This document shows positions 1 to 51,670 of a DNA stretch of 51,670 nt, in pieces. The DNA comes from Clostridia bacterium. GTDB taxonomy: Bacteria; Bacillota; Clostridia; Oscillospirales; Acutalibacteraceae. How positions within the stretch are numbered: position 1 is the stretch's first letter; each line of letters begins with the position of its first letter. Location of the stretch: the NCBI GenBank assembly GCA_017516315.1, contig JAFXDE010000032.1, positions 1 through 51,670 of the forward strand. The letters run 5' to 3'. A program made the translations under genes and the position numbers. The notes under the pieces are model-generated. The model saw only the letters and a list, made by a program, of their open reading frames with translations, ran no database searches and had not been told where the DNA came from.

Positions 1-13
1 TAAATTTTTCCAT
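1..13 (-). CDS. start of a gene leaving the window (partial)
   Basis: Only ATG-GAA-AAA-TTT (Met-Glu-Lys-Phe) lies in the window, read on the minus strand from position 13. An AAAGGAG Shine-Dalgarno (complement of about 22-28) sits 8-9 nt upstream, so the start is convincing. The gene lies downstream of a ZTP-type riboswitch and its terminator. Known ZTP riboswitches control purine and one-carbon folate genes such as purH, fhs, glyA and folD, so a gene of that kind is expected, but four codons cannot identify it. Confidence 0.6.
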
Positions 14-60
14 AGCTTTTGCTCCTTTGCAAATGAGGTAGTTAAACTGTAAATTTTAAA

Positions 61-96
61 TATAAAAGGGCAGTTTTGCTTGCTACAAAACTGCCC
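61..96 (-). terminator. intrinsic terminator of the ZTP riboswitch
   Basis: On the minus strand an 11-bp stem, GGGCAGTTTTG (86-96 side) with CAAAACTGCCC (68-78), has a 7-nt loop and is followed by TTTTATA. Its 5' arm overlaps the conserved CTGGGCA 3' end of the aptamer. Ligand-stabilised folding would therefore compete with the terminator, as in transcriptional ON-switches of this class. Confidence 0.85.
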
Positions 97-170
97 AGAC
101 GGTCGGCTTTTTATTCCCGCGCTCCCTATAGGTCAAGCCCTATAAATCCGTCAGTCACCCGGGAAGTTTT
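90..170 (-). ncRNA. ZTP (pfl motif) riboswitch aptamer
   Basis: Read on the minus strand, the segment carries the pfl/ZTP landmarks in order. These are GGGTGACTGACGG near the 5' end, a hairpin built on CTATAGG, the core GGGAGCGCGGGAAT, and a 3' CCGTCTGGGCAG that would form the pseudoknot. A terminator hairpin follows directly and then a start codon. The class senses ZMP/ZTP, a signal of 10-formyl-tetrahydrofolate shortage. The call is by recalled consensus; a covariance-model scan would settle it. Confidence 0.83.
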
Positions 171-191
171 ATTTTTTTTTACTGTGTCTAT

Positions 192-221
192 ATTCTATCA
201 TTTATACCTTCTTTAAGTCAA
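192..221 (-). promoter_or_regulatory. promoter for the ZTP riboswitch transcript
   Basis: On the minus strand, TTGACT (216-221) and TAGAAT (192-197) are separated by 18 nt. This places transcription start just before the aptamer. The promoter lies immediately past the stop codon of the GH89 gene. Confidence 0.7.
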
Positions 222-229
222 GGTTAAAA

Positions 230-2332
230 TTATATGATAGAACTGTATTTTTCTGTTAAAATCTTGGTAAGTTCGACAGTATTTTCCGAGCTTTTTTCTT
301 TTACGGTATAACTGTTAATAAAACCGAACTCGAACCTCTCCATTTCCTTCTGGAAATCGGTGGTGTTGTAATCGTTTCTTTCGTTATGGTTAAAAGCCGT
401 ATCGGAAATATGACTGCCGTCGGTATCAAAATCCTCCTCCAGCTTTTTAAAGAACATTTCCCAGCGGGGGAGATAATAATACTTTATTAGACCTGCCCAT
501 TCCTTCCAGGCGTAGTCGAAAAGCTCGATATCCTTATGCGGACCCCAGATAGTCAGGAGAGTAACCTCGTTGAGTCTGAAAAGCTCCTTATGCTCCTCAC
601 AGCAGGCATTATCCGTTGCTTCTTTTATGTGACTGTCGAGAGTGAGCTCATCTCTGGTGGAAAGGAGACGGTCGGTATCGAGAAGTATTTCTTTGAATAA
701 AGCCGTGTTCTTTCTGAATGAGGGCATATCCTTTTCTCTGAAAGCCTTCATAACAGCGAAATAAACCTCTTTCGCTTTATTGGAAAGCACTTGTCTCAAT
801 ATGTCGCACAGATCGAAGCTGTAGCCGTCCTTATATGCTTTTTCACTCTTTAAAAGCTCACAGAGAGCTGAGAAAAGCACCTTATTATCGTAACGAAGCT
901 CTACATGGTCATTAGGTGCCGTGTGGTAGTGAGTGGTGGACGGACGGGCAGCTATGATAGAGCTTGTCTCTCTGCCGATGCAGGTGCTGCGATAACAGCT
1001 TTCCTTAAGTAAATGCACAGCCTTTTTCAGACACTCCTCGTCGCTTCCGTAGCGTCTTTCAGCGTAGTCGTCAAGAAAAGCGTCAAGGTTTACCGCGTCT
1101 TTTTCCGTAAGCATATAATAGGCGAGCTCATAGTAAAGCGGGTTCTGGAAAAAGCCCTCGGGGAAAAGACCCGTTCCGATGCAGTTCGGGAAGGTGTCCC
1201 TTCTCTTTTTGTAAACATTTTCACCTAAAAGCTCTACGGAGCCGTGAAGCGAGTTTCTGTCACCGAAGTTATGGAGTGTACCTGCCACGAAGCTGTAACC
1301 CATAAAGCCGCCGAGCTTTTCACTCTTTGAGGCATCAAGGTCGAGAATGAGAAGTCTGTCCTTATCCACCGCTTTTACTATTTCCTCGCGGAGAGACCAG
1401 CCCTGCATAATCCATACGCTGTTTTTATCAAAATCAGTGTACATCTTCGAAATAGTCTTGCCTACATCGTGAAGATATTCGTCACCGTCTACGGGAGGCT
1501 CGTTTTCGTGGAAGGGATCGCAGGCATAAAGTCCGTGAGCGCCGAAAAGCTCTTTCTGCTTATTGAGAAGGGCGGTGCCGACTTTTGTGAAGGCCTCGTC
1601 GAGGGGGTCCAGCTGTACCGTGCCGGGGAAGCCGCACCAGGTAGGAAGTTGCTGAAGACCCTTTGCACCCACCTTTTCGGCTAAAGAAGCGGGAATGTGG
1701 CCGGCGAAGCCCTGCTGAATGGGTGTCATACCGAGCTCGAGCTCTCTGTCCATAATTTTTTTGCCGAGCTCTGCTCTCTTTTCTATGAAGCTAACATCGG
1801 GAATAGACATAAAGGTGTCAAGGTTTGTCATCATCTGCCAGGGGTAGTAGGAGGGGCCTGCCACAAAGGAAAGTGCGTCCTTTTCGCTGAGACCGAAATC
1901 ACGGAGAGTATAGTAAATAACAGCCTCATTACCTACCACCGTCAGAGGCATATTTATGCCGTTCATAGCCATAAAGTCTATCTCTTTTTCCCATTTGTCC
2001 CACTGCCATGAACGCATGGAATAGCCTAAGGTACAGTAGTTGAGATAGGCTCTCTTTTTTTGCTCGATTATTTTTTCCTGCTTTTCCTCGGGTAGGGGAG
2101 CAGAGGTCACCTCGAAGGAGGTATTTCCGCAGTGGGAAAGGTTAACTTTGCAGTATTTTTTGAGATAGTCATAGTAGCCCATAGCCTGGCTGACCTTGCA
2201 ATTACCCTTTATATGTATCTTTCCGTCAAGAGTGTAATATTCGTAGTAGTCCTTGCCGTCGGCTCGTTCTTTTATTTCAAGAGTAAAGCAGTCGGCAACA
2301 AGGGGAGAGTTTCGTTTAATAAGGTTTTCCAT
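230..2332 (-). CDS. alpha-N-acetylglucosaminidase, GH89 (NAGLU family)
   Basis: A 700-residue protein of the NAGLU/GH89 family, which removes terminal alpha-linked GlcNAc from glycans such as mucin O-glycans. Typical family stretches are YLNYCTLGYSMRSWQWDKWE followed by IDFMAMNGINMPL, then PSYYPWQ, and FHENEPP, which carries glutamates in the expected active-site region. No signal peptide is visible, so it probably acts in the cytoplasm on imported oligosaccharides. I chose ATG at 2332 (MENLIKRN) because GAGGTG lies 6 nt upstream. The in-frame GTG at 2341 falls inside that Shine-Dalgarno. The gene is monocistronic and divergent from the small membrane protein. The family is secure; the substrate is inferred. 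Confidence 0.9.
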   Translation of the reverse strand: MENLIKRNSPLVADCFTLEIKERADGKDYYEYYTLDGKIHIKGNCKVSQAMGYYDYLKKYCKVNLSHCGNTSFEVTSAPLPEEKQEKIIEQKKRAYLNYCTLGYSMRSWQWDKWEKEIDFMAMNGINMPLTVVGNEAVIYYTLRDFGLSEKDALSFVAGPSYYPWQMMTNLDTFMSIPDVSFIEKRAELGKKIMDRELELGMTPIQQGFAGHIPASLAEKVGAKGLQQLPTWCGFPGTVQLDPLDEAFTKVGTALLNKQKELFGAHGLYACDPFHENEPPVDGDEYLHDVGKTISKMYTDFDKNSVWIMQGWSLREEIVKAVDKDRLLILDLDASKSEKLGGFMGYSFVAGTLHNFGDRNSLHGSVELLGENVYKKRRDTFPNCIGTGLFPEGFFQNPLYYELAYYMLTEKDAVNLDAFLDDYAERRYGSDEECLKKAVHLLKESCYRSTCIGRETSSIIAARPSTTHYHTAPNDHVELRYDNKVLFSALCELLKSEKAYKDGYSFDLCDILRQVLSNKAKEVYFAVMKAFREKDMPSFRKNTALFKEILLDTDRLLSTRDELTLDSHIKEATDNACCEEHKELFRLNEVTLLTIWGPHKDIELFDYAWKEWAGLIKYYYLPRWEMFFKKLEEDFDTDGSHISDTAFNHNERNDYNTTDFQKEMERFEFGFINSYTVKEKSSENTVELTKILTEKYSSII

Positions 2333-2361
2333 TTTTCGCACCTCTTTATTTTGATAGGCTT

Positions 2362-2390
2362 AATATAACATATATTTTATAATCCGTAAA
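2362..2390 (-). promoter_or_regulatory. possible promoter of the GH89 gene
   Basis: On the minus strand, TTTACG and TATATT (complement of 2362-2367) are 17 nt apart and upstream of the GH89 Shine-Dalgarno. The -35 matches the consensus in only four of six positions, so this is a weak call. Confidence 0.35.
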
Positions 2391-2428
2391 TAGTAAAATT
2401 AAAAATAGTAAAGCTCTCTCTGCGTAGA

Positions 2429-2458
2429 TTGACAAGGTAAGACGACCGGTGGTATTAT
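2429..2458 (+). promoter_or_regulatory. promoter of the small membrane protein gene
   Basis: A perfect TTGACA (2429-2434) lies 18 nt before TATTAT (2453-2458). It drives rightward transcription toward the gene at 2564, through a palindromic repeat at 2505-2550. Confidence 0.7.
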
Positions 2459-2504
2459 ATTAATGCAGAATTAAAGTATTAACGGTAAAATCTGTAATAT
2501 AAAA

Positions 2505-2550
2505 GGAATGATTCGTAGGGACATGGCGTGCCGTGTCCGCAAAAAGATAA
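2505..2550. repeat. REP-like palindromic repeat, copy 1
   Basis: A near-perfect palindrome of GGACATGGC (2519-2527) and GCCGTGTCC (2530-2538) has one G-U pair and is flanked by AATGATTC and an A-rich tail. A diverged relative with the same flanks lies at 12742-12790. Both sit in the 5' leader just before a Shine-Dalgarno, which suggests a small dispersed repeat family. Confidence 0.55.
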
Positions 2551-2563
2551 AGAGGTGATTGCC

Positions 2564-3001
2564 GTGCTTATGAGATTCGTTACGAACACATTATGGTCTA
2601 CCTTAGCCTTGCTGATGATGAGTGCGATTTTTACCCTTTCGGGCTTTTTTGTCTTAGAAAGCATTAAGCCTGTGGCGGGTTCTCTGACGGCAGCTCTCTT
2701 CTGCGTCTTTTTATTCATTGGTTACCTCATCGGTCAGAGACTTCATTACAGGAAAAGCTTAAGTCCTGTTTCTATTGTAATGCTTCCCGTACTTATCCTT
2801 GCCGTTCTGTACGGCTTAAGTTTAGTGGGTATTCCTTTCGTTTCAATGATGATTCAGTATCCCTCTGCAGTATGGGGCGAAGCTTTAAATTTACCGAGAC
2901 CTGATGAAGCCCCCGTATTATTTTACGGTGTGTTAGTCGCTCATTATCTTGCATCTGCTTTGTCTCTGCTTTTAGGTGCACGGAAAAAGCATAAGTCATA
3001 A
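2564..3001 (+). CDS. small multipass membrane protein, unknown function
   Basis: A protein of about 145 residues with roughly four hydrophobic helices, at about 8-30, 40-58, 70-95 and 115-135. It ends in a short basic tail (GARKKHKS). I see no recognised domain. The start is GTG 2564, 8 nt after AGAGG (2551-2555); ATG 2570 is the alternative. Earlier in-frame GTGs fall inside the palindromic repeat and lack a ribosome site. It has its own TTGACA promoter and no visible partner, because the lysine-regulated dap operon starts right after it with a separate promoter. Confidence 0.6.
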   Translation: MLMRFVTNTLWSTLALLMMSAIFTLSGFFVLESIKPVAGSLTAALFCVFLFIGYLIGQRLHYRKSLSPVSIVMLPVLILAVLYGLSLVGIPFVSMMIQYPSAVWGEALNLPRPDEAPVLFYGVLVAHYLASALSLLLGARKKHKS

Positions 3002-3022
3002 ACACTTTTTCACATTACCCTA

Positions 3023-3051
3023 TTGACACTTTAAAGAATTAGTGATAAAAT
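3023..3051 (+). promoter_or_regulatory. promoter of the lysine-riboswitch dap operon
   Basis: TTGACA (3023-3028), a 17-nt spacer and TAAAAT (3046-3051) form a near-consensus sigma-A promoter. It lies just upstream of the L-box leader. Confidence 0.85.
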
Positions 3052-3080
3052 CATAAAAAAATAAAATATTTCAATTAAAG

Positions 3081-3240
3081 ATAGAGGCGCGGTTTATCAT
3101 CAGTAGCTTTATTTCAAAGGGAATTTCGCACATTCCTTTAAAGTGAAAGGGGTCGCCGCCGAAGGAGTCAGGCGAAAGACATCCTGGGCAAAGGGAATAA
3201 TATCTCTTTGACTGTCGCTTATGCGGAGTGCTATTATAAT
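3081..3240 (+). ncRNA. lysine riboswitch (L-box)
   Basis: The leader carries the L-box landmarks in order: AGAGGCGCGG, AGTAGC, GTGAAAGGGG, CGCCGAAGG, CTGGGCAAAGGG, and TGACTGTCGC near the 3' end, with a long helix between. It precedes dapA and is followed by an intrinsic terminator. This fits lysine-dependent premature termination of diaminopimelate/lysine synthesis genes. Confidence 0.93.
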
Positions 3241-3278
3241 TGTGTTTTACGGCTTGCAGTCGTATATTATCGATTTTA

Positions 3279-3311
3279 AAAGCATTCGTTTTCCGAGTGC
3301 TTTATATTTTT
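3279..3311 (+). terminator. lysine riboswitch terminator
   Basis: Stem AAAGCATTCG (3279-3288) pairs with CGAGTGCTTT (3294-3303), with one G-U pair and a 5-nt loop, followed by ATATTTTT. It ends about 35 nt before the dapA start and is the expected OFF-state structure of the L-box. Confidence 0.85.
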
Positions 3312-3346
3312 GATTGAGATATGAAAACAAAGGAGTTATGATTATT

Positions 3347-4237
3347 ATGGAAAGAAAGCCTATTTTTACCGGTGCCGCTTCGGCTCTTATCACACCTCTC
3401 AATGAAAACGGTGTTGACTACGAAAGCTTTAAGAAATTAATCGAATGGCAGATTGCTGAGGGCATCAGCGCTCTCGTTATCGCCGGCACATCAGGAGAAG
3501 GCTCGACGCTTACCGACGAAGAGCACAGAGAGGTTCTTAAGTTTGCTGTGGATGTAGTTGCCGGTCGTGTACCCGTTATCGCAGGTACAGGCTCAAACGA
3601 TACCGACTACGCTATCGACCTTACAAAGTATGCCTGTGAGGTAGGCTGTGATGCTATGCTTGTTGTAACACCTTATTACAACAAGGCTACACAAAAGGGT
3701 CTCATAAAAATGTTCACCGCTATTGCTGATGCAAGCACCAAGCCCATTATTCTTTATAACGTTCCTTCCAGAACAGGCGTGAATATCGAACCAGCTACCT
3801 ATGCCGCACTTGCTGATCATCCTATGATTCAGGGCATCAAGGAAGCAAACGGACAGATTGATAAGATTGTAGAGACCATGGCTCTCGTAGGCGATAAGCT
3901 CGACCTTTATTCGGGTAACGATGACCAGATTATTCCTCTTCTTTCAGTAGGCGGTAAGGGTGTTATTTCTGTTCTTTCAAATGTTATTCCCAAAGAAACA
4001 AATGAAATGTGTCAGAAGTTCTTTGACGGTGACGTAAAGGGTGCCGCAGAAATGCAGTTCAAATATTTCGGTCTTATCAAGGCTCTCTTCAGCGAGGTTA
4101 ATCCCATCCCCGCCAAAGCCGCTATGGCCGCTATGGGCTTCTGTGAGGATTATGTAAGACTTCCTCTGACTGTTATGGAGGATAGCACAAAGGCAGTTCT
4201 TCTCGAAAAAATGCGTGAGCAGGGTATCAATGTATAA
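3347..4237 (+). CDS. dapA: 4-hydroxy-tetrahydrodipicolinate synthase
   Basis: DapA condenses pyruvate with aspartate semialdehyde, the first committed step to diaminopimelate and lysine. The 296-residue length is normal. The Schiff-base lysine is Lys165 in GIKEANG and the catalytic tyrosine is Tyr137 in LYNVPSRTG, each within a few positions of the E. coli enzyme; AGTSGEGSTL is the pyruvate-binding loop. I chose ATG 3347 (MERKPIFTG) because it matches the usual N-terminus. AAAGGAG is 11 nt upstream; ATG 3338 is closer than ideal and TTG 3314 lacks a site. It is first in an operon under a lysine riboswitch, followed by dapB. Confidence 0.96.
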   Translation: MERKPIFTGAASALITPLNENGVDYESFKKLIEWQIAEGISALVIAGTSGEGSTLTDEEHREVLKFAVDVVAGRVPVIAGTGSNDTDYAIDLTKYACEVGCDAMLVVTPYYNKATQKGLIKMFTAIADASTKPIILYNVPSRTGVNIEPATYAALADHPMIQGIKEANGQIDKIVETMALVGDKLDLYSGNDDQIIPLLSVGGKGVISVLSNVIPKETNEMCQKFFDGDVKGAAEMQFKYFGLIKALFSEVNPIPAKAAMAAMGFCEDYVRLPLTVMEDSTKAVLLEKMREQGINV

Positions 4238-4251
4238 TTGAGGTTTTAGAA

Positions 4252-4992
4252 ATGAAAATAGCAGTAAACGGTGCAGGCGGCAGAATGGGAAAGACTCTTT
4301 GCGACCTCATCGAAAAAAGTGAAAAGCATACTCTTGCCGCTGCTGTAAGCATGGAGTTTGAAACTGACAGCGAAAAGGGTGTTTATAAAAGTCTCGAGGA
4401 ATTTTCGGGCGAATGTGATATGCTTATTGATTTTTCTAATCACAGCGCCACCTACGATGTGACCTCTTATGCCCTTAAAAGAGGACTTCCCGTGGTTATA
4501 GCCACCACGGGTCAGAGCGAGGAGGAAATGGCACTGATTAAAAGTGCGAGCGCTGAGGTGCCTGTGTTTTATTCGCAGAATATGTCTCTCGGTGTAGCGA
4601 TTCTTTCCTGCCTTGCTAAAATCGCCGCCAAGGCTCTTCCTGACTGTGACATAGAGATTATCGAAAAGCATCATAATCAGAAGCTTGATGTACCCTCAGG
4701 TACGGCGATTTTACTTGCTGACTCTATCCGAAGTGTCAGAAGCGAATGTGAATATAACATCGGCAGACACGAATACGGAAAGAGAGCGAAAAACGAAATA
4801 GGAATCCATTCTCTCCGTATGGGCGGTGAGGTCGGAACTCACGAAATCATCTTCGCTATGGGCAGTCAGGTAATCACCCTGAAGCATGAGGCTGAAAACA
4901 GAAGCCTTTTCGCCGAGGGTGCGATTTCCGCCGCCGAGTATCTTGCTTCACAGGAAGCAGGCTTCTATAATATGGACAATATATTAAACTGA
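4252..4992 (+). CDS. dapB: 4-hydroxy-tetrahydrodipicolinate reductase
   Basis: DapB uses NAD(P)H to reduce the DapA product to tetrahydrodipicolinate. The 246-residue protein begins with the Rossmann motif VNGAGGRMG. It carries the family signature EKHHNQKLDVPSGTA (about 141-155), which contains the catalytic histidine-lysine region, and NMSLGVAI. It follows dapA by 14 nt in the same lysine-regulated transcript. A hairpin with a short U-run just after the stop may reduce expression of the genes downstream. Confidence 0.95.
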   Translation: MKIAVNGAGGRMGKTLCDLIEKSEKHTLAAAVSMEFETDSEKGVYKSLEEFSGECDMLIDFSNHSATYDVTSYALKRGLPVVIATTGQSEEEMALIKSASAEVPVFYSQNMSLGVAILSCLAKIAAKALPDCDIEIIEKHHNQKLDVPSGTAILLADSIRSVRSECEYNIGRHEYGKRAKNEIGIHSLRMGGEVGTHEIIFAMGSQVITLKHEAENRSLFAEGAISAAEYLASQEAGFYNMDNILN

Positions 4993-4996
4993 ATCT

Positions 4997-5022
4997 AAGG
5001 GGTGACGGAAGTCACCCTTTTT
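4997..5022 (+). terminator. terminator-like hairpin after dapB
   Basis: GGGTGAC (5000-5006), a GGAA tetraloop and GTCACCC (5011-5017) form a tight stem, extended by AAG/TTT pairs and ending in five T residues. It lies between dapB and the next co-oriented gene, so it may be a full or a partial terminator. Confidence 0.6.
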
Positions 5023-5037
5023 GAAAGAGTGAATAAA

Positions 5038-6186
5038 ATGACAGACGAAAAAATTCTTTCTCTTTGTGAGGAAATCTATCCTCTTGCCCGTGATATACGA
5101 AGAAAAATTCACAGCTATCCCGAAAGAGGAAACAGAGAATACCGTACTACGGAGCTGATCTTTTCTTATCTCGAAAAATGGGGCTATACCTGCGAAAGAC
5201 ATCTTTCTACGGGTGTAGTGGCTACATTAAAGGGTGATAAAGAGGGTAAAACCGTAGCGCTCCGTGCAGATATTGATGCTTTAGCCGTAACGGAAAAGAC
5301 AGGTCTTTTCTTTTCGTCGGAAAATTCGGGCGTTATGCACGCCTGCGGTCACGATATCCATACCGCATCGCTTTTAGGCGCGGCAAAGGTTCTGGCTTCT
5401 CTTAAGAGTGAGCTAAAGGGTACCGTAAAGCTTATCTTTCAGCCTGACGAGGAGGGCGACGGCGGTGCGCAGAGGCTTATCGAAAAGGGTGTAATGAAGG
5501 GCGTGGACGAGGTTTACGGTATTCATATAAGACCTGAGCTTCGTACGGGAAGCATAATGGTTAAATACGGTAAATTCTATGCCGCCTCGGATATAATCGA
5601 AATCGATGTAAAGGGAAAATCTACCCACTGCGCCGAGCCTCATAAGGGAACAGATGCCATTCTTATCGGCTCTCATATCGTGACAGCCTTACAGACTCTC
5701 GTTTCCAGAGAGATTAATCCTACAGACAGTGCGGTTATTACCATAGGCACCTTTAACGGCGGCAGCTTCAGAAACACCGTTTCCGGCTCCTGCTCACTTA
5801 CGGGTGTTACACGCTCCCTCGGCAAGGAAACCCGTATGTTTCTGCGGAAAAGAATAAAGGAAACCGCTGAGAATATAGCAAAGGCTATGGGCGGTGAGGC
5901 TGAGGTAAGGATAATCGAAAGCTATCCGGGAATAGTAAATGATGATGAAAAAACAGCTTACATTGAAGCCTGCGCACGGGAAATTTTAGGCAAGGAAAAT
6001 GTAGCTGTGGGAACACTTCCGCTTATGACCACGGAGGATTTCGGCTATTATCTTGACCAAGCCAAGGGATGTTTTTACCATGTAGGCTGTGAGTGTGAGC
6101 AGTGCTTACATTCCGAATACTTCAATCCCGACGAATCGGCTATTATGACTTCTATGATAATGCATGTAAAGAGCGTTATGGGGTGA
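5038..6186 (+). CDS. M20 family amidohydrolase (N-acyl-amino-acid deacylase type)
   Basis: A 382-residue M20D-type metalloamidohydrolase, cytoplasmic. Metal ligands are in HACGHD (about residue 101), in QPDEEGDGG, and in the late segment MTTEDFGYYL. A central dimerisation domain carries the family H in STHCAEP. Relatives hydrolyse N-acetyl amino acids, hippurate or indole conjugates. The position behind dapAB allows an N-acetyl-diaminopimelate deacetylase role, but the family is too broad to name a substrate. Start ATG 5038 follows GAAAGAG; the in-frame GTG 5002 lies inside the preceding hairpin. The stop is 4 nt before the next gene. Confidence 0.88.
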   Translation: MTDEKILSLCEEIYPLARDIRRKIHSYPERGNREYRTTELIFSYLEKWGYTCERHLSTGVVATLKGDKEGKTVALRADIDALAVTEKTGLFFSSENSGVMHACGHDIHTASLLGAAKVLASLKSELKGTVKLIFQPDEEGDGGAQRLIEKGVMKGVDEVYGIHIRPELRTGSIMVKYGKFYAASDIIEIDVKGKSTHCAEPHKGTDAILIGSHIVTALQTLVSREINPTDSAVITIGTFNGGSFRNTVSGSCSLTGVTRSLGKETRMFLRKRIKETAENIAKAMGGEAEVRIIESYPGIVNDDEKTAYIEACAREILGKENVAVGTLPLMTTEDFGYYLDQAKGCFYHVGCECEQCLHSEYFNPDESAIMTSMIMHVKSVMG

Positions 6187-6190
6187 AAGA

Positions 6191-6973
6191 ATGAAATATA
6201 ACTATCATACACATACGGAAAGATGCCACCACGCAAAAGGGAAGGACGAAGAATTTGTTCTTGCCGCCATCGAAGCAGGCTTCGACGAAATAGGCTTCGC
6301 TGACCACGGACCCTGGCCCTATGAGGGCGGCTTCGTTTCCCATATAAGAATGACACCCGACGAGCTTAAGGGCTACTGCGACAGCATCAAGGCTCTCAGA
6401 GAAAAGTACAGGGATAAAATCAGCATAAAGCTCGGTCTGGAAAGTGAATATTTCCCTAAATATTTTCCTTGGCTTAAAGAAAAAATCCGTGAGCACGGAA
6501 TAGATTACCTTATCTGCGGACATCATTTCTGTACCGATGAGCCGGGCAGTATTTATAACGGTAATATCACTGAAAAGGAAGAAATAAAGAATTATAAAAA
6601 CGATATTCTGGCAGCTCTCGATTCGGGTATGTATTCCTATATTGCCCATCCCGACATCTTTTTGAAGGGATATCCGTCTTTTGATGAAAAGTGTGAGGAG
6701 GCCTCACGGGCCATTATCTCAAAGGCAGCGGAAACGGACACACCTTTAGAGTACAATCTTCTCGGAGTGAAGTACAGCAGGAGTGCAGGAAGGGACGGCT
6801 ATCCTCATCCCTCTTTCTGGAAAATAGCAGGGGAGTACGGAGTAAAGGCTGTTATCGGTATCGATGCGCATACTCCCGAAGCATACTTCGAAAGCGACCT
6901 TTATAAGGAGGCGGAAGAGTTTCTTTCGCGCTGCGGTGTTATTTTGACGGATAAAATCAGATTTTTCAGATAA
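6191..6973 (+). CDS. PHP-domain phosphatase, histidinol-phosphatase (HisJ) family
   Basis: A 260-residue PHP metal-dependent phosphatase. Metal-binding motifs appear in order: HTHTERCHH near the N-terminus, DHGPWPY, LGLESEYF, CGHHF, HPDIF and GIDAHTPE near the C-terminus. Family members include histidinol-phosphate phosphatase HisK/HisJ. No other his genes are present, so the substrate is open. It is tightly linked to the M20 gene (4-nt gap) and is followed by a terminator-like hairpin. Confidence 0.85.
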   Translation: MKYNYHTHTERCHHAKGKDEEFVLAAIEAGFDEIGFADHGPWPYEGGFVSHIRMTPDELKGYCDSIKALREKYRDKISIKLGLESEYFPKYFPWLKEKIREHGIDYLICGHHFCTDEPGSIYNGNITEKEEIKNYKNDILAALDSGMYSYIAHPDIFLKGYPSFDEKCEEASRAIISKAAETDTPLEYNLLGVKYSRSAGRDGYPHPSFWKIAGEYGVKAVIGIDAHTPEAYFESDLYKEAEEFLSRCGVILTDKIRFFR

Positions 6974-6983
6974 AGAAATAATT

Positions 6984-7027
6984 AATGCCCGTTGAGAACA
7001 GTGGTATGTTCCCGGCGGGTATTATTT
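6984..7027 (+). terminator. terminator after the PHP gene
   Basis: A long hairpin pairs AATGCCCG...GAGAACA with TGTTCCC...CGGGTATT, with several G-U pairs, and is followed by ATTTGTCTG. The U-run is imperfect, but the position at an operon end supports the call. Confidence 0.6.
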
Positions 7028-7077
7028 GTCTGTGTATAATTTGCTGAAAAAGGAAATTAAAAAAGCTTAAATCAAGA

Positions 7078-7106
7078 TAGACTTTTTAAGCCTTATATGT
7101 TATTAT
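7078..7106 (+). promoter_or_regulatory. promoter of the NhaC operon
   Basis: TAGACT (7078-7083) and TATTAT (7101-7106) are separated by 17 nt, about 30 nt upstream of the nhaC-type start. The -35 matches four of six consensus positions. Confidence 0.5.
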
Positions 7107-7134
7107 TAACAAAAAAACAGTAAGGAGAGTACAA

Positions 7135-8445
7135 ATGAAAAAATCCAATGCACTTGCCCTTATACCCATCGGGGTATTTGTGGTTTTCTATCTTTCACTC
7201 GGTGTGATATTTGAATATGTAATGAAAATTCCTATGGGCTTTTACAGCGTGCCTGTAGTTGTGGCCTTTCTCGTAGCACTTTTCGTGGCTGTATTGCAGA
7301 CCGGGGATGTGTCCTTAGACGAAAAGTTTGAAATAATGGGTAAGGGTGCAGGCGATAAAAATATTATCACTATGCTTATTATTTTTATGCTTGCAGGTAT
7401 TTTTGTAGGCGTTGTAGGACGAAGCTCTGCCGAAAGCGTAGCTTATTTTATGCTTTCCGTAACTCCGCCGAGACTCGCCGTAGCGGTTATTTTTATCGTA
7501 AGCTGTTTCGTTTCTACGGCTATGGGTACATCGGTAGGTACCATTACTCTTATAACTCCTATCGCTGTGGCTGTGGCAGACAGCTCCGGCTTCTCACTTC
7601 CTCTTTGTGTAGGTACGGTAGTAGGCGGTGCTATGTTCGGCGACAACCTTTCCTTTATTTCAGATACGACTATCGCCGCCTGTAACGGTCAGGGCTGTAA
7701 GATGAAGGATAAATTCCGCACAAATGTGGCTGTCGTTGTACCTGCGGCTATTATTACTCTTGCGCTCATTCTCACTTTATCGATGAAGGCAGACATAACC
7801 GAAAGCATAAGCAAAGAGTATAATCTCCTGCAGATTATACCCTATGTTCTCGTTCTTATCAGCGGTATATTAGGCGTGAATGTGTTTATTACCCTTCTTA
7901 TCGGTATAGCTTCGGGAAGTATCATTATGCTTGCCGCAGGAGATGTAAGCTTTGTAGAGCTTATGGCGAATATGGGTGCCGGTGCATCGGGTATGTTTGA
8001 GACCTCTATGGTAGCCATTCTCGTTGCCTGCCTGTGCGCACTTATCAAGCATAACGGCGGCTTCGAGGCTCTCCTTACGGGAATCCGCCGTATTTTCCGG
8101 GGCAGAAAGGGCGGTCAGCTCGGCATCGGTCTCTTAGTAGGACTTATGGATATTGCTACGGCCAATAATACCGTAGCTATCGTTATGGCTAATCCTATTG
8201 CTTCCGAAATGGCTGAGGAATACGGTATCTCGAAAAGAAAGACAGCTTCTATCCTCGATACCTTCTCCTGTATCGCTCAGGGCTTCCTTCCCTACGGTGC
8301 ACAGATATTAGTGGCACTTTCAGCTGTAAGCACTCTGGGCTATGAGCTGTCTGCCTTCAGCGTTATTAAAAATCTTTTCTATCCTATGCTTCTTCTTTTA
8401 AGCTCATTGATATTTATCTTCATAATTCCTGAAAAGAAAAAATAA
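7135..8445 (+). CDS. Na+/H+ antiporter, NhaC family
   Basis: A 436-residue polytopic membrane protein with about eleven hydrophobic segments. The NhaC family core is clear: TAMGTSVGTITLITPIAVAVA and then GGAMFGDNLSFISDTTIAA (about 162-181), whose polar residues line the ion path. A second conserved region near 336-360 (DIATANNTVAIVMANPIA) lies in the C-terminal repeat. Such proteins exchange Na+ for H+, or antiport small organic solutes. AAGGAGAG gives a strong ribosome site. A small membrane gene and an alpha/beta hydrolase follow closely, which suggests one transcript. Confidence 0.85.
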   Translation: MKKSNALALIPIGVFVVFYLSLGVIFEYVMKIPMGFYSVPVVVAFLVALFVAVLQTGDVSLDEKFEIMGKGAGDKNIITMLIIFMLAGIFVGVVGRSSAESVAYFMLSVTPPRLAVAVIFIVSCFVSTAMGTSVGTITLITPIAVAVADSSGFSLPLCVGTVVGGAMFGDNLSFISDTTIAACNGQGCKMKDKFRTNVAVVVPAAIITLALILTLSMKADITESISKEYNLLQIIPYVLVLISGILGVNVFITLLIGIASGSIIMLAAGDVSFVELMANMGAGASGMFETSMVAILVACLCALIKHNGGFEALLTGIRRIFRGRKGGQLGIGLLVGLMDIATANNTVAIVMANPIASEMAEEYGISKRKTASILDTFSCIAQGFLPYGAQILVALSAVSTLGYELSAFSVIKNLFYPMLLLLSSLIFIFIIPEKKK

Positions 8446-8461
8446 ATTACGGAGAAAAAGT

Positions 8462-8806
8462 ATGTCAGAATTTTTAGAACAGATAGAGCATGTAGTTGAT
8501 TCTATCCTTCCCGATAAGGATGAGCTTGTTCATAAGGAGCATCCTAAAACAGATTATATTATGCTTATTGTCCGTAATCTTCTGGTAGGTGTGGCTACAG
8601 TATTTTTTCTGCTGTCCTTCTTTTTCGAGGACGCACATCATATTTTGAGAGCCGTAGGATATTTCGGCGGTGCGGGTGCTTACCTTTTCGAGTGCCTTTT
8701 GCTGACGGACTGCTTCAGAGTCAGAGTGGCGCACAAAGAATTATTTATGGTTTACTGTCTGGGGCCTCTTTATCTGATTATGGGATTAGGCTATGTTCTT
8801 AAGTAA
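8462..8806 (+). CDS. small membrane protein, unknown function
   Basis: A 114-residue protein with an acidic soluble N-terminus (residues 1-33, MSEFLEQIEHVVDSILPDKD) and three hydrophobic helices at about 34-52, 60-77 and 92-112. I do not recognise the family. The start follows ACGGAG by 7 nt. It lies 16 nt after the NhaC gene and 12 nt before an exported hydrolase, so it is probably co-transcribed with both. Confidence 0.65.
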   Translation: MSEFLEQIEHVVDSILPDKDELVHKEHPKTDYIMLIVRNLLVGVATVFFLLSFFFEDAHHILRAVGYFGGAGAYLFECLLLTDCFRVRVAHKELFMVYCLGPLYLIMGLGYVLK

Positions 8807-8818
8807 GGGGGAAATAAA

Positions 8819-9658
8819 ATGAAAAAAAGTAAAAAGCTTCTTATAGCCGCAGGCTGTGTGGCTCTTGCCGCTGCAATAGGTGTGGCAGGCTGGAAAACGG
8901 CTGTCCGTCATGCTTCAAAGGAGCATAACCTCATAACTCTTGACACCGGCTCGGTGCCTTCACCTGTGACGGAGTTTACGGAGCACGACATTCAGCTCAG
9001 TGAGGTAAGGATGCACTATGCGGTTTACGGTGAAGAGGGTTATCCGCTTATACTCATTCACGGTAACGGCGGAGATAAGAATTCACTTGCTGAGGCTGCG
9101 TCCTATCTCGCCAATGACTACAGGGTTTATGTTCCGGAAAGCCGATGTCACGGACAGAGCAGTGATCCGGGGGTGATTTCCTATGACCTTATGGCAAAGG
9201 ATCTGAAGGAGTTCTGTGAGGCGCTGAATATAGAAAAGCCGTATATTATGGGACACAGTGACGGCGGTATAAATGCACTCACTTTCGCCTATACCTATCC
9301 CGACCTTCCCGGAGCTGTCATTTCCTGCGGTGCAAACAGCACTCCCGAAACCTTCAAGCCTTATTTTACTGTAGGTGTAAAGGTGCTGAACCTTTTCAAG
9401 CCCAGCATACTTAACGATATGATGCTCACTCTTCCTCAGATGACGGCAGAGCTTTTGTCGAAGATAACCTGCCCCGCATACATAGTAGCAGGGGAAAATG
9501 ATATAATGTGGCTTAGTGATACGGCATATATCCGCAGCTGTATAACATCCCGAAGCGATGTCGCCATAATCAAGGGTGCAAATCATTCCTCCTACATTTC
9601 GCAGGACGGTAAGCAGGCTTATGTGCTGGCAAAGAACTATTTCGATTCATTGAAGTAA
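8819..9658 (+). CDS. membrane-anchored alpha/beta hydrolase
   Basis: A 279-residue protein. The N-terminal segment KKLLIAAGCVALAAAIGVAGW is a signal anchor or an uncleaved signal peptide, which places the enzyme outside the cell. The alpha/beta hydrolase fold follows. The oxyanion segment is LIHGNGGDKNS, the nucleophile Ser146 lies in MGHSDGG, an acidic residue lies in GENDIMW, and the late histidine lies in GANHSSY. The substrate cannot be told from sequence; related proteins are esterases or lipases. It is third in the NhaC transcript and ends at a bidirectional terminator. Confidence 0.82.
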   Translation: MKKSKKLLIAAGCVALAAAIGVAGWKTAVRHASKEHNLITLDTGSVPSPVTEFTEHDIQLSEVRMHYAVYGEEGYPLILIHGNGGDKNSLAEAASYLANDYRVYVPESRCHGQSSDPGVISYDLMAKDLKEFCEALNIEKPYIMGHSDGGINALTFAYTYPDLPGAVISCGANSTPETFKPYFTVGVKVLNLFKPSILNDMMLTLPQMTAELLSKITCPAYIVAGENDIMWLSDTAYIRSCITSRSDVAIIKGANHSSYISQDGKQAYVLAKNYFDSLK

Positions 9659-9667
9659 AAAAGAAAA

Positions 9668-9702
9668 GACCGTTGCCTGGCCTTAAAGGTCATCCAACGG
9701 TC
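9668..9702. terminator. bidirectional terminator
   Basis: GACCGTTG (9668-9675) pairs with CAACGGTC (9695-9702), with an inner TGGCC/GGTCA helix. T-rich tracts flank it on the plus side (ATTATTTTATT), and the minus side reads CTTTTCTTTTTT. It separates two convergent genes. Confidence 0.8.
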
Positions 9703-9708
9703 ATTATT

Positions 9709-10182
9709 TTATTCCTCAGGTAATTTGCAAACATCTACCCAGCCGTCACATTCGCTGAATTTTTCCAGCTCCTCCATATTGAGCTCTATGGCGCTGTTAC
9801 TGCTTCCCACGGCAGGGAAAACAGTTTCGAAGCGCTTAAGGCTTTCGTCAAGGTAAACCTTAACGCCCTCGTTTATGCCGAAGGGGCATACACCGCCGAC
9901 GCTGTGACCTATCATTTCATCTACCTGCTCGAAGGTGAGCATTTTAGCCTTCTGTGAGAAGGTCTGCTTGAATTTTTTATTGTCTACCTTAGCGTCTCCT
10001 GCGGCTACGACTAAAATCGCACCGTCATTAAGGAGGAAGGAGAGGGTTTTGGCTATCCTTTTTCCCTCGGTGTTAAGGGCTTTGGCTGCAAGCTCTACCG
10101 TAGCGCTCGAAACCTCGAACTCTAAAACTCTGTCCTCTGCGCCGTATTTTCTTAAGTGTTCTCTTCCTTTTTCTATCGACAA
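9709..10182 (-). CDS. YbaK/EbsC-type aminoacyl-tRNA deacylase
   Basis: A 157-residue single-domain protein of the YbaK/ProX editing superfamily, which clears mischarged tRNA such as Cys-tRNA(Pro) or Ala-tRNA(Pro). Family features are the lysine in GKRIAKTLSF, VVAAGDAKVD, and GHSVGGVCPFG followed by VKVYLDESL. It acts in the cytoplasm in translation quality control. I prefer TTG 10182 (MSIEKGREHL), because AAAAAGGA lies 9 nt upstream. The ATG at 10191 would touch that site with no spacing. The gene has its own promoter and is convergent with the alpha/beta hydrolase. Confidence 0.87.
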   Translation of the reverse strand: MSIEKGREHLRKYGAEDRVLEFEVSSATVELAAKALNTEGKRIAKTLSFLLNDGAILVVAAGDAKVDNKKFKQTFSQKAKMLTFEQVDEMIGHSVGGVCPFGINEGVKVYLDESLKRFETVFPAVGSSNSAIELNMEELEKFSECDGWVDVCKLPEE

Positions 10183-10211
10183 GATAATCATTCCTTTTTG
10201 GTTTTTCTGTT

Positions 10212-10240
10212 ATTGTACTCCTCTTTTTATTTTAAGTCAA
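10212..10240 (-). promoter_or_regulatory. promoter of the YbaK gene
   Basis: On the minus strand, TTGACT (10235-10240), a 17-nt spacer and TACAAT (10212-10217) sit just upstream of the gene, back to back with the helicase promoter. Confidence 0.75.
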
Positions 10241-10258
10241 ATATTTTATTCAAATCGG

Positions 10259-10287
10259 TTGTTTTTTTCTCGGTTTTAATGTAAAAT
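10259..10287 (+). promoter_or_regulatory. promoter of the pcrA gene
   Basis: TTGTTT (10259-10264), a 17-nt spacer and TAAAAT (10282-10287) lie about 33 nt before the helicase start. Confidence 0.6.
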
Positions 10288-10319
10288 TAGATGATATGTT
10301 TAATTATAAGAGGTAAATT

Positions 10320-12707
10320 ATGGCATCAAAGGAATTTTTAGAATTAAGAAAAAAGATAATAGAAAAAGATTTTAAATATATGAACGATAAGCAAAGGGAG
10401 GCAATCTTTCAGGTAAAGGGTCCCGTGCTTATTTTGGCAGGTGCGGGAAGCGGAAAGACTACGGTTATCGTTAACCGCATAGCTAATATTGTAAAGTACG
10501 GTGATGCTTATAAAAGCAAGGAGGTAGCCTTTGAGCCCAGTGAAAGAGATATGAGGCTTATGAGAGCGTATCTTGACGGAGAAGAGGATGCACTTTTCGA
10601 CATCGAAGACCTTCTTTCCGTAGAGCCTGCGAGACCCTGGCAGATACTTGCCATCACCTTCACCAATAAGGCGGCTAATGAGCTTAAGGAAAGACTCGAA
10701 AAAATGCTCGGCGAGGAAGCGAAGGAGATCTGGGCATCTACCTTCCATTCCAGCTGCGTGAGAATACTGCGCCGTGACGGTCAGGTCTTAGGCTACTCTA
10801 AAAGCTTTACCATCTATGATACCGATGACACGAAGCGCCTTATTAAGGAATGTCAGAGACAGCTGGGTATCAGCGATGCGAACCTTCCCCATAAAACTAT
10901 TCTGAACGAAATCAGCCACGCCAAGGACAGTCTTGTTTCACCCGATGACTACATCGCATCTGCAGGCAAGGATGCCAGAAAGGCACAGATCGGCAAGGTT
11001 TATAAGATGTACCAGAAGGTGCTGAAAAACGCCGATGCCATGGACTTCGACGATATTATCGTAAATACCGTAAAGCTTCTCGAAGAGTACGACGACGTAA
11101 GAGAATATTATCAGAAAAAATTCCGATATATTATGGTCGATGAATATCAGGATACCAACCACGCTCAGTATAAGCTGACAGAGCTTTTGGCGGGAGGACA
11201 CAGAAATATCTGTGTAGTAGGTGACGATGATCAGAGTATTTATCGCTTCCGAGGAGCTACTATAGAAAATATTATGAGCTTCGAGCACCGATATGCCGAA
11301 TCAAGCATCATCCGTCTCGAGCAGAATTACCGATCGACACAGACTATTTTAGATGTAGCCAATGAGGTTATTTCAAACAATAAAAAGAGAAAAGGCAAAA
11401 GCCTGTGGACGGCAAACGGCGGCGGTGACAAGGTAGTTATAAATACTGCCTATGATGAAACCGACGAGGCCAAATTCATTACCGAGATCATCGAAGAGAA
11501 TGTAAGCTCGGGTAAATTTACCTTCAGTGACCACGCTGTTCTTTACAGAATGAATGCTCAGTCAAACACCATCGAAAACGTTCTGGTAAGAGCAGGTATT
11601 CCTTACCGTATTATCGGTGGCTACCGATTCTACGAAAGAGCTGAAATAAGAGATGCTATCGCTTATCTTACCATTCTTAATAATCCTAATGATAATGTGA
11701 AGCTTCGCAGAATAGTGAATGTACCGAAAAGAGGTATCGGCGATACCACCGTAAACAAGGCAAGCGAAATAGCCTCGGGTCTCGGCATCAGTCTTTTTGA
11801 GGTGTTCTCTCACGCTGACGAATACGAAAGCCTTAAGCGAAGCGCTAAAAAGCTTATGGAGTTTACCTCTACTATCGATGCTGTGAGAGCTAATGTGGAT
11901 AAGGTGCCTCTCGATGAGCTCTTTGAGGATATCATCCGCAGAACCGAATATATGGCACATCTCCGTCTCGATAAGGAAAAGGGCTCGGAAAGAGTGGAAA
12001 ATATCTATGAATTGGTAACCAACCTTAAAAACTATCAGTCGGAAAACGAAGAGGTAACTCTTTCGGGCTTCCTTGAAGAGGTCGCACTTATGACCGATAT
12101 AGACAGTTATAATGCTCAGCAGGATGCGGTGGTGCTTATGACCATTCATTCCTCTAAGGGCCTCGAATTCCCCGTGGTATTTTTGCCCGGTATGGAGGAA
12201 AGCATCTTCCCGGGTGTCCAGAGTATGTTTAATCCCGACGATGTGGAGGAGGAAAGAAGACTCGCCTATGTAGGTATCACGAGAGCCAAAAGAAAGCTTT
12301 TTATCTCTCATGCCAATTCCCGTATGCTTTTTGGTACCACACAGAGAAATCTTCCCTCACGGTTTGTTATAGAAATTCCCGACGCTCTTACCGAAAGAAC
12401 GGGAAGAAGACCTACCTCACAAATGTCCTTTGAAGCGTTGGCGAGAGGGGATTACGAAAGAGAGGACAGAAGCTTTTCAGGAAACGGTTATCTTTCGAGA
12501 AACAGAGTACAGCCCACGAAAAAAGCAGCTCCCGTTTCTACGGAAACCTATGCTGTGGGCGACACCGTAATGCACAAGGTATTCGGAAAGGGTGTCATTC
12601 TCTCGGCGAAGCCTATGGCAAACGATTTTATGCTTGAAATTGCCTTTGAAGGCGGAAGCACGAAAAAGCTTATGGCAAACTTTGCAAAATTGACTAAGGT
12701 AAAATAA
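10320..12707 (+). CDS. pcrA: ATP-dependent DNA helicase PcrA/UvrD
   Basis: A 795-residue superfamily 1A helicase that unwinds DNA 3' to 5' in repair and replication. The motifs are complete: Walker A GAGSGKT (42-48), motif Ia AITFTNKAA, Walker B VDEYQDT (about 273-279), motif III GDDDQSIYRFRGA, motif IV QNYRST, motif V MTIHSSKGLEFPVV and motif VI YVGITRAKRKL. The C-terminus ends in the PcrA Tudor-like module (VMHKVFGKGVI). About 50 extra acidic residues sit between motif I and motif Ia compared with Bacillus PcrA. AAGAGG lies 6 nt before ATG 10320. The gene stands alone with its own promoter. Confidence 0.95.
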   Translation: MASKEFLELRKKIIEKDFKYMNDKQREAIFQVKGPVLILAGAGSGKTTVIVNRIANIVKYGDAYKSKEVAFEPSERDMRLMRAYLDGEEDALFDIEDLLSVEPARPWQILAITFTNKAANELKERLEKMLGEEAKEIWASTFHSSCVRILRRDGQVLGYSKSFTIYDTDDTKRLIKECQRQLGISDANLPHKTILNEISHAKDSLVSPDDYIASAGKDARKAQIGKVYKMYQKVLKNADAMDFDDIIVNTVKLLEEYDDVREYYQKKFRYIMVDEYQDTNHAQYKLTELLAGGHRNICVVGDDDQSIYRFRGATIENIMSFEHRYAESSIIRLEQNYRSTQTILDVANEVISNNKKRKGKSLWTANGGGDKVVINTAYDETDEAKFITEIIEENVSSGKFTFSDHAVLYRMNAQSNTIENVLVRAGIPYRIIGGYRFYERAEIRDAIAYLTILNNPNDNVKLRRIVNVPKRGIGDTTVNKASEIASGLGISLFEVFSHADEYESLKRSAKKLMEFTSTIDAVRANVDKVPLDELFEDIIRRTEYMAHLRLDKEKGSERVENIYELVTNLKNYQSENEEVTLSGFLEEVALMTDIDSYNAQQDAVVLMTIHSSKGLEFPVVFLPGMEESIFPGVQSMFNPDDVEEERRLAYVGITRAKRKLFISHANSRMLFGTTQRNLPSRFVIEIPDALTERTGRRPTSQMSFEALARGDYEREDRSFSGNGYLSRNRVQPTKKAAPVSTETYAVGDTVMHKVFGKGVILSAKPMANDFMLEIAFEGGSTKKLMANFAKLTKVK

Positions 12708-12741
12708 ACAAAGCTTTGCTGTCAGTTCAGTTATTGCTGAA

Positions 12742-12790
12742 AAGAAATGATTCTGCAGGAAAACGGCTTACCGTGTCCGCAGATAAAAAT
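12742..12790. repeat. REP-like palindromic repeat, copy 2
   Basis: An interrupted hairpin: CTGC/GCAG, GGA/TCC and ACGG/CCGT arms with a CTTA loop (12753-12782). The flanks AAATGATTC and an A-rich tail match copy 1 at 2505-2550, and the 3' arm CCGTGTCCGCA is identical. It sits 30 nt before the GH28 start. Confidence 0.5.
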
Positions 12791-12813
12791 AAACCTAAAG
12801 CGAGGTAAAAACA

Positions 12814-14169
12814 ATGAAGCTTTATAATGTAAAGGATTTCGGTGCTGTCTGTGACGGAAAGCACGATGACGGCGATGCTATACAGAAGGCTATTGACACC
12901 TGTACGGCTGAGGGCGGCGGCACGGTTATTCTCGGCGCAGGTGAATATTACAGCCACTCCATTCAGATGAAAAAGAATGTAGAGCTTTATCTGCAGAAGG
13001 GCGCACATCTTAAAGCCAGCGCAGACATTAACTCCTATATCAGACCCTGTGAAACTATCAATGACCCGAAGACAGCTCTTGTGGGAAATCCCGTGACAGG
13101 TAAGCCTTCCTTCGCTTTCATTTACGGTTACGGTGCAGATAATGCTGCCATCAGCGGTGAGGGTGTAATCGACGGTAACTGCTATGCCTTCGTTGAAAGA
13201 AAGAGTCAGTATTATGTTACGGGTAATTTCTATCCCAGACCGACGGTTATCTATATCGAAAACAGCTATCATATAACTGTAAAGGATGTTACGGTGAAGG
13301 ATGCTCCCTTCTGGACGCTGCATCCCGCAGGCTGTGACGATGTGCTTATTTCAAACATCCGTATTCTCAATCCCATTGATGTTGCAAACAGCGACGGTAT
13401 TGACCCGGACCACTGTTCTAATGTGAGAATAGTCGGTTGTCATGTGGTCTGTGCCGATGACTGTATCTGTCTTAAGGCATCCAAGGGTAACAGTGAATAC
13501 GGTCCCTGCGAAAACATCGTAATTACGGGATGCACGCTTACCTCTACCTCTGCCGCGATCAAGATAGGAACAGAGGGTGTAGGCGATTTCAGAAATGTCA
13601 TCGTGGATAATTGTGTTATTTCTAAGTCTAATCGAGGTATTTCTATTCAGATAAGAGACTGCGGTAATGTAGAAAATGTAAGCTTTTCTAACATCATCAT
13701 TGAAACACGCCGCTTTTGTCCGGACTGGTGGGGAAGTGCAGAGCCTATAGCTATTACTGCTTTCAGAAGAGACGAAAATACTGTCTGCGGTCATATTAAG
13801 AATATCCGCTTCAGTAATATCACCTGTAAGGGTGAAAACGGTATTCTCGTTCACGGCACAGAGGATAATCCTATTGAAGATGTCACCTTTGAAAATGTAA
13901 GGGTAACCTTAGATAAAACCTCGAAATGGGACTGCGGTATCTATGATCTACGTCCGGCCATAGATTACGGCATCACGGAAAGCAAAAACTCCTGTATTTT
14001 CATAAAGAACGCCAAGGATGTTTCTATCCGTAAAACCAAGGCTCTTTTCGGTAATATCTGCGACAGCTATGCCTACGGTCTTTACTGTGAAAATGTTAAA
14101 AACTTAGAAACTGAAGGCGTTTATGCCGAAAGTGCATCTGAGAATTATGAAAATATAAAAATTATCTGA
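12814..14169 (+). CDS. glycoside hydrolase family 28 (polygalacturonase-like)
   Basis: A 451-residue right-handed beta-helix enzyme of GH28, which cuts or trims galacturonic acid polymers of pectin. The N-terminal pectate-lyase-like start VKDFGAVCDGKHDDGDAIQK leads to the active-site motifs NSDGIDPDHC (about 192-201) and ADDCICLK (about 213-220), which supply the catalytic aspartates. GTEGVGDFRN follows. The classical exo/endo histidine segment is less clear. There is no signal peptide, so it probably works on imported oligogalacturonides. The start follows GCGAGG by 8 nt. It appears monocistronic. Confidence 0.88.
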   Translation: MKLYNVKDFGAVCDGKHDDGDAIQKAIDTCTAEGGGTVILGAGEYYSHSIQMKKNVELYLQKGAHLKASADINSYIRPCETINDPKTALVGNPVTGKPSFAFIYGYGADNAAISGEGVIDGNCYAFVERKSQYYVTGNFYPRPTVIYIENSYHITVKDVTVKDAPFWTLHPAGCDDVLISNIRILNPIDVANSDGIDPDHCSNVRIVGCHVVCADDCICLKASKGNSEYGPCENIVITGCTLTSTSAAIKIGTEGVGDFRNVIVDNCVISKSNRGISIQIRDCGNVENVSFSNIIIETRRFCPDWWGSAEPIAITAFRRDENTVCGHIKNIRFSNITCKGENGILVHGTEDNPIEDVTFENVRVTLDKTSKWDCGIYDLRPAIDYGITESKNSCIFIKNAKDVSIRKTKALFGNICDSYAYGLYCENVKNLETEGVYAESASENYENIKII

Positions 14170-14188
14170 TAAAAAAAGCTTAAAACTC

Positions 14189-14217
14189 TTTACACTTTAC
14201 TTTATATTTAGTAGAAT
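14189..14217 (+). promoter_or_regulatory. promoter of the pyrH-frr-uppS operon
   Basis: TTTACA (14189-14194), a 17-nt spacer and TAGAAT (14212-14217) sit about 35 nt before pyrH. No comparable promoter was seen further along the operon, so it may drive the whole block to 25375. Confidence 0.75.
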
Positions 14218-14252
14218 ATATATCAAGAGAGAATAACGGAGGTATATACATT

Positions 14253-14960
14253 ATGGCAAGCAAGTATAAAAGAATACTCCTTAAGCTCAGCGGTGAGGTT
14301 TTAGCCGGCGAAGAGGGTAAGGGTATTAATTTCGATATTGTAAATGATGTCTGTCAGAGAATCAAAAAATGTACAGAGCTCGGCACACAGATAGGTCTCG
14401 TCGTAGGCGGAGGTAATTTCTGGCGAGGCAGAAGCAGCGGTGAAATGGACAGAACCAGAGCAGACCACATGGGTATGCTCGCTACCTGTATCAATGCTCT
14501 CGCTCTCTGTGACACACTCGAGCAGATGGGCGTAAAGGCTTATGTTCAGACTGCAATTTCCATGCCTCTCGTGGCTGACCCCTATACTAAAAGAGGCGCC
14601 GTTGAGCATCTCGAAAAGGGTGAGGTGGTTATCTTCGGTGCAGGTATCGGATGTCCTTTCTTCTCCACAGATACTACAGCAGCTTTGCGTGCAGCGGAAA
14701 TCGGTGCAGAGATTATCTTCAAGGCTACAAACGTAGACGGTGTTTATGATAAGGATCCGAACAAGTTTGCTGATGCCGTGAAGTTCGATACCCTTACACA
14801 TTCGGAGGTGCTTTCGAAGGGACTCAAGGTTATGGATGCCACAGCCGCTTCCCTTTGCAGAGACAATAACATAGACATTTTAGTTTTCAACCTTAATGAT
14901 TACGATAACATCGTAAGAGCTGTCGAGGGTGAAAATATCGGTACCGTAGTTAAGGAATAA
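14253..14960 (+). CDS. pyrH: UMP kinase
   Basis: A 235-residue amino-acid-kinase fold enzyme that phosphorylates UMP to UDP in pyrimidine nucleotide synthesis. The N-terminal [12 protein letters not shown] and [10 protein letters not shown] form the phosphate-binding loops. [20 protein letters not shown] and [11 protein letters not shown] are standard for bacterial PyrH, which is feedback-inhibited by UTP. CGGAGG gives a strong ribosome site. It opens the conserved translation/cell-envelope operon with frr immediately after. Confidence 0.97.
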
Positions 14961-15010
14961 TTTCCTTACAGATATAAAAACAAATTCTTTACATAAGAGA
15001 GGAAATAGTT

Positions 15011-15565
15011 ATGAAAACTGTATTTGAAACCGCAAAAACCAAGATGGGTAAAACCATAAATGCACTTGTATCTGAGTACGGCACAATCAGAGCCGGCAGA
15101 GCAAATCCTCAGATTCTCGATAAGGTTACCGTAGATTACTACGGCACCCCTACTCCCATTAATCAGCTCGCATCCGTTTCCGCTACAGAGGCGAGAGTTC
15201 TTACTATTCAGCCTTGGGATAAGAGTGTTCTCAAGGGCATCGAAAAGGCTATTCAGACCTCAGATATCGGCATCAATCCTCAGAACGACGGCTCAGTTAT
15301 CCGTCTTACATTCCCTCCTCTTACCGAGGACAGACGTAAGGAAATCGTAAAGGATATCCAGAAGATGGCTGAAAACTCAAAGGTGGCAGCCCGTTCTGTC
15401 CGTCGTGACTGCCTCGAAAAGCTCAAGGCTATGAAGAAGGCCTCCGAAATTACAGAGGACGACCTTAAGGACGGCGAAAAGGAAATTCAGAAAATCACCG
15501 ATAGCTTCATTAAGGAAATCGATGAAATCTCTGCCGCAAAGCAGAAGGAAATTATGGAAATCTAA
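15011..15565 (+). CDS. frr: ribosome recycling factor
   Basis: RRF splits post-termination ribosomes together with EF-G. The 184-residue length and the family stretches are standard: IRAGRANPQILDKVTVDYYG, TIQPWDKS, PPLTEDRRKEIVK and ARSVRRDCLEKLK. The protein is the usual two-domain form, a three-helix bundle plus a beta domain. It lies 50 nt after pyrH, and an internal hairpin separates it from uppS. Confidence 0.97.
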   Translation: MKTVFETAKTKMGKTINALVSEYGTIRAGRANPQILDKVTVDYYGTPTPINQLASVSATEARVLTIQPWDKSVLKGIEKAIQTSDIGINPQNDGSVIRLTFPPLTEDRRKEIVKDIQKMAENSKVAARSVRRDCLEKLKAMKKASEITEDDLKDGEKEIQKITDSFIKEIDEISAAKQKEIMEI

Positions 15566-15579
15566 GTATAGCTTTAATT

Positions 15580-15612
15580 TCAGGTGGCTGTTTCTTTGGG
15601 ACAGCCACTGTA
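15580..15612 (+). other. intra-operon hairpin between frr and uppS
   Basis: GTGGCTGT and ACAGCCAC form an 8-bp stem with a 9-nt loop in the frr-uppS gap. There is no U-run (TGTATGTCTTT follows), so it is more likely an mRNA processing or stabilising structure than a terminator. Confidence 0.5.
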
Positions 15613-15651
15613 TGTCTTTATTAACGGCATTGAAAACAGGAGTAAATATTT

Positions 15652-16374
15652 ATGGAAAAGAAATTTGAAATTCTCCCTGAGCATATAGCTATCATTATGG
15701 ACGGTAACGGCAGATGGGCTAAAAACCGCGGTTTGAAGCGTACTGAGGGCCATAAGGTCGGAGCAAAGGTCTTCGAGGAAATCTGCGAATACTGTGCTGA
15801 AATCGGTGTTAAGTATGTGACCTTCTATGCCTTTTCCACTGAAAACTGGAAAAGGTCTAAAATAGAGGTTACGGCTATAATGAATCTTTTCAGAGGCTAT
15901 CTTGACCGTATGCAGGAAAGAGTCCTCGAAAACGAAGAGGCAGGCTATCGTATCCGTTTTCTCGGTGCCAGAGAGGGTATGCCAAAGGATATAGTAAGCC
16001 GTATGGACGAAGTAGAAAAAAGAAGCGCCGATAAGACGAGAATCAATATCAATATCGCAGTAAACTACGGCTCAAGAGATGAAATAGTTCACGGTGTAAA
16101 GGATATAGTCCGTGCCGTACAGAACGGAGAAATCACAGTCGACGATATTGACGAAGAGCTTATCTCTTCTAATCTTTACACAGCGGGTCAGCCTGACCCT
16201 GACCTTATCATAAGACCAAGCGGTGAATACCGTCTTTCAAATTATCTTATGTGGCAGGCGGCGTACAGTGAAATTTACATCGACGATGTTCTCTGGCCTG
16301 ATTATACTCCGTCTGATTTGGACAGAGCAATCGAAGAATATTCTAAAAGAAACCGTCGCTTCGGCGGAGTTTAA
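15652..16374 (+). CDS. uppS: isoprenyl transferase (undecaprenyl diphosphate synthase)
   Basis: A 240-residue cis-prenyltransferase that extends farnesyl diphosphate with isopentenyl units to the C55 carrier lipid used for peptidoglycan and teichoic acid. The P-loop aspartate is in IIMDGNGRWAKNRG (residues 14-27). FYAFSTENWKR and the C-terminal RPSGEYRLSNYLMWQ and EIYIDDVLWPD are diagnostic. GGAGT precedes the start. Genes for its precursor pathway (dxr, ispG) lie in the same operon. Confidence 0.96.
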   Translation: MEKKFEILPEHIAIIMDGNGRWAKNRGLKRTEGHKVGAKVFEEICEYCAEIGVKYVTFYAFSTENWKRSKIEVTAIMNLFRGYLDRMQERVLENEEAGYRIRFLGAREGMPKDIVSRMDEVEKRSADKTRININIAVNYGSRDEIVHGVKDIVRAVQNGEITVDDIDEELISSNLYTAGQPDPDLIIRPSGEYRLSNYLMWQAAYSEIYIDDVLWPDYTPSDLDRAIEEYSKRNRRFGGV

Positions 16375-16388
16375 AAAGGAAGATTATT

Positions 16389-17294
16389 ATGTCAAAAGAT
16401 AAAAAAGAAAAGAAAAAGCTTTTCAAGGGTGAGCGTACTGCTTCTACTATCATTATTATCATCGGTCTGATACTGTTTCTTATAACAGTGGCTTTGGACT
16501 GGGTGCCTGTTATGACTGTTATTTTGGGTGCTATAGCCGCTATGGCTACCTTCGAGGTAGTGAGAGCTGTAGGAAATAAGAGTAAAATTCTCTACATTCT
16601 TTCCTGTACAGTAAGCCTTTTCAGCGTTTTTGCCGTAGGCTTCGGTATTTCCGTGCCTGCCGTCGGTGTGCTTTACAGCTTTTATGCCCTTATCCTTCTT
16701 TCTCTGGGCGTATTTGATAATAAGAACATCCAATTTATTCACACGGTAACTGCTTTCTTTGCTTCCGTGGCTTTACCCTACGCTTTTTCCTGCTTCATCA
16801 GACTCAATAATATAGGAGACATAAACCCGGACTATACCCATCAGGAGGGTATCTATTTCGTAGGTCTCAGCTTTGCCGCATCGTGGCTTACCGACTCTTT
16901 CGCATTCCTCGTAGGCAGAAAGCTCGGCAAACATAAGATGGCACCCGTTATCAGCCCCAAAAAGTCTGTTGAGGGTGCTGTAGGCGGTGTGGTAATTACA
17001 GCTGCACTTAATGTGCTTATCCTTTTCCTTTTCACCGTAGGATGTAAAAATCTTTACGGTTACACCCTTTTCGGTGAAAGTGCCACGAAATATCTTTATA
17101 TTATTCCCATTTCCGTAGTCCTTTCTCTGGTTAGTATGATGGGTGACCTTTCAGCCTCTGTTCTCAAGAGAAACTTCGGCATTAAGGATTACAGCAATCT
17201 TCTTCCCGGCCACGGCGGAATAATGGACCGTTTCGACAGCTGTACCTTTGTTCTTCCTGTTCTTTACGGAATAGTGGAACTTATCTCACTTTAA
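16389..17294 (+). CDS. cdsA: phosphatidate cytidylyltransferase
   Basis: A 301-residue integral membrane enzyme making CDP-diacylglycerol from CTP and phosphatidate, the entry point to phospholipids. It starts with a lysine-rich cytoplasmic tail (KDKKEKKKLFKGERT), followed by about eight transmembrane helices. The CDP-alcohol signature lies in the last third: SDLSASVLKR-type sequence MMGDLSASVLKRNFGIKD followed by LLPGHGGIMDRFDS. Asp residues in ASWLTDSFAFLVGRKLG and SPKKSVEG are also typical. It is directly between uppS and dxr with short gaps. Confidence 0.95.
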   Translation: MSKDKKEKKKLFKGERTASTIIIIIGLILFLITVALDWVPVMTVILGAIAAMATFEVVRAVGNKSKILYILSCTVSLFSVFAVGFGISVPAVGVLYSFYALILLSLGVFDNKNIQFIHTVTAFFASVALPYAFSCFIRLNNIGDINPDYTHQEGIYFVGLSFAASWLTDSFAFLVGRKLGKHKMAPVISPKKSVEGAVGGVVITAALNVLILFLFTVGCKNLYGYTLFGESATKYLYIIPISVVLSLVSMMGDLSASVLKRNFGIKDYSNLLPGHGGIMDRFDSCTFVLPVLYGIVELISL

Positions 17295-17307
17295 GGAGAG
17301 ATTTATT

Positions 17308-18087
17308 ATGACTGAAAAACTTTCCGTTTTAGGCTCTACAGGCTCTATCGGTACACAGAGCTTGGATGTTGCCGAAATGAGAGGCTATGAGATTATCGCC
17401 CTCACTGCTGACAGAAATGCAAAGGTGCTCGAGGAGCAGATAAGAAAATGGAAGCCGAAATATGCCGCACTCAACGACGAAGAAGCGGCAAAGGCTCTTA
17501 AAATTGCTGTAGCAGACACCGATACCAAGGTTCTTTCAGGTCCTGACGGTGTAGTCTTCTGCGCCGCAGCCGAGGAAGCAGACACTGTTCTTAACTCCGT
17601 AGTCGGAATCGCAGGTCTTAAGCCTACTCTTACGGCTATCGGAGAGGGCAAGAATATCGCTCTTGCAAACAAGGAAACTCTTGTAGCAGGCGGAGCCCTC
17701 GTAATGAAAAAAGCCAAGGAAAAAGGAGTTAAGATTTTACCTGTAGACAGTGAGCACAGTGCTATTTTTCAGTGTCTTGAGGGTATGAATAAAAAAGATG
17801 AGCTTAAGTCAATCATATTAACAGCGTCGGGCGGTCCTTTCTTCGGTAAAAAGAGGGAGGAGCTTGAGAATATTACTGTTGCCGAGGCTTTAAAGCATCC
17901 TAACTGGAGCATGGGCGCCAAAATAACCGTAGACAGCGCAACGATGATGAATAAGGGTCTCGAGCTTATCGAGGCTGTGTGGCTTTTCGATGTTTCTCCC
18001 GATATGATAGACATAGTAGTTCACCGTGAAAGCATAATTCATTCCCTTATCGAATATAATGATAACTCGGTGATAGCGCAGTTATGA
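17308..18087 (+). pseudogene. dxr: DXP reductoisomerase, N-terminal part, cut by in-frame TGA
   Basis: DXR converts 1-deoxyxylulose 5-phosphate to 2-C-methylerythritol 4-phosphate, the committed MEP step. This part is the NADPH domain and most of the catalytic domain: LGSTGSIGTQSLDV, ANKETLVAGG, PVDSEHSAIFQCL, ASGGPFFGKK, HPNWSMGAKITVDSATMMNK and HRESIIHSL. It then reads SVIAQL-stop-VPDMR. The family has SVxAQLGxPDMR, so TGA stands where a glycine codon is expected, and one G-to-T change from GGA would explain it. The remaining third continues in the same frame to 18453. A nonsense mutation, a sequencing error or readthrough are all possible; the operon is otherwise intact. Confidence 0.85.
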
Positions 18088-18453
18088 GTTCCCGATATGA
18101 GAATACCTATTCAGTATGCACTGACCTATCCTGAAAGATATCCCTCTCCCGTTAAAAAGCTTAATTTGTGGGATTTTCAGAAGCTTACATTCTTTAAGCC
18201 GGACTATGAGACCTTCTCCTGTCTTAATATTTGCCGAGATGCTATCCGTAAGGGCGGTCTTTACCCCTGCGCTGCTAACGGCGCTAATGAAAGAGCAAAC
18301 GCTCTTTTCCGTGAAGGCAAGATAGGATTTTTACAGATTACCGAATTAGTGGAAAAGGCGACGGCTGAAACATCAAATAAAGAAATATACAGTCTCGACG
18401 ATGTTCTCGAAGCGGACAGATACGCGAGAGAGCTTGTGGACAGCTTATTATAA
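18088..18453 (+). pseudogene. dxr: DXP reductoisomerase, C-terminal part after in-frame TGA
   Basis: This continues dxr in the same frame after the TGA at 18085-18087: VPDMRIPIQYALTYPERYPS, then NLWDFQKLTFF, and NGANERANALF, the C-terminal helical domain. The first internal ATG (18097) has no Shine-Dalgarno, so this part is unlikely to be made separately. With it, DXR would be 381 residues plus the stop position, the normal length. Every other part of the sequence looks conserved, which argues for a recent change or an error rather than long decay. Confidence 0.85.
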
Positions 18454-18470
18454 AATCGGATAATTTTTCA

Positions 18471-18502
18471 GAAAGGAAAGAGATTTTTCTCTTTGTTTTA
18501 AA
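18471..18502 (+). promoter_or_regulatory. hairpin between Shine-Dalgarno and rseP start
   Basis: AAAGGA (18472-18477) is about 25 nt from the ATG at 18503, too far for normal use. Between them AAAGAGA (18477-18483) and TCTCTTT (18488-18494) form a 7-bp stem with a TTTT loop. If folded, the linear gap shrinks to about 8 nt. No other ribosome site is visible near the start. Confidence 0.5.
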
Positions 18503-19792
18503 ATGGATTTTTCTACTGCAGTATCTAAAATTTTACCTTTTTTTATTGCCGTGCTTTTCTTCGGACTTATCATCTTTATCCACGAATTCGGTCACTTTAT
18601 CTTTGCTAAGCTTTTTGGTGTAAAGGTAAACGAGTTCGCTATCGGTATGGGTCCGACTATCCTTAAAAAGCAGGGCAAGGAAACTAAGTACGCTCTTCGT
18701 CTTTTTCCCTTCGGCGGCTTCGTAAGTATGGAGGGAGAAGAGGAGAAAAGCGAGGATAAGAGAGCTTTCTGTAACCAGAAGGTCTGGAAGAGAATGATTA
18801 TCATAGCCGCAGGTGCTACGATGAATCTTATCTTAGGCTTTATCGTCTGCATCTTCCTTGTTTCAGGCAGCGAGCTTATAGGCACTAATGAGATTCTGCA
18901 ATTTTATGAGGGTGCCGTCAGCTCTGAAAGCGGTCTTGCCGTAGGTGATAAGATTTTAGAAATCGACGGAAAGAGAGTTTTTTCCGATTATGATATAAGC
19001 TACTTTATGCAGAGAAACTCAAGCGGCAAGTATGATTTTACCGTCGAGAGAGAGGGTGAGAAGCTTTTCCTCGAGGATGTTACCTTTATGAAGAGAACCA
19101 GCGGTAACTTCTATTACAGAGAGGACTGCTCCGTTTATGACATCTCTGCTCTTCTTAAGGATCAGGGTTTTAAGGATGAGGACATAATCCTTTCAATAAA
19201 CGGTAATTCAGTTAAAACGTCAGAGGAGCTTATAGCACAGATTGACGCCGATAAGGATTTTATCTATGACTTTACTCTTAAAAGAGGCGAGGAGGAAATT
19301 TCTCTTTCCGAGGTAAAGCTGAATACGGCGACGGTCTTTGATTTCTCTATTTTAGGTGAAGAAAAGAATGTCATTAATGTTTTAGGCTCTGCTTTCGGCT
19401 ACAGTCTTTCTATGGGCAGAATGGTTTATCTGAGCCTTTTTGACCTTCTCAGAGGTCAGTACGGACTTAACGATCTGGCAGGCCCTATAGGTACAGTAAC
19501 CGTAATAGCTGACATAGCACAGAGTAGTATGGCGGCTGTCGATTGGAGTGGCCTTTTTATGATGATGGCTATGATTACCATCAATATCGGTCTTTTTAAT
19601 CTTCTTCCCGTTCCTGCACTTGACGGCGGACATCTGTTCTTTATGGTATTTGAGATTATTTTCAGAAAACCTGTACCCCAAAAATATGAATCCTGGATTC
19701 ACGCTGCAGGCCTTATTATTCTTTTAGGCTTTATGGCGCTTATCAGCTTCAGCGATATATGGAAATTAGTATCGGGACGAGGCTTTTATTGA
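18503..19792 (+). CDS. rseP: site-2 protease RseP/RasP (M50 zinc metalloprotease)
   Basis: A 429-residue intramembrane protease that cleaves anti-sigma factors and leftover signal peptides within the membrane. Zinc site HEFGH is at residues 27-31 in the first helix. The second site is NLLPVPALDGGH near residue 370, with the metal-binding aspartate. Two PDZ-like segments lie between (about 120-185 and 200-275), one more than many Gram-positive RasP proteins. Start ATG 18503 fits the family N-terminus, and its ribosome site is discussed in the preceding hairpin entry. It is co-transcribed between dxr and ispG, the classic order. Confidence 0.93.
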   Translation: MDFSTAVSKILPFFIAVLFFGLIIFIHEFGHFIFAKLFGVKVNEFAIGMGPTILKKQGKETKYALRLFPFGGFVSMEGEEEKSEDKRAFCNQKVWKRMIIIAAGATMNLILGFIVCIFLVSGSELIGTNEILQFYEGAVSSESGLAVGDKILEIDGKRVFSDYDISYFMQRNSSGKYDFTVEREGEKLFLEDVTFMKRTSGNFYYREDCSVYDISALLKDQGFKDEDIILSINGNSVKTSEELIAQIDADKDFIYDFTLKRGEEEISLSEVKLNTATVFDFSILGEEKNVINVLGSAFGYSLSMGRMVYLSLFDLLRGQYGLNDLAGPIGTVTVIADIAQSSMAAVDWSGLFMMMAMITINIGLFNLLPVPALDGGHLFFMVFEIIFRKPVPQKYESWIHAAGLIILLGFMALISFSDIWKLVSGRGFY

Positions 19793-19817
19793 TTAACCGA
19801 TTAAAGCAGGTGAAATT

Positions 19818-20870
19818 ATGATAAAAAAAAGAGAATGTAAAAAAGTAAAGGTCGGTAATATTTTTATCGGCGGTGACAGTAAAATTACAGTTCAGTCTAT
19901 GCTTAATATTCCTGCACACGATGTAAAGGGAAATGTAGCTCAGGCTAAAAGGCTTGAGGAAGCGGGCTGTGAAATTATAAGAGTAGCCGTTCCCGATATG
20001 GAAAGCGTAAAAACCGTAGCGGCACTTAAGGAAAACATCAGTGTTCCCATAGTAGCGGATATACACTTTGATTACCGCCTCGCTTTGGCGAGTCTCGATG
20101 CAGGGGTAGATAAAATCCGTATCAATCCCGGTAATATCGGTGCCGATGAAAATGTAAAGGCCGTAGCTGAAAAATGCCGACTTCACGGCGTACCCATCCG
20201 TATCGGCGTAAACTCAGGCTCTGTGGAAAAGGAAATTCTTGCCCGTTTCGGCGGTCCTACTCCCGAGGCTATGGCACAGAGTGCTATGTATCACGTAAAA
20301 CTCCTGGAAAAATACGACTTTGATGATATCGTAATTTCTATCAAATCATCGAATGTTTCGAATATGATAAGAGCCTATGAGAGAGTGGCAGAGCTCTGCT
20401 CTTATCCCTTACATCTCGGTGTTACCGAATCGGGTACGGCGAGAATGGGTCTTATCAAATCAAGTGTGGGAATCGGCTCGCTTCTTACGAGAGGTATCGG
20501 TGATACCATCCGTGTTTCTCTGACCGATGACCCCGTAAATGAGGTCTATGCCGGCTTTGACATCTTAAAGGCTATCGGTATAGACAAAAGTACACCTACC
20601 CTCGTTTCCTGTCCTACCTGCGGCAGAACGAAGATAGACCTTATCTCTTTAGCCAATAAGGTAGAAGAGAGACTCCGTTCCGTTAAAAAGAATATTACCG
20701 TAGCAGTTATGGGCTGTGTGGTAAACGGGCCCGGTGAAGCCAAGGAAGCCGACATCGGCATTGCAGGCGGTGACGGATGCGCCATTATTTTCAGAAAAGG
20801 CGAAATCTTAAGAAAAGTCAGCGAAGAAAATATTTTAGACGAATTAATGAAAGAAATAGAACTCTTATAA
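19818..20870 (+). CDS. ispG: 4-hydroxy-3-methylbut-2-enyl diphosphate synthase
   Basis: IspG (GcpE) is the [4Fe-4S] enzyme of the penultimate MEP step, making HMBPP from cyclic MEcPP. The 350-residue form has the TIM barrel with VQSMLNIPAHD (this organism's form of the SMTNT region), ADIHFDYRLAL and RINPGNIG. The cluster cysteines are in SCPTCGRTKIDL (about 264) and MGCVVNGPGEA (about 297). Its presence shows the cell relies on the MEP route, which makes the broken upstream dxr notable. Confidence 0.96.
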   Translation: MIKKRECKKVKVGNIFIGGDSKITVQSMLNIPAHDVKGNVAQAKRLEEAGCEIIRVAVPDMESVKTVAALKENISVPIVADIHFDYRLALASLDAGVDKIRINPGNIGADENVKAVAEKCRLHGVPIRIGVNSGSVEKEILARFGGPTPEAMAQSAMYHVKLLEKYDFDDIVISIKSSNVSNMIRAYERVAELCSYPLHLGVTESGTARMGLIKSSVGIGSLLTRGIGDTIRVSLTDDPVNEVYAGFDILKAIGIDKSTPTLVSCPTCGRTKIDLISLANKVEERLRSVKKNITVAVMGCVVNGPGEAKEADIGIAGGDGCAIIFRKGEILRKVSEENILDELMKEIELL

Positions 20871-20886
20871 ATTTAGGAAGATTTAA

Positions 20887-23800
20887 ATGAACAGCGTATT
20901 TGAAGAACTGTTCGGACCTTTTGACTCGCAGGAGCTGAGTGAAAGGTTCACAGGAAGTAAAATAGAAAATGTGGCAATAGCTATGGAAAAAAAGCAGGTG
21001 GAAATCAAGGCCTTCTTTCCTTCACTTGTCACAGATAAGATTTTAGAAGAAGCTCAGTCGGAACTTAAAGGCCGACTGGGTGTTTCTGCCGTTATAATAA
21101 AACCCCGTATGCCTGCCGAATGCTTTTCCGAGGGCTACTTCGCCACGCTCATAAGAGAGACTAATTCTGCTCTTGCCGCCACTAACGGCTTTTTCGAGGA
21201 CAGCAAGGGCTCCTTTGACGGAACGACTCTTTTTGTAGAGCTTTCCCACGGCGGTGCATCTATTCTCGAAAGTGTCGGAGCAGGGGAGTACATATCCCGT
21301 CTTATCGGTGAACGCTTCGGCAGAAGGGTTGAGGTGCAGTTTACGGGACAGAGAGAGCTTGTTATAAGCGACGAGGAAATCGCTTCCTTCCATAAAAAGG
21401 CAGAGGAAGAGAATCTCCGTGCCAAGGGTATTGACCCTGCCGAGTATATGGCGCCCAAGCCGAAGGAGCATAAAATAGTCGAGGGTATACCTCTTTATCT
21501 CGAAACGGCGAAGCCTATCTACGGTAATAAAATCACGAAAAATCCCAAGCCGCTGAACGAAATATCCGTCGAGGACGGCTCCTGTGTGGTATGGGGTGAT
21601 GTTTTCGGCTTCGACAGCAGAGAGACCAGAGACGGAAGAAGCTATATAATCACATTTAACATAACCGATAACACCTACGCTTACACCTGTAAGGTTTTCG
21701 AAAGAAAGGAAAACTGTGACGCCATTATGGCCAAGGTAAAGGACGGCGTTACCGTAATGATACGAGGCGACCTTGCCTTCGATAAATTCTCAGGTGAAAA
21801 TGTTATCTCTCCCCGTGCTATCTGTCTTGTCGAGAAAATACAGAAAACGGACGATGCTGAGGAAAAGAGAGTAGAATTACATCTTCACACCAAAATGTCG
21901 ATGATGGACGGTATGACCGATGCATCCGTACTCGTAAAAAGAGCCATCGCCTGGGGGCATAAGGCTATAGCCATTACCGACCACGGCGTAGTTCAGGCCT
22001 ATCCCGAAGCCGTTTCCGCCGCAGGAGGAAAAATTAAAATCATCTACGGTATGGAAGGCTACTTTATGGACGATACGGATATAAGCTTCGAGGACTGGAA
22101 AAAGGCTAAGAATAAGTATTTCCACCAGATTATTTTAGCCAGAAATCTTACGGGCCTTAAAAATCTTTACAAGCTTATAACCAAATCAAATCTCGAATAT
22201 TTCCACCGCAGACCCATCATCCCTAAAAGCGAGCTCATAAAGCACAGAGAGGGTCTTATCATAGGCTCTGCCTGTGAGGCGGGTGAATTATACCGTGCCA
22301 TCGTCGAGGGTAAAAGTGATGAAGAAATACTGAAAATCGCATCCTTCTATGACTATCTGGAAATTCAGCCCTGCGGTAATAACGAATATATGATAAGAAG
22401 TGAACGCTTCCCTCATGTAAATTCCGTAGAGGATATCCGCAACTTTAACCGTAAGGTTATTCATGTGGCAGATGCTGTGGGCAAGCCTGTAGTAGCCACC
22501 TGTGACGTTCATTTCATCGACCCGGAGGATGCACGCTACAGAGCTATTCTTATGGCAGGACAGGGCTTCTCCGATGCTGATCAGCAGGCACCTCTCTATT
22601 TCCGTAACACGGAAGAAATGCTCGCTGAATTCGACTATCTCGGTGAAGATACAGCTAAAGAAATCGTTATTACTAATCCTAATATGATAGCGGATATGAT
22701 AGAAAAAATCATACCCATTCCCAGCGGTAACTATCCACCCTCTCTCGAGGGTGCAGATGATGAGCTTACGAGACTTTGCTGGGATAAGGCGAAGAGTCTT
22801 TTCGGTGACCCTGTTCCCGAATATGTAGCCAAAAGACTCGAAAAGGAGCTTACATCCATTATCAAGCACGGCTTCGGAGTTTTATATATGATCGCACAGA
22901 AGCTCGTAAAAAATTCCGAGGAGCACGGCTATCATGTAGGCTCCCGAGGCTCCGTAGGTTCATCCTATGTAGCCAATGCTTCAGGCATTTCCGAGGTTAA
23001 TCCCCTCGCTCCCCATTACCGCTGTCCTAACTGCAAATGGTCGGAATTTTTCCTTAAGGGTGAGGTAGGCTCAGGCTATGACCTTCCGAAAAAGAACTGT
23101 CCCCAATGCGGTACAGACCTTATCCGTGACGGCCACGACATCCCCTTCGAAACCTTCCTCGGCTTCAAGGGTGACAAGAGCCCTGATATCGACCTTAACT
23201 TCTCGGGTGAGTATCAGTCGAGGGCGCACCGTTATACGGAAACTCTTTTCGGTGACGGTCATGTTTTCAAGGCGGGTACTATCGCTTCTGTGGCTGATAA
23301 GACAGCCTACGGATATGTTAAAAAATATTTGCAGGAAAGAGACATAGTAGTTTCCCGTGCCGAGGAGGACAGACTCACCAGAGGCTGTACAGGTGTAAAG
23401 AGAACTACAGGTCAGCACCCGGGCGGTATGGTTGTTGTTCCTGACTGCTTCGATGCGGCGGACTTTACTCCCATTCAGCATCCTGCTGATGACTCGAAGA
23501 GTGATACGAGAACTACTCACTTTGACTTCCACGCTCTTCACGATACTATTCTTAAGCTTGATAATCTGGGTCATGATGTTCCCTCACTTTATAAGCATCT
23601 AGAGGATCTCACGGGTATCCCTGTTATGGAAACGGATATATGCGATCCGAAGGTATACGAGCTTATTCTGTCGCCTGAGCCCTTAGGTGTTACTGCAGAA
23701 GATATCGACTGTCCTACGGGTACACTTTCCATCCCTGAGATGGGCACTCCCTTCGTTATCCAGATGCTTCTTGATGCCCGTCCGCAGAACTTCTCCGAGC

Positions 23801-24621
23801 TTTTACAGATTTCGGGGCTTTCTCACGGTACGGGTGTGTGGCTCGGTAATGCGCAGGATCTTATCAAGGAAGGCACCTGCACCATTGCTAATGTTATCGG
23901 TACCCGAGACAATATTATGGTTTACCTTATGCATAAGGGTGTCGAGCCCAGTATGGCTTTCAAAATTATGGAAATCGTCCGTAAGGGTAAGGCTACGAAG
24001 CTTCTCACCGATGAGCATAAGCAGGCGATGAAGGATAACGGTGTCGAGCAGTGGTACATCGACTCCTGTATGAAGATTCAGTATATGTTCCCGAAGGCCC
24101 ACGCTGCCGCTTACGTAAGTGCGGCGCTTCGTCTCGGCTGGTACAAGATATATTATCCCCTCGAGTATTATGCGGCCTTTATGACAGTACGAGGAGGAGA
24201 TATAGAGGCTGCCACCGTTCTTAAGGGCAGAGATGCCGTAAGAAGACGAATGGCGGAAATCAAACAGAAGGGTAAGGATGCACAGCCTAAGGAAATCAAT
24301 ATGTATCCCTCTCTTCAGGTGGTTAACGAAATGATGGCACGAGGAATCGAATTCCTTCCCATCGACATTTATAAGTCTGATGCTACCGTTTATCACATCG
24401 AGGACGGAAAAATCCGTATGCCCTTCGGTGCTCTGGCCGGTGTAGGTGAAAATGCCGCTATTGCTCTTGCCAAAGCGAGAGAGGGTGTCAGTGAATTCGT
24501 TTCTGTCGATGATTTCGCACAGAAGGCATCAGCGGGCTCGTCGGTGATAGAAACTCTCCGTCAGGTAGGCGCCTTCGGTAATCTCCCCGAGACAAGACAG
24601 ATGAGTCTGTTTGATATGTAA
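20887..24621 (+). CDS. polC: DNA polymerase III PolC-type alpha subunit lacking the exonuclease domain
   Basis: The main replicative polymerase of low-GC Gram-positives. Of its 1244 residues, 1-230 form the N-terminal region, 235-325 an OB-type domain and about 330 onward the PHP domain (ELHLHTKMSMMDG, ITDHG). The Zn-binding region has CPNC (about 712) and CPQC (about 740). The catalytic palm has SPDIDLNFSG (about 766), and the end holds the fingers and HhH region. Standard PolC is about 1430-1460 residues, with a DnaQ-like proofreading exonuclease inside PHP. Here PHP runs from YGMEGYFMDD through a short linker straight to KYFHQIILARN, with no exonuclease motif. A deletion of about 180-200 residues is inferred. 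Confidence 0.95.
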   Translation: MNSVFEELFGPFDSQELSERFTGSKIENVAIAMEKKQVEIKAFFPSLVTDKILEEAQSELKGRLGVSAVIIKPRMPAECFSEGYFATLIRETNSALAATNGFFEDSKGSFDGTTLFVELSHGGASILESVGAGEYISRLIGERFGRRVEVQFTGQRELVISDEEIASFHKKAEEENLRAKGIDPAEYMAPKPKEHKIVEGIPLYLETAKPIYGNKITKNPKPLNEISVEDGSCVVWGDVFGFDSRETRDGRSYIITFNITDNTYAYTCKVFERKENCDAIMAKVKDGVTVMIRGDLAFDKFSGENVISPRAICLVEKIQKTDDAEEKRVELHLHTKMSMMDGMTDASVLVKRAIAWGHKAIAITDHGVVQAYPEAVSAAGGKIKIIYGMEGYFMDDTDISFEDWKKAKNKYFHQIILARNLTGLKNLYKLITKSNLEYFHRRPIIPKSELIKHREGLIIGSACEAGELYRAIVEGKSDEEILKIASFYDYLEIQPCGNNEYMIRSERFPHVNSVEDIRNFNRKVIHVADAVGKPVVATCDVHFIDPEDARYRAILMAGQGFSDADQQAPLYFRNTEEMLAEFDYLGEDTAKEIVITNPNMIADMIEKIIPIPSGNYPPSLEGADDELTRLCWDKAKSLFGDPVPEYVAKRLEKELTSIIKHGFGVLYMIAQKLVKNSEEHGYHVGSRGSVGSSYVANASGISEVNPLAPHYRCPNCKWSEFFLKGEVGSGYDLPKKNCPQCGTDLIRDGHDIPFETFLGFKGDKSPDIDLNFSGEYQSRAHRYTETLFGDGHVFKAGTIASVADKTAYGYVKKYLQERDIVVSRAEEDRLTRGCTGVKRTTGQHPGGMVVVPDCFDAADFTPIQHPADDSKSDTRTTHFDFHALHDTILKLDNLGHDVPSLYKHLEDLTGIPVMETDICDPKVYELILSPEPLGVTAEDIDCPTGTLSIPEMGTPFVIQMLLDARPQNFSELLQISGLSHGTGVWLGNAQDLIKEGTCTIANVIGTRDNIMVYLMHKGVEPSMAFKIMEIVRKGKATKLLTDEHKQAMKDNGVEQWYIDSCMKIQYMFPKAHAAAYVSAALRLGWYKIYYPLEYYAAFMTVRGGDIEAATVLKGRDAVRRRMAEIKQKGKDAQPKEINMYPSLQVVNEMMARGIEFLPIDIYKSDATVYHIEDGKIRMPFGALAGVGENAAIALAKAREGVSEFVSVDDFAQKASAGSSVIETLRQVGAFGNLPETRQMSLFDM

Positions 24622-24655
24622 TAAAAAAACTGTATAAGGAAAGGAAGAAAATACT

Positions 24656-25375
24656 ATGAGTAAAATTTTTGCACACAGAGGCTTCAGCGGTAAGTATCCT
24701 GAAAACACTATGCTCGCCTTCGAAAAGGCAGTGGAAATCGGTGTGGACGGTATCGAGCTTGACGTTCATCTTACTAAGGATAACGAGCTTGTTATTATTC
24801 ACGACGAGGACATAAAGCGTACCTGCGACGGAGAAGGTCTCGTAAAGGATATGACTCTCGAAGAGCTTCGCAAGTTTGACGCTTCGGCTACCTTCAGAGG
24901 TGTTTACGGCTTTTGCGGTATCCCCACCTTAAGAGAATACTTCGAACTCGTTAAGGATACAGACATTATTACAAACATCGAGCTTAAAACAGGTGTTTAT
25001 GAATATCCCACCATCGAAAAGAGAACCTACGAGCTTATTAAGGAGTTCGGACTTGAGGATAAGATAATTTTCTCTTCCTTTAACCACTTTACGGTAAAGC
25101 GCTGCGAGGAAATCGCTCCCGAAATAAAGAGAGGCTTCCTTACAGGTGATTGGCTTGTAGATTTCGGTAAGTACACCGCTGAAAGAAATGTGCAGTGCTG
25201 TCATCCTTGGCACATCACCTTAAGTCAGGAAGTGGTGGACGAGATGCACGCAGAGGGCAGAGAAATCAATACCTGGACTGTTAACGAATATGAGGATATA
25301 GAAAGACTTGCCGCTATGGGTGTTGACTCTCTTATCGGTAACTTCCCCGACAGAATGATAGAAAAGCTCAGATAA
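24656..25375 (+). CDS. glycerophosphodiester phosphodiesterase
   Basis: A 239-residue cytoplasmic GDPD (UgpQ-like) that splits glycerophosphodiesters into glycerol 3-phosphate and an alcohol. Catalytic motifs are AHRGFSGKYPENTMLAF (His and Arg), GIELDVHLTKD (metal-binding Glu-Asp) and IIHDE. The C-terminal INTWTVN and GVDSLIGNFPD are typical. It is last in the pyrH-to-polC block, 34 nt after polC with its own good ribosome site, and is followed by a strong terminator. Confidence 0.92.
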   Translation: MSKIFAHRGFSGKYPENTMLAFEKAVEIGVDGIELDVHLTKDNELVIIHDEDIKRTCDGEGLVKDMTLEELRKFDASATFRGVYGFCGIPTLREYFELVKDTDIITNIELKTGVYEYPTIEKRTYELIKEFGLEDKIIFSSFNHFTVKRCEEIAPEIKRGFLTGDWLVDFGKYTAERNVQCCHPWHITLSQEVVDEMHAEGREINTWTVNEYEDIERLAAMGVDSLIGNFPDRMIEKLR

Positions 25376-25381
25376 AAACTA

Positions 25382-25418
25382 AGAGCAACCGAAAAAAACA
25401 AATCGGTTGCTCTTTTAT
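25382..25418. terminator. bidirectional terminator
   Basis: AGAGCAACCG (25382-25391) pairs with CGGTTGCTCT (25404-25413) around an A-rich loop. T-rich tracts lie on both sides. It closes the polC block and the convergent phosphoesterase gene. Confidence 0.88.
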
Positions 25419-25455
25419 ATTTTTTGTTCGTATCTCTGAAAGGATAGGGGATAGG

Positions 25456-26406
25456 TTAAATCAATTTATACTCAAATCTCGTATAATCACCGGTCTTATA
25501 TTCGCCGCTGATGAATTTTCTCGCTCTGAAAATCACTCTGTCATCGTAAACCTCACAGAAATAGCCTACACCGCAGTCGGTAATACCGAAGTTGTTTTCC
25601 TTTCTGTAGCCGGGAATACTGATGGAATGGACATTATTTTCTTCGTTGATAACCTCAGCGACTTTTTCGAAAATGCCGCCGTGAAGATGGCCGTTGATGA
25701 AAAATACATTTTTGTATTTCTCCATAACTGCTCTGACCTCGTCATTCTGCTCGCCCATATCACCCGTCTTCCAGACCTCGGGAAGACCGTGAGTTTCAGC
25801 GAAGGGCTGATGGCACATTACGAAAACGGGCTTACCGTCCTTGGTGCCTCTTGCGAGCTCTCTGTCGAGGAAGGCAATCTGTTCGGAAGAAATATGCGCC
25901 TTTTCGAGCATTCTTTTTTCTGTGCAGAGAACGATAAAGGTGTAGCCCTTAATGTCGCAGGAATAATAGATTTTTCCCGTTTTATCGTCAAGATAAGCTT
26001 TTATTTTATCCTTGATGATTTTTGTGCTGTTTTTATAGAAAATGCGCGCATCGTGGTTACCCATAGTAACGAGAAGCTTATCTACGGCTGTCTGCTTATC
26101 TAGAACGCGGAAAAATCTTTCATATTCGTTATTCGTACCGTAGTCAGCGATGTCGCCTGCCATAAGGAAGGCATCGAAGCTTTCCTTTGAGTTTTTTATA
26201 TCCTCGAAGGTATTGGCGAGATTTTTTTCTGCGCTCTCTCTGTTAGGAAGATGAGTGTCAGCGATAATAGCCATAGAAAGCTTTACATTTTCACTGTCTT
26301 CGAAGGTGATGGGGTCATCCTTGGAAACGGTGTAAATAACGTCATATTTCGGGTTCATAGCCTTGAACTGCTTGATATATTTGTCAATAAAGATTTTAGC
26401 GGACAT
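25456..26406 (-). CDS. calcineurin-like metallophosphoesterase
   Basis: A 316-residue cytoplasmic phosphoesterase. The metal motifs run in order: IADTHLP, MAGDIADYG, TMGNHDAR, MCHQPFAE and INGHLHGG, the full calcineurin-like set. The substrate is unknown; relatives act on nucleotides, cyclic nucleotides or phosphoproteins. About 45 residues precede the first motif. Start ATG 26406 follows GGGAG by 7 nt. A longer in-frame reading from TTG 26469 would begin inside the promoter and is rejected. Confidence 0.87.
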   Translation of the reverse strand: MSAKIFIDKYIKQFKAMNPKYDVIYTVSKDDPITFEDSENVKLSMAIIADTHLPNRESAEKNLANTFEDIKNSKESFDAFLMAGDIADYGTNNEYERFFRVLDKQTAVDKLLVTMGNHDARIFYKNSTKIIKDKIKAYLDDKTGKIYYSCDIKGYTFIVLCTEKRMLEKAHISSEQIAFLDRELARGTKDGKPVFVMCHQPFAETHGLPEVWKTGDMGEQNDEVRAVMEKYKNVFFINGHLHGGIFEKVAEVINEENNVHSISIPGYRKENNFGITDCGVGYFCEVYDDRVIFRARKFISGEYKTGDYTRFEYKLI

Positions 26407-26440
26407 AGGTTTTCTCCCTTCAGGAATAATTATCTTTTTA

Positions 26441-26469
26441 ATTATAGCAGTAAATTTCTCTTTTTTCAA
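26441..26469 (-). promoter_or_regulatory. promoter of the metallophosphoesterase gene
   Basis: On the minus strand, TTGAAA (26464-26469), a 17-nt spacer ending in TGC and TATAAT (26441-26446) form a near-ideal promoter with an extended -10. Confidence 0.88.
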
Positions 26470-26502
26470 GTGGTTGCAGAGTATATGACTCTATCCCGAA
26501 AA

Positions 26503-27369
26503 TCAAAAAATCAAAAGCTCATTTCTGTCCGTGTCACACTCTCGCATATCTACTTTTTCAATTTTATAACTGTCACATCTGTTATAATAATAAATTCCCT
26601 TATCCGCATTGCAGCAGGAGGTGTATCTCGTATAGTGAGCCTTACCGTTTTTTGTTACACAGCCTTCGGGTACACTTACCAAAGACAGCATACGAAAAAG
26701 CTGGCTCACTCTTTCCTCCTCGCTTTTTTTAGCAGAGGCTTTTTCCTTAAGATAAGCGGCACGGATAAATCTTGCCTCGGAAGAAAAATCACCGGGTAAG
26801 GGCTCTTTGAAAAGTAAAAACCTTTCCGTATTAATCAGATGGTAATCAAAGGGAGGATTATTAGCCAGAACACCCCACGGATTACTGTAGATTTTAAGGC
26901 CTTCCTTTGTGCTTTCGAGGGTGAGGGAGCCGTATCTGTCTGAAATTATCCAATGGAGAGGGGAGAGGGGAAGCTCGTCGCTGAAGGGAATGTTGACTAA
27001 ATTAAGCTTCTTCGTTAGCTCTTTCGCTTCTTTTGTATCGGCACAGCTTCCTAAAATCCACGGGATAAGCTCGAAGGGTGTCACATTGTCTTTGTTCGGA
27101 GAGTAATCCTTAAAAAAGGCGTTTCCGGGAAAATTCAGACCTGCCACGGAAAGTCCCTTTTCATTGGTGGCGTCGAAATAAAGGGGATAACCCTTTGATA
27201 TTACCGCCATTCCTATTACGGCGTAATGCTCGGTAAGGTCAGGCATACATCTCATAGGAAATTGAAAATTCCTCGGCATAACCGTTACCTTTTCTCCGTA
27301 GGTAATATCAAGGTCGAGATTTCTTCCGAAATAGAAATCTCCGCTTGTGTAAGAAATTGCCGTACACAT
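26503..27369 (-). CDS. choloylglycine hydrolase family protein (bile salt hydrolase/penicillin V acylase type)
   Basis: A 289-residue Ntn-hydrolase. Starting at ATG 27369, the protein begins MCTAISY, so Cys2 becomes the N-terminal nucleophile after Met removal. FGRNLDLD supplies the conserved Arg and Asp, NEKGLSVAGLNFPG and NPWGVLANNPPF the Asn residues, and ARFIRAAYL the late Arg. Family members deconjugate bile salts or cleave penicillin V and N-acyl homoserine lactones. In a gut organism bile salt hydrolysis is plausible, but sequence alone does not separate the two groups. It is cytoplasmic, with GGCGGTGA upstream of the start. Confidence 0.88.
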   Translation of the reverse strand: MCTAISYTSGDFYFGRNLDLDITYGEKVTVMPRNFQFPMRCMPDLTEHYAVIGMAVISKGYPLYFDATNEKGLSVAGLNFPGNAFFKDYSPNKDNVTPFELIPWILGSCADTKEAKELTKKLNLVNIPFSDELPLSPLHWIISDRYGSLTLESTKEGLKIYSNPWGVLANNPPFDYHLINTERFLLFKEPLPGDFSSEARFIRAAYLKEKASAKKSEEERVSQLFRMLSLVSVPEGCVTKNGKAHYTRYTSCCNADKGIYYYNRCDSYKIEKVDMRECDTDRNELLIF

Positions 27370-27454
27370 AAAATCACCGCCTGTCATTTTGAATAGCTTT
27401 CCACATATACTGCCTTAAATACCTTTAAGGATGAAAATGACAGCAGTCATTACA

Positions 27455-27499
27455 TATAAAAAACGGCCTGAAATCCGTCGTTTACAGATACAGGCCATT
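27455..27499 (-). terminator. terminator of the glycan-transferase set
   Basis: On the minus strand, AATGGCCTG (27491-27499) pairs with CAGGCCGTT (27462-27470), followed by TTTTTTATATG. It lies immediately after the stop of the CDP-glycerol-transferase-like gene. Confidence 0.8.
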
Positions 27500-27502
27500 T
27501 TA

Positions 27503-28609
27503 TTATTTAATTATGCTTCTGACTACTCTTTCGGTGTTTTCGGTATCGGTAAAGCTGAAATTCATTTCTCTGAATTTTCTGTTTCTTTCTTCGCAGAAGG
27601 GAGCCTTTATCGCTTCGGCTAATTCCTCGAAAGTCTTGCATACCTTACCGGGAACAAGGGAGTCATAATCGAAATAGAAGTCTCTTTTTTCTCTGTACCA
27701 CTCAAGGTCGGGACAGTAGAAAACAGTCTTTTTGCCGAGAACACAGAAATCCATACAGATAGAGGAGTAGTCTGTTATAAGTATATCTGAAGCTAAAACC
27801 AGCTCTCTGACATCCCCGTAATCGGTTACATCTGAAGCAAATTCAAAGTCAGCAGAGGCTGTATGCACCTGAGGGTGAAGACGGACGAAAAGGAAATACT
27901 CCTCGCCCAGTTCTCTGAGGAGCTTTTCATCGCTGAAGGAATCGAGAAGCCTACTGTCTCTTTCGCTGTCATCTCTGAAGGTGGGAGCATAGAGGACTAT
28001 TTTTTTTCCCTTGGCTTCGGGGTAAAGGGAGATGATTTTTTCCCTGGCTGCAGCTTCGTTTTCCTTGTTCAGAAGGTAGTCGATTCTCGGTGAACCGAGA
28101 GGAAGAACCTTATCCTCACTTACACCGAAGGCCTCGGCATAAATCTTTTTAACATCTGAGGAGGAACAGACTACATAGGTAAGCTTACCGTTGGCAGCGA
28201 TTTCTCTTTTTCTCAAAGCCTCGGGCTGAGGTATGTGAAGTCCGAACTTTTTAAAAGCGCCTTCACCGTGCCAAAGCTGTGTGATAACCGTTTCCTTACG
28301 GAAATTAAGCTTTCCCATAGGCATAAAGTTATCGTTAAGAAAAACATATTTACTCGTAGCTAAAAGACGGGGCTTCAAAAGGAAGAAGCTCAATACCTTT
28401 AAAGGCTTTTTCAAAGATAAATCCTCACGGGTAATGAGAACGAAATCGTAGCTGTTTTCCTTTTTCAGATATTCATAAACACAGCCTAAGGAATCCTTGA
28501 AATTTTCATTGTGCATAGAAATGAAGGCTATACGGTTTTCTCTGATTCCGAAAAGTGCGGCACTGATATTGAAAAAAAGGGCATAAAGATTATAAAGAAG
28601 CTTTTTCAT
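27503..28609 (-). CDS. CDP-glycerol glycerophosphotransferase family protein
   Basis: A 368-residue TagB/TagF-like enzyme of the family that adds glycerol- or ribitol-phosphate from CDP-alcohols to teichoic acid chains. Family segments are ITQLWHGEGAFKKFG (base histidine), VCSSSDVKKIYAEAFGV, LPLGSPRIDYL, VLYAPTFRDD, VRLHPQ, and DILITDYSSICMDFCVL near the C-terminus (nucleotide-alcohol site). The N-terminal hydrophobic stretch suggests membrane association. It follows the second glycosyltransferase with a 1-nt gap, so translation is likely coupled. The product is probably a phosphate-containing surface polymer. Confidence 0.88.
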   Translation of the reverse strand: MKKLLYNLYALFFNISAALFGIRENRIAFISMHNENFKDSLGCVYEYLKKENSYDFVLITREDLSLKKPLKVLSFFLLKPRLLATSKYVFLNDNFMPMGKLNFRKETVITQLWHGEGAFKKFGLHIPQPEALRKREIAANGKLTYVVCSSSDVKKIYAEAFGVSEDKVLPLGSPRIDYLLNKENEAAAREKIISLYPEAKGKKIVLYAPTFRDDSERDSRLLDSFSDEKLLRELGEEYFLFVRLHPQVHTASADFEFASDVTDYGDVRELVLASDILITDYSSICMDFCVLGKKTVFYCPDLEWYREKRDFYFDYDSLVPGKVCKTFEELAEAIKAPFCEERNRKFREMNFSFTDTENTERVVRSIIK

Positions 28610-28610
28610 C

Positions 28611-29384
28611 TCAGAACTTAATACCCCATTTCAGGAAGTATTTCAGAATTGACTGAATATGAATAAGCAGGAGCTTTTTGTTTGTCTTGCTTTCTCTTTC
28701 CCAAAGATGATAAACCGTAGCCATAGGATAGTGCAGTGCCTTGTATTTTTCTGCCACTCTTCTTGCGATATCGCAGTCCTCCAGATACATAAAGAATCTC
28801 TCGTCGAAGCCGCCGATTTCTCTGAAAATCTCTGTGCGGAAAAACATAAAGCAGCCTGTAGCGTTGGTTATGGGGAAAGGCTCGTCCTCGGGCATATCCA
28901 GCATACAGTATTCGGTCATAAGTCTTCCTGCCGGCTTACTTTTGTTATATAAACGGTGAGCGCCCAAGTATCTTATTGTGGGATTTTTCATTCCTAAAAG
29001 CTGCTTTGTGCCGTCCTCGAAGCGTACTTCGGGCGAAAGAAGACCGATGCTGTTATCTTCGTCAGCATAACGGCAAAGCTCGGAAATAACATCCTCCCTC
29101 AGAATAATATCAGGATTTATAACCACATGGTATTTCGAGGTGAGGAAGGGTAAAATTTTGTTATGTCCCGCACCGAAGCCATCGTTGCTTTTTGGCTCGA
29201 CAACTACTACATCAGGAAAGTTTTTTCTGATGTAATCAGCTGTTCCGTCGGTGGAAGCGTTATCAACGATGTAAAGAGTAAAGGGTACACCCTTGGTGTT
29301 TTCGAGTACCGAGGTAATAGTGGCTGAAATCTTATTTTTGCTGTTATAAGTAACGATACAGCCGCTTACGGTGTAATTTTCCAT
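28611..29384 (-). CDS. glycosyltransferase family 2 (rhamnosyltransferase-like)
   Basis: A 257-residue GT-A fold transferase. CIVTYNSKNKISATI starts the nucleotide-binding region, IVDNASTDGTADYI and INPDIIL carry the metal-binding acidic residues (here NPD in place of DxD), and GGFDERFFMYLEDCDIARR is the late acceptor-side signature. These features resemble WbbL/rhamnosyltransferase-type enzymes. No membrane helices are seen. It lies between another family 2 transferase (12 nt) and the CDP-glycerol-transferase-like gene. Confidence 0.88.
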   Translation of the reverse strand: MENYTVSGCIVTYNSKNKISATITSVLENTKGVPFTLYIVDNASTDGTADYIRKNFPDVVVVEPKSNDGFGAGHNKILPFLTSKYHVVINPDIILREDVISELCRYADEDNSIGLLSPEVRFEDGTKQLLGMKNPTIRYLGAHRLYNKSKPAGRLMTEYCMLDMPEDEPFPITNATGCFMFFRTEIFREIGGFDERFFMYLEDCDIARRVAEKYKALHYPMATVYHLWERESKTNKKLLLIHIQSILKYFLKWGIKF

Positions 29385-29396
29385 TTCTCTTTCTCC

Positions 29397-30098
29397 TTAT
29401 CTCTTAAGAATTACTCTTTTGTAAAGCTTGAAAATGAGATACCTTCTCCATTCTATTTTCTGTCTGAAGGTGGTTTCTCCTCCCGTAACATTACCGCCGT
29501 GTACACGGTAGTAGATAAGAGGCAGATCCAAAAATTTGACCTTGCCGTAAATTTCGGCGAGAATACCTATCCATTGGTCGTGCATGGGAATACTGCGAGG
29601 CATAGGCATAATTTTTTTTAAAAGCTTACGGTCGAAGGCCATACAGCAGCCCATATATGAATTTTTAAAGATATTACGGAGAACTCCCTTTTTGCTTCCT
29701 CTCTTTTCGAAGAAGGAATAATCGGTGATGTTCAGGTCTCCGTCGGTGATGTAGGCATTATGCAGAACCAGGTCATATCCCTCATCAAAGGCCTCCATAA
29801 CTCTTTTTACCTTGTCGGGAAGCCACACATCGTCCTGGTCGCAGAGAAAGATTTTATCGCCCTTGCAGTAGCGTATGGCATTTACGAAGTTTGAAACCAC
29901 ACCCTTGCTTTTTCCTTCGACCCAAACGACACGGCTGTCCTCTAAGGCTATTCTTTTTACTATTTTTTCCGTCATACCTCCCGGCCTGTCGTCGGATACG
30001 ATTATTTCATCACCGTGGGAAAGCTGAGGAAGAATTGAACGGATTTGCGCTTCGATATATTTTTCACCCTTGTAAGCAGCGAGTGCAACGGAAATCAT
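29397..30098 (-). CDS. glycosyltransferase family 2
   Basis: A 233-residue GT2 enzyme. ISVALAAYKGEKYIEAQI begins the nucleotide-sugar domain; IIVSDDRPGG, FLCDQDDVWLPDKV (with the DxD-type metal site) and MPRSIPMHDQWIG follow. This pattern is common in rhamnan and teichoic acid side-chain transferases. GGAGG precedes the ATG at 30098. It is first in a three-gene minus-strand operon with its own promoter, presumably building a cell-surface polysaccharide. Confidence 0.87.
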   Translation of the reverse strand: MISVALAAYKGEKYIEAQIRSILPQLSHGDEIIVSDDRPGGMTEKIVKRIALEDSRVVWVEGKSKGVVSNFVNAIRYCKGDKIFLCDQDDVWLPDKVKRVMEAFDEGYDLVLHNAYITDGDLNITDYSFFEKRGSKKGVLRNIFKNSYMGCCMAFDRKLLKKIMPMPRSIPMHDQWIGILAEIYGKVKFLDLPLIYYRVHGGNVTGGETTFRQKIEWRRYLIFKLYKRVILKR

Positions 30099-30128
30099 AA
30101 TCTTTCCTCCATTAACAAATATATAGTC

Positions 30129-30157
30129 AGTATAGCACCAAATACAATTTTTTACAA
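30129..30157 (-). promoter_or_regulatory. promoter of the surface-glycan operon
   Basis: On the minus strand, TTGTAA (30152-30157), a 17-nt spacer and TATACT (30129-30134) lie about 30 nt before the first glycosyltransferase. Confidence 0.75.
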
Positions 30158-30230
30158 TAGCAACAGTATAAAAAGTGAATATCGTCGATGAAAGAGTTCG
30201 GATTTTAGAATGTTACCTGAGCGTTCCCGA

Positions 30231-30265
30231 CAAAAATCCCGACACACCTTTTGGCATATCGGGAT
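30231..30265 (-). terminator. terminator after the glutaminase-A-like gene
   Basis: On the minus strand, ATCCCGA (30259-30265) and TCGGGAT (30236-30242) form the stem, with inner TGCC/GGTG pairing, and are followed by TTTTTG. Confidence 0.8.
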
Positions 30266-30270
30266 GAAAA

Positions 30271-32190
30271 TTATTCGTTCATATATTTGTCCATCAGCAC
30301 GGGCATCCAGAGACCTGCCTGAACGGTTCTGTGATCAAAGCCACTCTGCTTGGGCTTTTTGGTTTCGATCCAGTCGCTGAAGCAGTTTCTGTCCTTGGTG
30401 TCGGCGAGATATTTTACGATTCTCTCGGAGAAAAGCTTTATATTCTCAGTATCCTTGTCGAGACAGGCTGCCCACAGCATCCAGTCGGTTTTAGTGAATT
30501 CCTTTCTGTAGTCGAGAGGAACACCGTACTCGTTAAGCTCAGACTTGTATTTGTCGCTTTCGCCCTGATAAAGCTCCTCGCTGAAAAGTCCGAAGCGGAA
30601 AATCTTATCCCAGACAAGATTATACTTAAGGCTCCAGGTTTCGTTTTTACCGATTGAGAAGGGGAGATAGCTTTTATCGGTAGCACATTCCGAAATGAGC
30701 TCGTCGGCATATTCCTTTGAAAGTGCTGTATAGGGGTTGTCTCTTCCTAAGGCGTCGCAGATTTTACCGAAGCAGGCCAGACCCATAACACCCTTGATGG
30801 CAAGATTTACATTCTTTACACTGTGACCTGCGAAGTCGTCGGTACAAAGCTCTCGGGAAAGAACTACTCCTGCCTTTTTAAGATAAGCAGCCCATTTTTC
30901 CAAAAGCCCGAAATTTTCTTCGAGAAGAGAAGCATCCTTGGTCATACGGTAGTAGTTATAGCAAAGAATAATCATATTGCCGCATTCTTCGACAGGCATC
31001 TGGAATTCGGGCATATAAAGACCTCTTGCGGGAAGCTTGTAGATTATCTTGTAGCCGTATTTGTGAGGGATAAGATGATGGTTGGGAGCCAGAGCATAAA
31101 CCTGACCGCAGGCGAGGGGATATCTGCCGATGTCGTGAGGAGCGAAATCTTCTTTCCATAAGGGCATAGATGCAAAACGGAAAATACCTACCACCATAGC
31201 CTTTATAAGCTCAGGACAGTAGAGAAGATACATAGGCATAGCCGGATAGGAAACATCTACGGTATTGATACAGCCGTTTGAGTGACATTCCTTTGAAAGG
31301 TAAAGAAGCTGTCCCTCTTCGTTCCTGACGAGCTTATGACCTGCCATAACCTGTCTTGCGGCGGCGGAGAGAATACTCTGATAAGCCTTACCGAATCTTT
31401 CGCTGTCCTTAAGGATAGTGTCTTCCTGCTTTCTGATTTTATCGAAAAGACAGTCTCTGTTATCAGCAGCGAATTTCATAGCAGACTCTATACTGTCGAA
31501 TTTCTCTGTCCACAGACCCTTGAGCTTTTGACCGAAATAGTTAATGGAATAAACATCATCGTAGGCGAGAATAAAGCTGAAGGAGGCATCTGAGACTGCA
31601 GCTTCAGCCTTTGCTGAAATGCCGTCGGCACAGGCGGAAACCTTTTCACCGAAGAGACACACATAACCCCAGTCAGCAGCGTAGGTGTCACCGGAATCAT
31701 TAAGAGGCTTCTGAACGGTAAGACCCATTTTTACTGCTCTTGTGCCCTTGATGCTTACTGTGTATTTGGTAATCTGCTTTTTTCTTTTTCCGAAACAAAG
31801 CTCATCAAAGCCTTTGAAATCTACGGCTATGCTGTGTTCTTTTCCGTCTGATGCTTTTACATCACATTCCAGAAAGGAAACAGGTGCAGACATTATTTGA
31901 AAATCGTCGAAAAGAAAGGGCGACCAGGTTCGGAAGGTAAGAGTAAATTTATCGTTGGCGAAGATATATTCACTTACAAACGGAGTAATCTTAACCTCCT
32001 TCTGCTCGATTTTTTCCTCCTTTCCGAGGCCTAAAAAGCGGTAAATGGCGCCGTCGAAGGTAACGGTACCTTTAATTCTCTTTTTGATTCCGCACCAAAG
32101 ATATGTATCACCCTCGTTTATCTTATCTGTTCTGGACCAGATGCTGAAATGAGGGTCGATGGTGCTTATGGGGTATGAAGGTAATTTCAT
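30271..32190 (-). CDS. glutaminase A-like protein (DUF4965/DUF1793 type)
   Basis: A 639-residue protein resembling the GtaA family, named after fungal glutaminase A but common in gut bacteria, where its real substrate is mostly untested. It has an N-terminal beta-rich part (DPHFSIWSRTDKINEGDTYLW). The C-terminal (alpha/alpha)-type part carries the family blocks MPVEECGNMIILCYNYY, ELCTDDFAGHSVKNVNLAIK, YNLVWDKIFRFGLF, GVPLDYRKEFTKTDWMLWAA and SDWIET. There is no signal peptide, unlike many secreted homologues. AAGGGAG precedes the start. It is monocistronic with a consensus promoter. Confidence 0.8.
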   Translation of the reverse strand: MKLPSYPISTIDPHFSIWSRTDKINEGDTYLWCGIKKRIKGTVTFDGAIYRFLGLGKEEKIEQKEVKITPFVSEYIFANDKFTLTFRTWSPFLFDDFQIMSAPVSFLECDVKASDGKEHSIAVDFKGFDELCFGKRKKQITKYTVSIKGTRAVKMGLTVQKPLNDSGDTYAADWGYVCLFGEKVSACADGISAKAEAAVSDASFSFILAYDDVYSINYFGQKLKGLWTEKFDSIESAMKFAADNRDCLFDKIRKQEDTILKDSERFGKAYQSILSAAARQVMAGHKLVRNEEGQLLYLSKECHSNGCINTVDVSYPAMPMYLLYCPELIKAMVVGIFRFASMPLWKEDFAPHDIGRYPLACGQVYALAPNHHLIPHKYGYKIIYKLPARGLYMPEFQMPVEECGNMIILCYNYYRMTKDASLLEENFGLLEKWAAYLKKAGVVLSRELCTDDFAGHSVKNVNLAIKGVMGLACFGKICDALGRDNPYTALSKEYADELISECATDKSYLPFSIGKNETWSLKYNLVWDKIFRFGLFSEELYQGESDKYKSELNEYGVPLDYRKEFTKTDWMLWAACLDKDTENIKLFSERIVKYLADTKDRNCFSDWIETKKPKQSGFDHRTVQAGLWMPVLMDKYMNE

Positions 32191-32219
32191 AATTCTTCTC
32201 CCTTGCTTTTATTTCCTTA

Positions 32220-32248
32220 ATGATAACATTACAGTAAAATTATGTCAA
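32220..32248 (-). promoter_or_regulatory. promoter of the glutaminase-A-like gene
   Basis: On the minus strand, a perfect TTGACA (32243-32248), a 17-nt spacer and TATCAT (32220-32225). Confidence 0.8.
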
Positions 32249-32270
32249 GAGAATTAGTAAAGCCGGATTA

Positions 32271-32963
32271 TTATCTGCAGAAAACGTGTCTCCCTATAGT
32301 AGTAATAACGGGTCTTGAATGCATAAAGGCATTGCTGGTTTTTGCAGGGTTATAGTAATATATTGCTCCGCCGCTGGGATCCCAGCCGTTAATGCAGTCT
32401 CTGGCTGCCTTAAGAGAGGTGGAATTAGGTGCTACACTCCAGTTGCTGTCGTTCACACAGGAAAAAGCTCCCTTCTGATATATTACACCTGCTATAGTAT
32501 CGGGAAAGGACGAATGGGAAACTCTGTTCAGAACTACGGCGCCTACGGCTACCTGCCCCGTATAGCTTTCTCCTCTGGCTTCGGCCGCGATGAGCTTTGC
32601 GAGGAGATTTATGTCACTGCTTGAATAGGCGGAAGAATCTGACGAGGAGGAGAGACCTAAATATTTAAGGGTTTTCGGTCCTGCTATACCGTCAGCGGTT
32701 ATGCCGCAGTTTTTCTGAAAGCTTTTTACTGCTTTCTGAGTGCCTGTCCCGTAGATACCGTCTACACTGCCCTTATAGTAGCCTAATTCCTTAAGCTTTT
32801 TCTGTATCTGTCTTACCTCGTTACCCCGTGAACCTATTTTTGAAAGAGTCTGTACAGATTCTCCCTCCTGTCTCTGCACATAAGAAGCGAAAATCAGCAG
32901 GGTAAAGACGAGCAGCAGGGCTATAGCTGTTCTGTATACTTTGTGAGAAATGGTGTTTTTCAT
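32271..32963 (-). CDS. spore cortex-lytic enzyme SleB-like cell wall hydrolase
   Basis: A 230-residue exported protein with a signal segment (KVYRTAIALLLVFTLLIFAS, about 8-27). A PG_binding_1 peptidoglycan-binding domain follows (SKIGSRGNEVRQIQKKLKEL to GIAGPKTLKYLG, about 45-103), then a serine-rich linker and the Hydrolase_2/SleB catalytic domain (LLAKLIAAEARGESYTGQVA, GAFSCVNDSNW, GGAIYYYNP). The glutamate in AAEARGE is the expected catalytic residue. SleB hydrolyses muramic-delta-lactam cortex during germination. ATG 32963 is chosen; a TTG 18 nt upstream is the alternative. It suggests, but does not prove, sporulation. Confidence 0.87.
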   Translation of the reverse strand: MKNTISHKVYRTAIALLLVFTLLIFASYVQRQEGESVQTLSKIGSRGNEVRQIQKKLKELGYYKGSVDGIYGTGTQKAVKSFQKNCGITADGIAGPKTLKYLGLSSSSDSSAYSSSDINLLAKLIAAEARGESYTGQVAVGAVVLNRVSHSSFPDTIAGVIYQKGAFSCVNDSNWSVAPNSTSLKAARDCINGWDPSGGAIYYYNPAKTSNAFMHSRPVITTIGRHVFCR

Positions 32964-33059
32964 ATAATCAATCCGTTTCAAAAGCTTTCTTTTTCACTAT
33001 GATTTCACATAAAGGATTATAATATTCACAGAAAATGCCGTTATTTGTTGTTTTTTCTA

Positions 33060-33088
33060 TTGAATAAAAATTTCGCTTATGGTAAAAT
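33060..33088 (+). promoter_or_regulatory. promoter of the MBOAT-ACP-DASS-ligase-SGNH operon
   Basis: TTGAAT (33060-33065), a 17-nt spacer and TAAAAT (33083-33088) lie about 47 nt before the first gene. All five genes follow with gaps of at most 23 nt or overlaps, so one transcript is likely. Confidence 0.75.
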
Positions 33089-33134
33089 TATTTGAATTTT
33101 GTAAATATCTGTAAAAAGAAAGAGAGCGTGTAAA

Positions 33135-34712
33135 GTGAGTTATCAGTCAGCGTCTTTTATGATTTTTACAGCAGTATCGTTATTGCTGTTTTATGTAGTT
33201 CCGAGGCATAAGCAGAAGTATGTGCTTCTTTCGGCCAACATCCTTTTCTATTGCTTTTCGGGACTGAAGTATCTGCCCTTTATTGCCGTTACCCTTCTCG
33301 CTACATTTTTTGCGGGAAAGGCTATGGGTGCTGTATACGAAAAAGAAAAGGAGCTTCTTAAGCTTTGTCAGACTCCTGCCGAAAAGAAAGAGGTAAGAGC
33401 CGGCTGCAAGAAAAAAGCACGGGGTATTCTTATCATCGGTCTGGCAGTTTCCATAGCACTTCTTGTCGTATGTAAGTATACGGGCTTTATACTCACTAAT
33501 GTGAATTCGCTTATGAGCCGTTTCGGCTTAGGCGAGATAACTGTTTTTAAAATGATACTGCCTTTAGGTATTTCATTTTATACCTTTATGGCTATCAGCT
33601 ATGTTCTCGATATTTACTGGAAAAGATACAGCGCAGAGAAATCTCTTCTGAATTATGCTCTTTTCCTTACCTATTTCCCTCATGTCGTTCAGGGACCTAT
33701 CGACCGTTATAATAAAATCAAGGCACAGATGCCCGAAGAAGGAATTTCCTTTGATTCTGTCGCTGTTTCAAAGGGCGCACAGCTCGCATTGTGGGGTCTT
33801 TTCAAAAAGCTGGTAATAGCTGACAGACTCGGTATTTTCGTCAATGAGATTTACGGCAATTACACAGAGTATGAGGGTCTTATAATAATTATCGCCACTG
33901 TCCTTTATTCCGTGCAGATTTATGCTGATTTTTCGGGCTGCATAGACATCGTTTCGGGCGTTTCGGAGATGTTCGGCATAAAGCTGGCCAAAAACTTCGA
34001 CCATCCCTATTTCTCGAAAACTATGCCTGAATTCTGGAGAAGATGGCATATTTCATTGGGCGAATGGTTCAAGGATTATATCTTCTATCCCGTTTCCGTA
34101 AGCAAGCTTGTAAAAAAGGTTAAAAAGAATCCTAAATCGAAAAAAGCAGGTGAAATGTTTGCTTCCTGCTTCCCTGCCTTTGTCGTATGGGTGATTACGG
34201 GTATATGGCACGGAGCCTCCTGGGGCTTTGTAGCCTGGGGTATGTTCCATGCGGCGCTTATTATTTCGGGTACGGTATTCGCTGACTTTAACAGTGCTTT
34301 AAACAGTCGTCTCAGAATTGATACGGAGAGCTTCAGCTGGAAGCTATGGCAGATGACCCGTACCTTTATTCTTTGCTGTATCGGCAGAGTATTCTTTATT
34401 ACAAACGGTCTTTCCGAGGCTTTCGCGATTTTCGCAAGAGCTTTCAGCGGACTTCACTTCGAGTACATAGCAGAGGATGCCCTTTATGACTACGGTCTCG
34501 ATAAGGATAATTTCTTCTTTGCTCTCTTCACGATTTTTGTTCTCTGGGCTGTTGATATGCTTCAGGAGAGAATGAAAATCCGCGAAGCACTCGAAAAGCA
34601 GAACATTATATTCAGATGGACTGTTATTTTTCTCGGCATATTTGCTGTAATCATTTTCGGCATCTACGGACCCGGATTTGATCAGAGCAGCTTTATATAT
34701 GAACAATTCTGA
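33135..34712 (+). CDS. MBOAT-family O-acyltransferase (DltB/AlgI-like)
   Basis: A 525-residue polytopic membrane acyltransferase with 10-12 hydrophobic helices. The diagnostic regions are PLGISFYTFMAISYVLDIYW, YFPHVVQGPIDRY, MPEFWRRWHISLGEWFKDYI, and FVVWVITGIWHGASWGF with the invariant histidine at residue 359. DltB moves D-alanine from its carrier protein through the membrane to teichoic acid; AlgI and PatA acetylate exopolysaccharide or peptidoglycan. Start GTG 33135 follows an AGAGAG site. An acyl carrier protein gene follows 23 nt later, which favours a DltB-like donor chain. Confidence 0.92.
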   Translation: MSYQSASFMIFTAVSLLLFYVVPRHKQKYVLLSANILFYCFSGLKYLPFIAVTLLATFFAGKAMGAVYEKEKELLKLCQTPAEKKEVRAGCKKKARGILIIGLAVSIALLVVCKYTGFILTNVNSLMSRFGLGEITVFKMILPLGISFYTFMAISYVLDIYWKRYSAEKSLLNYALFLTYFPHVVQGPIDRYNKIKAQMPEEGISFDSVAVSKGAQLALWGLFKKLVIADRLGIFVNEIYGNYTEYEGLIIIIATVLYSVQIYADFSGCIDIVSGVSEMFGIKLAKNFDHPYFSKTMPEFWRRWHISLGEWFKDYIFYPVSVSKLVKKVKKNPKSKKAGEMFASCFPAFVVWVITGIWHGASWGFVAWGMFHAALIISGTVFADFNSALNSRLRIDTESFSWKLWQMTRTFILCCIGRVFFITNGLSEAFAIFARAFSGLHFEYIAEDALYDYGLDKDNFFFALFTIFVLWAVDMLQERMKIREALEKQNIIFRWTVIFLGIFAVIIFGIYGPGFDQSSFIYEQF

Positions 34713-34735
34713 TTTTAGAAAAGGAGTCAAAAACA

Positions 34736-34957
34736 ATGGATGAGCTTTTAAAGGTATTAAAGGAAGTATACCCCGATGTGGATTTCGCTAGTGAGGACAA
34801 CCTCATTGATGACGGTATTATCGATTCAGTAGGAATGGTAAAGATTATTTCTGTTATCGAGGACCGCTTTGATATTTCCGTTACAATGGAATACATTCAG
34901 CCTTCATATTTTCAGTCTGCTGAAACTATGTGGGAAATGATTGAGGAGTTGATGTAA
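34736..34957 (+). CDS. acyl carrier protein (DltC-like)
   Basis: A 73-residue acidic carrier protein. Ser31 in IDDGIIDSVGMV is the expected 4'-phosphopantetheine attachment site. The D-S-x-G context resembles DltC more than fatty-acid ACP (DSLD). It should accept the acyl group from the ligase two genes downstream and hand it to the MBOAT protein. AAAAGGAG is 11 nt upstream of the start. It is separated from the transporter gene by only 2 nt, which suggests coupled translation. Confidence 0.9.
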   Translation: MDELLKVLKEVYPDVDFASEDNLIDDGIIDSVGMVKIISVIEDRFDISVTMEYIQPSYFQSAETMWEMIEELM

Positions 34958-34959
34958 TA

Positions 34960-36384
34960 ATGAAAAAGAACAGAAGGATTATATCTATTCTGCTCGGCCC
35001 GGTTTTATTTTTATTCTGTTATTTTTTGCTTCCTGCTGATGTGTTTACTACCGCAGCCGCAAGAGGCTCTGTAGGTATGGTTCTATGGATGGCGCTCTGG
35101 TGGGTTACAGGTCCCGTCGACTATGCCGTGACGGCATTTCTGCCCATAGCGGTAAATGCTGTATTTAATTTCGTGGATATGTCCGCGGTTATTTCGAACT
35201 ATTCATCTGAGACTATTATGCTGCTTCTCGGTGCTTCTATTCTCGTTGTTTCCTGGGAGGTAACAGGTCTTGACAGAAGAATCGCAGCTAAATGTCTTTC
35301 TCTTGTAGGAGGCAAGCTCAGTACACAGCTTATTTTCTGGTTTATTCTTACCACAGCTCTTTCGTCTGTGCTTCCTAATGCCGTAGTATGCGCTACGATT
35401 ACACCTATCGCCGTTTCGATGCTAAAATTTATCGGCGAAGAGGATATCGGTGAAAGCAAGAACGGATCTCTTATTCTTCTTACCATCGCTTACGGTGCAG
35501 GTGTGGGCGGACTTGCCACACCCTTGGGCGGTGCGATGAATCTCGTTACCGTAGAATACATCGAGGAGCTTACGGGTAAGGAATTTATGTACACCTCATG
35601 GGTTATACGCTTCCTTCCCGTTATGCTCGTTCTCGTAGTAAGCAATGTCATCTATCTCATAGTAAGACACTGTAAAAAGGGTGATCGTCTTGCAGGCTCG
35701 AAGGAATACTTCGTTTCTGTTTATAAGGAAATGCCGAAGATGACTAAAGAGGAGATTATTTCCTTCCTTCTCTTCGTTATCGCTACCGTGCTTTCCTTTA
35801 CCCGTCAGTTTTACCAGGATTTACTTCCCGGTCTCAAGCCTGCCTATGTATTTATTGTCTGCGCTGTTCTTTCCTTCTTTATTAAAAAGGAGGACGGTGA
35901 AAGACTGCTTAAATGGAAGAATACTCAGGGCAAGATTCTCTGGGAGCTTATTTACATCTTTGCGGGCGGTCTTGCCCTCGGCACGCTGATTAATAAGAGT
36001 GGCGCTGCAGACGATATCGGTGCTCTCGTTTCGTCTATGAATCTCGACGGAGGATTTATTACTGTGCTTATTATAGTTGCAGTAACTCTTCTTCTTTCTG
36101 ATGTTACGAGTAATACCGCTACAGCCGCTGTGGCTATCCCCATAGTAATCAGTATCGTAAACGGTATGGGAAAAGATCCGATTCCTTATGTTTATATCGC
36201 TTCCATCGGTGTTAATCTTTCCTATATGCTTCCCACCTCTATCCGTGCCATTCCCGTCGGCTACGGACTCAAGCCCAAGTTTATGCTTAAAGAGGGTATA
36301 GGTATGACTGTTATCGTCATCGCCCTTATGAGTATTACAGGCTACCTGCTTCTTACCTACTGGCCTGCTTTCAGCACTACCTGA
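34960..36384 (+). CDS. DASS-family (SLC13-type) anion:sodium symporter
   Basis: A 474-residue membrane protein with about twelve helices, of the divalent anion:Na+ symporter family, which imports dicarboxylates, citrate or sulfate. Two related re-entrant motifs are seen: LPNAVVCATITPIAVSM (about 130-146; Asn-Ala where Ser-Asn-Thr is usual) and DVTSNTATAAVAIPIVIS (about 383-400). GGLATPLGGAMNLVTVE (about 184-200) is also typical. The altered first motif may mark a different substrate. It sits between the ACP and ligase genes, so I infer it brings in the acid that is activated next. The substrate is not known. Confidence 0.87.
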   Translation: MKKNRRIISILLGPVLFLFCYFLLPADVFTTAAARGSVGMVLWMALWWVTGPVDYAVTAFLPIAVNAVFNFVDMSAVISNYSSETIMLLLGASILVVSWEVTGLDRRIAAKCLSLVGGKLSTQLIFWFILTTALSSVLPNAVVCATITPIAVSMLKFIGEEDIGESKNGSLILLTIAYGAGVGGLATPLGGAMNLVTVEYIEELTGKEFMYTSWVIRFLPVMLVLVVSNVIYLIVRHCKKGDRLAGSKEYFVSVYKEMPKMTKEEIISFLLFVIATVLSFTRQFYQDLLPGLKPAYVFIVCAVLSFFIKKEDGERLLKWKNTQGKILWELIYIFAGGLALGTLINKSGAADDIGALVSSMNLDGGFITVLIIVAVTLLLSDVTSNTATAAVAIPIVISIVNGMGKDPIPYVYIASIGVNLSYMLPTSIRAIPVGYGLKPKFMLKEGIGMTVIVIALMSITGYLLLTYWPAFSTT

Positions 36385-36400
36385 TTCGGAGGAATTTAAA

Positions 36401-37870
36401 ATGTACAGTTCAGTTGTTCAGGCGGTGTTCTCTCACGCCGAAACGAAAAAAGATAAAATCTGTCTCGCTGATGAAAAGGGACAGGTAACCTACGGCGAGT
36501 ATAAGAGTCTTATTCTCCGTTATGCATCGGAGCTTGCTTCCCTCGGTGTAAAAAGAGGGGACAAGGTTGTAATTGAGGCATCTCAGTCAATCAGCTTTCT
36601 TGCCGCAGCTCTGGCCGTTCAGCTTATGGGAGGTGTATTCGTTCCTGTAGAGCGTAACTGTGCCTGGGATAAAACTCTGAGAATAGCCCTGGCTGCCGAA
36701 GCTGTTCTCGTTATTCCTCTGAGAAATAAGGAAGCCGGAGCCGTAAAGCATATTTCGCTTTCCGATTTCGATGAAAATGCCTTGGAAAAACCGGAGCTTG
36801 CTTTCTATGAATTTTCCGACGAGGATACAGTCTGTGAGCTTCTTTTCAGTACGGGCACTACCGGTAAGGAGAAGGGCATCAGCATCACTAACGGCAATAA
36901 TATCGCTCTGGCAGAAAATGTAATGTACGGTGTCGAAATGGAAGAGGATAATGTGGAAATGATACCCTCTCCTCTTAACCATTCCCACGGTCTGAGAAGA
37001 TACTATGCCAATATGGTAAAGGGCGCAACGGTGGTTCTCGTTACGGGCGTTATGAATGTCATCGGATTTTTCGCTATGATGGATAAATACGGCGTAAATT
37101 CTATGGATCTTGTGCCTACGGCTCTTACGGTTCTGCTTAAGCTTTCTAAGAATAAATTTGCTGACTATAAGGATGTTATGCGTTACATTCAGTTCGGCTC
37201 TGCGCCTCTTTCTGACGGAGATAAGGAAATAATCCGTACTCTTCTTCCGAAGACACATCTTTATAATTTCTACGGAAGCACAGAAAGCGGATGTATCTGC
37301 ATATACGATTTTAATGACGGCAAGGATAAGCCTAAATGTATCGGCAAGCCTGCATATAACGCTAAAATCGTTATCGTAGACGAGGAGCGTAATGAAATCG
37401 TTGCTACGGAAGGTAATACGGGACTTCTCGCTTCCTTCGGTAAAATGAATATGAAAGGCTATTGGAAGGATGAGGAGGAGACAGCCAAGGTAATGCTTGA
37501 CGGCGGTATCTACTCAAACGATGAGGCTTATTTCGACGAAGACGGAGATATTATCCTTCTGGGCAGAAAGGGCGATGTAATAAATGTAGGAGGAAATAAG
37601 GTGTCTCCCGATGAAATCGAAGATGCGGCGAAAAAGCTGGAGGGAGTAGAGGACTGCGGATGTATCGGTATTTCCGATCCCTTAAGCGGTAACACACCTA
37701 AGCTTTTTGTGCAGATGAAAAAAGGCAGTGCCTTCGATTCTGTGGCTATAAGAGCCTTCCTCGCTTCGGAGCTTGAGCCTTACAAGGTTCCTTCGGTTAT
37801 CGAGGAAATCGACCTCATTCCCCGTTCATTTAACGGCAAATTACTCAGAAGAACTTTAAGGAATAAATAA
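36401..37870 (+). CDS. AMP-forming acyl ligase (ANL superfamily, DltA-like role)
   Basis: A 489-residue adenylating enzyme. Core motifs: LLFSTGTTGKEKGI (P-loop, about 147-160), YNFYGSTESG (about 289-298), DEAYFDEDGDIILLGRKGDVINVGGNKVSP with the hinge Asp and Arg, and a C-terminal catalytic Lys in NGKLLRRTL. It differs from typical D-alanine ligase DltA at the substrate segment (NHSHGLRRYYANMVKG). It resembles carboxylic-acid/benzoate-type ligases, so the acyl group may not be D-alanine. It should load the neighbouring carrier protein. GGAGG precedes the start; the stop overlaps the next start by 1 nt (TAATG). Confidence 0.88.
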   Translation: MYSSVVQAVFSHAETKKDKICLADEKGQVTYGEYKSLILRYASELASLGVKRGDKVVIEASQSISFLAAALAVQLMGGVFVPVERNCAWDKTLRIALAAEAVLVIPLRNKEAGAVKHISLSDFDENALEKPELAFYEFSDEDTVCELLFSTGTTGKEKGISITNGNNIALAENVMYGVEMEEDNVEMIPSPLNHSHGLRRYYANMVKGATVVLVTGVMNVIGFFAMMDKYGVNSMDLVPTALTVLLKLSKNKFADYKDVMRYIQFGSAPLSDGDKEIIRTLLPKTHLYNFYGSTESGCICIYDFNDGKDKPKCIGKPAYNAKIVIVDEERNEIVATEGNTGLLASFGKMNMKGYWKDEEETAKVMLDGGIYSNDEAYFDEDGDIILLGRKGDVINVGGNKVSPDEIEDAAKKLEGVEDCGCIGISDPLSGNTPKLFVQMKKGSAFDSVAIRAFLASELEPYKVPSVIEEIDLIPRSFNGKLLRRTLRNK

Positions 37871-38952
37871 TGAAAAATAAGATTATTAAGGCTGTTGCCT
37901 TTCTGCTCATTTTCTGTACCTGCTTTTTTCAGGTGCAGGGTGTGCTGACGGGTAATGAAGACAGCCGTGACAACAGAAGAATAACGGGATTTTTCGAGGA
38001 GAGAGACAGTTCTCTTGATGCTGTGTTTGTAGGCTCGAGTACGACCTATGCTTTTTGGTCTGCTCCCTATGCCTGGTATGAGCACGGTCTGGCTGTTTAT
38101 TCCCTTTCGAGCATAATGCAGCCGATTCAGGCGGCGAGATTTCTTATCGACGATGCAAAAAAGAGACATCCCGACGCTGTTTTTATCGTCAATATAACCT
38201 CAGTGCATCCTGAGGGAAGCAAGCATTCCGAGTACGATCTGCGCTTCCTGCACGGCATATTTGATAACTATCCTCTCACTCTGAATAAGTATAAAATGAT
38301 GGATTATCTCTGTGACCTCGGCGGACACGGTATCAAGGAGCGAATGGAGCTTATCTTCCCGATTATAAAATACCACAGCCGATGGAATGAGCTTACAGCC
38401 TTCGACTTCGATAAAAAGCCTGACAGCTATAAGACAGGTAATACCTACGGCTCGTTTCTTAAAAATACTGAGGATGTCACCGGCGGTATCAAGGATTTCA
38501 CCTTAAGAAGTGACCTTGAAGAGGGCCTTTATCAAAGCATGGTAGAGCTTATGGATTACTGCGAAAAGGAAAAAATTAAAGTGCTTTTCGTGGTTTCACC
38601 TCAGTCTCTTGACAATAAAGAGAGAATAGGTATGCAGAATACTCTGGTGGAAATGCTTGAGGAGAGAAGCTTTGATGTCCTCGATTTCCGAAAGCTTGAC
38701 AAAGAAGCAGGTATAGATTACCGTACAGACTTTTACGATACGGAGCATACAAATATTCACGGAGCCATTAAATTCACAAACTACATTTCTCTTTATCTCA
38801 AGGAAAAATACGGTCTCGAGAATAAAAGAGAGGATGAGAACTATTCCGATTGGGAAAAGGCGTCTGTGAGCTATTTCGAAAAGATCGCAAAGCATCTGAA
38901 TGAAAATGATATGAAATATTTCACCGACCGCATTGAAATCCCTGAGAAATAA
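37870..38952 (+). CDS. membrane-anchored SGNH-type protein (DltD-like)
   Basis: A 360-residue protein with an N-terminal signal anchor (IIKAVAFLLIFCTCFFQV) and an extracellular SGNH-fold domain. The nucleophile is in VFVGSSTTYAFW (Ser56 or Ser57), and the Asp-His pair is D290 and H293 in YDTEHTNIHG. It has the layout of DltD, which works outside the membrane in the D-alanylation pathway, although overall sequence similarity to DltD looks low. It closes the operon before a bidirectional terminator. I infer it is the extracellular transfer or thioesterase/esterase step. Confidence 0.85.
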   Translation: MKNKIIKAVAFLLIFCTCFFQVQGVLTGNEDSRDNRRITGFFEERDSSLDAVFVGSSTTYAFWSAPYAWYEHGLAVYSLSSIMQPIQAARFLIDDAKKRHPDAVFIVNITSVHPEGSKHSEYDLRFLHGIFDNYPLTLNKYKMMDYLCDLGGHGIKERMELIFPIIKYHSRWNELTAFDFDKKPDSYKTGNTYGSFLKNTEDVTGGIKDFTLRSDLEEGLYQSMVELMDYCEKEKIKVLFVVSPQSLDNKERIGMQNTLVEMLEERSFDVLDFRKLDKEAGIDYRTDFYDTEHTNIHGAIKFTNYISLYLKEKYGLENKREDENYSDWEKASVSYFEKIAKHLNENDMKYFTDRIEIPEK

Positions 38953-38959
38953 AATAAAG

Positions 38960-39004
38960 AAGCAACGGTTTGTTCAGAATGAAGTAACCGTTGCTTTTCT
39001 TTTT
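38960..39004. terminator. bidirectional terminator
   Basis: AAGCAACGGTT (38960-38970) pairs with AACCGTTGCTT (38986-38996), followed by TTCTTTTTATCTTTT. The minus side reads TTCTTTATTTT. It ends the acylation operon and the convergent phosphoesterase gene. Confidence 0.88.
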
Positions 39005-39698
39005 ATCTTTTGATCAGCTCTCCCGTTTTCGCATTGATGATATTATTGAAAACAGAAATATGAGAGGTGGAAATATATTTGTCGAGATGAAGGGAGCCGA
39101 AGTACCAGTGGCTGAATTCACAGATTCTGCTTACATCCTCGAGATAGGTATTGATGGCTGTTATACTCGCATCGCTGCCCGTGTGAAGCATAAGAAAATC
39201 CTTGATTTTTGCCGGAGGCTCATGAGTTATGATGAGGTCTACCTTGCCGCCGTATTTCTGGAGATTATCCACACCCTCCATAAGCTCCTCTCGCGTGGGA
39301 ATTTCCATATCCGACCAGGTGTTCATTTCGAAGCGTATGTCGATGTCGGGGCTTTCTCCGCCGCCCATAGTGAAAATTTTAGTACCCTCGATATTGAAAA
39401 CCTGTCCGCGCATAAGGTGGAAGATATTAGCGGCGATGTGGTGGACCTTACCGCCGTTCCATTTTTTGATTTTAAGCTTTGAGAGCATCTCGAAATTTTC
39501 GTGGGTACCGTCTACGAAGCAGATATTGTATTTCTTTTTGCTGAGCTTTTTAAGTATACTCATTTCTTCCTTGGAGCCGTTCCATATAAAGCCGAAATCA
39601 CCGCATACGATAAGGGTGTCGCCTCTGCCTAATTTTTTCAGCCTCGGGTCATCGAAACGGGAGGCTATGCCGTGGGTATCTCCTGTAACATAAATCAT
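39003..39698 (-). CDS. calcineurin-like metallophosphoesterase
   Basis: A 231-residue metallophosphatase. The motifs are MIYVTGDTHG, IVCGDFGFIWNG, FVDGTHENFE (the GNHE position reads GTHE), LIITHEPP and a short C-terminal SHWYFGSLHLDK with the last metal histidines. It is smaller than the phosphoesterase at 25456-26406 and closer to bacterial serine/threonine-phosphatase-like members. Substrate unknown. It reads toward the terminator at 38960-39004. Confidence 0.86.
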   Translation of the reverse strand: MIYVTGDTHGIASRFDDPRLKKLGRGDTLIVCGDFGFIWNGSKEEMSILKKLSKKKYNICFVDGTHENFEMLSKLKIKKWNGGKVHHIAANIFHLMRGQVFNIEGTKIFTMGGGESPDIDIRFEMNTWSDMEIPTREELMEGVDNLQKYGGKVDLIITHEPPAKIKDFLMLHTGSDASITAINTYLEDVSRICEFSHWYFGSLHLDKYISTSHISVFNNIINAKTGELIKR

Positions 39699-39795
39699 TT
39701 ATTCATCCTTGCCTTGAGGCAGTCCTTTCTTTTTGTTATTAACTTACGGAAAAGTTAATTTTATTTTAAAGTTTATGATAATTGAAACAAAGGTA

Positions 39796-39824
39796 TATAC
39801 ATTTACTTATCTTTTTGATATAAT
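39796..39824 (+). promoter_or_regulatory. promoter of the carboxypeptidase-like operon
   Basis: TATACA (39796-39801), a 17-nt spacer and TATAAT (39819-39824). An imperfect dyad AGACTGTATAAATACTGTCT (39827-39846) begins 3 nt downstream and could be an operator. The remaining leader to 39922 holds nothing else I recognise. Confidence 0.65.
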
Positions 39825-39922
39825 ATAGACTGTATAAATACTGTCTGTATTCTATCATATATTTCGGTATATTGCAAACATAAAAGGAAAATTTCAAAAA
39901 ATTTACATTTGGGGTGTTTAAA

Positions 39923-41311
39923 ATGAAAAAAATCGTAGCTCTGGTTGCTGCTTTACTTATTGCTCTTACTCTTATGATGCCTGTGGGCGCGGTGTTTGAT
40001 TCGGGTACGGTTACCGCCAAGCTTAAATCAGATGTTTATTATATGGAAAGCCTTGACGAGGATACTGCCTTCTTTGACAGAAATTCCTCAAAGAAGGTCC
40101 CTGCTGCAGCCTTCGTAAAAATTCTCGCCGCTGTCACAGCTATCGAAAAGTGGCCCGAGCTTGACGAAAAGGTTACCGTAAGTGAAAAGAACCTTTCTCT
40201 CGTGGAATACGGCTACGGTATAAGAACTGCTCTTTATAAAGCAGGTGAAAAGGTAAGCAAAAGAGAGCTTATCGACTGTCTTATCGTCTACAGTGCAAAC
40301 GATGCCGCAAGCATCATAGCTTATGAAATTTCGGGCTCTCTTGACGCTTTTATCAAGGAGATGCAGGCTACGGCAGAAAAAATCGGTCTTACCTCTACGG
40401 TCGTAAAAAATATTCACGGCTTTGATGAGGACGGTCAGTACACCACTGCCAAGGACATCGCAAAGATGCTCAAATACGCTCTTAATTATCCCGTATTTGT
40501 AGAGGCCTTTTCCGCTTCAAGCGTAACCTTGAAGAAAACCTCTCTCAACGAGGAAAGAACATACAGCGCAAGCAATAAAATGCTCAACGCTACTATCTCG
40601 GATTACTACCACTCCTCCGTAACGGGCGGAAAGCAGACTATGACCGATAAGGCAGGGGAGTGCATCGCCGTAGTTTCGTCAAAGGACGGCTATTCCTATC
40701 TTACCGTAGTTCTCGGCGGTAAGCTTATGGATATAGACAAGGACGGCGTCGATGAAAATACCTGTATGACTGATGCTAAAAAGATGCTTAACTGGGTTTA
40801 CGAGAACATCAGATACAGAGTAGTCGCTTCTCCCTCACAGCCCGTAGCTATGGTGGAAATTACCTCGGGCAAGGGTACGGATAAGCTTCGTCTCGTTCCC
40901 GAAAAGGAAACATCAGCTCTTGTTCCCTCGAATGCTACCACAGCTTCTGTTCTTTTCGAGGTAGTGGAGGGCACCGTTCCCGAAAAGGTCAAGGCACCCG
41001 TTAAGGCGGGCGATGTAATCGGCCAGGCTAATGTTCTTTATGCAGGACAGATTCTCGCCAAAATCAATATCGTAGCCGCTACGGATGTTTCATTAAGCTT
41101 TACGGGACTTATTATGACTACCGTAAGAAGTATAATGACCTCCTGGGTATTTATTATTCTCGTAGCGCTTGCCGCTGCAGGCTGTATCGGCTATCTTTTC
41201 ATCAGCTATAACACCTATAAGAAAAGAGAGAGACAGAAAAAAGCCATCCGTGCGAGAATTCAGAGAAAGCAGGCACAGCAAAAGAAGATGGCTGAAATCA
41301 AGAAAAAATAA
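39923..41311 (+). CDS. D-alanyl-D-alanine carboxypeptidase homologue with degenerate active site
   Basis: A 462-residue exported DacA/DacF-type protein. It has a signal peptide (KKIVALVAALLIALTLMMPVGA), a penicillin-binding domain, the C-terminal S11 beta domain, one transmembrane helix (about 400-430) and a very basic cytoplasmic tail (KKRERQKKAIRARIQRKQ). The fold is clear, but the catalytic SxxK reads AFVK (Ala63, Lys66) and the KTG box reads VTG at about 233-235. SxN is kept as SAN at residue 124. Acylation of a serine is therefore not possible at the usual place, and a structural or sensing role is more likely. GGGGTG lies 6 nt before ATG 39923. Confidence 0.88.
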   Translation: MKKIVALVAALLIALTLMMPVGAVFDSGTVTAKLKSDVYYMESLDEDTAFFDRNSSKKVPAAAFVKILAAVTAIEKWPELDEKVTVSEKNLSLVEYGYGIRTALYKAGEKVSKRELIDCLIVYSANDAASIIAYEISGSLDAFIKEMQATAEKIGLTSTVVKNIHGFDEDGQYTTAKDIAKMLKYALNYPVFVEAFSASSVTLKKTSLNEERTYSASNKMLNATISDYYHSSVTGGKQTMTDKAGECIAVVSSKDGYSYLTVVLGGKLMDIDKDGVDENTCMTDAKKMLNWVYENIRYRVVASPSQPVAMVEITSGKGTDKLRLVPEKETSALVPSNATTASVLFEVVEGTVPEKVKAPVKAGDVIGQANVLYAGQILAKINIVAATDVSLSFTGLIMTTVRSIMTSWVFIILVALAAAGCIGYLFISYNTYKKRERQKKAIRARIQRKQAQQKKMAEIKKK

Positions 41312-41357
41312 ACACAAACAGAAATACACGGAATTTTAAACGGGAAGGATTGATACT

Positions 41358-44300
41358 ATGAAGAAAATCAAAGGCATGTTTGCTGTAATAATTACAGCGT
41401 TATGCGTTCTGTGCCTTTTCAGCTTCACCTCATCGGCAGCCGAGGGCGGGAAGTGGATCAAGGCGTGGAGTACCGCCGCTACCGAGGTAGCGCTGAATAA
41501 TTTCACGGGTGAAATACCTGAGGATATTATGAAAATCCTTAATCTTTTACCGAAGGATGTACGGGAGGAGCTTTTAAAGGAGCTTAACGGCCTTATCGGT
41601 TCAGAGCCTCTTATGAATGTAGCGATGAGAACGGTTATTACTCCTACTGCTTCCGGTGATGAAATCAGAATCAAATTTTCTAACTACTACGGTAAAGAGC
41701 CTCTGGTAATTGACCGTGCAAAGGTTGCTCTCAGCGACACAAGTGAAACTGCCTCGGGAATCGATCAGTTTTCTATGAAGCCGATTATTTTCTCCGGTGA
41801 TGACAAGGTAACTATCCCCGTAGGCGGAGAGGTTTATTCTGACCCTATTCCTTTAAAGGTGGTCGCCGGTGAGGATATAGCCATATCTCTTTACATAAAG
41901 GACTTTATGAAGATACGCACTATGGGTATCACGGGCGGCAGCACCTATATCAAGGTTGCAGGCTCCGATTCAAGCGGTTACGACCTTATAGAGTCAGCTA
42001 ATTTTAACCTTATTTATGATATTGAGGTTGACGAAGAAACGAAATGGCTGCATGCCGTTCTTGATTTTATGGCAGGCTTTCTTACCGGTACGGGCAGCCT
42101 CGATGTGCCTCTTTCAGGCGGAGAAATTTATGCTGTTCCCGTTATTACGGATGTGGAGGTTCTTAATCCCGACGATAAGGCTTATTCGGTAGTTGTTCTC
42201 GGTGATTCCACTGTAGCAAACAGCTATCCCGATTATCTTTCCGAGGTAATAGTCGAGCAGGGTAGAACGGATGTAGGTATTTCTGCTAAGGGACTCAGAG
42301 GAAATAAGCTTTTGAGCAAGGGACTTGGTTTTGATACTCTCGTTAACAGTGAGAGCATTCTTGACCGACTTAAAAGAGATACTGTCGGTCTCGACGGAAA
42401 AAATCAGGGAAATGTTAAGTATCTGATAGTAAAAGCCGGTGCGCACGATATCATATATCCTGTCTGCAGTAATGTTACAGGTGAAATTCAGCCTACGGCC
42501 GATGCGATTGTCGAGGGCTATAAAAAGATATTCAGCTTCTGCCATGAGAATAATATCAAGGTAATAGTAATCGGTATTACTCCCTGGGGCGGTTACGACG
42601 GCTCGACCTATCTCGGTATGGGGCCCGATTATAAGGACAGAACTAACGAGGCGCGAAAAAGGGACTGGCAGATAGCCGCCAATGTAAACAAATGGCTTTC
42701 CAATACCTCGCTTCATGACGGGTATGTGGATTATAACGAAATTTCAAAAAATCCTCTGGACTCCTCTGCGCTTCATCATAATTATACTACGGACGGACTC
42801 CTTCCGGCGGATAATCTTCAGAGAATCTGGGCGGAAAGCTTCCCTCTTGCTCTTATCGGCGTGGACAGCAATCCCAGAGCAGCAGGGGTAGGCATTTCCG
42901 ATTCTGAGCTCACTATTTATAAGGGCGATTTTAAAAAGCTTACTGCCAAGGTTATGCCCGAAAGCGTAAATCAGGCTGTGACATGGACTTCATCTGACCC
43001 GTCAGTGGTTGCTGTTGACTCTAAGGGTAACTTAAGCGCCAAGGCAAAGGGCGAGGCAGTCATTACCGTAAAGACTGTAGATAATGGCTATAGCGGTAAG
43101 GGCTATACTGCTTCCTGTAAGATAACAGTAAAGATAAAGCCCGAATCTGTCAGAATAAGCGGTAATGAAGCTGTTCTTTATACCACTAAATCTACTAAGC
43201 TTTCTGCTTCGGTTTATCCCTCAGACACAGATTTCAAGGGTATCATCTGGTCATCCTCAAACGAAAAGGCAGCCACTGTAGACCAAAACGGTCTCGTTAC
43301 TGCCACGGGAAAGGGTACGGCCGTAATCACTGCTAAATCTTCCTTTGACGGAAATATCAAGGCAACCTATACGGTAACAGTAAAGAAAAAGGTTCAGGTA
43401 CAGGCTATTTATCTTAATTATGACGAGAGAACACGATATGTAGGTACCTCCTTTACTCTCGTTCCGACGATGAATCCTTCTAATGCTACCTTCCCTGAGG
43501 TTACCTGGAAATCCTCAAACAGCAAGATAGCCAAGGTAGATAAAAACGGAAAGGTAACGGCGCTTAAGAAGGGTGTAGCGGTAATCACCTGTAAATCGGT
43601 GGATAATCCGGGCGTAAGTGCATCCTGTATCGTCGAGGTAAGAATAAAAACCACAGGTGTAAAGCTTCCTACCAAAAAGCTCACTCTTTATGTTTCACAG
43701 ACAAAAACACTCAAGGCAGAGATTTCTCCCTCAAATGCTTCAAATAAAAATGTAACCTGGTCCTCTTCGAATAAAAAGGTAGCTACCGTTTCAAAAAGCG
43801 GTAAAATAACGGCAAAGGCACCCGGTACCGCTACCATCACCGTAAAGACCAAAAACGGCGGATACAAGGCTACCTGTAAGCTTACAGTCAAAAAGTATGT
43901 CAAGCTTAAATCCTTCAGCCTTAATAAATCCTCAGTAAGCATTAACGACGGAAAGACCTACACCTTAAAGGTGACCTATTCCCCCTCAAATGCGTCAAAT
44001 AAAGATCTTGTCTGGAAGTCAAGCAATACTTCTGTAGCTACCGTATCCTCAAAGGGTGTAGTAAAGGGTGTAAAGCCGGGTACTGCCACTATTACCTGTA
44101 AAAGCAAGGAAACAGGTAAAACCGTAAAATGTACGGTTAAAATCAAAAAGGTAAAGGTTAAGCGTGTTCTTTTCTCTGAAAAAACATATACCGTAAAGCA
44201 TAACGGAAAGCTTCAGCTTAAGGCTCTTATTTCACCCACCAACGCCACTAATAAAAAGGTTAAGTGGAAATCAAGCCATCCCGAATATGTCAAGGTATCC

Positions 44301-44915
44301 TCGAGTGGTAAGGTTACGGGTCTCAAGCTCGGCAAAACAGTTACCATCACCGCTACATCTGTAGACGGAAAGAAGGTAGGCTACTGTAAGATAAAGGTAG
44401 AAAAGGTACCCGTCACCGGTCTTAAGCTTAATAAGACTACGGCAGCGGCATATACGGGAGGCACCGTAACCCTTACACCTAAATTCACTCCCTCGAAGCC
44501 TTCGAACAGCAAGGTTGTCTGGACTACCTCAGATTCCAAGCTGGCTACGGTTTCATCTGACGGTGTGGTAAAAGCTCTCAAGGCAGGCACGGTTACCGTT
44601 ACCTGTACAGCCGCCGACGGAGGCTATAGTGCTAAATGCACCGTGGTAATCGAGGAAGGAATCAAGGCTACGGGCATCAAGCTCGATAAAAAGAGTGTAG
44701 AAGCAAATGTAGACACAGCGTTTAATCTTATCGCTACCATCGAGCCCTCTAACGCAAGCAATAAAAAGGTAGTGTGGTCCTCCTCAAACACCTCTGTAGC
44801 TACGGTTTCCTCTAACGGAAGGGTAGTTACCCTTAAAGAGGGAGTCACATATATCAGAGCAAAGACTGAGGACGGCAGATATACAGCCTCCTGCAGAATC
44901 AATGTAGTTCCTTAA
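41358..44915 (+). CDS. secreted SGNH-domain protein with eight Big_2 repeats
   Basis: A 1185-residue exported protein. The signal peptide is at 1-28 (VIITALCVLCLFSFTSSAA). A beta domain typical of one GDSL-lipase group follows (WIKAWSTAATEV, IRIKFSNYYGKEPL). The SGNH core spans about 275-500, and eight bacterial Ig-like (Big_2) domains fill about 510-1185, each with a VTWxSSNxxVATV-like core. Block I GDST (Ser284) is intact. Block III reads AGAHD instead of GxND, and block V reads DGLLP instead of DGxHP, so the catalytic histidine seems lost. There is no LPxTG motif. It lies 46 nt after the carboxypeptidase-like gene and is probably co-transcribed with it. The role is likely adhesion or wall binding. 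Confidence 0.86.
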   Translation: MKKIKGMFAVIITALCVLCLFSFTSSAAEGGKWIKAWSTAATEVALNNFTGEIPEDIMKILNLLPKDVREELLKELNGLIGSEPLMNVAMRTVITPTASGDEIRIKFSNYYGKEPLVIDRAKVALSDTSETASGIDQFSMKPIIFSGDDKVTIPVGGEVYSDPIPLKVVAGEDIAISLYIKDFMKIRTMGITGGSTYIKVAGSDSSGYDLIESANFNLIYDIEVDEETKWLHAVLDFMAGFLTGTGSLDVPLSGGEIYAVPVITDVEVLNPDDKAYSVVVLGDSTVANSYPDYLSEVIVEQGRTDVGISAKGLRGNKLLSKGLGFDTLVNSESILDRLKRDTVGLDGKNQGNVKYLIVKAGAHDIIYPVCSNVTGEIQPTADAIVEGYKKIFSFCHENNIKVIVIGITPWGGYDGSTYLGMGPDYKDRTNEARKRDWQIAANVNKWLSNTSLHDGYVDYNEISKNPLDSSALHHNYTTDGLLPADNLQRIWAESFPLALIGVDSNPRAAGVGISDSELTIYKGDFKKLTAKVMPESVNQAVTWTSSDPSVVAVDSKGNLSAKAKGEAVITVKTVDNGYSGKGYTASCKITVKIKPESVRISGNEAVLYTTKSTKLSASVYPSDTDFKGIIWSSSNEKAATVDQNGLVTATGKGTAVITAKSSFDGNIKATYTVTVKKKVQVQAIYLNYDERTRYVGTSFTLVPTMNPSNATFPEVTWKSSNSKIAKVDKNGKVTALKKGVAVITCKSVDNPGVSASCIVEVRIKTTGVKLPTKKLTLYVSQTKTLKAEISPSNASNKNVTWSSSNKKVATVSKSGKITAKAPGTATITVKTKNGGYKATCKLTVKKYVKLKSFSLNKSSVSINDGKTYTLKVTYSPSNASNKDLVWKSSNTSVATVSSKGVVKGVKPGTATITCKSKETGKTVKCTVKIKKVKVKRVLFSEKTYTVKHNGKLQLKALISPTNATNKKVKWKSSHPEYVKVSSSGKVTGLKLGKTVTITATSVDGKKVGYCKIKVEKVPVTGLKLNKTTAAAYTGGTVTLTPKFTPSKPSNSKVVWTTSDSKLATVSSDGVVKALKAGTVTVTCTAADGGYSAKCTVVIEEGIKATGIKLDKKSVEANVDTAFNLIATIEPSNASNKKVVWSSSNTSVATVSSNGRVVTLKEGVTYIRAKTEDGRYTASCRINVVP

Positions 44916-44922
44916 AAAATAT

Positions 44923-44953
44923 GAGCAGCCCCGAAAACCGAGGCTGCTCTTGC
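44923..44953. terminator. bidirectional terminator
   Basis: GAGCAGCC (44923-44930) pairs with GGCTGCTC (44942-44949) with a short loop. It sits between the convergent Big_2 and alpha-galactosidase genes, with T-rich flanks on both strands. Confidence 0.85.
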
Positions 44954-44954
44954 T

Positions 44955-46244
44955 TTATTTTATTCTGTAAATTTTTACTCCGTGAGGCTTGATTGTGCAG
45001 CTTATGCTGTCCTTGAATACAGCTCTTTCCTTTGTCCACAGCTCTGTAGCTGCAGTCTCACCCTTTATGCTGTAAAGCTCGGGTGAAAGGACTGCTTCTC
45101 TTTCTTCGTCAGAAAGATTGAAAAGAGCTACCACATCGTTACCGTCTTTATCCCTGCAGTACCATACGGCTTCATATCTGCTTCTTAAAAGCTGTCGGTT
45201 GTCCGTGGAATACTGATTGATTTCGAGTATATCTCTGTTTGTGATAACCTCTAAGTCCTCGGGTCTGTTTTCACGAAGCTCACCGCCTAAAATGAGAGGG
45301 GAACGGAAAATTGACCATAGCGTCAGCATAGTTTTTTGCTCATCGGGGGTGAAATTAGTGTATCTGTCTCTGTCGCCGAGGCAGGAGCAGTTTTTGCTGA
45401 TTTTTCCTAAGGGAAGCATATCGCAGTCGGGCCAGCATCCCGTCTTTACATACGGCCCCCATTTTTCACATCGCTCAAACATATTGTAAAGCTTGTCCCA
45501 TCGGTCCCAGAAATCACCGGTCATACGCCACATATTTGCGTTCTGTGAAAGGTGAAAGGCTTCATTGATTACGGCAGGTCCGGGTGAGAGTGACAGCACC
45601 ATAGGACGGCCGCAGCGGTCGATAGCCTTTCTTATCATCTCTATTTCTTCTCGGGCGCTGTAGGGATCGTGAGGCTTGAATTCAGTATTTGCTATGTCGT
45701 CTACCTTTACGAAATCTACACCCCAGGAGGCATACAGCTCAAAGAGACTGTCATAATACTTCTGACCTGCTTCGCAGGTGCGTACGCCGTACATATCCGT
45801 ATTCCAAAGACAGAGTGAAAAGCCCTGAGCGATTTCTCTTGCCCTCACATCGGTACCCTTAACGGGCGTATTCTGATGAACTGCCTGACGGGGAATACCT
45901 CTCATAATATGTATACCGAATTTCAGTCCCATAGAGTGGATTTTGTCAGCTATGACCTTGAAGCCTGCGCCGCCGGCACTCGACGGAAATCGGTTTTCGG
46001 CAGGGATAAGCCGACTGTATTCATCCATACACAGCTCTGTGAAATTGTTATAAAAATTACTTACAGCCTTAGGCTCGTACCATTGAATGTCGCAGGTGAT
46101 GTATTCGAAGCCGTACTCTCTGAGATTATCTGCTACATACTGTGCATTTCCTAAAAGCTGTTCCTCGTTGACTGCCGCACCGTAGCAGTCCCAGCTGTTC
46201 CATCCCATAGGAGGACGGGGTGCGAAGGTGTCTTTTTTCAGCAT
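44955..46244 (-). CDS. alpha-galactosidase-like glycoside hydrolase family 27
   Basis: A 429-residue GH27 enzyme. It begins with the family hallmark RPPMGWNSWDCYG. It has the nucleophile region VDFVKVDD (Asp near residue 180) and the acid/base region RMTGDFWDRWD. LTLWSIFRSPLILGGELR leads to the C-terminal beta domain. GH27 removes alpha-galactose or alpha-N-acetylgalactosamine, or is a related alpha-glycosidase. No signal peptide is seen. ATG 46244 follows AGGAGA. An upstream TTG at 46301 lies inside the promoter and is rejected. It is divergent from the oxidoreductase/GH130 operon, which suggests joint sugar use. Confidence 0.9.
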   Translation of the reverse strand: MLKKDTFAPRPPMGWNSWDCYGAAVNEEQLLGNAQYVADNLREYGFEYITCDIQWYEPKAVSNFYNNFTELCMDEYSRLIPAENRFPSSAGGAGFKVIADKIHSMGLKFGIHIMRGIPRQAVHQNTPVKGTDVRAREIAQGFSLCLWNTDMYGVRTCEAGQKYYDSLFELYASWGVDFVKVDDIANTEFKPHDPYSAREEIEMIRKAIDRCGRPMVLSLSPGPAVINEAFHLSQNANMWRMTGDFWDRWDKLYNMFERCEKWGPYVKTGCWPDCDMLPLGKISKNCSCLGDRDRYTNFTPDEQKTMLTLWSIFRSPLILGGELRENRPEDLEVITNRDILEINQYSTDNRQLLRSRYEAVWYCRDKDGNDVVALFNLSDEEREAVLSPELYSIKGETAATELWTKERAVFKDSISCTIKPHGVKIYRIK

Positions 46245-46272
46245 AATACTTTCTCCTGTTTTTTTTATTATT

Positions 46273-46301
46273 ATTTTATCAGTGTAAAGGGGAAAGGTCA
46301 A
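46273..46301 (-). promoter_or_regulatory. promoter of the GH27 gene
   Basis: On the minus strand, TTGACC (46296-46301), a 17-nt spacer and TAAAAT (46273-46278). The 46302-46445 stretch beyond it is very A-rich and holds no other confident signal. Confidence 0.82.
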
Positions 46302-46445
46302 TAATTTTTGAAGAAAAATATTTTCTGATAAATATCAAAAAAATAAAGAAAAACATAAAAAAAGTCAATTTTATCAAGGAAAACATAACAAAATATATGT
46401 ACAATAGAATTAATATAGCTATTAAAAAGTAAAGGAGCTGTAATA

Positions 46446-48467
46446 ATGGCACATTTTATTTTTTCTGCATTCTGTGATGAATCGGGAGAAGCTACCATAG
46501 GCGGTCAGATGGCTGCCTGCCAAAAAAACGGAATTACGGATATGGAGCTTCGCGGCTTCGGCAAAGCTCTTAATATAAATAAGCTTTCTGTCAGAGAGGC
46601 TCGCGAGATGAAAGAGGAGATTGACCGGGAGGGTATGAGAGTAGCCTCTGTCGGCTCGGGATACGGAAAAATAAATATCAAAGAGGATTTCGCACCTCAT
46701 TTCGAAGCCTTTAAAAATACTGTAGAGGTAGCGAAGATTTTAGACGCAAAATACATCAGAATATTCAGCTTTTATTTCAGCGAGGGTGATTCCTACGAGG
46801 AATACAGAGATGAGGTTATCCGCAGAGTAAAGGCTATGACCGATTATGCCGTCGGTGAGGGCCTTATCTGCTGTCACGAGAACGAAAAAGGTATTTACGG
46901 TGACAATGCTGAGCGCTGTCTCGATATTCTTGAGGCGTGTGAGGGAAAGCTTAAAGCAGTATTCGATCCTGCTAATTTCGTTCAGTGCGGTGTGGACACC
47001 CTCAAGGCTTATGAAATGCTCGAGGATTACATAGAATACTTCCATATAAAAGATGCTCTTTATGAAAACGGAGAGGTTGTGCCTGCCGGTGAGGGCGACG
47101 GAAATGTAGAGGAAATTCTCAGAAGATTTGACAAGCATAAGAAAGCGGTAATTCTTTCTCTTGAGCCTCACCTTAAGGTTTTTTCAGGACTTTCCAAGCT
47201 GGAGACTGCGGTTAAAAGCATTAAGAATATTAAGGCGAACACCTACGGCAGCCACGCAGAATCCTTTAAAGCGGCAGCCGATGCGATGTATAAAACAGTA
47301 AATAAAATTCACCCCATACGCTTCGGTATTATCGGTATGGGTAATATGGGTACTTCCCACGCTAAAAGCTTTCTTGCGGGCAAGATAAGAGGTATGCGTA
47401 TTACTGCCGTGGCGGAAAGGGTGCCTGAAAAATTAGAATGGTCAAAGAAAAATCTTCCGTGGGTTAAGATGTACACTTCAGCTGATGAGCTGATAGAAAG
47501 CGGTGAGGTTGATGCGGTTATTATCTGTACACCTCATTATTCCCATCCGGAGCTTGTTATGAAGGCTCTCGGAAAAGGGCTTCATGTGGTTTCCGAAAAG
47601 CCTGCAGGTGTATATACCAAGCAGGTGCGCGAAATGAATGAATTCGCTGAAAAGCAGGATAAAATCTTTGCTATGATGTTCAATCAGAGAACTAACTGTG
47701 TTTACAGAAGGATAAAGGAAATAGTTGACAGTAAAATATACGGAGAAATCCGCCGTGTAAACTGGATTATAACCGACTGGTACCGTACCCAGGCCTACTA
47801 TAATTCGGGCGGATGGAGAGCAACCTGGGCAGGTGAGGGCGGAGGAGTGCTTCTAAATCAGTCACCTCACCAGCTCGATTTGTGGCAGTGGATATGCGGT
47901 ATGCCTTCAAGCATAAGAGCCTTCTGCCATGAGGGCAAATGGCACGATGTGGAAATCGAGGACGATGTTACTGTTTATGCAGAATATCCTAACGGCGCGA
48001 CAGGCGTTTTCGTAACCTCGACGGGAGATTTTCCCGGCTCAAACAGACTTGAAATAACTATGGATAAGGCTAGACTTGTTTGTGAAAAGGGTGAGACAAT
48101 TACTCTCTTCGAATTAGAAGAGGCTTTATCGGAAAACATCGCAGGCTGTGAAAACGGCTTTGCCCGTATACCCTACAGAGAGATTGAGGTTGAAACCGAC
48201 GGAAAGAACGATCAGCACCCCGGTGTACTCAATGCCTTTTCTGACCGTATTCTTTACGGAACTCCTCTTGTCGCTGAGGGAACAGAGGGTATAAAGGGGC
48301 TTATGATTTCAAATGCTGCGCACCTTTCCTCATGGACAGGTGAAACCGTAGCTTTGCCGATAGATGAAGAAAGGTTTTACTCGCTTCTTATGAAAAAAGC
48401 GGCATCATCGAGGTCTAAGGAGGATGTTGTTTCTGAGGTGACCGAGGATATGAGCAGTACTTTTTAG
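46446..48467 (+). CDS. fusion of sugar-phosphate isomerase/epimerase barrel and Gfo/Idh/MocA oxidoreductase
   Basis: A 673-residue two-enzyme fusion. Residues 1 to about 275 form an AP_endonuc_2/xylose-isomerase-like TIM barrel, with acidic and histidine metal ligands in CCHENEKG, FDPANFVQCG, YFHIKDA and SLEPH. From about 291 an NAD(P)-dependent Gfo/Idh/MocA domain begins (RFGIIGMGNMGTSHA, CTPHYSHPEL, SEKPAGV, and GGVLLNQSPHQLDLW with the catalytic His). These families cooperate in inositol and keto-sugar conversions, so the fusion may channel an oxidised sugar. AAAGGAG precedes the start. The TAG stop is formed at the junction with the MITE that follows. Confidence 0.9.
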   Translation: MAHFIFSAFCDESGEATIGGQMAACQKNGITDMELRGFGKALNINKLSVREAREMKEEIDREGMRVASVGSGYGKINIKEDFAPHFEAFKNTVEVAKILDAKYIRIFSFYFSEGDSYEEYRDEVIRRVKAMTDYAVGEGLICCHENEKGIYGDNAERCLDILEACEGKLKAVFDPANFVQCGVDTLKAYEMLEDYIEYFHIKDALYENGEVVPAGEGDGNVEEILRRFDKHKKAVILSLEPHLKVFSGLSKLETAVKSIKNIKANTYGSHAESFKAAADAMYKTVNKIHPIRFGIIGMGNMGTSHAKSFLAGKIRGMRITAVAERVPEKLEWSKKNLPWVKMYTSADELIESGEVDAVIICTPHYSHPELVMKALGKGLHVVSEKPAGVYTKQVREMNEFAEKQDKIFAMMFNQRTNCVYRRIKEIVDSKIYGEIRRVNWIITDWYRTQAYYNSGGWRATWAGEGGGVLLNQSPHQLDLWQWICGMPSSIRAFCHEGKWHDVEIEDDVTVYAEYPNGATGVFVTSTGDFPGSNRLEITMDKARLVCEKGETITLFELEEALSENIAGCENGFARIPYREIEVETDGKNDQHPGVLNAFSDRILYGTPLVAEGTEGIKGLMISNAAHLSSWTGETVALPIDEERFYSLLMKKAASSRSKEDVVSEVTEDMSSTF

Positions 48468-48625
48468 GGTGGCGAGCATAATCCGAACCCCGTTTTTTAC
48501 GGGTGGATTTCCGCCAACACTTCGTTAAAATACTCGTAAATCCTGACGCCTTTCAAAACCGAAATGCCGAAAAGCTGCGAAAATTCACGCTTTTGGGCGG
48601 GTTCGGATTATACTCGTCACCCTAA
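48464..48625. mobile_element. MITE-like element with 27-bp terminal inverted repeats
   Basis: Left end 48464-48490 and right end 48599-48625 are inverted copies matching 25 of 27 bases; they begin TTAGGGTG and end TCCGAACCC. Each end includes a TA that fits a target duplication of the Tc1/mariner-IS630 type, leaving a 156-bp element. No transposase is encoded. Removing it and one TA gives a TAA stop, then AAGGAAG and the downstream ATG. The insertion therefore split a normal operon gap without damaging either gene. The RNA copy could fold into a long hairpin. Confidence 0.8.
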
Positions 48626-48637
48626 GGAAGTGAGAAT

Positions 48638-49645
48638 ATGAGAGTTTCAGTAGTAGGCTGCGGCAGTATTTCCCGAAATCATCTGAGAATTCTGAGCAGT
48701 ATGAAAAATGTCGAGCTTTCATCTGTTGTTGACATAAAAAAGGACCGTGCAGATGCAGCTGCGAAAAAATATGGCTGTAAGGCTTATTATGATTTTGAAG
48801 CTATGCTCAAAGAGGATAAGCCCGACAGTATTCACATCTGCACACCGCATTATCTTCATGTGCCTATGGCTGTTTCGGCTTTAAAGGAAGGCATCAATGT
48901 TCTCTGCGAAAAGCCCTGCGCCATATCTGAGGAGAGCCTGGAGATACTTCGGAGGGCACAGGATGAAAGCGAGGCTTCCTTCGGAGTCTGCTTTCAGAAC
49001 AGATATACGGAAGCTGTTCGGAGTGTAAAGAAGCTTCTCGATAAAGGAGTTTACGGCAAGGTTATATCCATAAGAGCATTCGTTCATTGGGACAGGGGAG
49101 TGGATTATTACAGCGATGAATGGCACGGCACTCTCGAAAAAGAGGGCGGAGGCGTAACAGTCAACCAGGCTATACATACTCAGGATCTGATGAGATATTT
49201 TGCAGGTGCTGATACCGCCTGTGTAACGGCACATACCTTCAATGACCATCTCAGAGGAGTTATAGAGGTAGAGGATACGGTACACGCTCTCTTTGAATAT
49301 GAAAACGGTGTGAAGGGCCTTTTTAATGCCACTACCGCTTTTACGGACAATCTTCCCGTTATGATTGACATAATCTGTAAAAGAGCTACTCTCAGAATAG
49401 AGGGCGACAAGGCTTATGTTATTATGCTCGGCAGGATTAAAAAGCTCCGTTTAAAGGACAAGGAAAGCCTTATAGGAAAAAGCTATTGGGGCAAGGGTCA
49501 CGCTCCGCTGATAAGGGACTTTTATGACTGCATAGAAAAGGGCAAAAAATTCCCCGTAGATGCCTATGAGGGCGGAAAAGCTACGGAAGAGTTTTTAGCA
49601 GCTTACAAATCGTCGGAAACGGGCGAGAAAATATATCTTAAGTGA
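48638..49645 (+). CDS. Gfo/Idh/MocA family oxidoreductase
   Basis: A 335-residue NAD(P)-dependent sugar oxidoreductase. The Rossmann start is VSVVGCGSISRNHLRIL. CTPHYLHVPMA, EKPCAIS and GGGVTVNQAIHTQDLM (catalytic His and neighbours) are typical of the family. It is related to the C-terminal half of the preceding fusion but clearly diverged. The ribosome site AAGGAAG lies directly beyond the right end of the MITE. It is followed by GH130 with a 9-nt gap, so it likely works on the same released sugar. Confidence 0.9.
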   Translation: MRVSVVGCGSISRNHLRILSSMKNVELSSVVDIKKDRADAAAKKYGCKAYYDFEAMLKEDKPDSIHICTPHYLHVPMAVSALKEGINVLCEKPCAISEESLEILRRAQDESEASFGVCFQNRYTEAVRSVKKLLDKGVYGKVISIRAFVHWDRGVDYYSDEWHGTLEKEGGGVTVNQAIHTQDLMRYFAGADTACVTAHTFNDHLRGVIEVEDTVHALFEYENGVKGLFNATTAFTDNLPVMIDIICKRATLRIEGDKAYVIMLGRIKKLRLKDKESLIGKSYWGKGHAPLIRDFYDCIEKGKKFPVDAYEGGKATEEFLAAYKSSETGEKIYLK

Positions 49646-49654
49646 GATGATGTT

Positions 49655-50671
49655 ATGAAAATCTTAAAGCCAAAGCTTTACAGCGCGGACTGCATAAAAA
49701 AGTTAGAAAAGCCTGTTCTTACCAAGGATGACATTCCCTACGAGGCTTCGCTCATATTTAATGCAGGTGTAGCGAAATATAAGGGCAGATATGTTATGGT
49801 ATTCCGTAATGACTACGGGCCTACTGAAAAGACTTATCCTGCCGTGCGCTTCAGAACCTCTCTCGGCTTTGCCGTAAGCTCTGACGGTATCAATTGGACC
49901 GTAAGTGAAAAGCCGATTTTTGATAATAAAAATCTTCTTCCCGAGGATGAAATTAAAAGACTCTATGACCCGAGAATTACGGTCATGGACGGAAAGCCTT
50001 ATCTGTGTATGGCTATGGATACCCGTCACGGAGTAAGAGGCTGTATTGCCGAAATCGACGATAACTTCGAAAAGATAAGCATTATCAGTGCATCTGCTCC
50101 CGATAACCGTAATATGGTACTCTTTCCCGAAAAAATCGGCGGAAAGTATGTGCGTCTGGAAAGACCCTTTCCGGTTTATTCGAGAGGTGGTAAGGACAGA
50201 TTTGATCTGTGGCTTTCGACCTCGCCCGATCTTAAATTCTGGGGTGAAACGGAGCTTGTTCTCGCTGTGGAGGATGTACCTTATGCAAACGATAAGATAG
50301 GTCCTGCCGCACCTCCCGTAAAAACCGACAAGGGATGGCTGACAGTTTTTCACGCAGTAGATAAAAACAGCAGGAGAAGAAAGAACGGCTGGGAAAGAAA
50401 GTGGCAGAAAAGATACTGTGCAGGAATTATGCTTCTTGACCTCGAGGATCCTACCAAAATAGTAGGTATGAGCAAGCTTCCGCTTATCGCTCCCGAAACC
50501 TCCTACGAAACTCAGACGGGCTTTCGCAGACACGTCATTTTCCCGGGAGGGATGATTTTAGAGGATGACGGAGAGGTAAAGATTTACTACGGTGCATCGG
50601 ATACAGTGGAATGTCTGGCTACGGCTAAGCTCGATGATCTGCTCGCACTTTGTACGGAAAGCAGGAAATAA
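49655..50671 (+). CDS. glycoside hydrolase family 130 (mannoside phosphorylase type)
   Basis: A 338-residue five-bladed beta-propeller enzyme. GH130 members phosphorolyse beta-1,4- or beta-1,2-mannosides, sometimes Man-GlcNAc from N-glycans, releasing mannose 1-phosphate; a few are hydrolases. The general-acid aspartate is expected in RLYDPRIT (about residue 105). FNAGVAKYKGRYVMVFRND, LERPFPVYS, KIGPAAPPVKTDKGWL and PGGMILEDDGEVKIYYGASD are further family blocks. Basic residues near 245-258 could bind phosphate. It is the last gene of the sugar locus and ends at a strong terminator. Confidence 0.88.
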   Translation: MKILKPKLYSADCIKKLEKPVLTKDDIPYEASLIFNAGVAKYKGRYVMVFRNDYGPTEKTYPAVRFRTSLGFAVSSDGINWTVSEKPIFDNKNLLPEDEIKRLYDPRITVMDGKPYLCMAMDTRHGVRGCIAEIDDNFEKISIISASAPDNRNMVLFPEKIGGKYVRLERPFPVYSRGGKDRFDLWLSTSPDLKFWGETELVLAVEDVPYANDKIGPAAPPVKTDKGWLTVFHAVDKNSRRRKNGWERKWQKRYCAGIMLLDLEDPTKIVGMSKLPLIAPETSYETQTGFRRHVIFPGGMILEDDGEVKIYYGASDTVECLATAKLDDLLALCTESRK

Positions 50672-50677
50672 AAATCA

Positions 50678-50712
50678 AAGGCACTTACCGTTAACGGTAG
50701 GTGCTTTTTTGT
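50678..50712. terminator. terminator of the GH130 operon
   Basis: A long near-perfect palindrome, GCACTTACCG (50681-50690) with CGGTAGGTGC (50695-50704), is extended by AAG/CTT pairs and followed by TTTTTTG. It marks the end of the native sugar locus and the approximate start of the atypical right end. Confidence 0.88.
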
Positions 50713-50855
50713 GCGGAAAACTGACGGTAAAGAAAAAATCCAAGCCTTTCGACTTGGATGATGGTGCGGATGTTCATAACACAAGTAGTTCTCCGGCAAT
50801 ACATATTCTATACTTCGTACTCTAATATATTTCCTCGGATATGGAGGAATATATA
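50713..50855. other. non-coding junction before DUF6809/TnpV genes
   Basis: No convincing gene. It holds a small hairpin, ATCCAAG/CTTGGAT (50738-50759), and a GGAGG ribosome site at its end. Sequence style changes here toward the mobile-type genes that follow, so an element boundary may lie in this stretch, but I could not find a repeat pair to prove it. Confidence 0.35.
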
Positions 50856-51134
50856 ATGTCAAATATCATTGAAGATTTTTACTATGGCAACATCGAGCCA
50901 CAAGAGGTCAATTCAGAATTAACCCCTAAACTCAAAAAGAAACTGAGTAACCTCGCTGAGAAAGAAGAAGAGCTTACCACAAGGCTGACCGGTGAAGATA
51001 AGGAGCTGTTTCAAAACTATGTAAGTGCTTATATTGAATTTTCAACAACAAGTAATGCTGACAGCTTTATATCTGGATTTAGCCTCGGAGCAAAATTTAC
51101 ATACGACACATTTGTCAAGAATACGAAAGGATGA
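50856..51134 (+). CDS. DUF6809 family protein
   Basis: A 92-residue soluble, mostly helical, acidic protein. SNIIEDFYYGNIEPQ at the N-terminus, a central coiled helix (KLKKKLSNLAEKEEELTTRL) and the C-terminal SFISGFSLGAKFT match my memory of the DUF6809 family, small proteins frequent in mobile regions of Firmicutes. The function is not known. GGAGG lies 8 nt before ATG 50856. Its TGA overlaps the next ATG (ATGA), so translation of the TnpV-like protein is probably coupled. Codon use is more A/T-rich than in the genes to the left. Confidence 0.7.
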   Translation: MSNIIEDFYYGNIEPQEVNSELTPKLKKKLSNLAEKEEELTTRLTGEDKELFQNYVSAYIEFSTTSNADSFISGFSLGAKFTYDTFVKNTKG

Positions 51135-51508
51135 GTTTTACTATGAAAAACAATACAAATATTCAATACAGACAGGTTGGAGATTTCAACATTCCTAACT
51201 TTATCTTACCACCCGAAGAAGCAAATATAAGACTTGGCAAATGGGGTATGTTACATAAAGATTATCTTTTGAAACACAAGAAGGCGGTATTTGCAACACT
51301 GCTTGCTGAAGGCAAACTATATCAGCACTGTGCTGAAGTAGAAAAGCAGGCACAACAGATGTTTGATACTCTGGTTGAACAGATGAAACAAACTGAAGGT
51401 GTAACAGAACAACTTAAAGAAGGAAATCAGCTTGAATGGGTACAGAGAATGGGCAACATTCAGCAACGGGCAAGAGAAATTGTGTACAGTGAGTTGATAT
51501 ATACATAA
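51131..51508 (+). CDS. TnpV family transposon-encoded protein
   Basis: A 125-residue protein of the TnpV family found on clostridial mobilisable and conjugative transposons of the Tn4451/Tn1549 kind. Its molecular function is unclear. Family pattern: YRQVGDFNIPNFILP, GKWGMLHKDYLLKHKKAV, LLAEGKLYQHCAEVEKQA, and the end LEWVQRMGNIQQRAREIV. The ATGA overlap with the DUF6809 gene supports ATG 51131. ATG 51143 (MKNNTNIQ) is an alternative. It indicates that the right end belongs to a mobile element or its remnant. Confidence 0.82.
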   Translation: MSFTMKNNTNIQYRQVGDFNIPNFILPPEEANIRLGKWGMLHKDYLLKHKKAVFATLLAEGKLYQHCAEVEKQAQQMFDTLVEQMKQTEGVTEQLKEGNQLEWVQRMGNIQQRAREIVYSELIYT

Positions 51509-51555
51509 TATTAATGGCAGGGAGAATTATTTCACAATAATCTCGCTTTTATGGC

Positions 51556-51584
51556 TTGCAATTTCGCATATTGTGTGCTATAAT
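51556..51584 (+). promoter_or_regulatory. promoter of the last, partial gene
   Basis: TTGCAA (51556-51561), a 17-nt spacer ending in TGTGC and TATAAT (51579-51584) give a strong sigma-A promoter about 50 nt before ATG 51636. Confidence 0.82.
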
Positions 51585-51635
51585 AAACTTGGTTATAGTA
51601 TTTGGAAAAATATTATAGGAAGGGGCTTGACAAAA

Positions 51636-51670
51636 ATGAAGAACAGCGCGACAATCTTGTCAGTCAGTCA
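51636..51670 (+). CDS. start of a gene leaving the window (partial)
   Basis: ATG 51636 opens MKNSATILSVS and runs off the window. AGGAAGGGG lies 9-10 nt upstream, behind a strong promoter. Following DUF6809 and TnpV genes, it may be part of the same mobile element, but eleven residues do not identify it. Confidence 0.55.
   Translation, partial: MKNSATILSVS

What the first reader, a model, noticed from the sequence alone, without database searches (positions are those of the whole stretch)
33135..38952. dlt-like acylation operon with a built-in anion transporter
Five tightly packed genes encode an MBOAT acyltransferase, a DltC-like carrier (Ser31), a DASS/SLC13 symporter, an AMP-forming ligase and an SGNH/DltD-like protein. 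The known dlt pathway needs DltA, DltC, DltB and DltD but no importer. The transporter lies between carrier and ligase, and the ligase differs from DltA around its substrate segment. I infer that a carboxylate, perhaps a dicarboxylate, is taken up, adenylated, loaded on the carrier and attached to a surface polymer. That would be a surface modification other than D-alanylation, possibly adding negative rather than positive charge.
Basis: partly seen in the sequence, partly recalled or inferred. Interest (0 to 1): 0.82.

Follow-up and report, generated by a model that had tools for sequence, protein, structure and literature searches.

The report
Acid-importing cell-surface acylation operon
A gut bacterium carries a compact gene set that probably takes an organic acid from its surroundings and attaches it to its own cell surface, a relative of a known wall-modifying pathway but with its own importer and a different acid.

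Summary
The five genes are real: MBOAT, carrier with Ser31, DASS transporter, AMP-forming ligase and a putative SGNH protein. Gaps are 23, 2 and 16 bases, then a 1-base overlap. It is not a dlt operon: the ligase scores 106 bits against DltA (cut-off 560), the MBOAT 159 against DltB (cut-off 375). The MBOAT ends in FIYEQF, like the 'acyl shuttle' hexapeptide described for PatA. Published passages pair that fused motif with acyl-CoA donors, and carrier proteins with a separate DltX; this set combines carrier and fused motif.

The importer belongs. Six clusters carry DASS beside this ligase type, in three gene orders (one cluster a subset), and their DASS form one clade. None of 51 loci around related MBOATs has one, although 38 have ligase plus carrier. 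Exceptions: one relative (G398) has the ligase but no DASS in the cluster; another (L005) kept carrier-DASS-ligase but lost MBOAT and SGNH. TagF-like genes lie near the window operon and around the G398 cluster, suggesting a teichoic-like acceptor.

Likely mechanism: a non-amino organic acid is imported, adenylated, loaded on the carrier and esterified to a surface polymer. The acid is unknown: a C4-dicarboxylate, or a sulfonated analogue such as 3-sulfopropionate.

The parts
33135..34712 (+). MBOAT acyltransferase, His305 and His359, C-terminal FIYEQF with Tyr522 (putative fused acyl shuttle)
   Evidence: His305, His359 and Tyr522 present in 60 of 60 aligned MBOATs (60 of 63 hits used)
34736..34957 (+). 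acyl carrier protein, Ser31 as phosphopantetheine site
   Evidence: Pfam PP-binding 22.4 bits; Ser31 in 49 of 49; NCBIfam dltC 23.6 bits, cut-off 52.35
34960..36384 (+). DASS/SLC13-type anion transporter; first motif PNA (139-141), second motif SNT (384-386), SIRAIPVGYG loop
   Evidence: clade of six operon DASS 100/100
36401..37870 (+). AMP-forming acid ligase with NHSHGLRRY segment (193-201); Ser195 where amino-acid ligases have Asp
37870..38952 (+). SGNH-like protein in the DltD/PatB position; GSS 55-57, D287/D290, H293
   Evidence: no Pfam hit
32982..33134 (+). upstream region; a similar stretch lies directly before the carrier gene in L005
   Evidence: promoter-like matches in the operon region are not above shuffles
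27503..30098 (-). TagF-like glycerophosphotransferase (27503-28609) and two GT2 glycosyltransferases: candidate source of the acceptor polymer
   Evidence: Glyphos_transf 272 bits; GT2; the three genes, 80-95% identical, also lie beside the L005/L040 cluster, as a block turned round relative to the operon

Best explanation
A carrier-dependent surface acylation pathway with its own acid supply. DASS imports a small anionic organic acid that is not an alpha-amino acid (inferred). The ligase adenylates it and loads it on the carrier's phosphopantetheine arm (inferred from family). The MBOAT takes the acyl group from the carrier, passes it through the membrane onto Tyr522 of its own C-terminal hexapeptide, and the SGNH-like protein moves it by Ser57 to a hydroxyl of a surface polymer, most likely a glycerophosphate (teichoic-like) polymer (mechanism by analogy with PatA/PatB and Dlt; nothing was shown biochemically).
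For: All five genes recur in four other clusters (L006 and L039 same order; L007 with SGNH first; L041 as MBOAT-SGNH-DASS-LIG-ACP), and three of them in a fifth (L005, ACP-DASS-LIG). Operon DASS are one clade, 100/100. DASS in 0 of 51 MBOAT loci, ligase plus carrier in 38 of 51. RR ligases form a group apart from 37 other MBOAT-cluster ligases, among them the DltA-like L073. Window ligase 106 bits against DltA, cut-off 559.85; no DltA over cut-off in 6 of 6 genomes. Ser195 stands where the amino-acid ligase aligned has Asp. Carrier Ser31 (49 of 49) and MBOAT His305, His359 and Tyr522 (60 of 60) are invariant. In L005, ACP, DASS and LIG have dN/dS 0.11, 0.04 and 0.09 against the window, and an MBOAT-SGNH pair without ligase or carrier 17.5 kb away falls among the DASS-linked MBOATs in a quick tree (branch support 94). 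TagF-like genes lie nearby here and around L071. Acyl-Tyr mechanism: PMC12148441, passages.
Against: L071 (G398) has the ligase type without DASS in the cluster. L005 has no MBOAT or SGNH beside its ACP-DASS-LIG, so those three might serve something else. The set is rare: DASS at E<=1e-40 in 4 of 398 family genomes. SGNH is not recognised by Pfam. Arg/Lys at position 199 is common in the other ligases too (33 of 45 aligned: 11 R, 22 K); only Arg200 is special (6 of 45 aligned, plus the window), and that position is not, as far as I recall, among the ten classic pocket residues. The transport direction is unknown. The DASS association follows one ligase clade, so it is few independent events.
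Confidence: 0.63

Rival explanations
1. Sub-reading: the acid is a sulfonated carboxylate, most plausibly 3-sulfopropionate (the sulfonate analogue of succinate), scavenged from plant-sulfolipid breakdown, so the surface gains sulfonate groups.
For: Two relatives of this DASS sit in clusters that look organosulfonate-related: L042 beside a GH31 glucosidase (PRK10426, 932.5 bits, cut-off 553; that this model is YihQ is recalled), a DUF4867 protein, and a transaldolase-like and a sulfolactaldehyde-reductase-like gene (both below their cut-offs); and L047 (G398) beside DHPS dehydratase HpfG (1435.7 bits, cut-off 1000). G398 is also the one genome with an RR ligase and no DASS in the cluster; its ligase is sister to L041 (99/98), so the in-cluster DASS was probably lost. 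HpfG passes the cut-off in 1 of 99 class genomes, and that one is G398, which could make 3-sulfopropionyl-CoA itself (chemistry: PMC11489063, passages).
Against: One genome only, noticed after the fact. L042 and L047 DASS form a separate clade (100/99) with NST, not SNT, as second motif. The f180 DASS, at 47-50% identity, are closer, and no sulfonate gene was recognised near them (few of their neighbours were run against a family library). In the G398 cluster the aldehyde- and alcohol-dehydrogenase genes pass no listed NCBIfam cut-off, and the CoA step would be done by a transferase that passes as succinyl-CoA:acetate CoA-transferase (613.8, cut-off 500). In cow rumen the sulfonate product found was isethionate; DHPS and 3-sulfolactate were not detected (PMC13219744, passages).
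Confidence: 0.15
2. Sub-reading: the acid is a C4-dicarboxylate such as succinate, giving succinyl esters on a surface polymer.
For: DASS best matches VcINDY in the PDB by sequence (1.3e-29) and keeps the second SNT motif; DASS bind dicarboxylates through two SNT motifs (PMC7553777, passages). Succinyl substituents on a cell-envelope glycan are known (PMC10503756, search listing).
Against: The first SNT motif is PNA in all six operon DASS, so one carboxylate site is changed. Many cells can make succinate, so a dedicated importer is less expected.
Confidence: 0.35
3. ACP-DASS-LIG is an independent acyl-carrier module for another product, and the MBOAT and SGNH genes are neighbours by history.
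For: L005 keeps only these three genes, with low dN/dS; gene order varies.
Against: MBOAT and SGNH accompany them in 5 of 6 DASS clusters (window, L006, L039, L007, L041), and L005 has a related MBOAT-SGNH pair on the same contig. The dN/dS is a weak argument either way: dS near 1 covers time before the loss.
Confidence: 0.12
4. It is ordinary D-alanylation with a transporter inserted by chance.
For: DltB, DltC and DltA models all match weakly.
Against: All far below cut-offs; no Asp at the amino-group position; DASS kept in six clusters.
Confidence: 0.03
5. DASS exports or exchanges an acid (for example clears hydrolysed acid) and does not supply the ligase.
For: Arg in the SIRA loop recalls DASS exchangers, which carry basic residues at the sodium sites (LaINDY, PMC7553777 passages); the positional match was not tested.
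Against: G398, which might make its acid, lacks DASS in the cluster.
Confidence: 0.08

Closest known systems
Dlt D-alanylation pathway (DltA-DltB-DltC-DltD, DltX)
   Same: Ligase, dedicated carrier, MBOAT with two His, extracytoplasmic partner protein; works by the same carrier-to-polymer logic.
   Different: Ligase far from DltA and without the Asp; fused C-terminal shuttle instead of DltX; built-in anion transporter.
PatA/PatB-type MBOAT-SGNH O-acetyltransferases
   Same: MBOAT with C-terminal aromatic hexapeptide carrying Tyr, SGNH-type partner (PMC12148441, passages).
   Different: PatA uses acetyl-CoA and, per that paper, such pathways lack a carrier protein; here ligase and carrier are present.
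VcINDY/LaINDY DASS (SLC13) transporters
   Same: Family match over nearly the whole length, second SNT motif kept.
   Different: First SNT is PNA; SIRAIPVGYG where VcINDY has a TPPN segment (alignment); below the TIGR00785 cut-off (160 against 198.6).
Ligase-carrier-MBOAT-SGNH operons of other Clostridia (this survey: 38 of 51 loci)
   Same: Same four-part plan; C-terminal Tyr hexapeptide in 51 of 51 MBOATs.
   Different: Other ligase pocket types; 12 of 51 carry a LysA-like PLP gene; none has DASS.

Membership tests
Dlt pathway | DltA equivalog ligase with Asp for the amino group | tested here: not met
   106.4 bits against cut-off 559.85; Ser195 aligned with Asp of an amino-acid ligase; the role of that Asp is recalled
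Dlt pathway | DltB equivalog | tested here: not met
   TIGR04091 159.2 bits, cut-off 375
Dlt pathway | DltC-type carrier | tested here: inconclusive
   TIGR01688 23.6 (cut-off 52.35), NF003464 30.8 (cut-off 68), NF058660 33.6 (cut-off 80): a carrier, but not classed
Dlt pathway | separate DltX microprotein | tested here: not met
   gaps between the five genes are 23, 2, 16 and -1 bases, no room in the cluster; the hexapeptide is on the MBOAT. The rest of the genome was not searched for DltX
Dlt pathway | DltD (PF04914) | tested here: not met
   no hit for the window protein; 12.2 bits (cut-off 22.7) for the L039 homologue only, 1 of 8 proteins
Dlt pathway | D-alanine on teichoic acid | not testable with these tools
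   needs biochemistry
MBOAT-SGNH acyltransferase pair | MBOAT with the His pair and C-terminal aromatic hexapeptide with Tyr | tested here: met
   60 of 60; FIYEQF; motif from PMC12148441
MBOAT-SGNH acyltransferase pair | SGNH partner | tested here: inconclusive
   motif conserved, no profile or credible PDB match
MBOAT-SGNH acyltransferase pair (non-Dlt) | no carrier protein, acyl-CoA donor | tested here: not met
   carrier and ligase in the operon
DASS/SLC13 | family profile | tested here: met
   PF00939 128 bits (cut-off 27), PF03600 156 bits (cut-off 31.9); but TIGR00785 160 is below its cut-off of 198.6
DASS/SLC13 dicarboxylate symporter | two SNT motifs | tested here: not met
   second present, first is PNA

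The most novel reading that the evidence does not exclude
Rumen and gut Clostridia scavenge sulfonated acids from plant sulfolipid breakdown (3-sulfopropionate or a near relative) through this DASS and esterify them to teichoic-like surface polymers, giving a sulfonated cell wall: a dlt-like pathway run in the opposite charge direction and fed from the diet.
Probability: 0.14. Interest if true: 0.88.

Novelty: new variant of a known kind. Interest (0 to 1): 0.62.

Why it matters
If right, it shows that the Dlt plan is a modular surface-acylation platform in which the ligase and an accessory gene set the acyl group, and that a bacterium can make its surface chemistry depend on an acid present in its surroundings. 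It also does not fit the published split between carrier-plus-DltX and acyl-CoA-plus-fused-motif systems, and gives a direct test set (ligase, carrier and 38 sister loci) for reading acyl specificity from sequence.

Tried and rejected
Ordinary dlt: rejected by model scores and pocket. Chance neighbourhood: rejected by recurrence in other clusters. Reading 'RR' as a clean anion-binding signature: weakened, since Arg/Lys at 199 is frequent elsewhere (33 of 45) and only Arg200 is particular. Sulfonate substrate as the main reading: kept as a rival only, because the sulfonate-context DASS are another clade with another second motif. Plasmid-borne relatives: 26 records, all under 60% identity, 27-29% in the 20 rows shown, no help. 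Sequence search of the SGNH-like protein against PDB and Pfam: nothing credible. Papers: searches showed, in titles and abstract openings of the rows listed, nothing describing a DASS gene in a dlt-like operon or a sulfopropionyl or succinyl teichoic acid. Those lists were often cut (20 of 32, 15 of 18, 15 of 32, 10 of 10, 10 of 6,531, 0 of 0, 8 of 77), and most subscription journals are not held.

Rows dropped or limits: residue counts used 45 of 48 ligase, 57 of 61 SGNH, 60 of 63 MBOAT and 49 of 49 carrier hits (length and score filters). The ligase tree left out ligases shorter than 441 or longer than 619 residues, such as L076 and L109. One search printed 'no MBOAT' for L005. The MBOAT tree is a quick one, because the careful search had not finished. 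The ligase tree has long branches (L074, L097, own-genome rows) and the tool warned of possible false joins. In one search, of the 12 loci without a ligase, 5 had the MBOAT within 1.5 kb of an end of the fetched stretch, so some absences may be truncation. The annotation models were built from 6 to 9 sequences each, all from the clusters first found.
Full report
WHAT IS THERE. The window lies in a 2.06 Mb, 82% complete genome; the closest named relatives found are MAGs of Clostridia labelled goat caecum and roe deer rectum. Five ORFs on the + strand are packed with gaps of 23, 2 and 16 bases and a final 1-base overlap. Families: MBOAT, PP-binding carrier, CitMHS/Na_sulph_symp, AMP-binding plus C-terminal domain; the fifth protein has none. 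The carrier serine is residue 31. The GC of the operon (0.433) matches the window (0.438), so composition gives no sign of recent import. Promoter-like hits are no more than in shuffles (12 against a mean of 12.2); terminator-like hits are somewhat more (11 against 5.5) but scattered inside genes.

IT IS NOT DLT. Against NCBIfam the MBOAT scores 159 for DltB (cut-off 375), the carrier 24 for DltC (cut-off 52), and the ligase's best family is a broad acyl-ligase subfamily at 258 (cut-off 476). The ligase scores 106 for DltA (cut-off 560), and no DltA passes its cut-off in any of the six genomes tested. In the HMMER alignment with gramicidin synthase, ligase Ser195 faces an Asp and Arg199 the residue four further on. 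That this Asp anchors the amino group is recalled knowledge; position 239 as a pocket position is stated in PMC3098103 (passages), and its match to Arg199 is my counting. So the substrate is probably not an alpha-amino acid (inference).

A HYBRID MECHANISM. The MBOAT ends in FIYEQF. PMC12148441 (passages) reports that PatA acylates the Tyr of such a fused hexapeptide, and says that the Dlt pathway uses a carrier and a separate DltX while other MBOAT/SGNH pathways lack a carrier. Here a carrier and a fused hexapeptide occur together, and so they do widely: both His and the Tyr are present in 60 of 60 aligned MBOATs, and the C-terminal pattern holds in 51 of 51 surveyed loci. This combination is therefore common in these Clostridia and not special to the window.

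THE TRANSPORTER BELONGS TO IT. Homologous clusters: L006 and L039 (MBOAT-ACP-DASS-LIG-SGNH), L007 (SGNH-MBOAT-ACP-DASS-LIG, named Hungatella sp. UBA5385), L041 (MBOAT-SGNH-DASS-LIG-ACP), L005 (ACP-DASS-LIG); L008 is a contig fragment with part of LIG and an SGNH-like gene. With the window that is six DASS clusters. Their DASS form one clade at 100/100. Such DASS are rare: 4 of 398 family genomes at E<=1e-40, all four in these clusters; 8 of 391 class and 10 of 398 phylum genomes at E<=1e-60, the window's genome included each time. The 15 other genomes there have DASS 35-50% identical; none shows MBOAT, carrier or ligase relatives in the stretch fetched, several being cut by contig ends. For contrast I searched the MBOAT profile in 150 family and 148 class genomes and fetched 51 loci, covering all listed matches but those already held (two in G000, two in G138, one in G398). 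Within 4.5 kb of the MBOAT: ligase 39 of 51, carrier 41, SGNH 49, ligase plus carrier 38, DASS 0; no DASS hit lies anywhere in those stretches. The association is strong but follows one ligase clade, so it is few independent events.

LIGASE CLADES. The NHSxxxRR ligases (window, L005, L006, L039, L007, L041, L071) stand apart from 37 other MBOAT-cluster ligases; L074 is their neighbour. Of the 37, L073 was tested and is DltA-like (TIGR01734 305 bits, below cut-off). Arg at 199 and 200 together occurs in 7 of 46 aligned ligases (window included), all in this clade. Arg or Lys at 199 is common (33 of 45), while 200 is Asp or Glu in 37 of the 45 rows, 6 of the rest being the clade itself. None of the 7 own-genome ligases aligned has RR. 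A ligase of this kind is rare: profile A1 at E<=1e-90 finds 2 of 398 phylum genomes, the window's own and G398.

TWO TELLING EXCEPTIONS. (i) L005, from a genome with the same genes on both sides, lost MBOAT and SGNH cleanly: the upstream region now abuts the carrier gene. ACP, DASS and LIG have dN/dS 0.11, 0.04 and 0.09 against the window, though dS near 1 includes time before the loss. An MBOAT-SGNH pair without ligase or carrier in the six genes either side lies 17.5 kb away on that contig and falls among the DASS-linked MBOATs in a quick tree (support 94): a likely substitute partner. (ii) L071 (G398) has the RR ligase, carrier, MBOAT and SGNH among three TagF-like genes and a cytidylyltransferase-like gene, but no DASS there. 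Its ligase is sister to L041 (99/98), so loss of DASS from the cluster is the simpler history; its MBOAT, however, falls elsewhere in the quick MBOAT tree, so parts have been exchanged. G398 is the only one of 99 class genomes with a DHPS dehydratase HpfG over the cut-off, next to a distant DASS. That pathway can yield 3-sulfopropionyl-CoA and 3-sulfopropionate (PMC11489063, passages). A genome that can make the acid itself needs no importer: attractive, but one case, noticed afterwards.

WHICH ACID. For a dicarboxylate: DASS family, second SNT motif kept. For something other than a plain dicarboxylate: the first SNT is PNA in all six operon members, and an Arg lies in the SIRA loop. The sulfonate-linked relatives L042 and L047 share PN[AV] and the Arg but have NST in place of SNT and form their own clade. 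Rumen sulfoquinovose breakdown is documented, but there the sulfonate product found was isethionate, with DHPS and 3-sulfolactate not detected (PMC13219744, passages), which does not favour abundant C3 sulfonates. I leave the acid open, with dicarboxylate favoured.

ACCEPTOR. A TagF-like gene and two GT2 genes lie 3-6 kb upstream in the window; their homologues (80-95% identical) lie beside the L005/L040 cluster too, as a block turned round relative to the operon. L071 sits among three TagF-like genes, and L007 follows a glycosyltransferase gene. A glycerophosphate-type polymer is the best guess (inference).

VERDICT. A real, conserved variant of carrier-dependent surface acylation with its own anion transporter, not described in the papers seen (searches; listings and passages only). 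Shown: anatomy, conservation, distance from DltA, DASS association. Inferred: import, acid type, polymer, charge effect.

Noticed in passing
L073:6945-12334 (G224) and L078 (G003): DltA-like ligase (L073: TIGR01734 305 bits, below cut-off) with a GNAT acetyltransferase gene between ligase and carrier in an MBOAT-SGNH operon; may acetylate a carrier-bound amino acid.
   Followed up: partly
L080, L086, L087, L092-L095, L099, L102-L104, L118: 12 of 51 surveyed MBOAT loci carry a LysA-like PLP enzyme, mostly between ligase and carrier: perhaps decarboxylation or racemisation as part of another acyl supply.
   Followed up: partly
L082, L101, L109-L114, L116, L119-L122: In 13 of 57 SGNH-like partners the putative catalytic serine is cysteine (GDCEV[YF]); in 12 of these 13 loci the ligase has a DA[CS][LM][KR]E pocket segment, the 13th (L120) having no ligase found.
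   Followed up: partly
L076:6859-8892 (G043): A ligase (NHSYGMRV pocket) carries a C-terminal extension that looks, by eye, like a nitroreductase, in an SGNH-MBOAT-230aa-ACP-LIG cluster.
   Followed up: no
window 3074-3241 (+) and 86-168 (-): Lysine riboswitch (77.9 bits) and ZTP riboswitch (52.4 bits).
   Followed up: no
window 41358-44915: 1185-aa protein with eight Big_2 stretches and, by eye, a GDSL-like N-terminal part, just after a D-Ala-D-Ala carboxypeptidase gene.
   Followed up: no
L007:9369-10876: IS21-type istB and a transposase piece beside the Hungatella cluster, hinting at mobility.
   Followed up: no
L047 (G398:C15): DASS gene inside an HpfG sulfopropanediol dehydratase cluster with a CoA-transferase and no HpfYZ recognised among the genes run; DASS as a sulfonate transporter would be new to me.
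   Followed up: partly
window 26503-27387 (-): Choloylglycine hydrolase (bile salt hydrolase family) gene, 273 bits.
   Followed up: no
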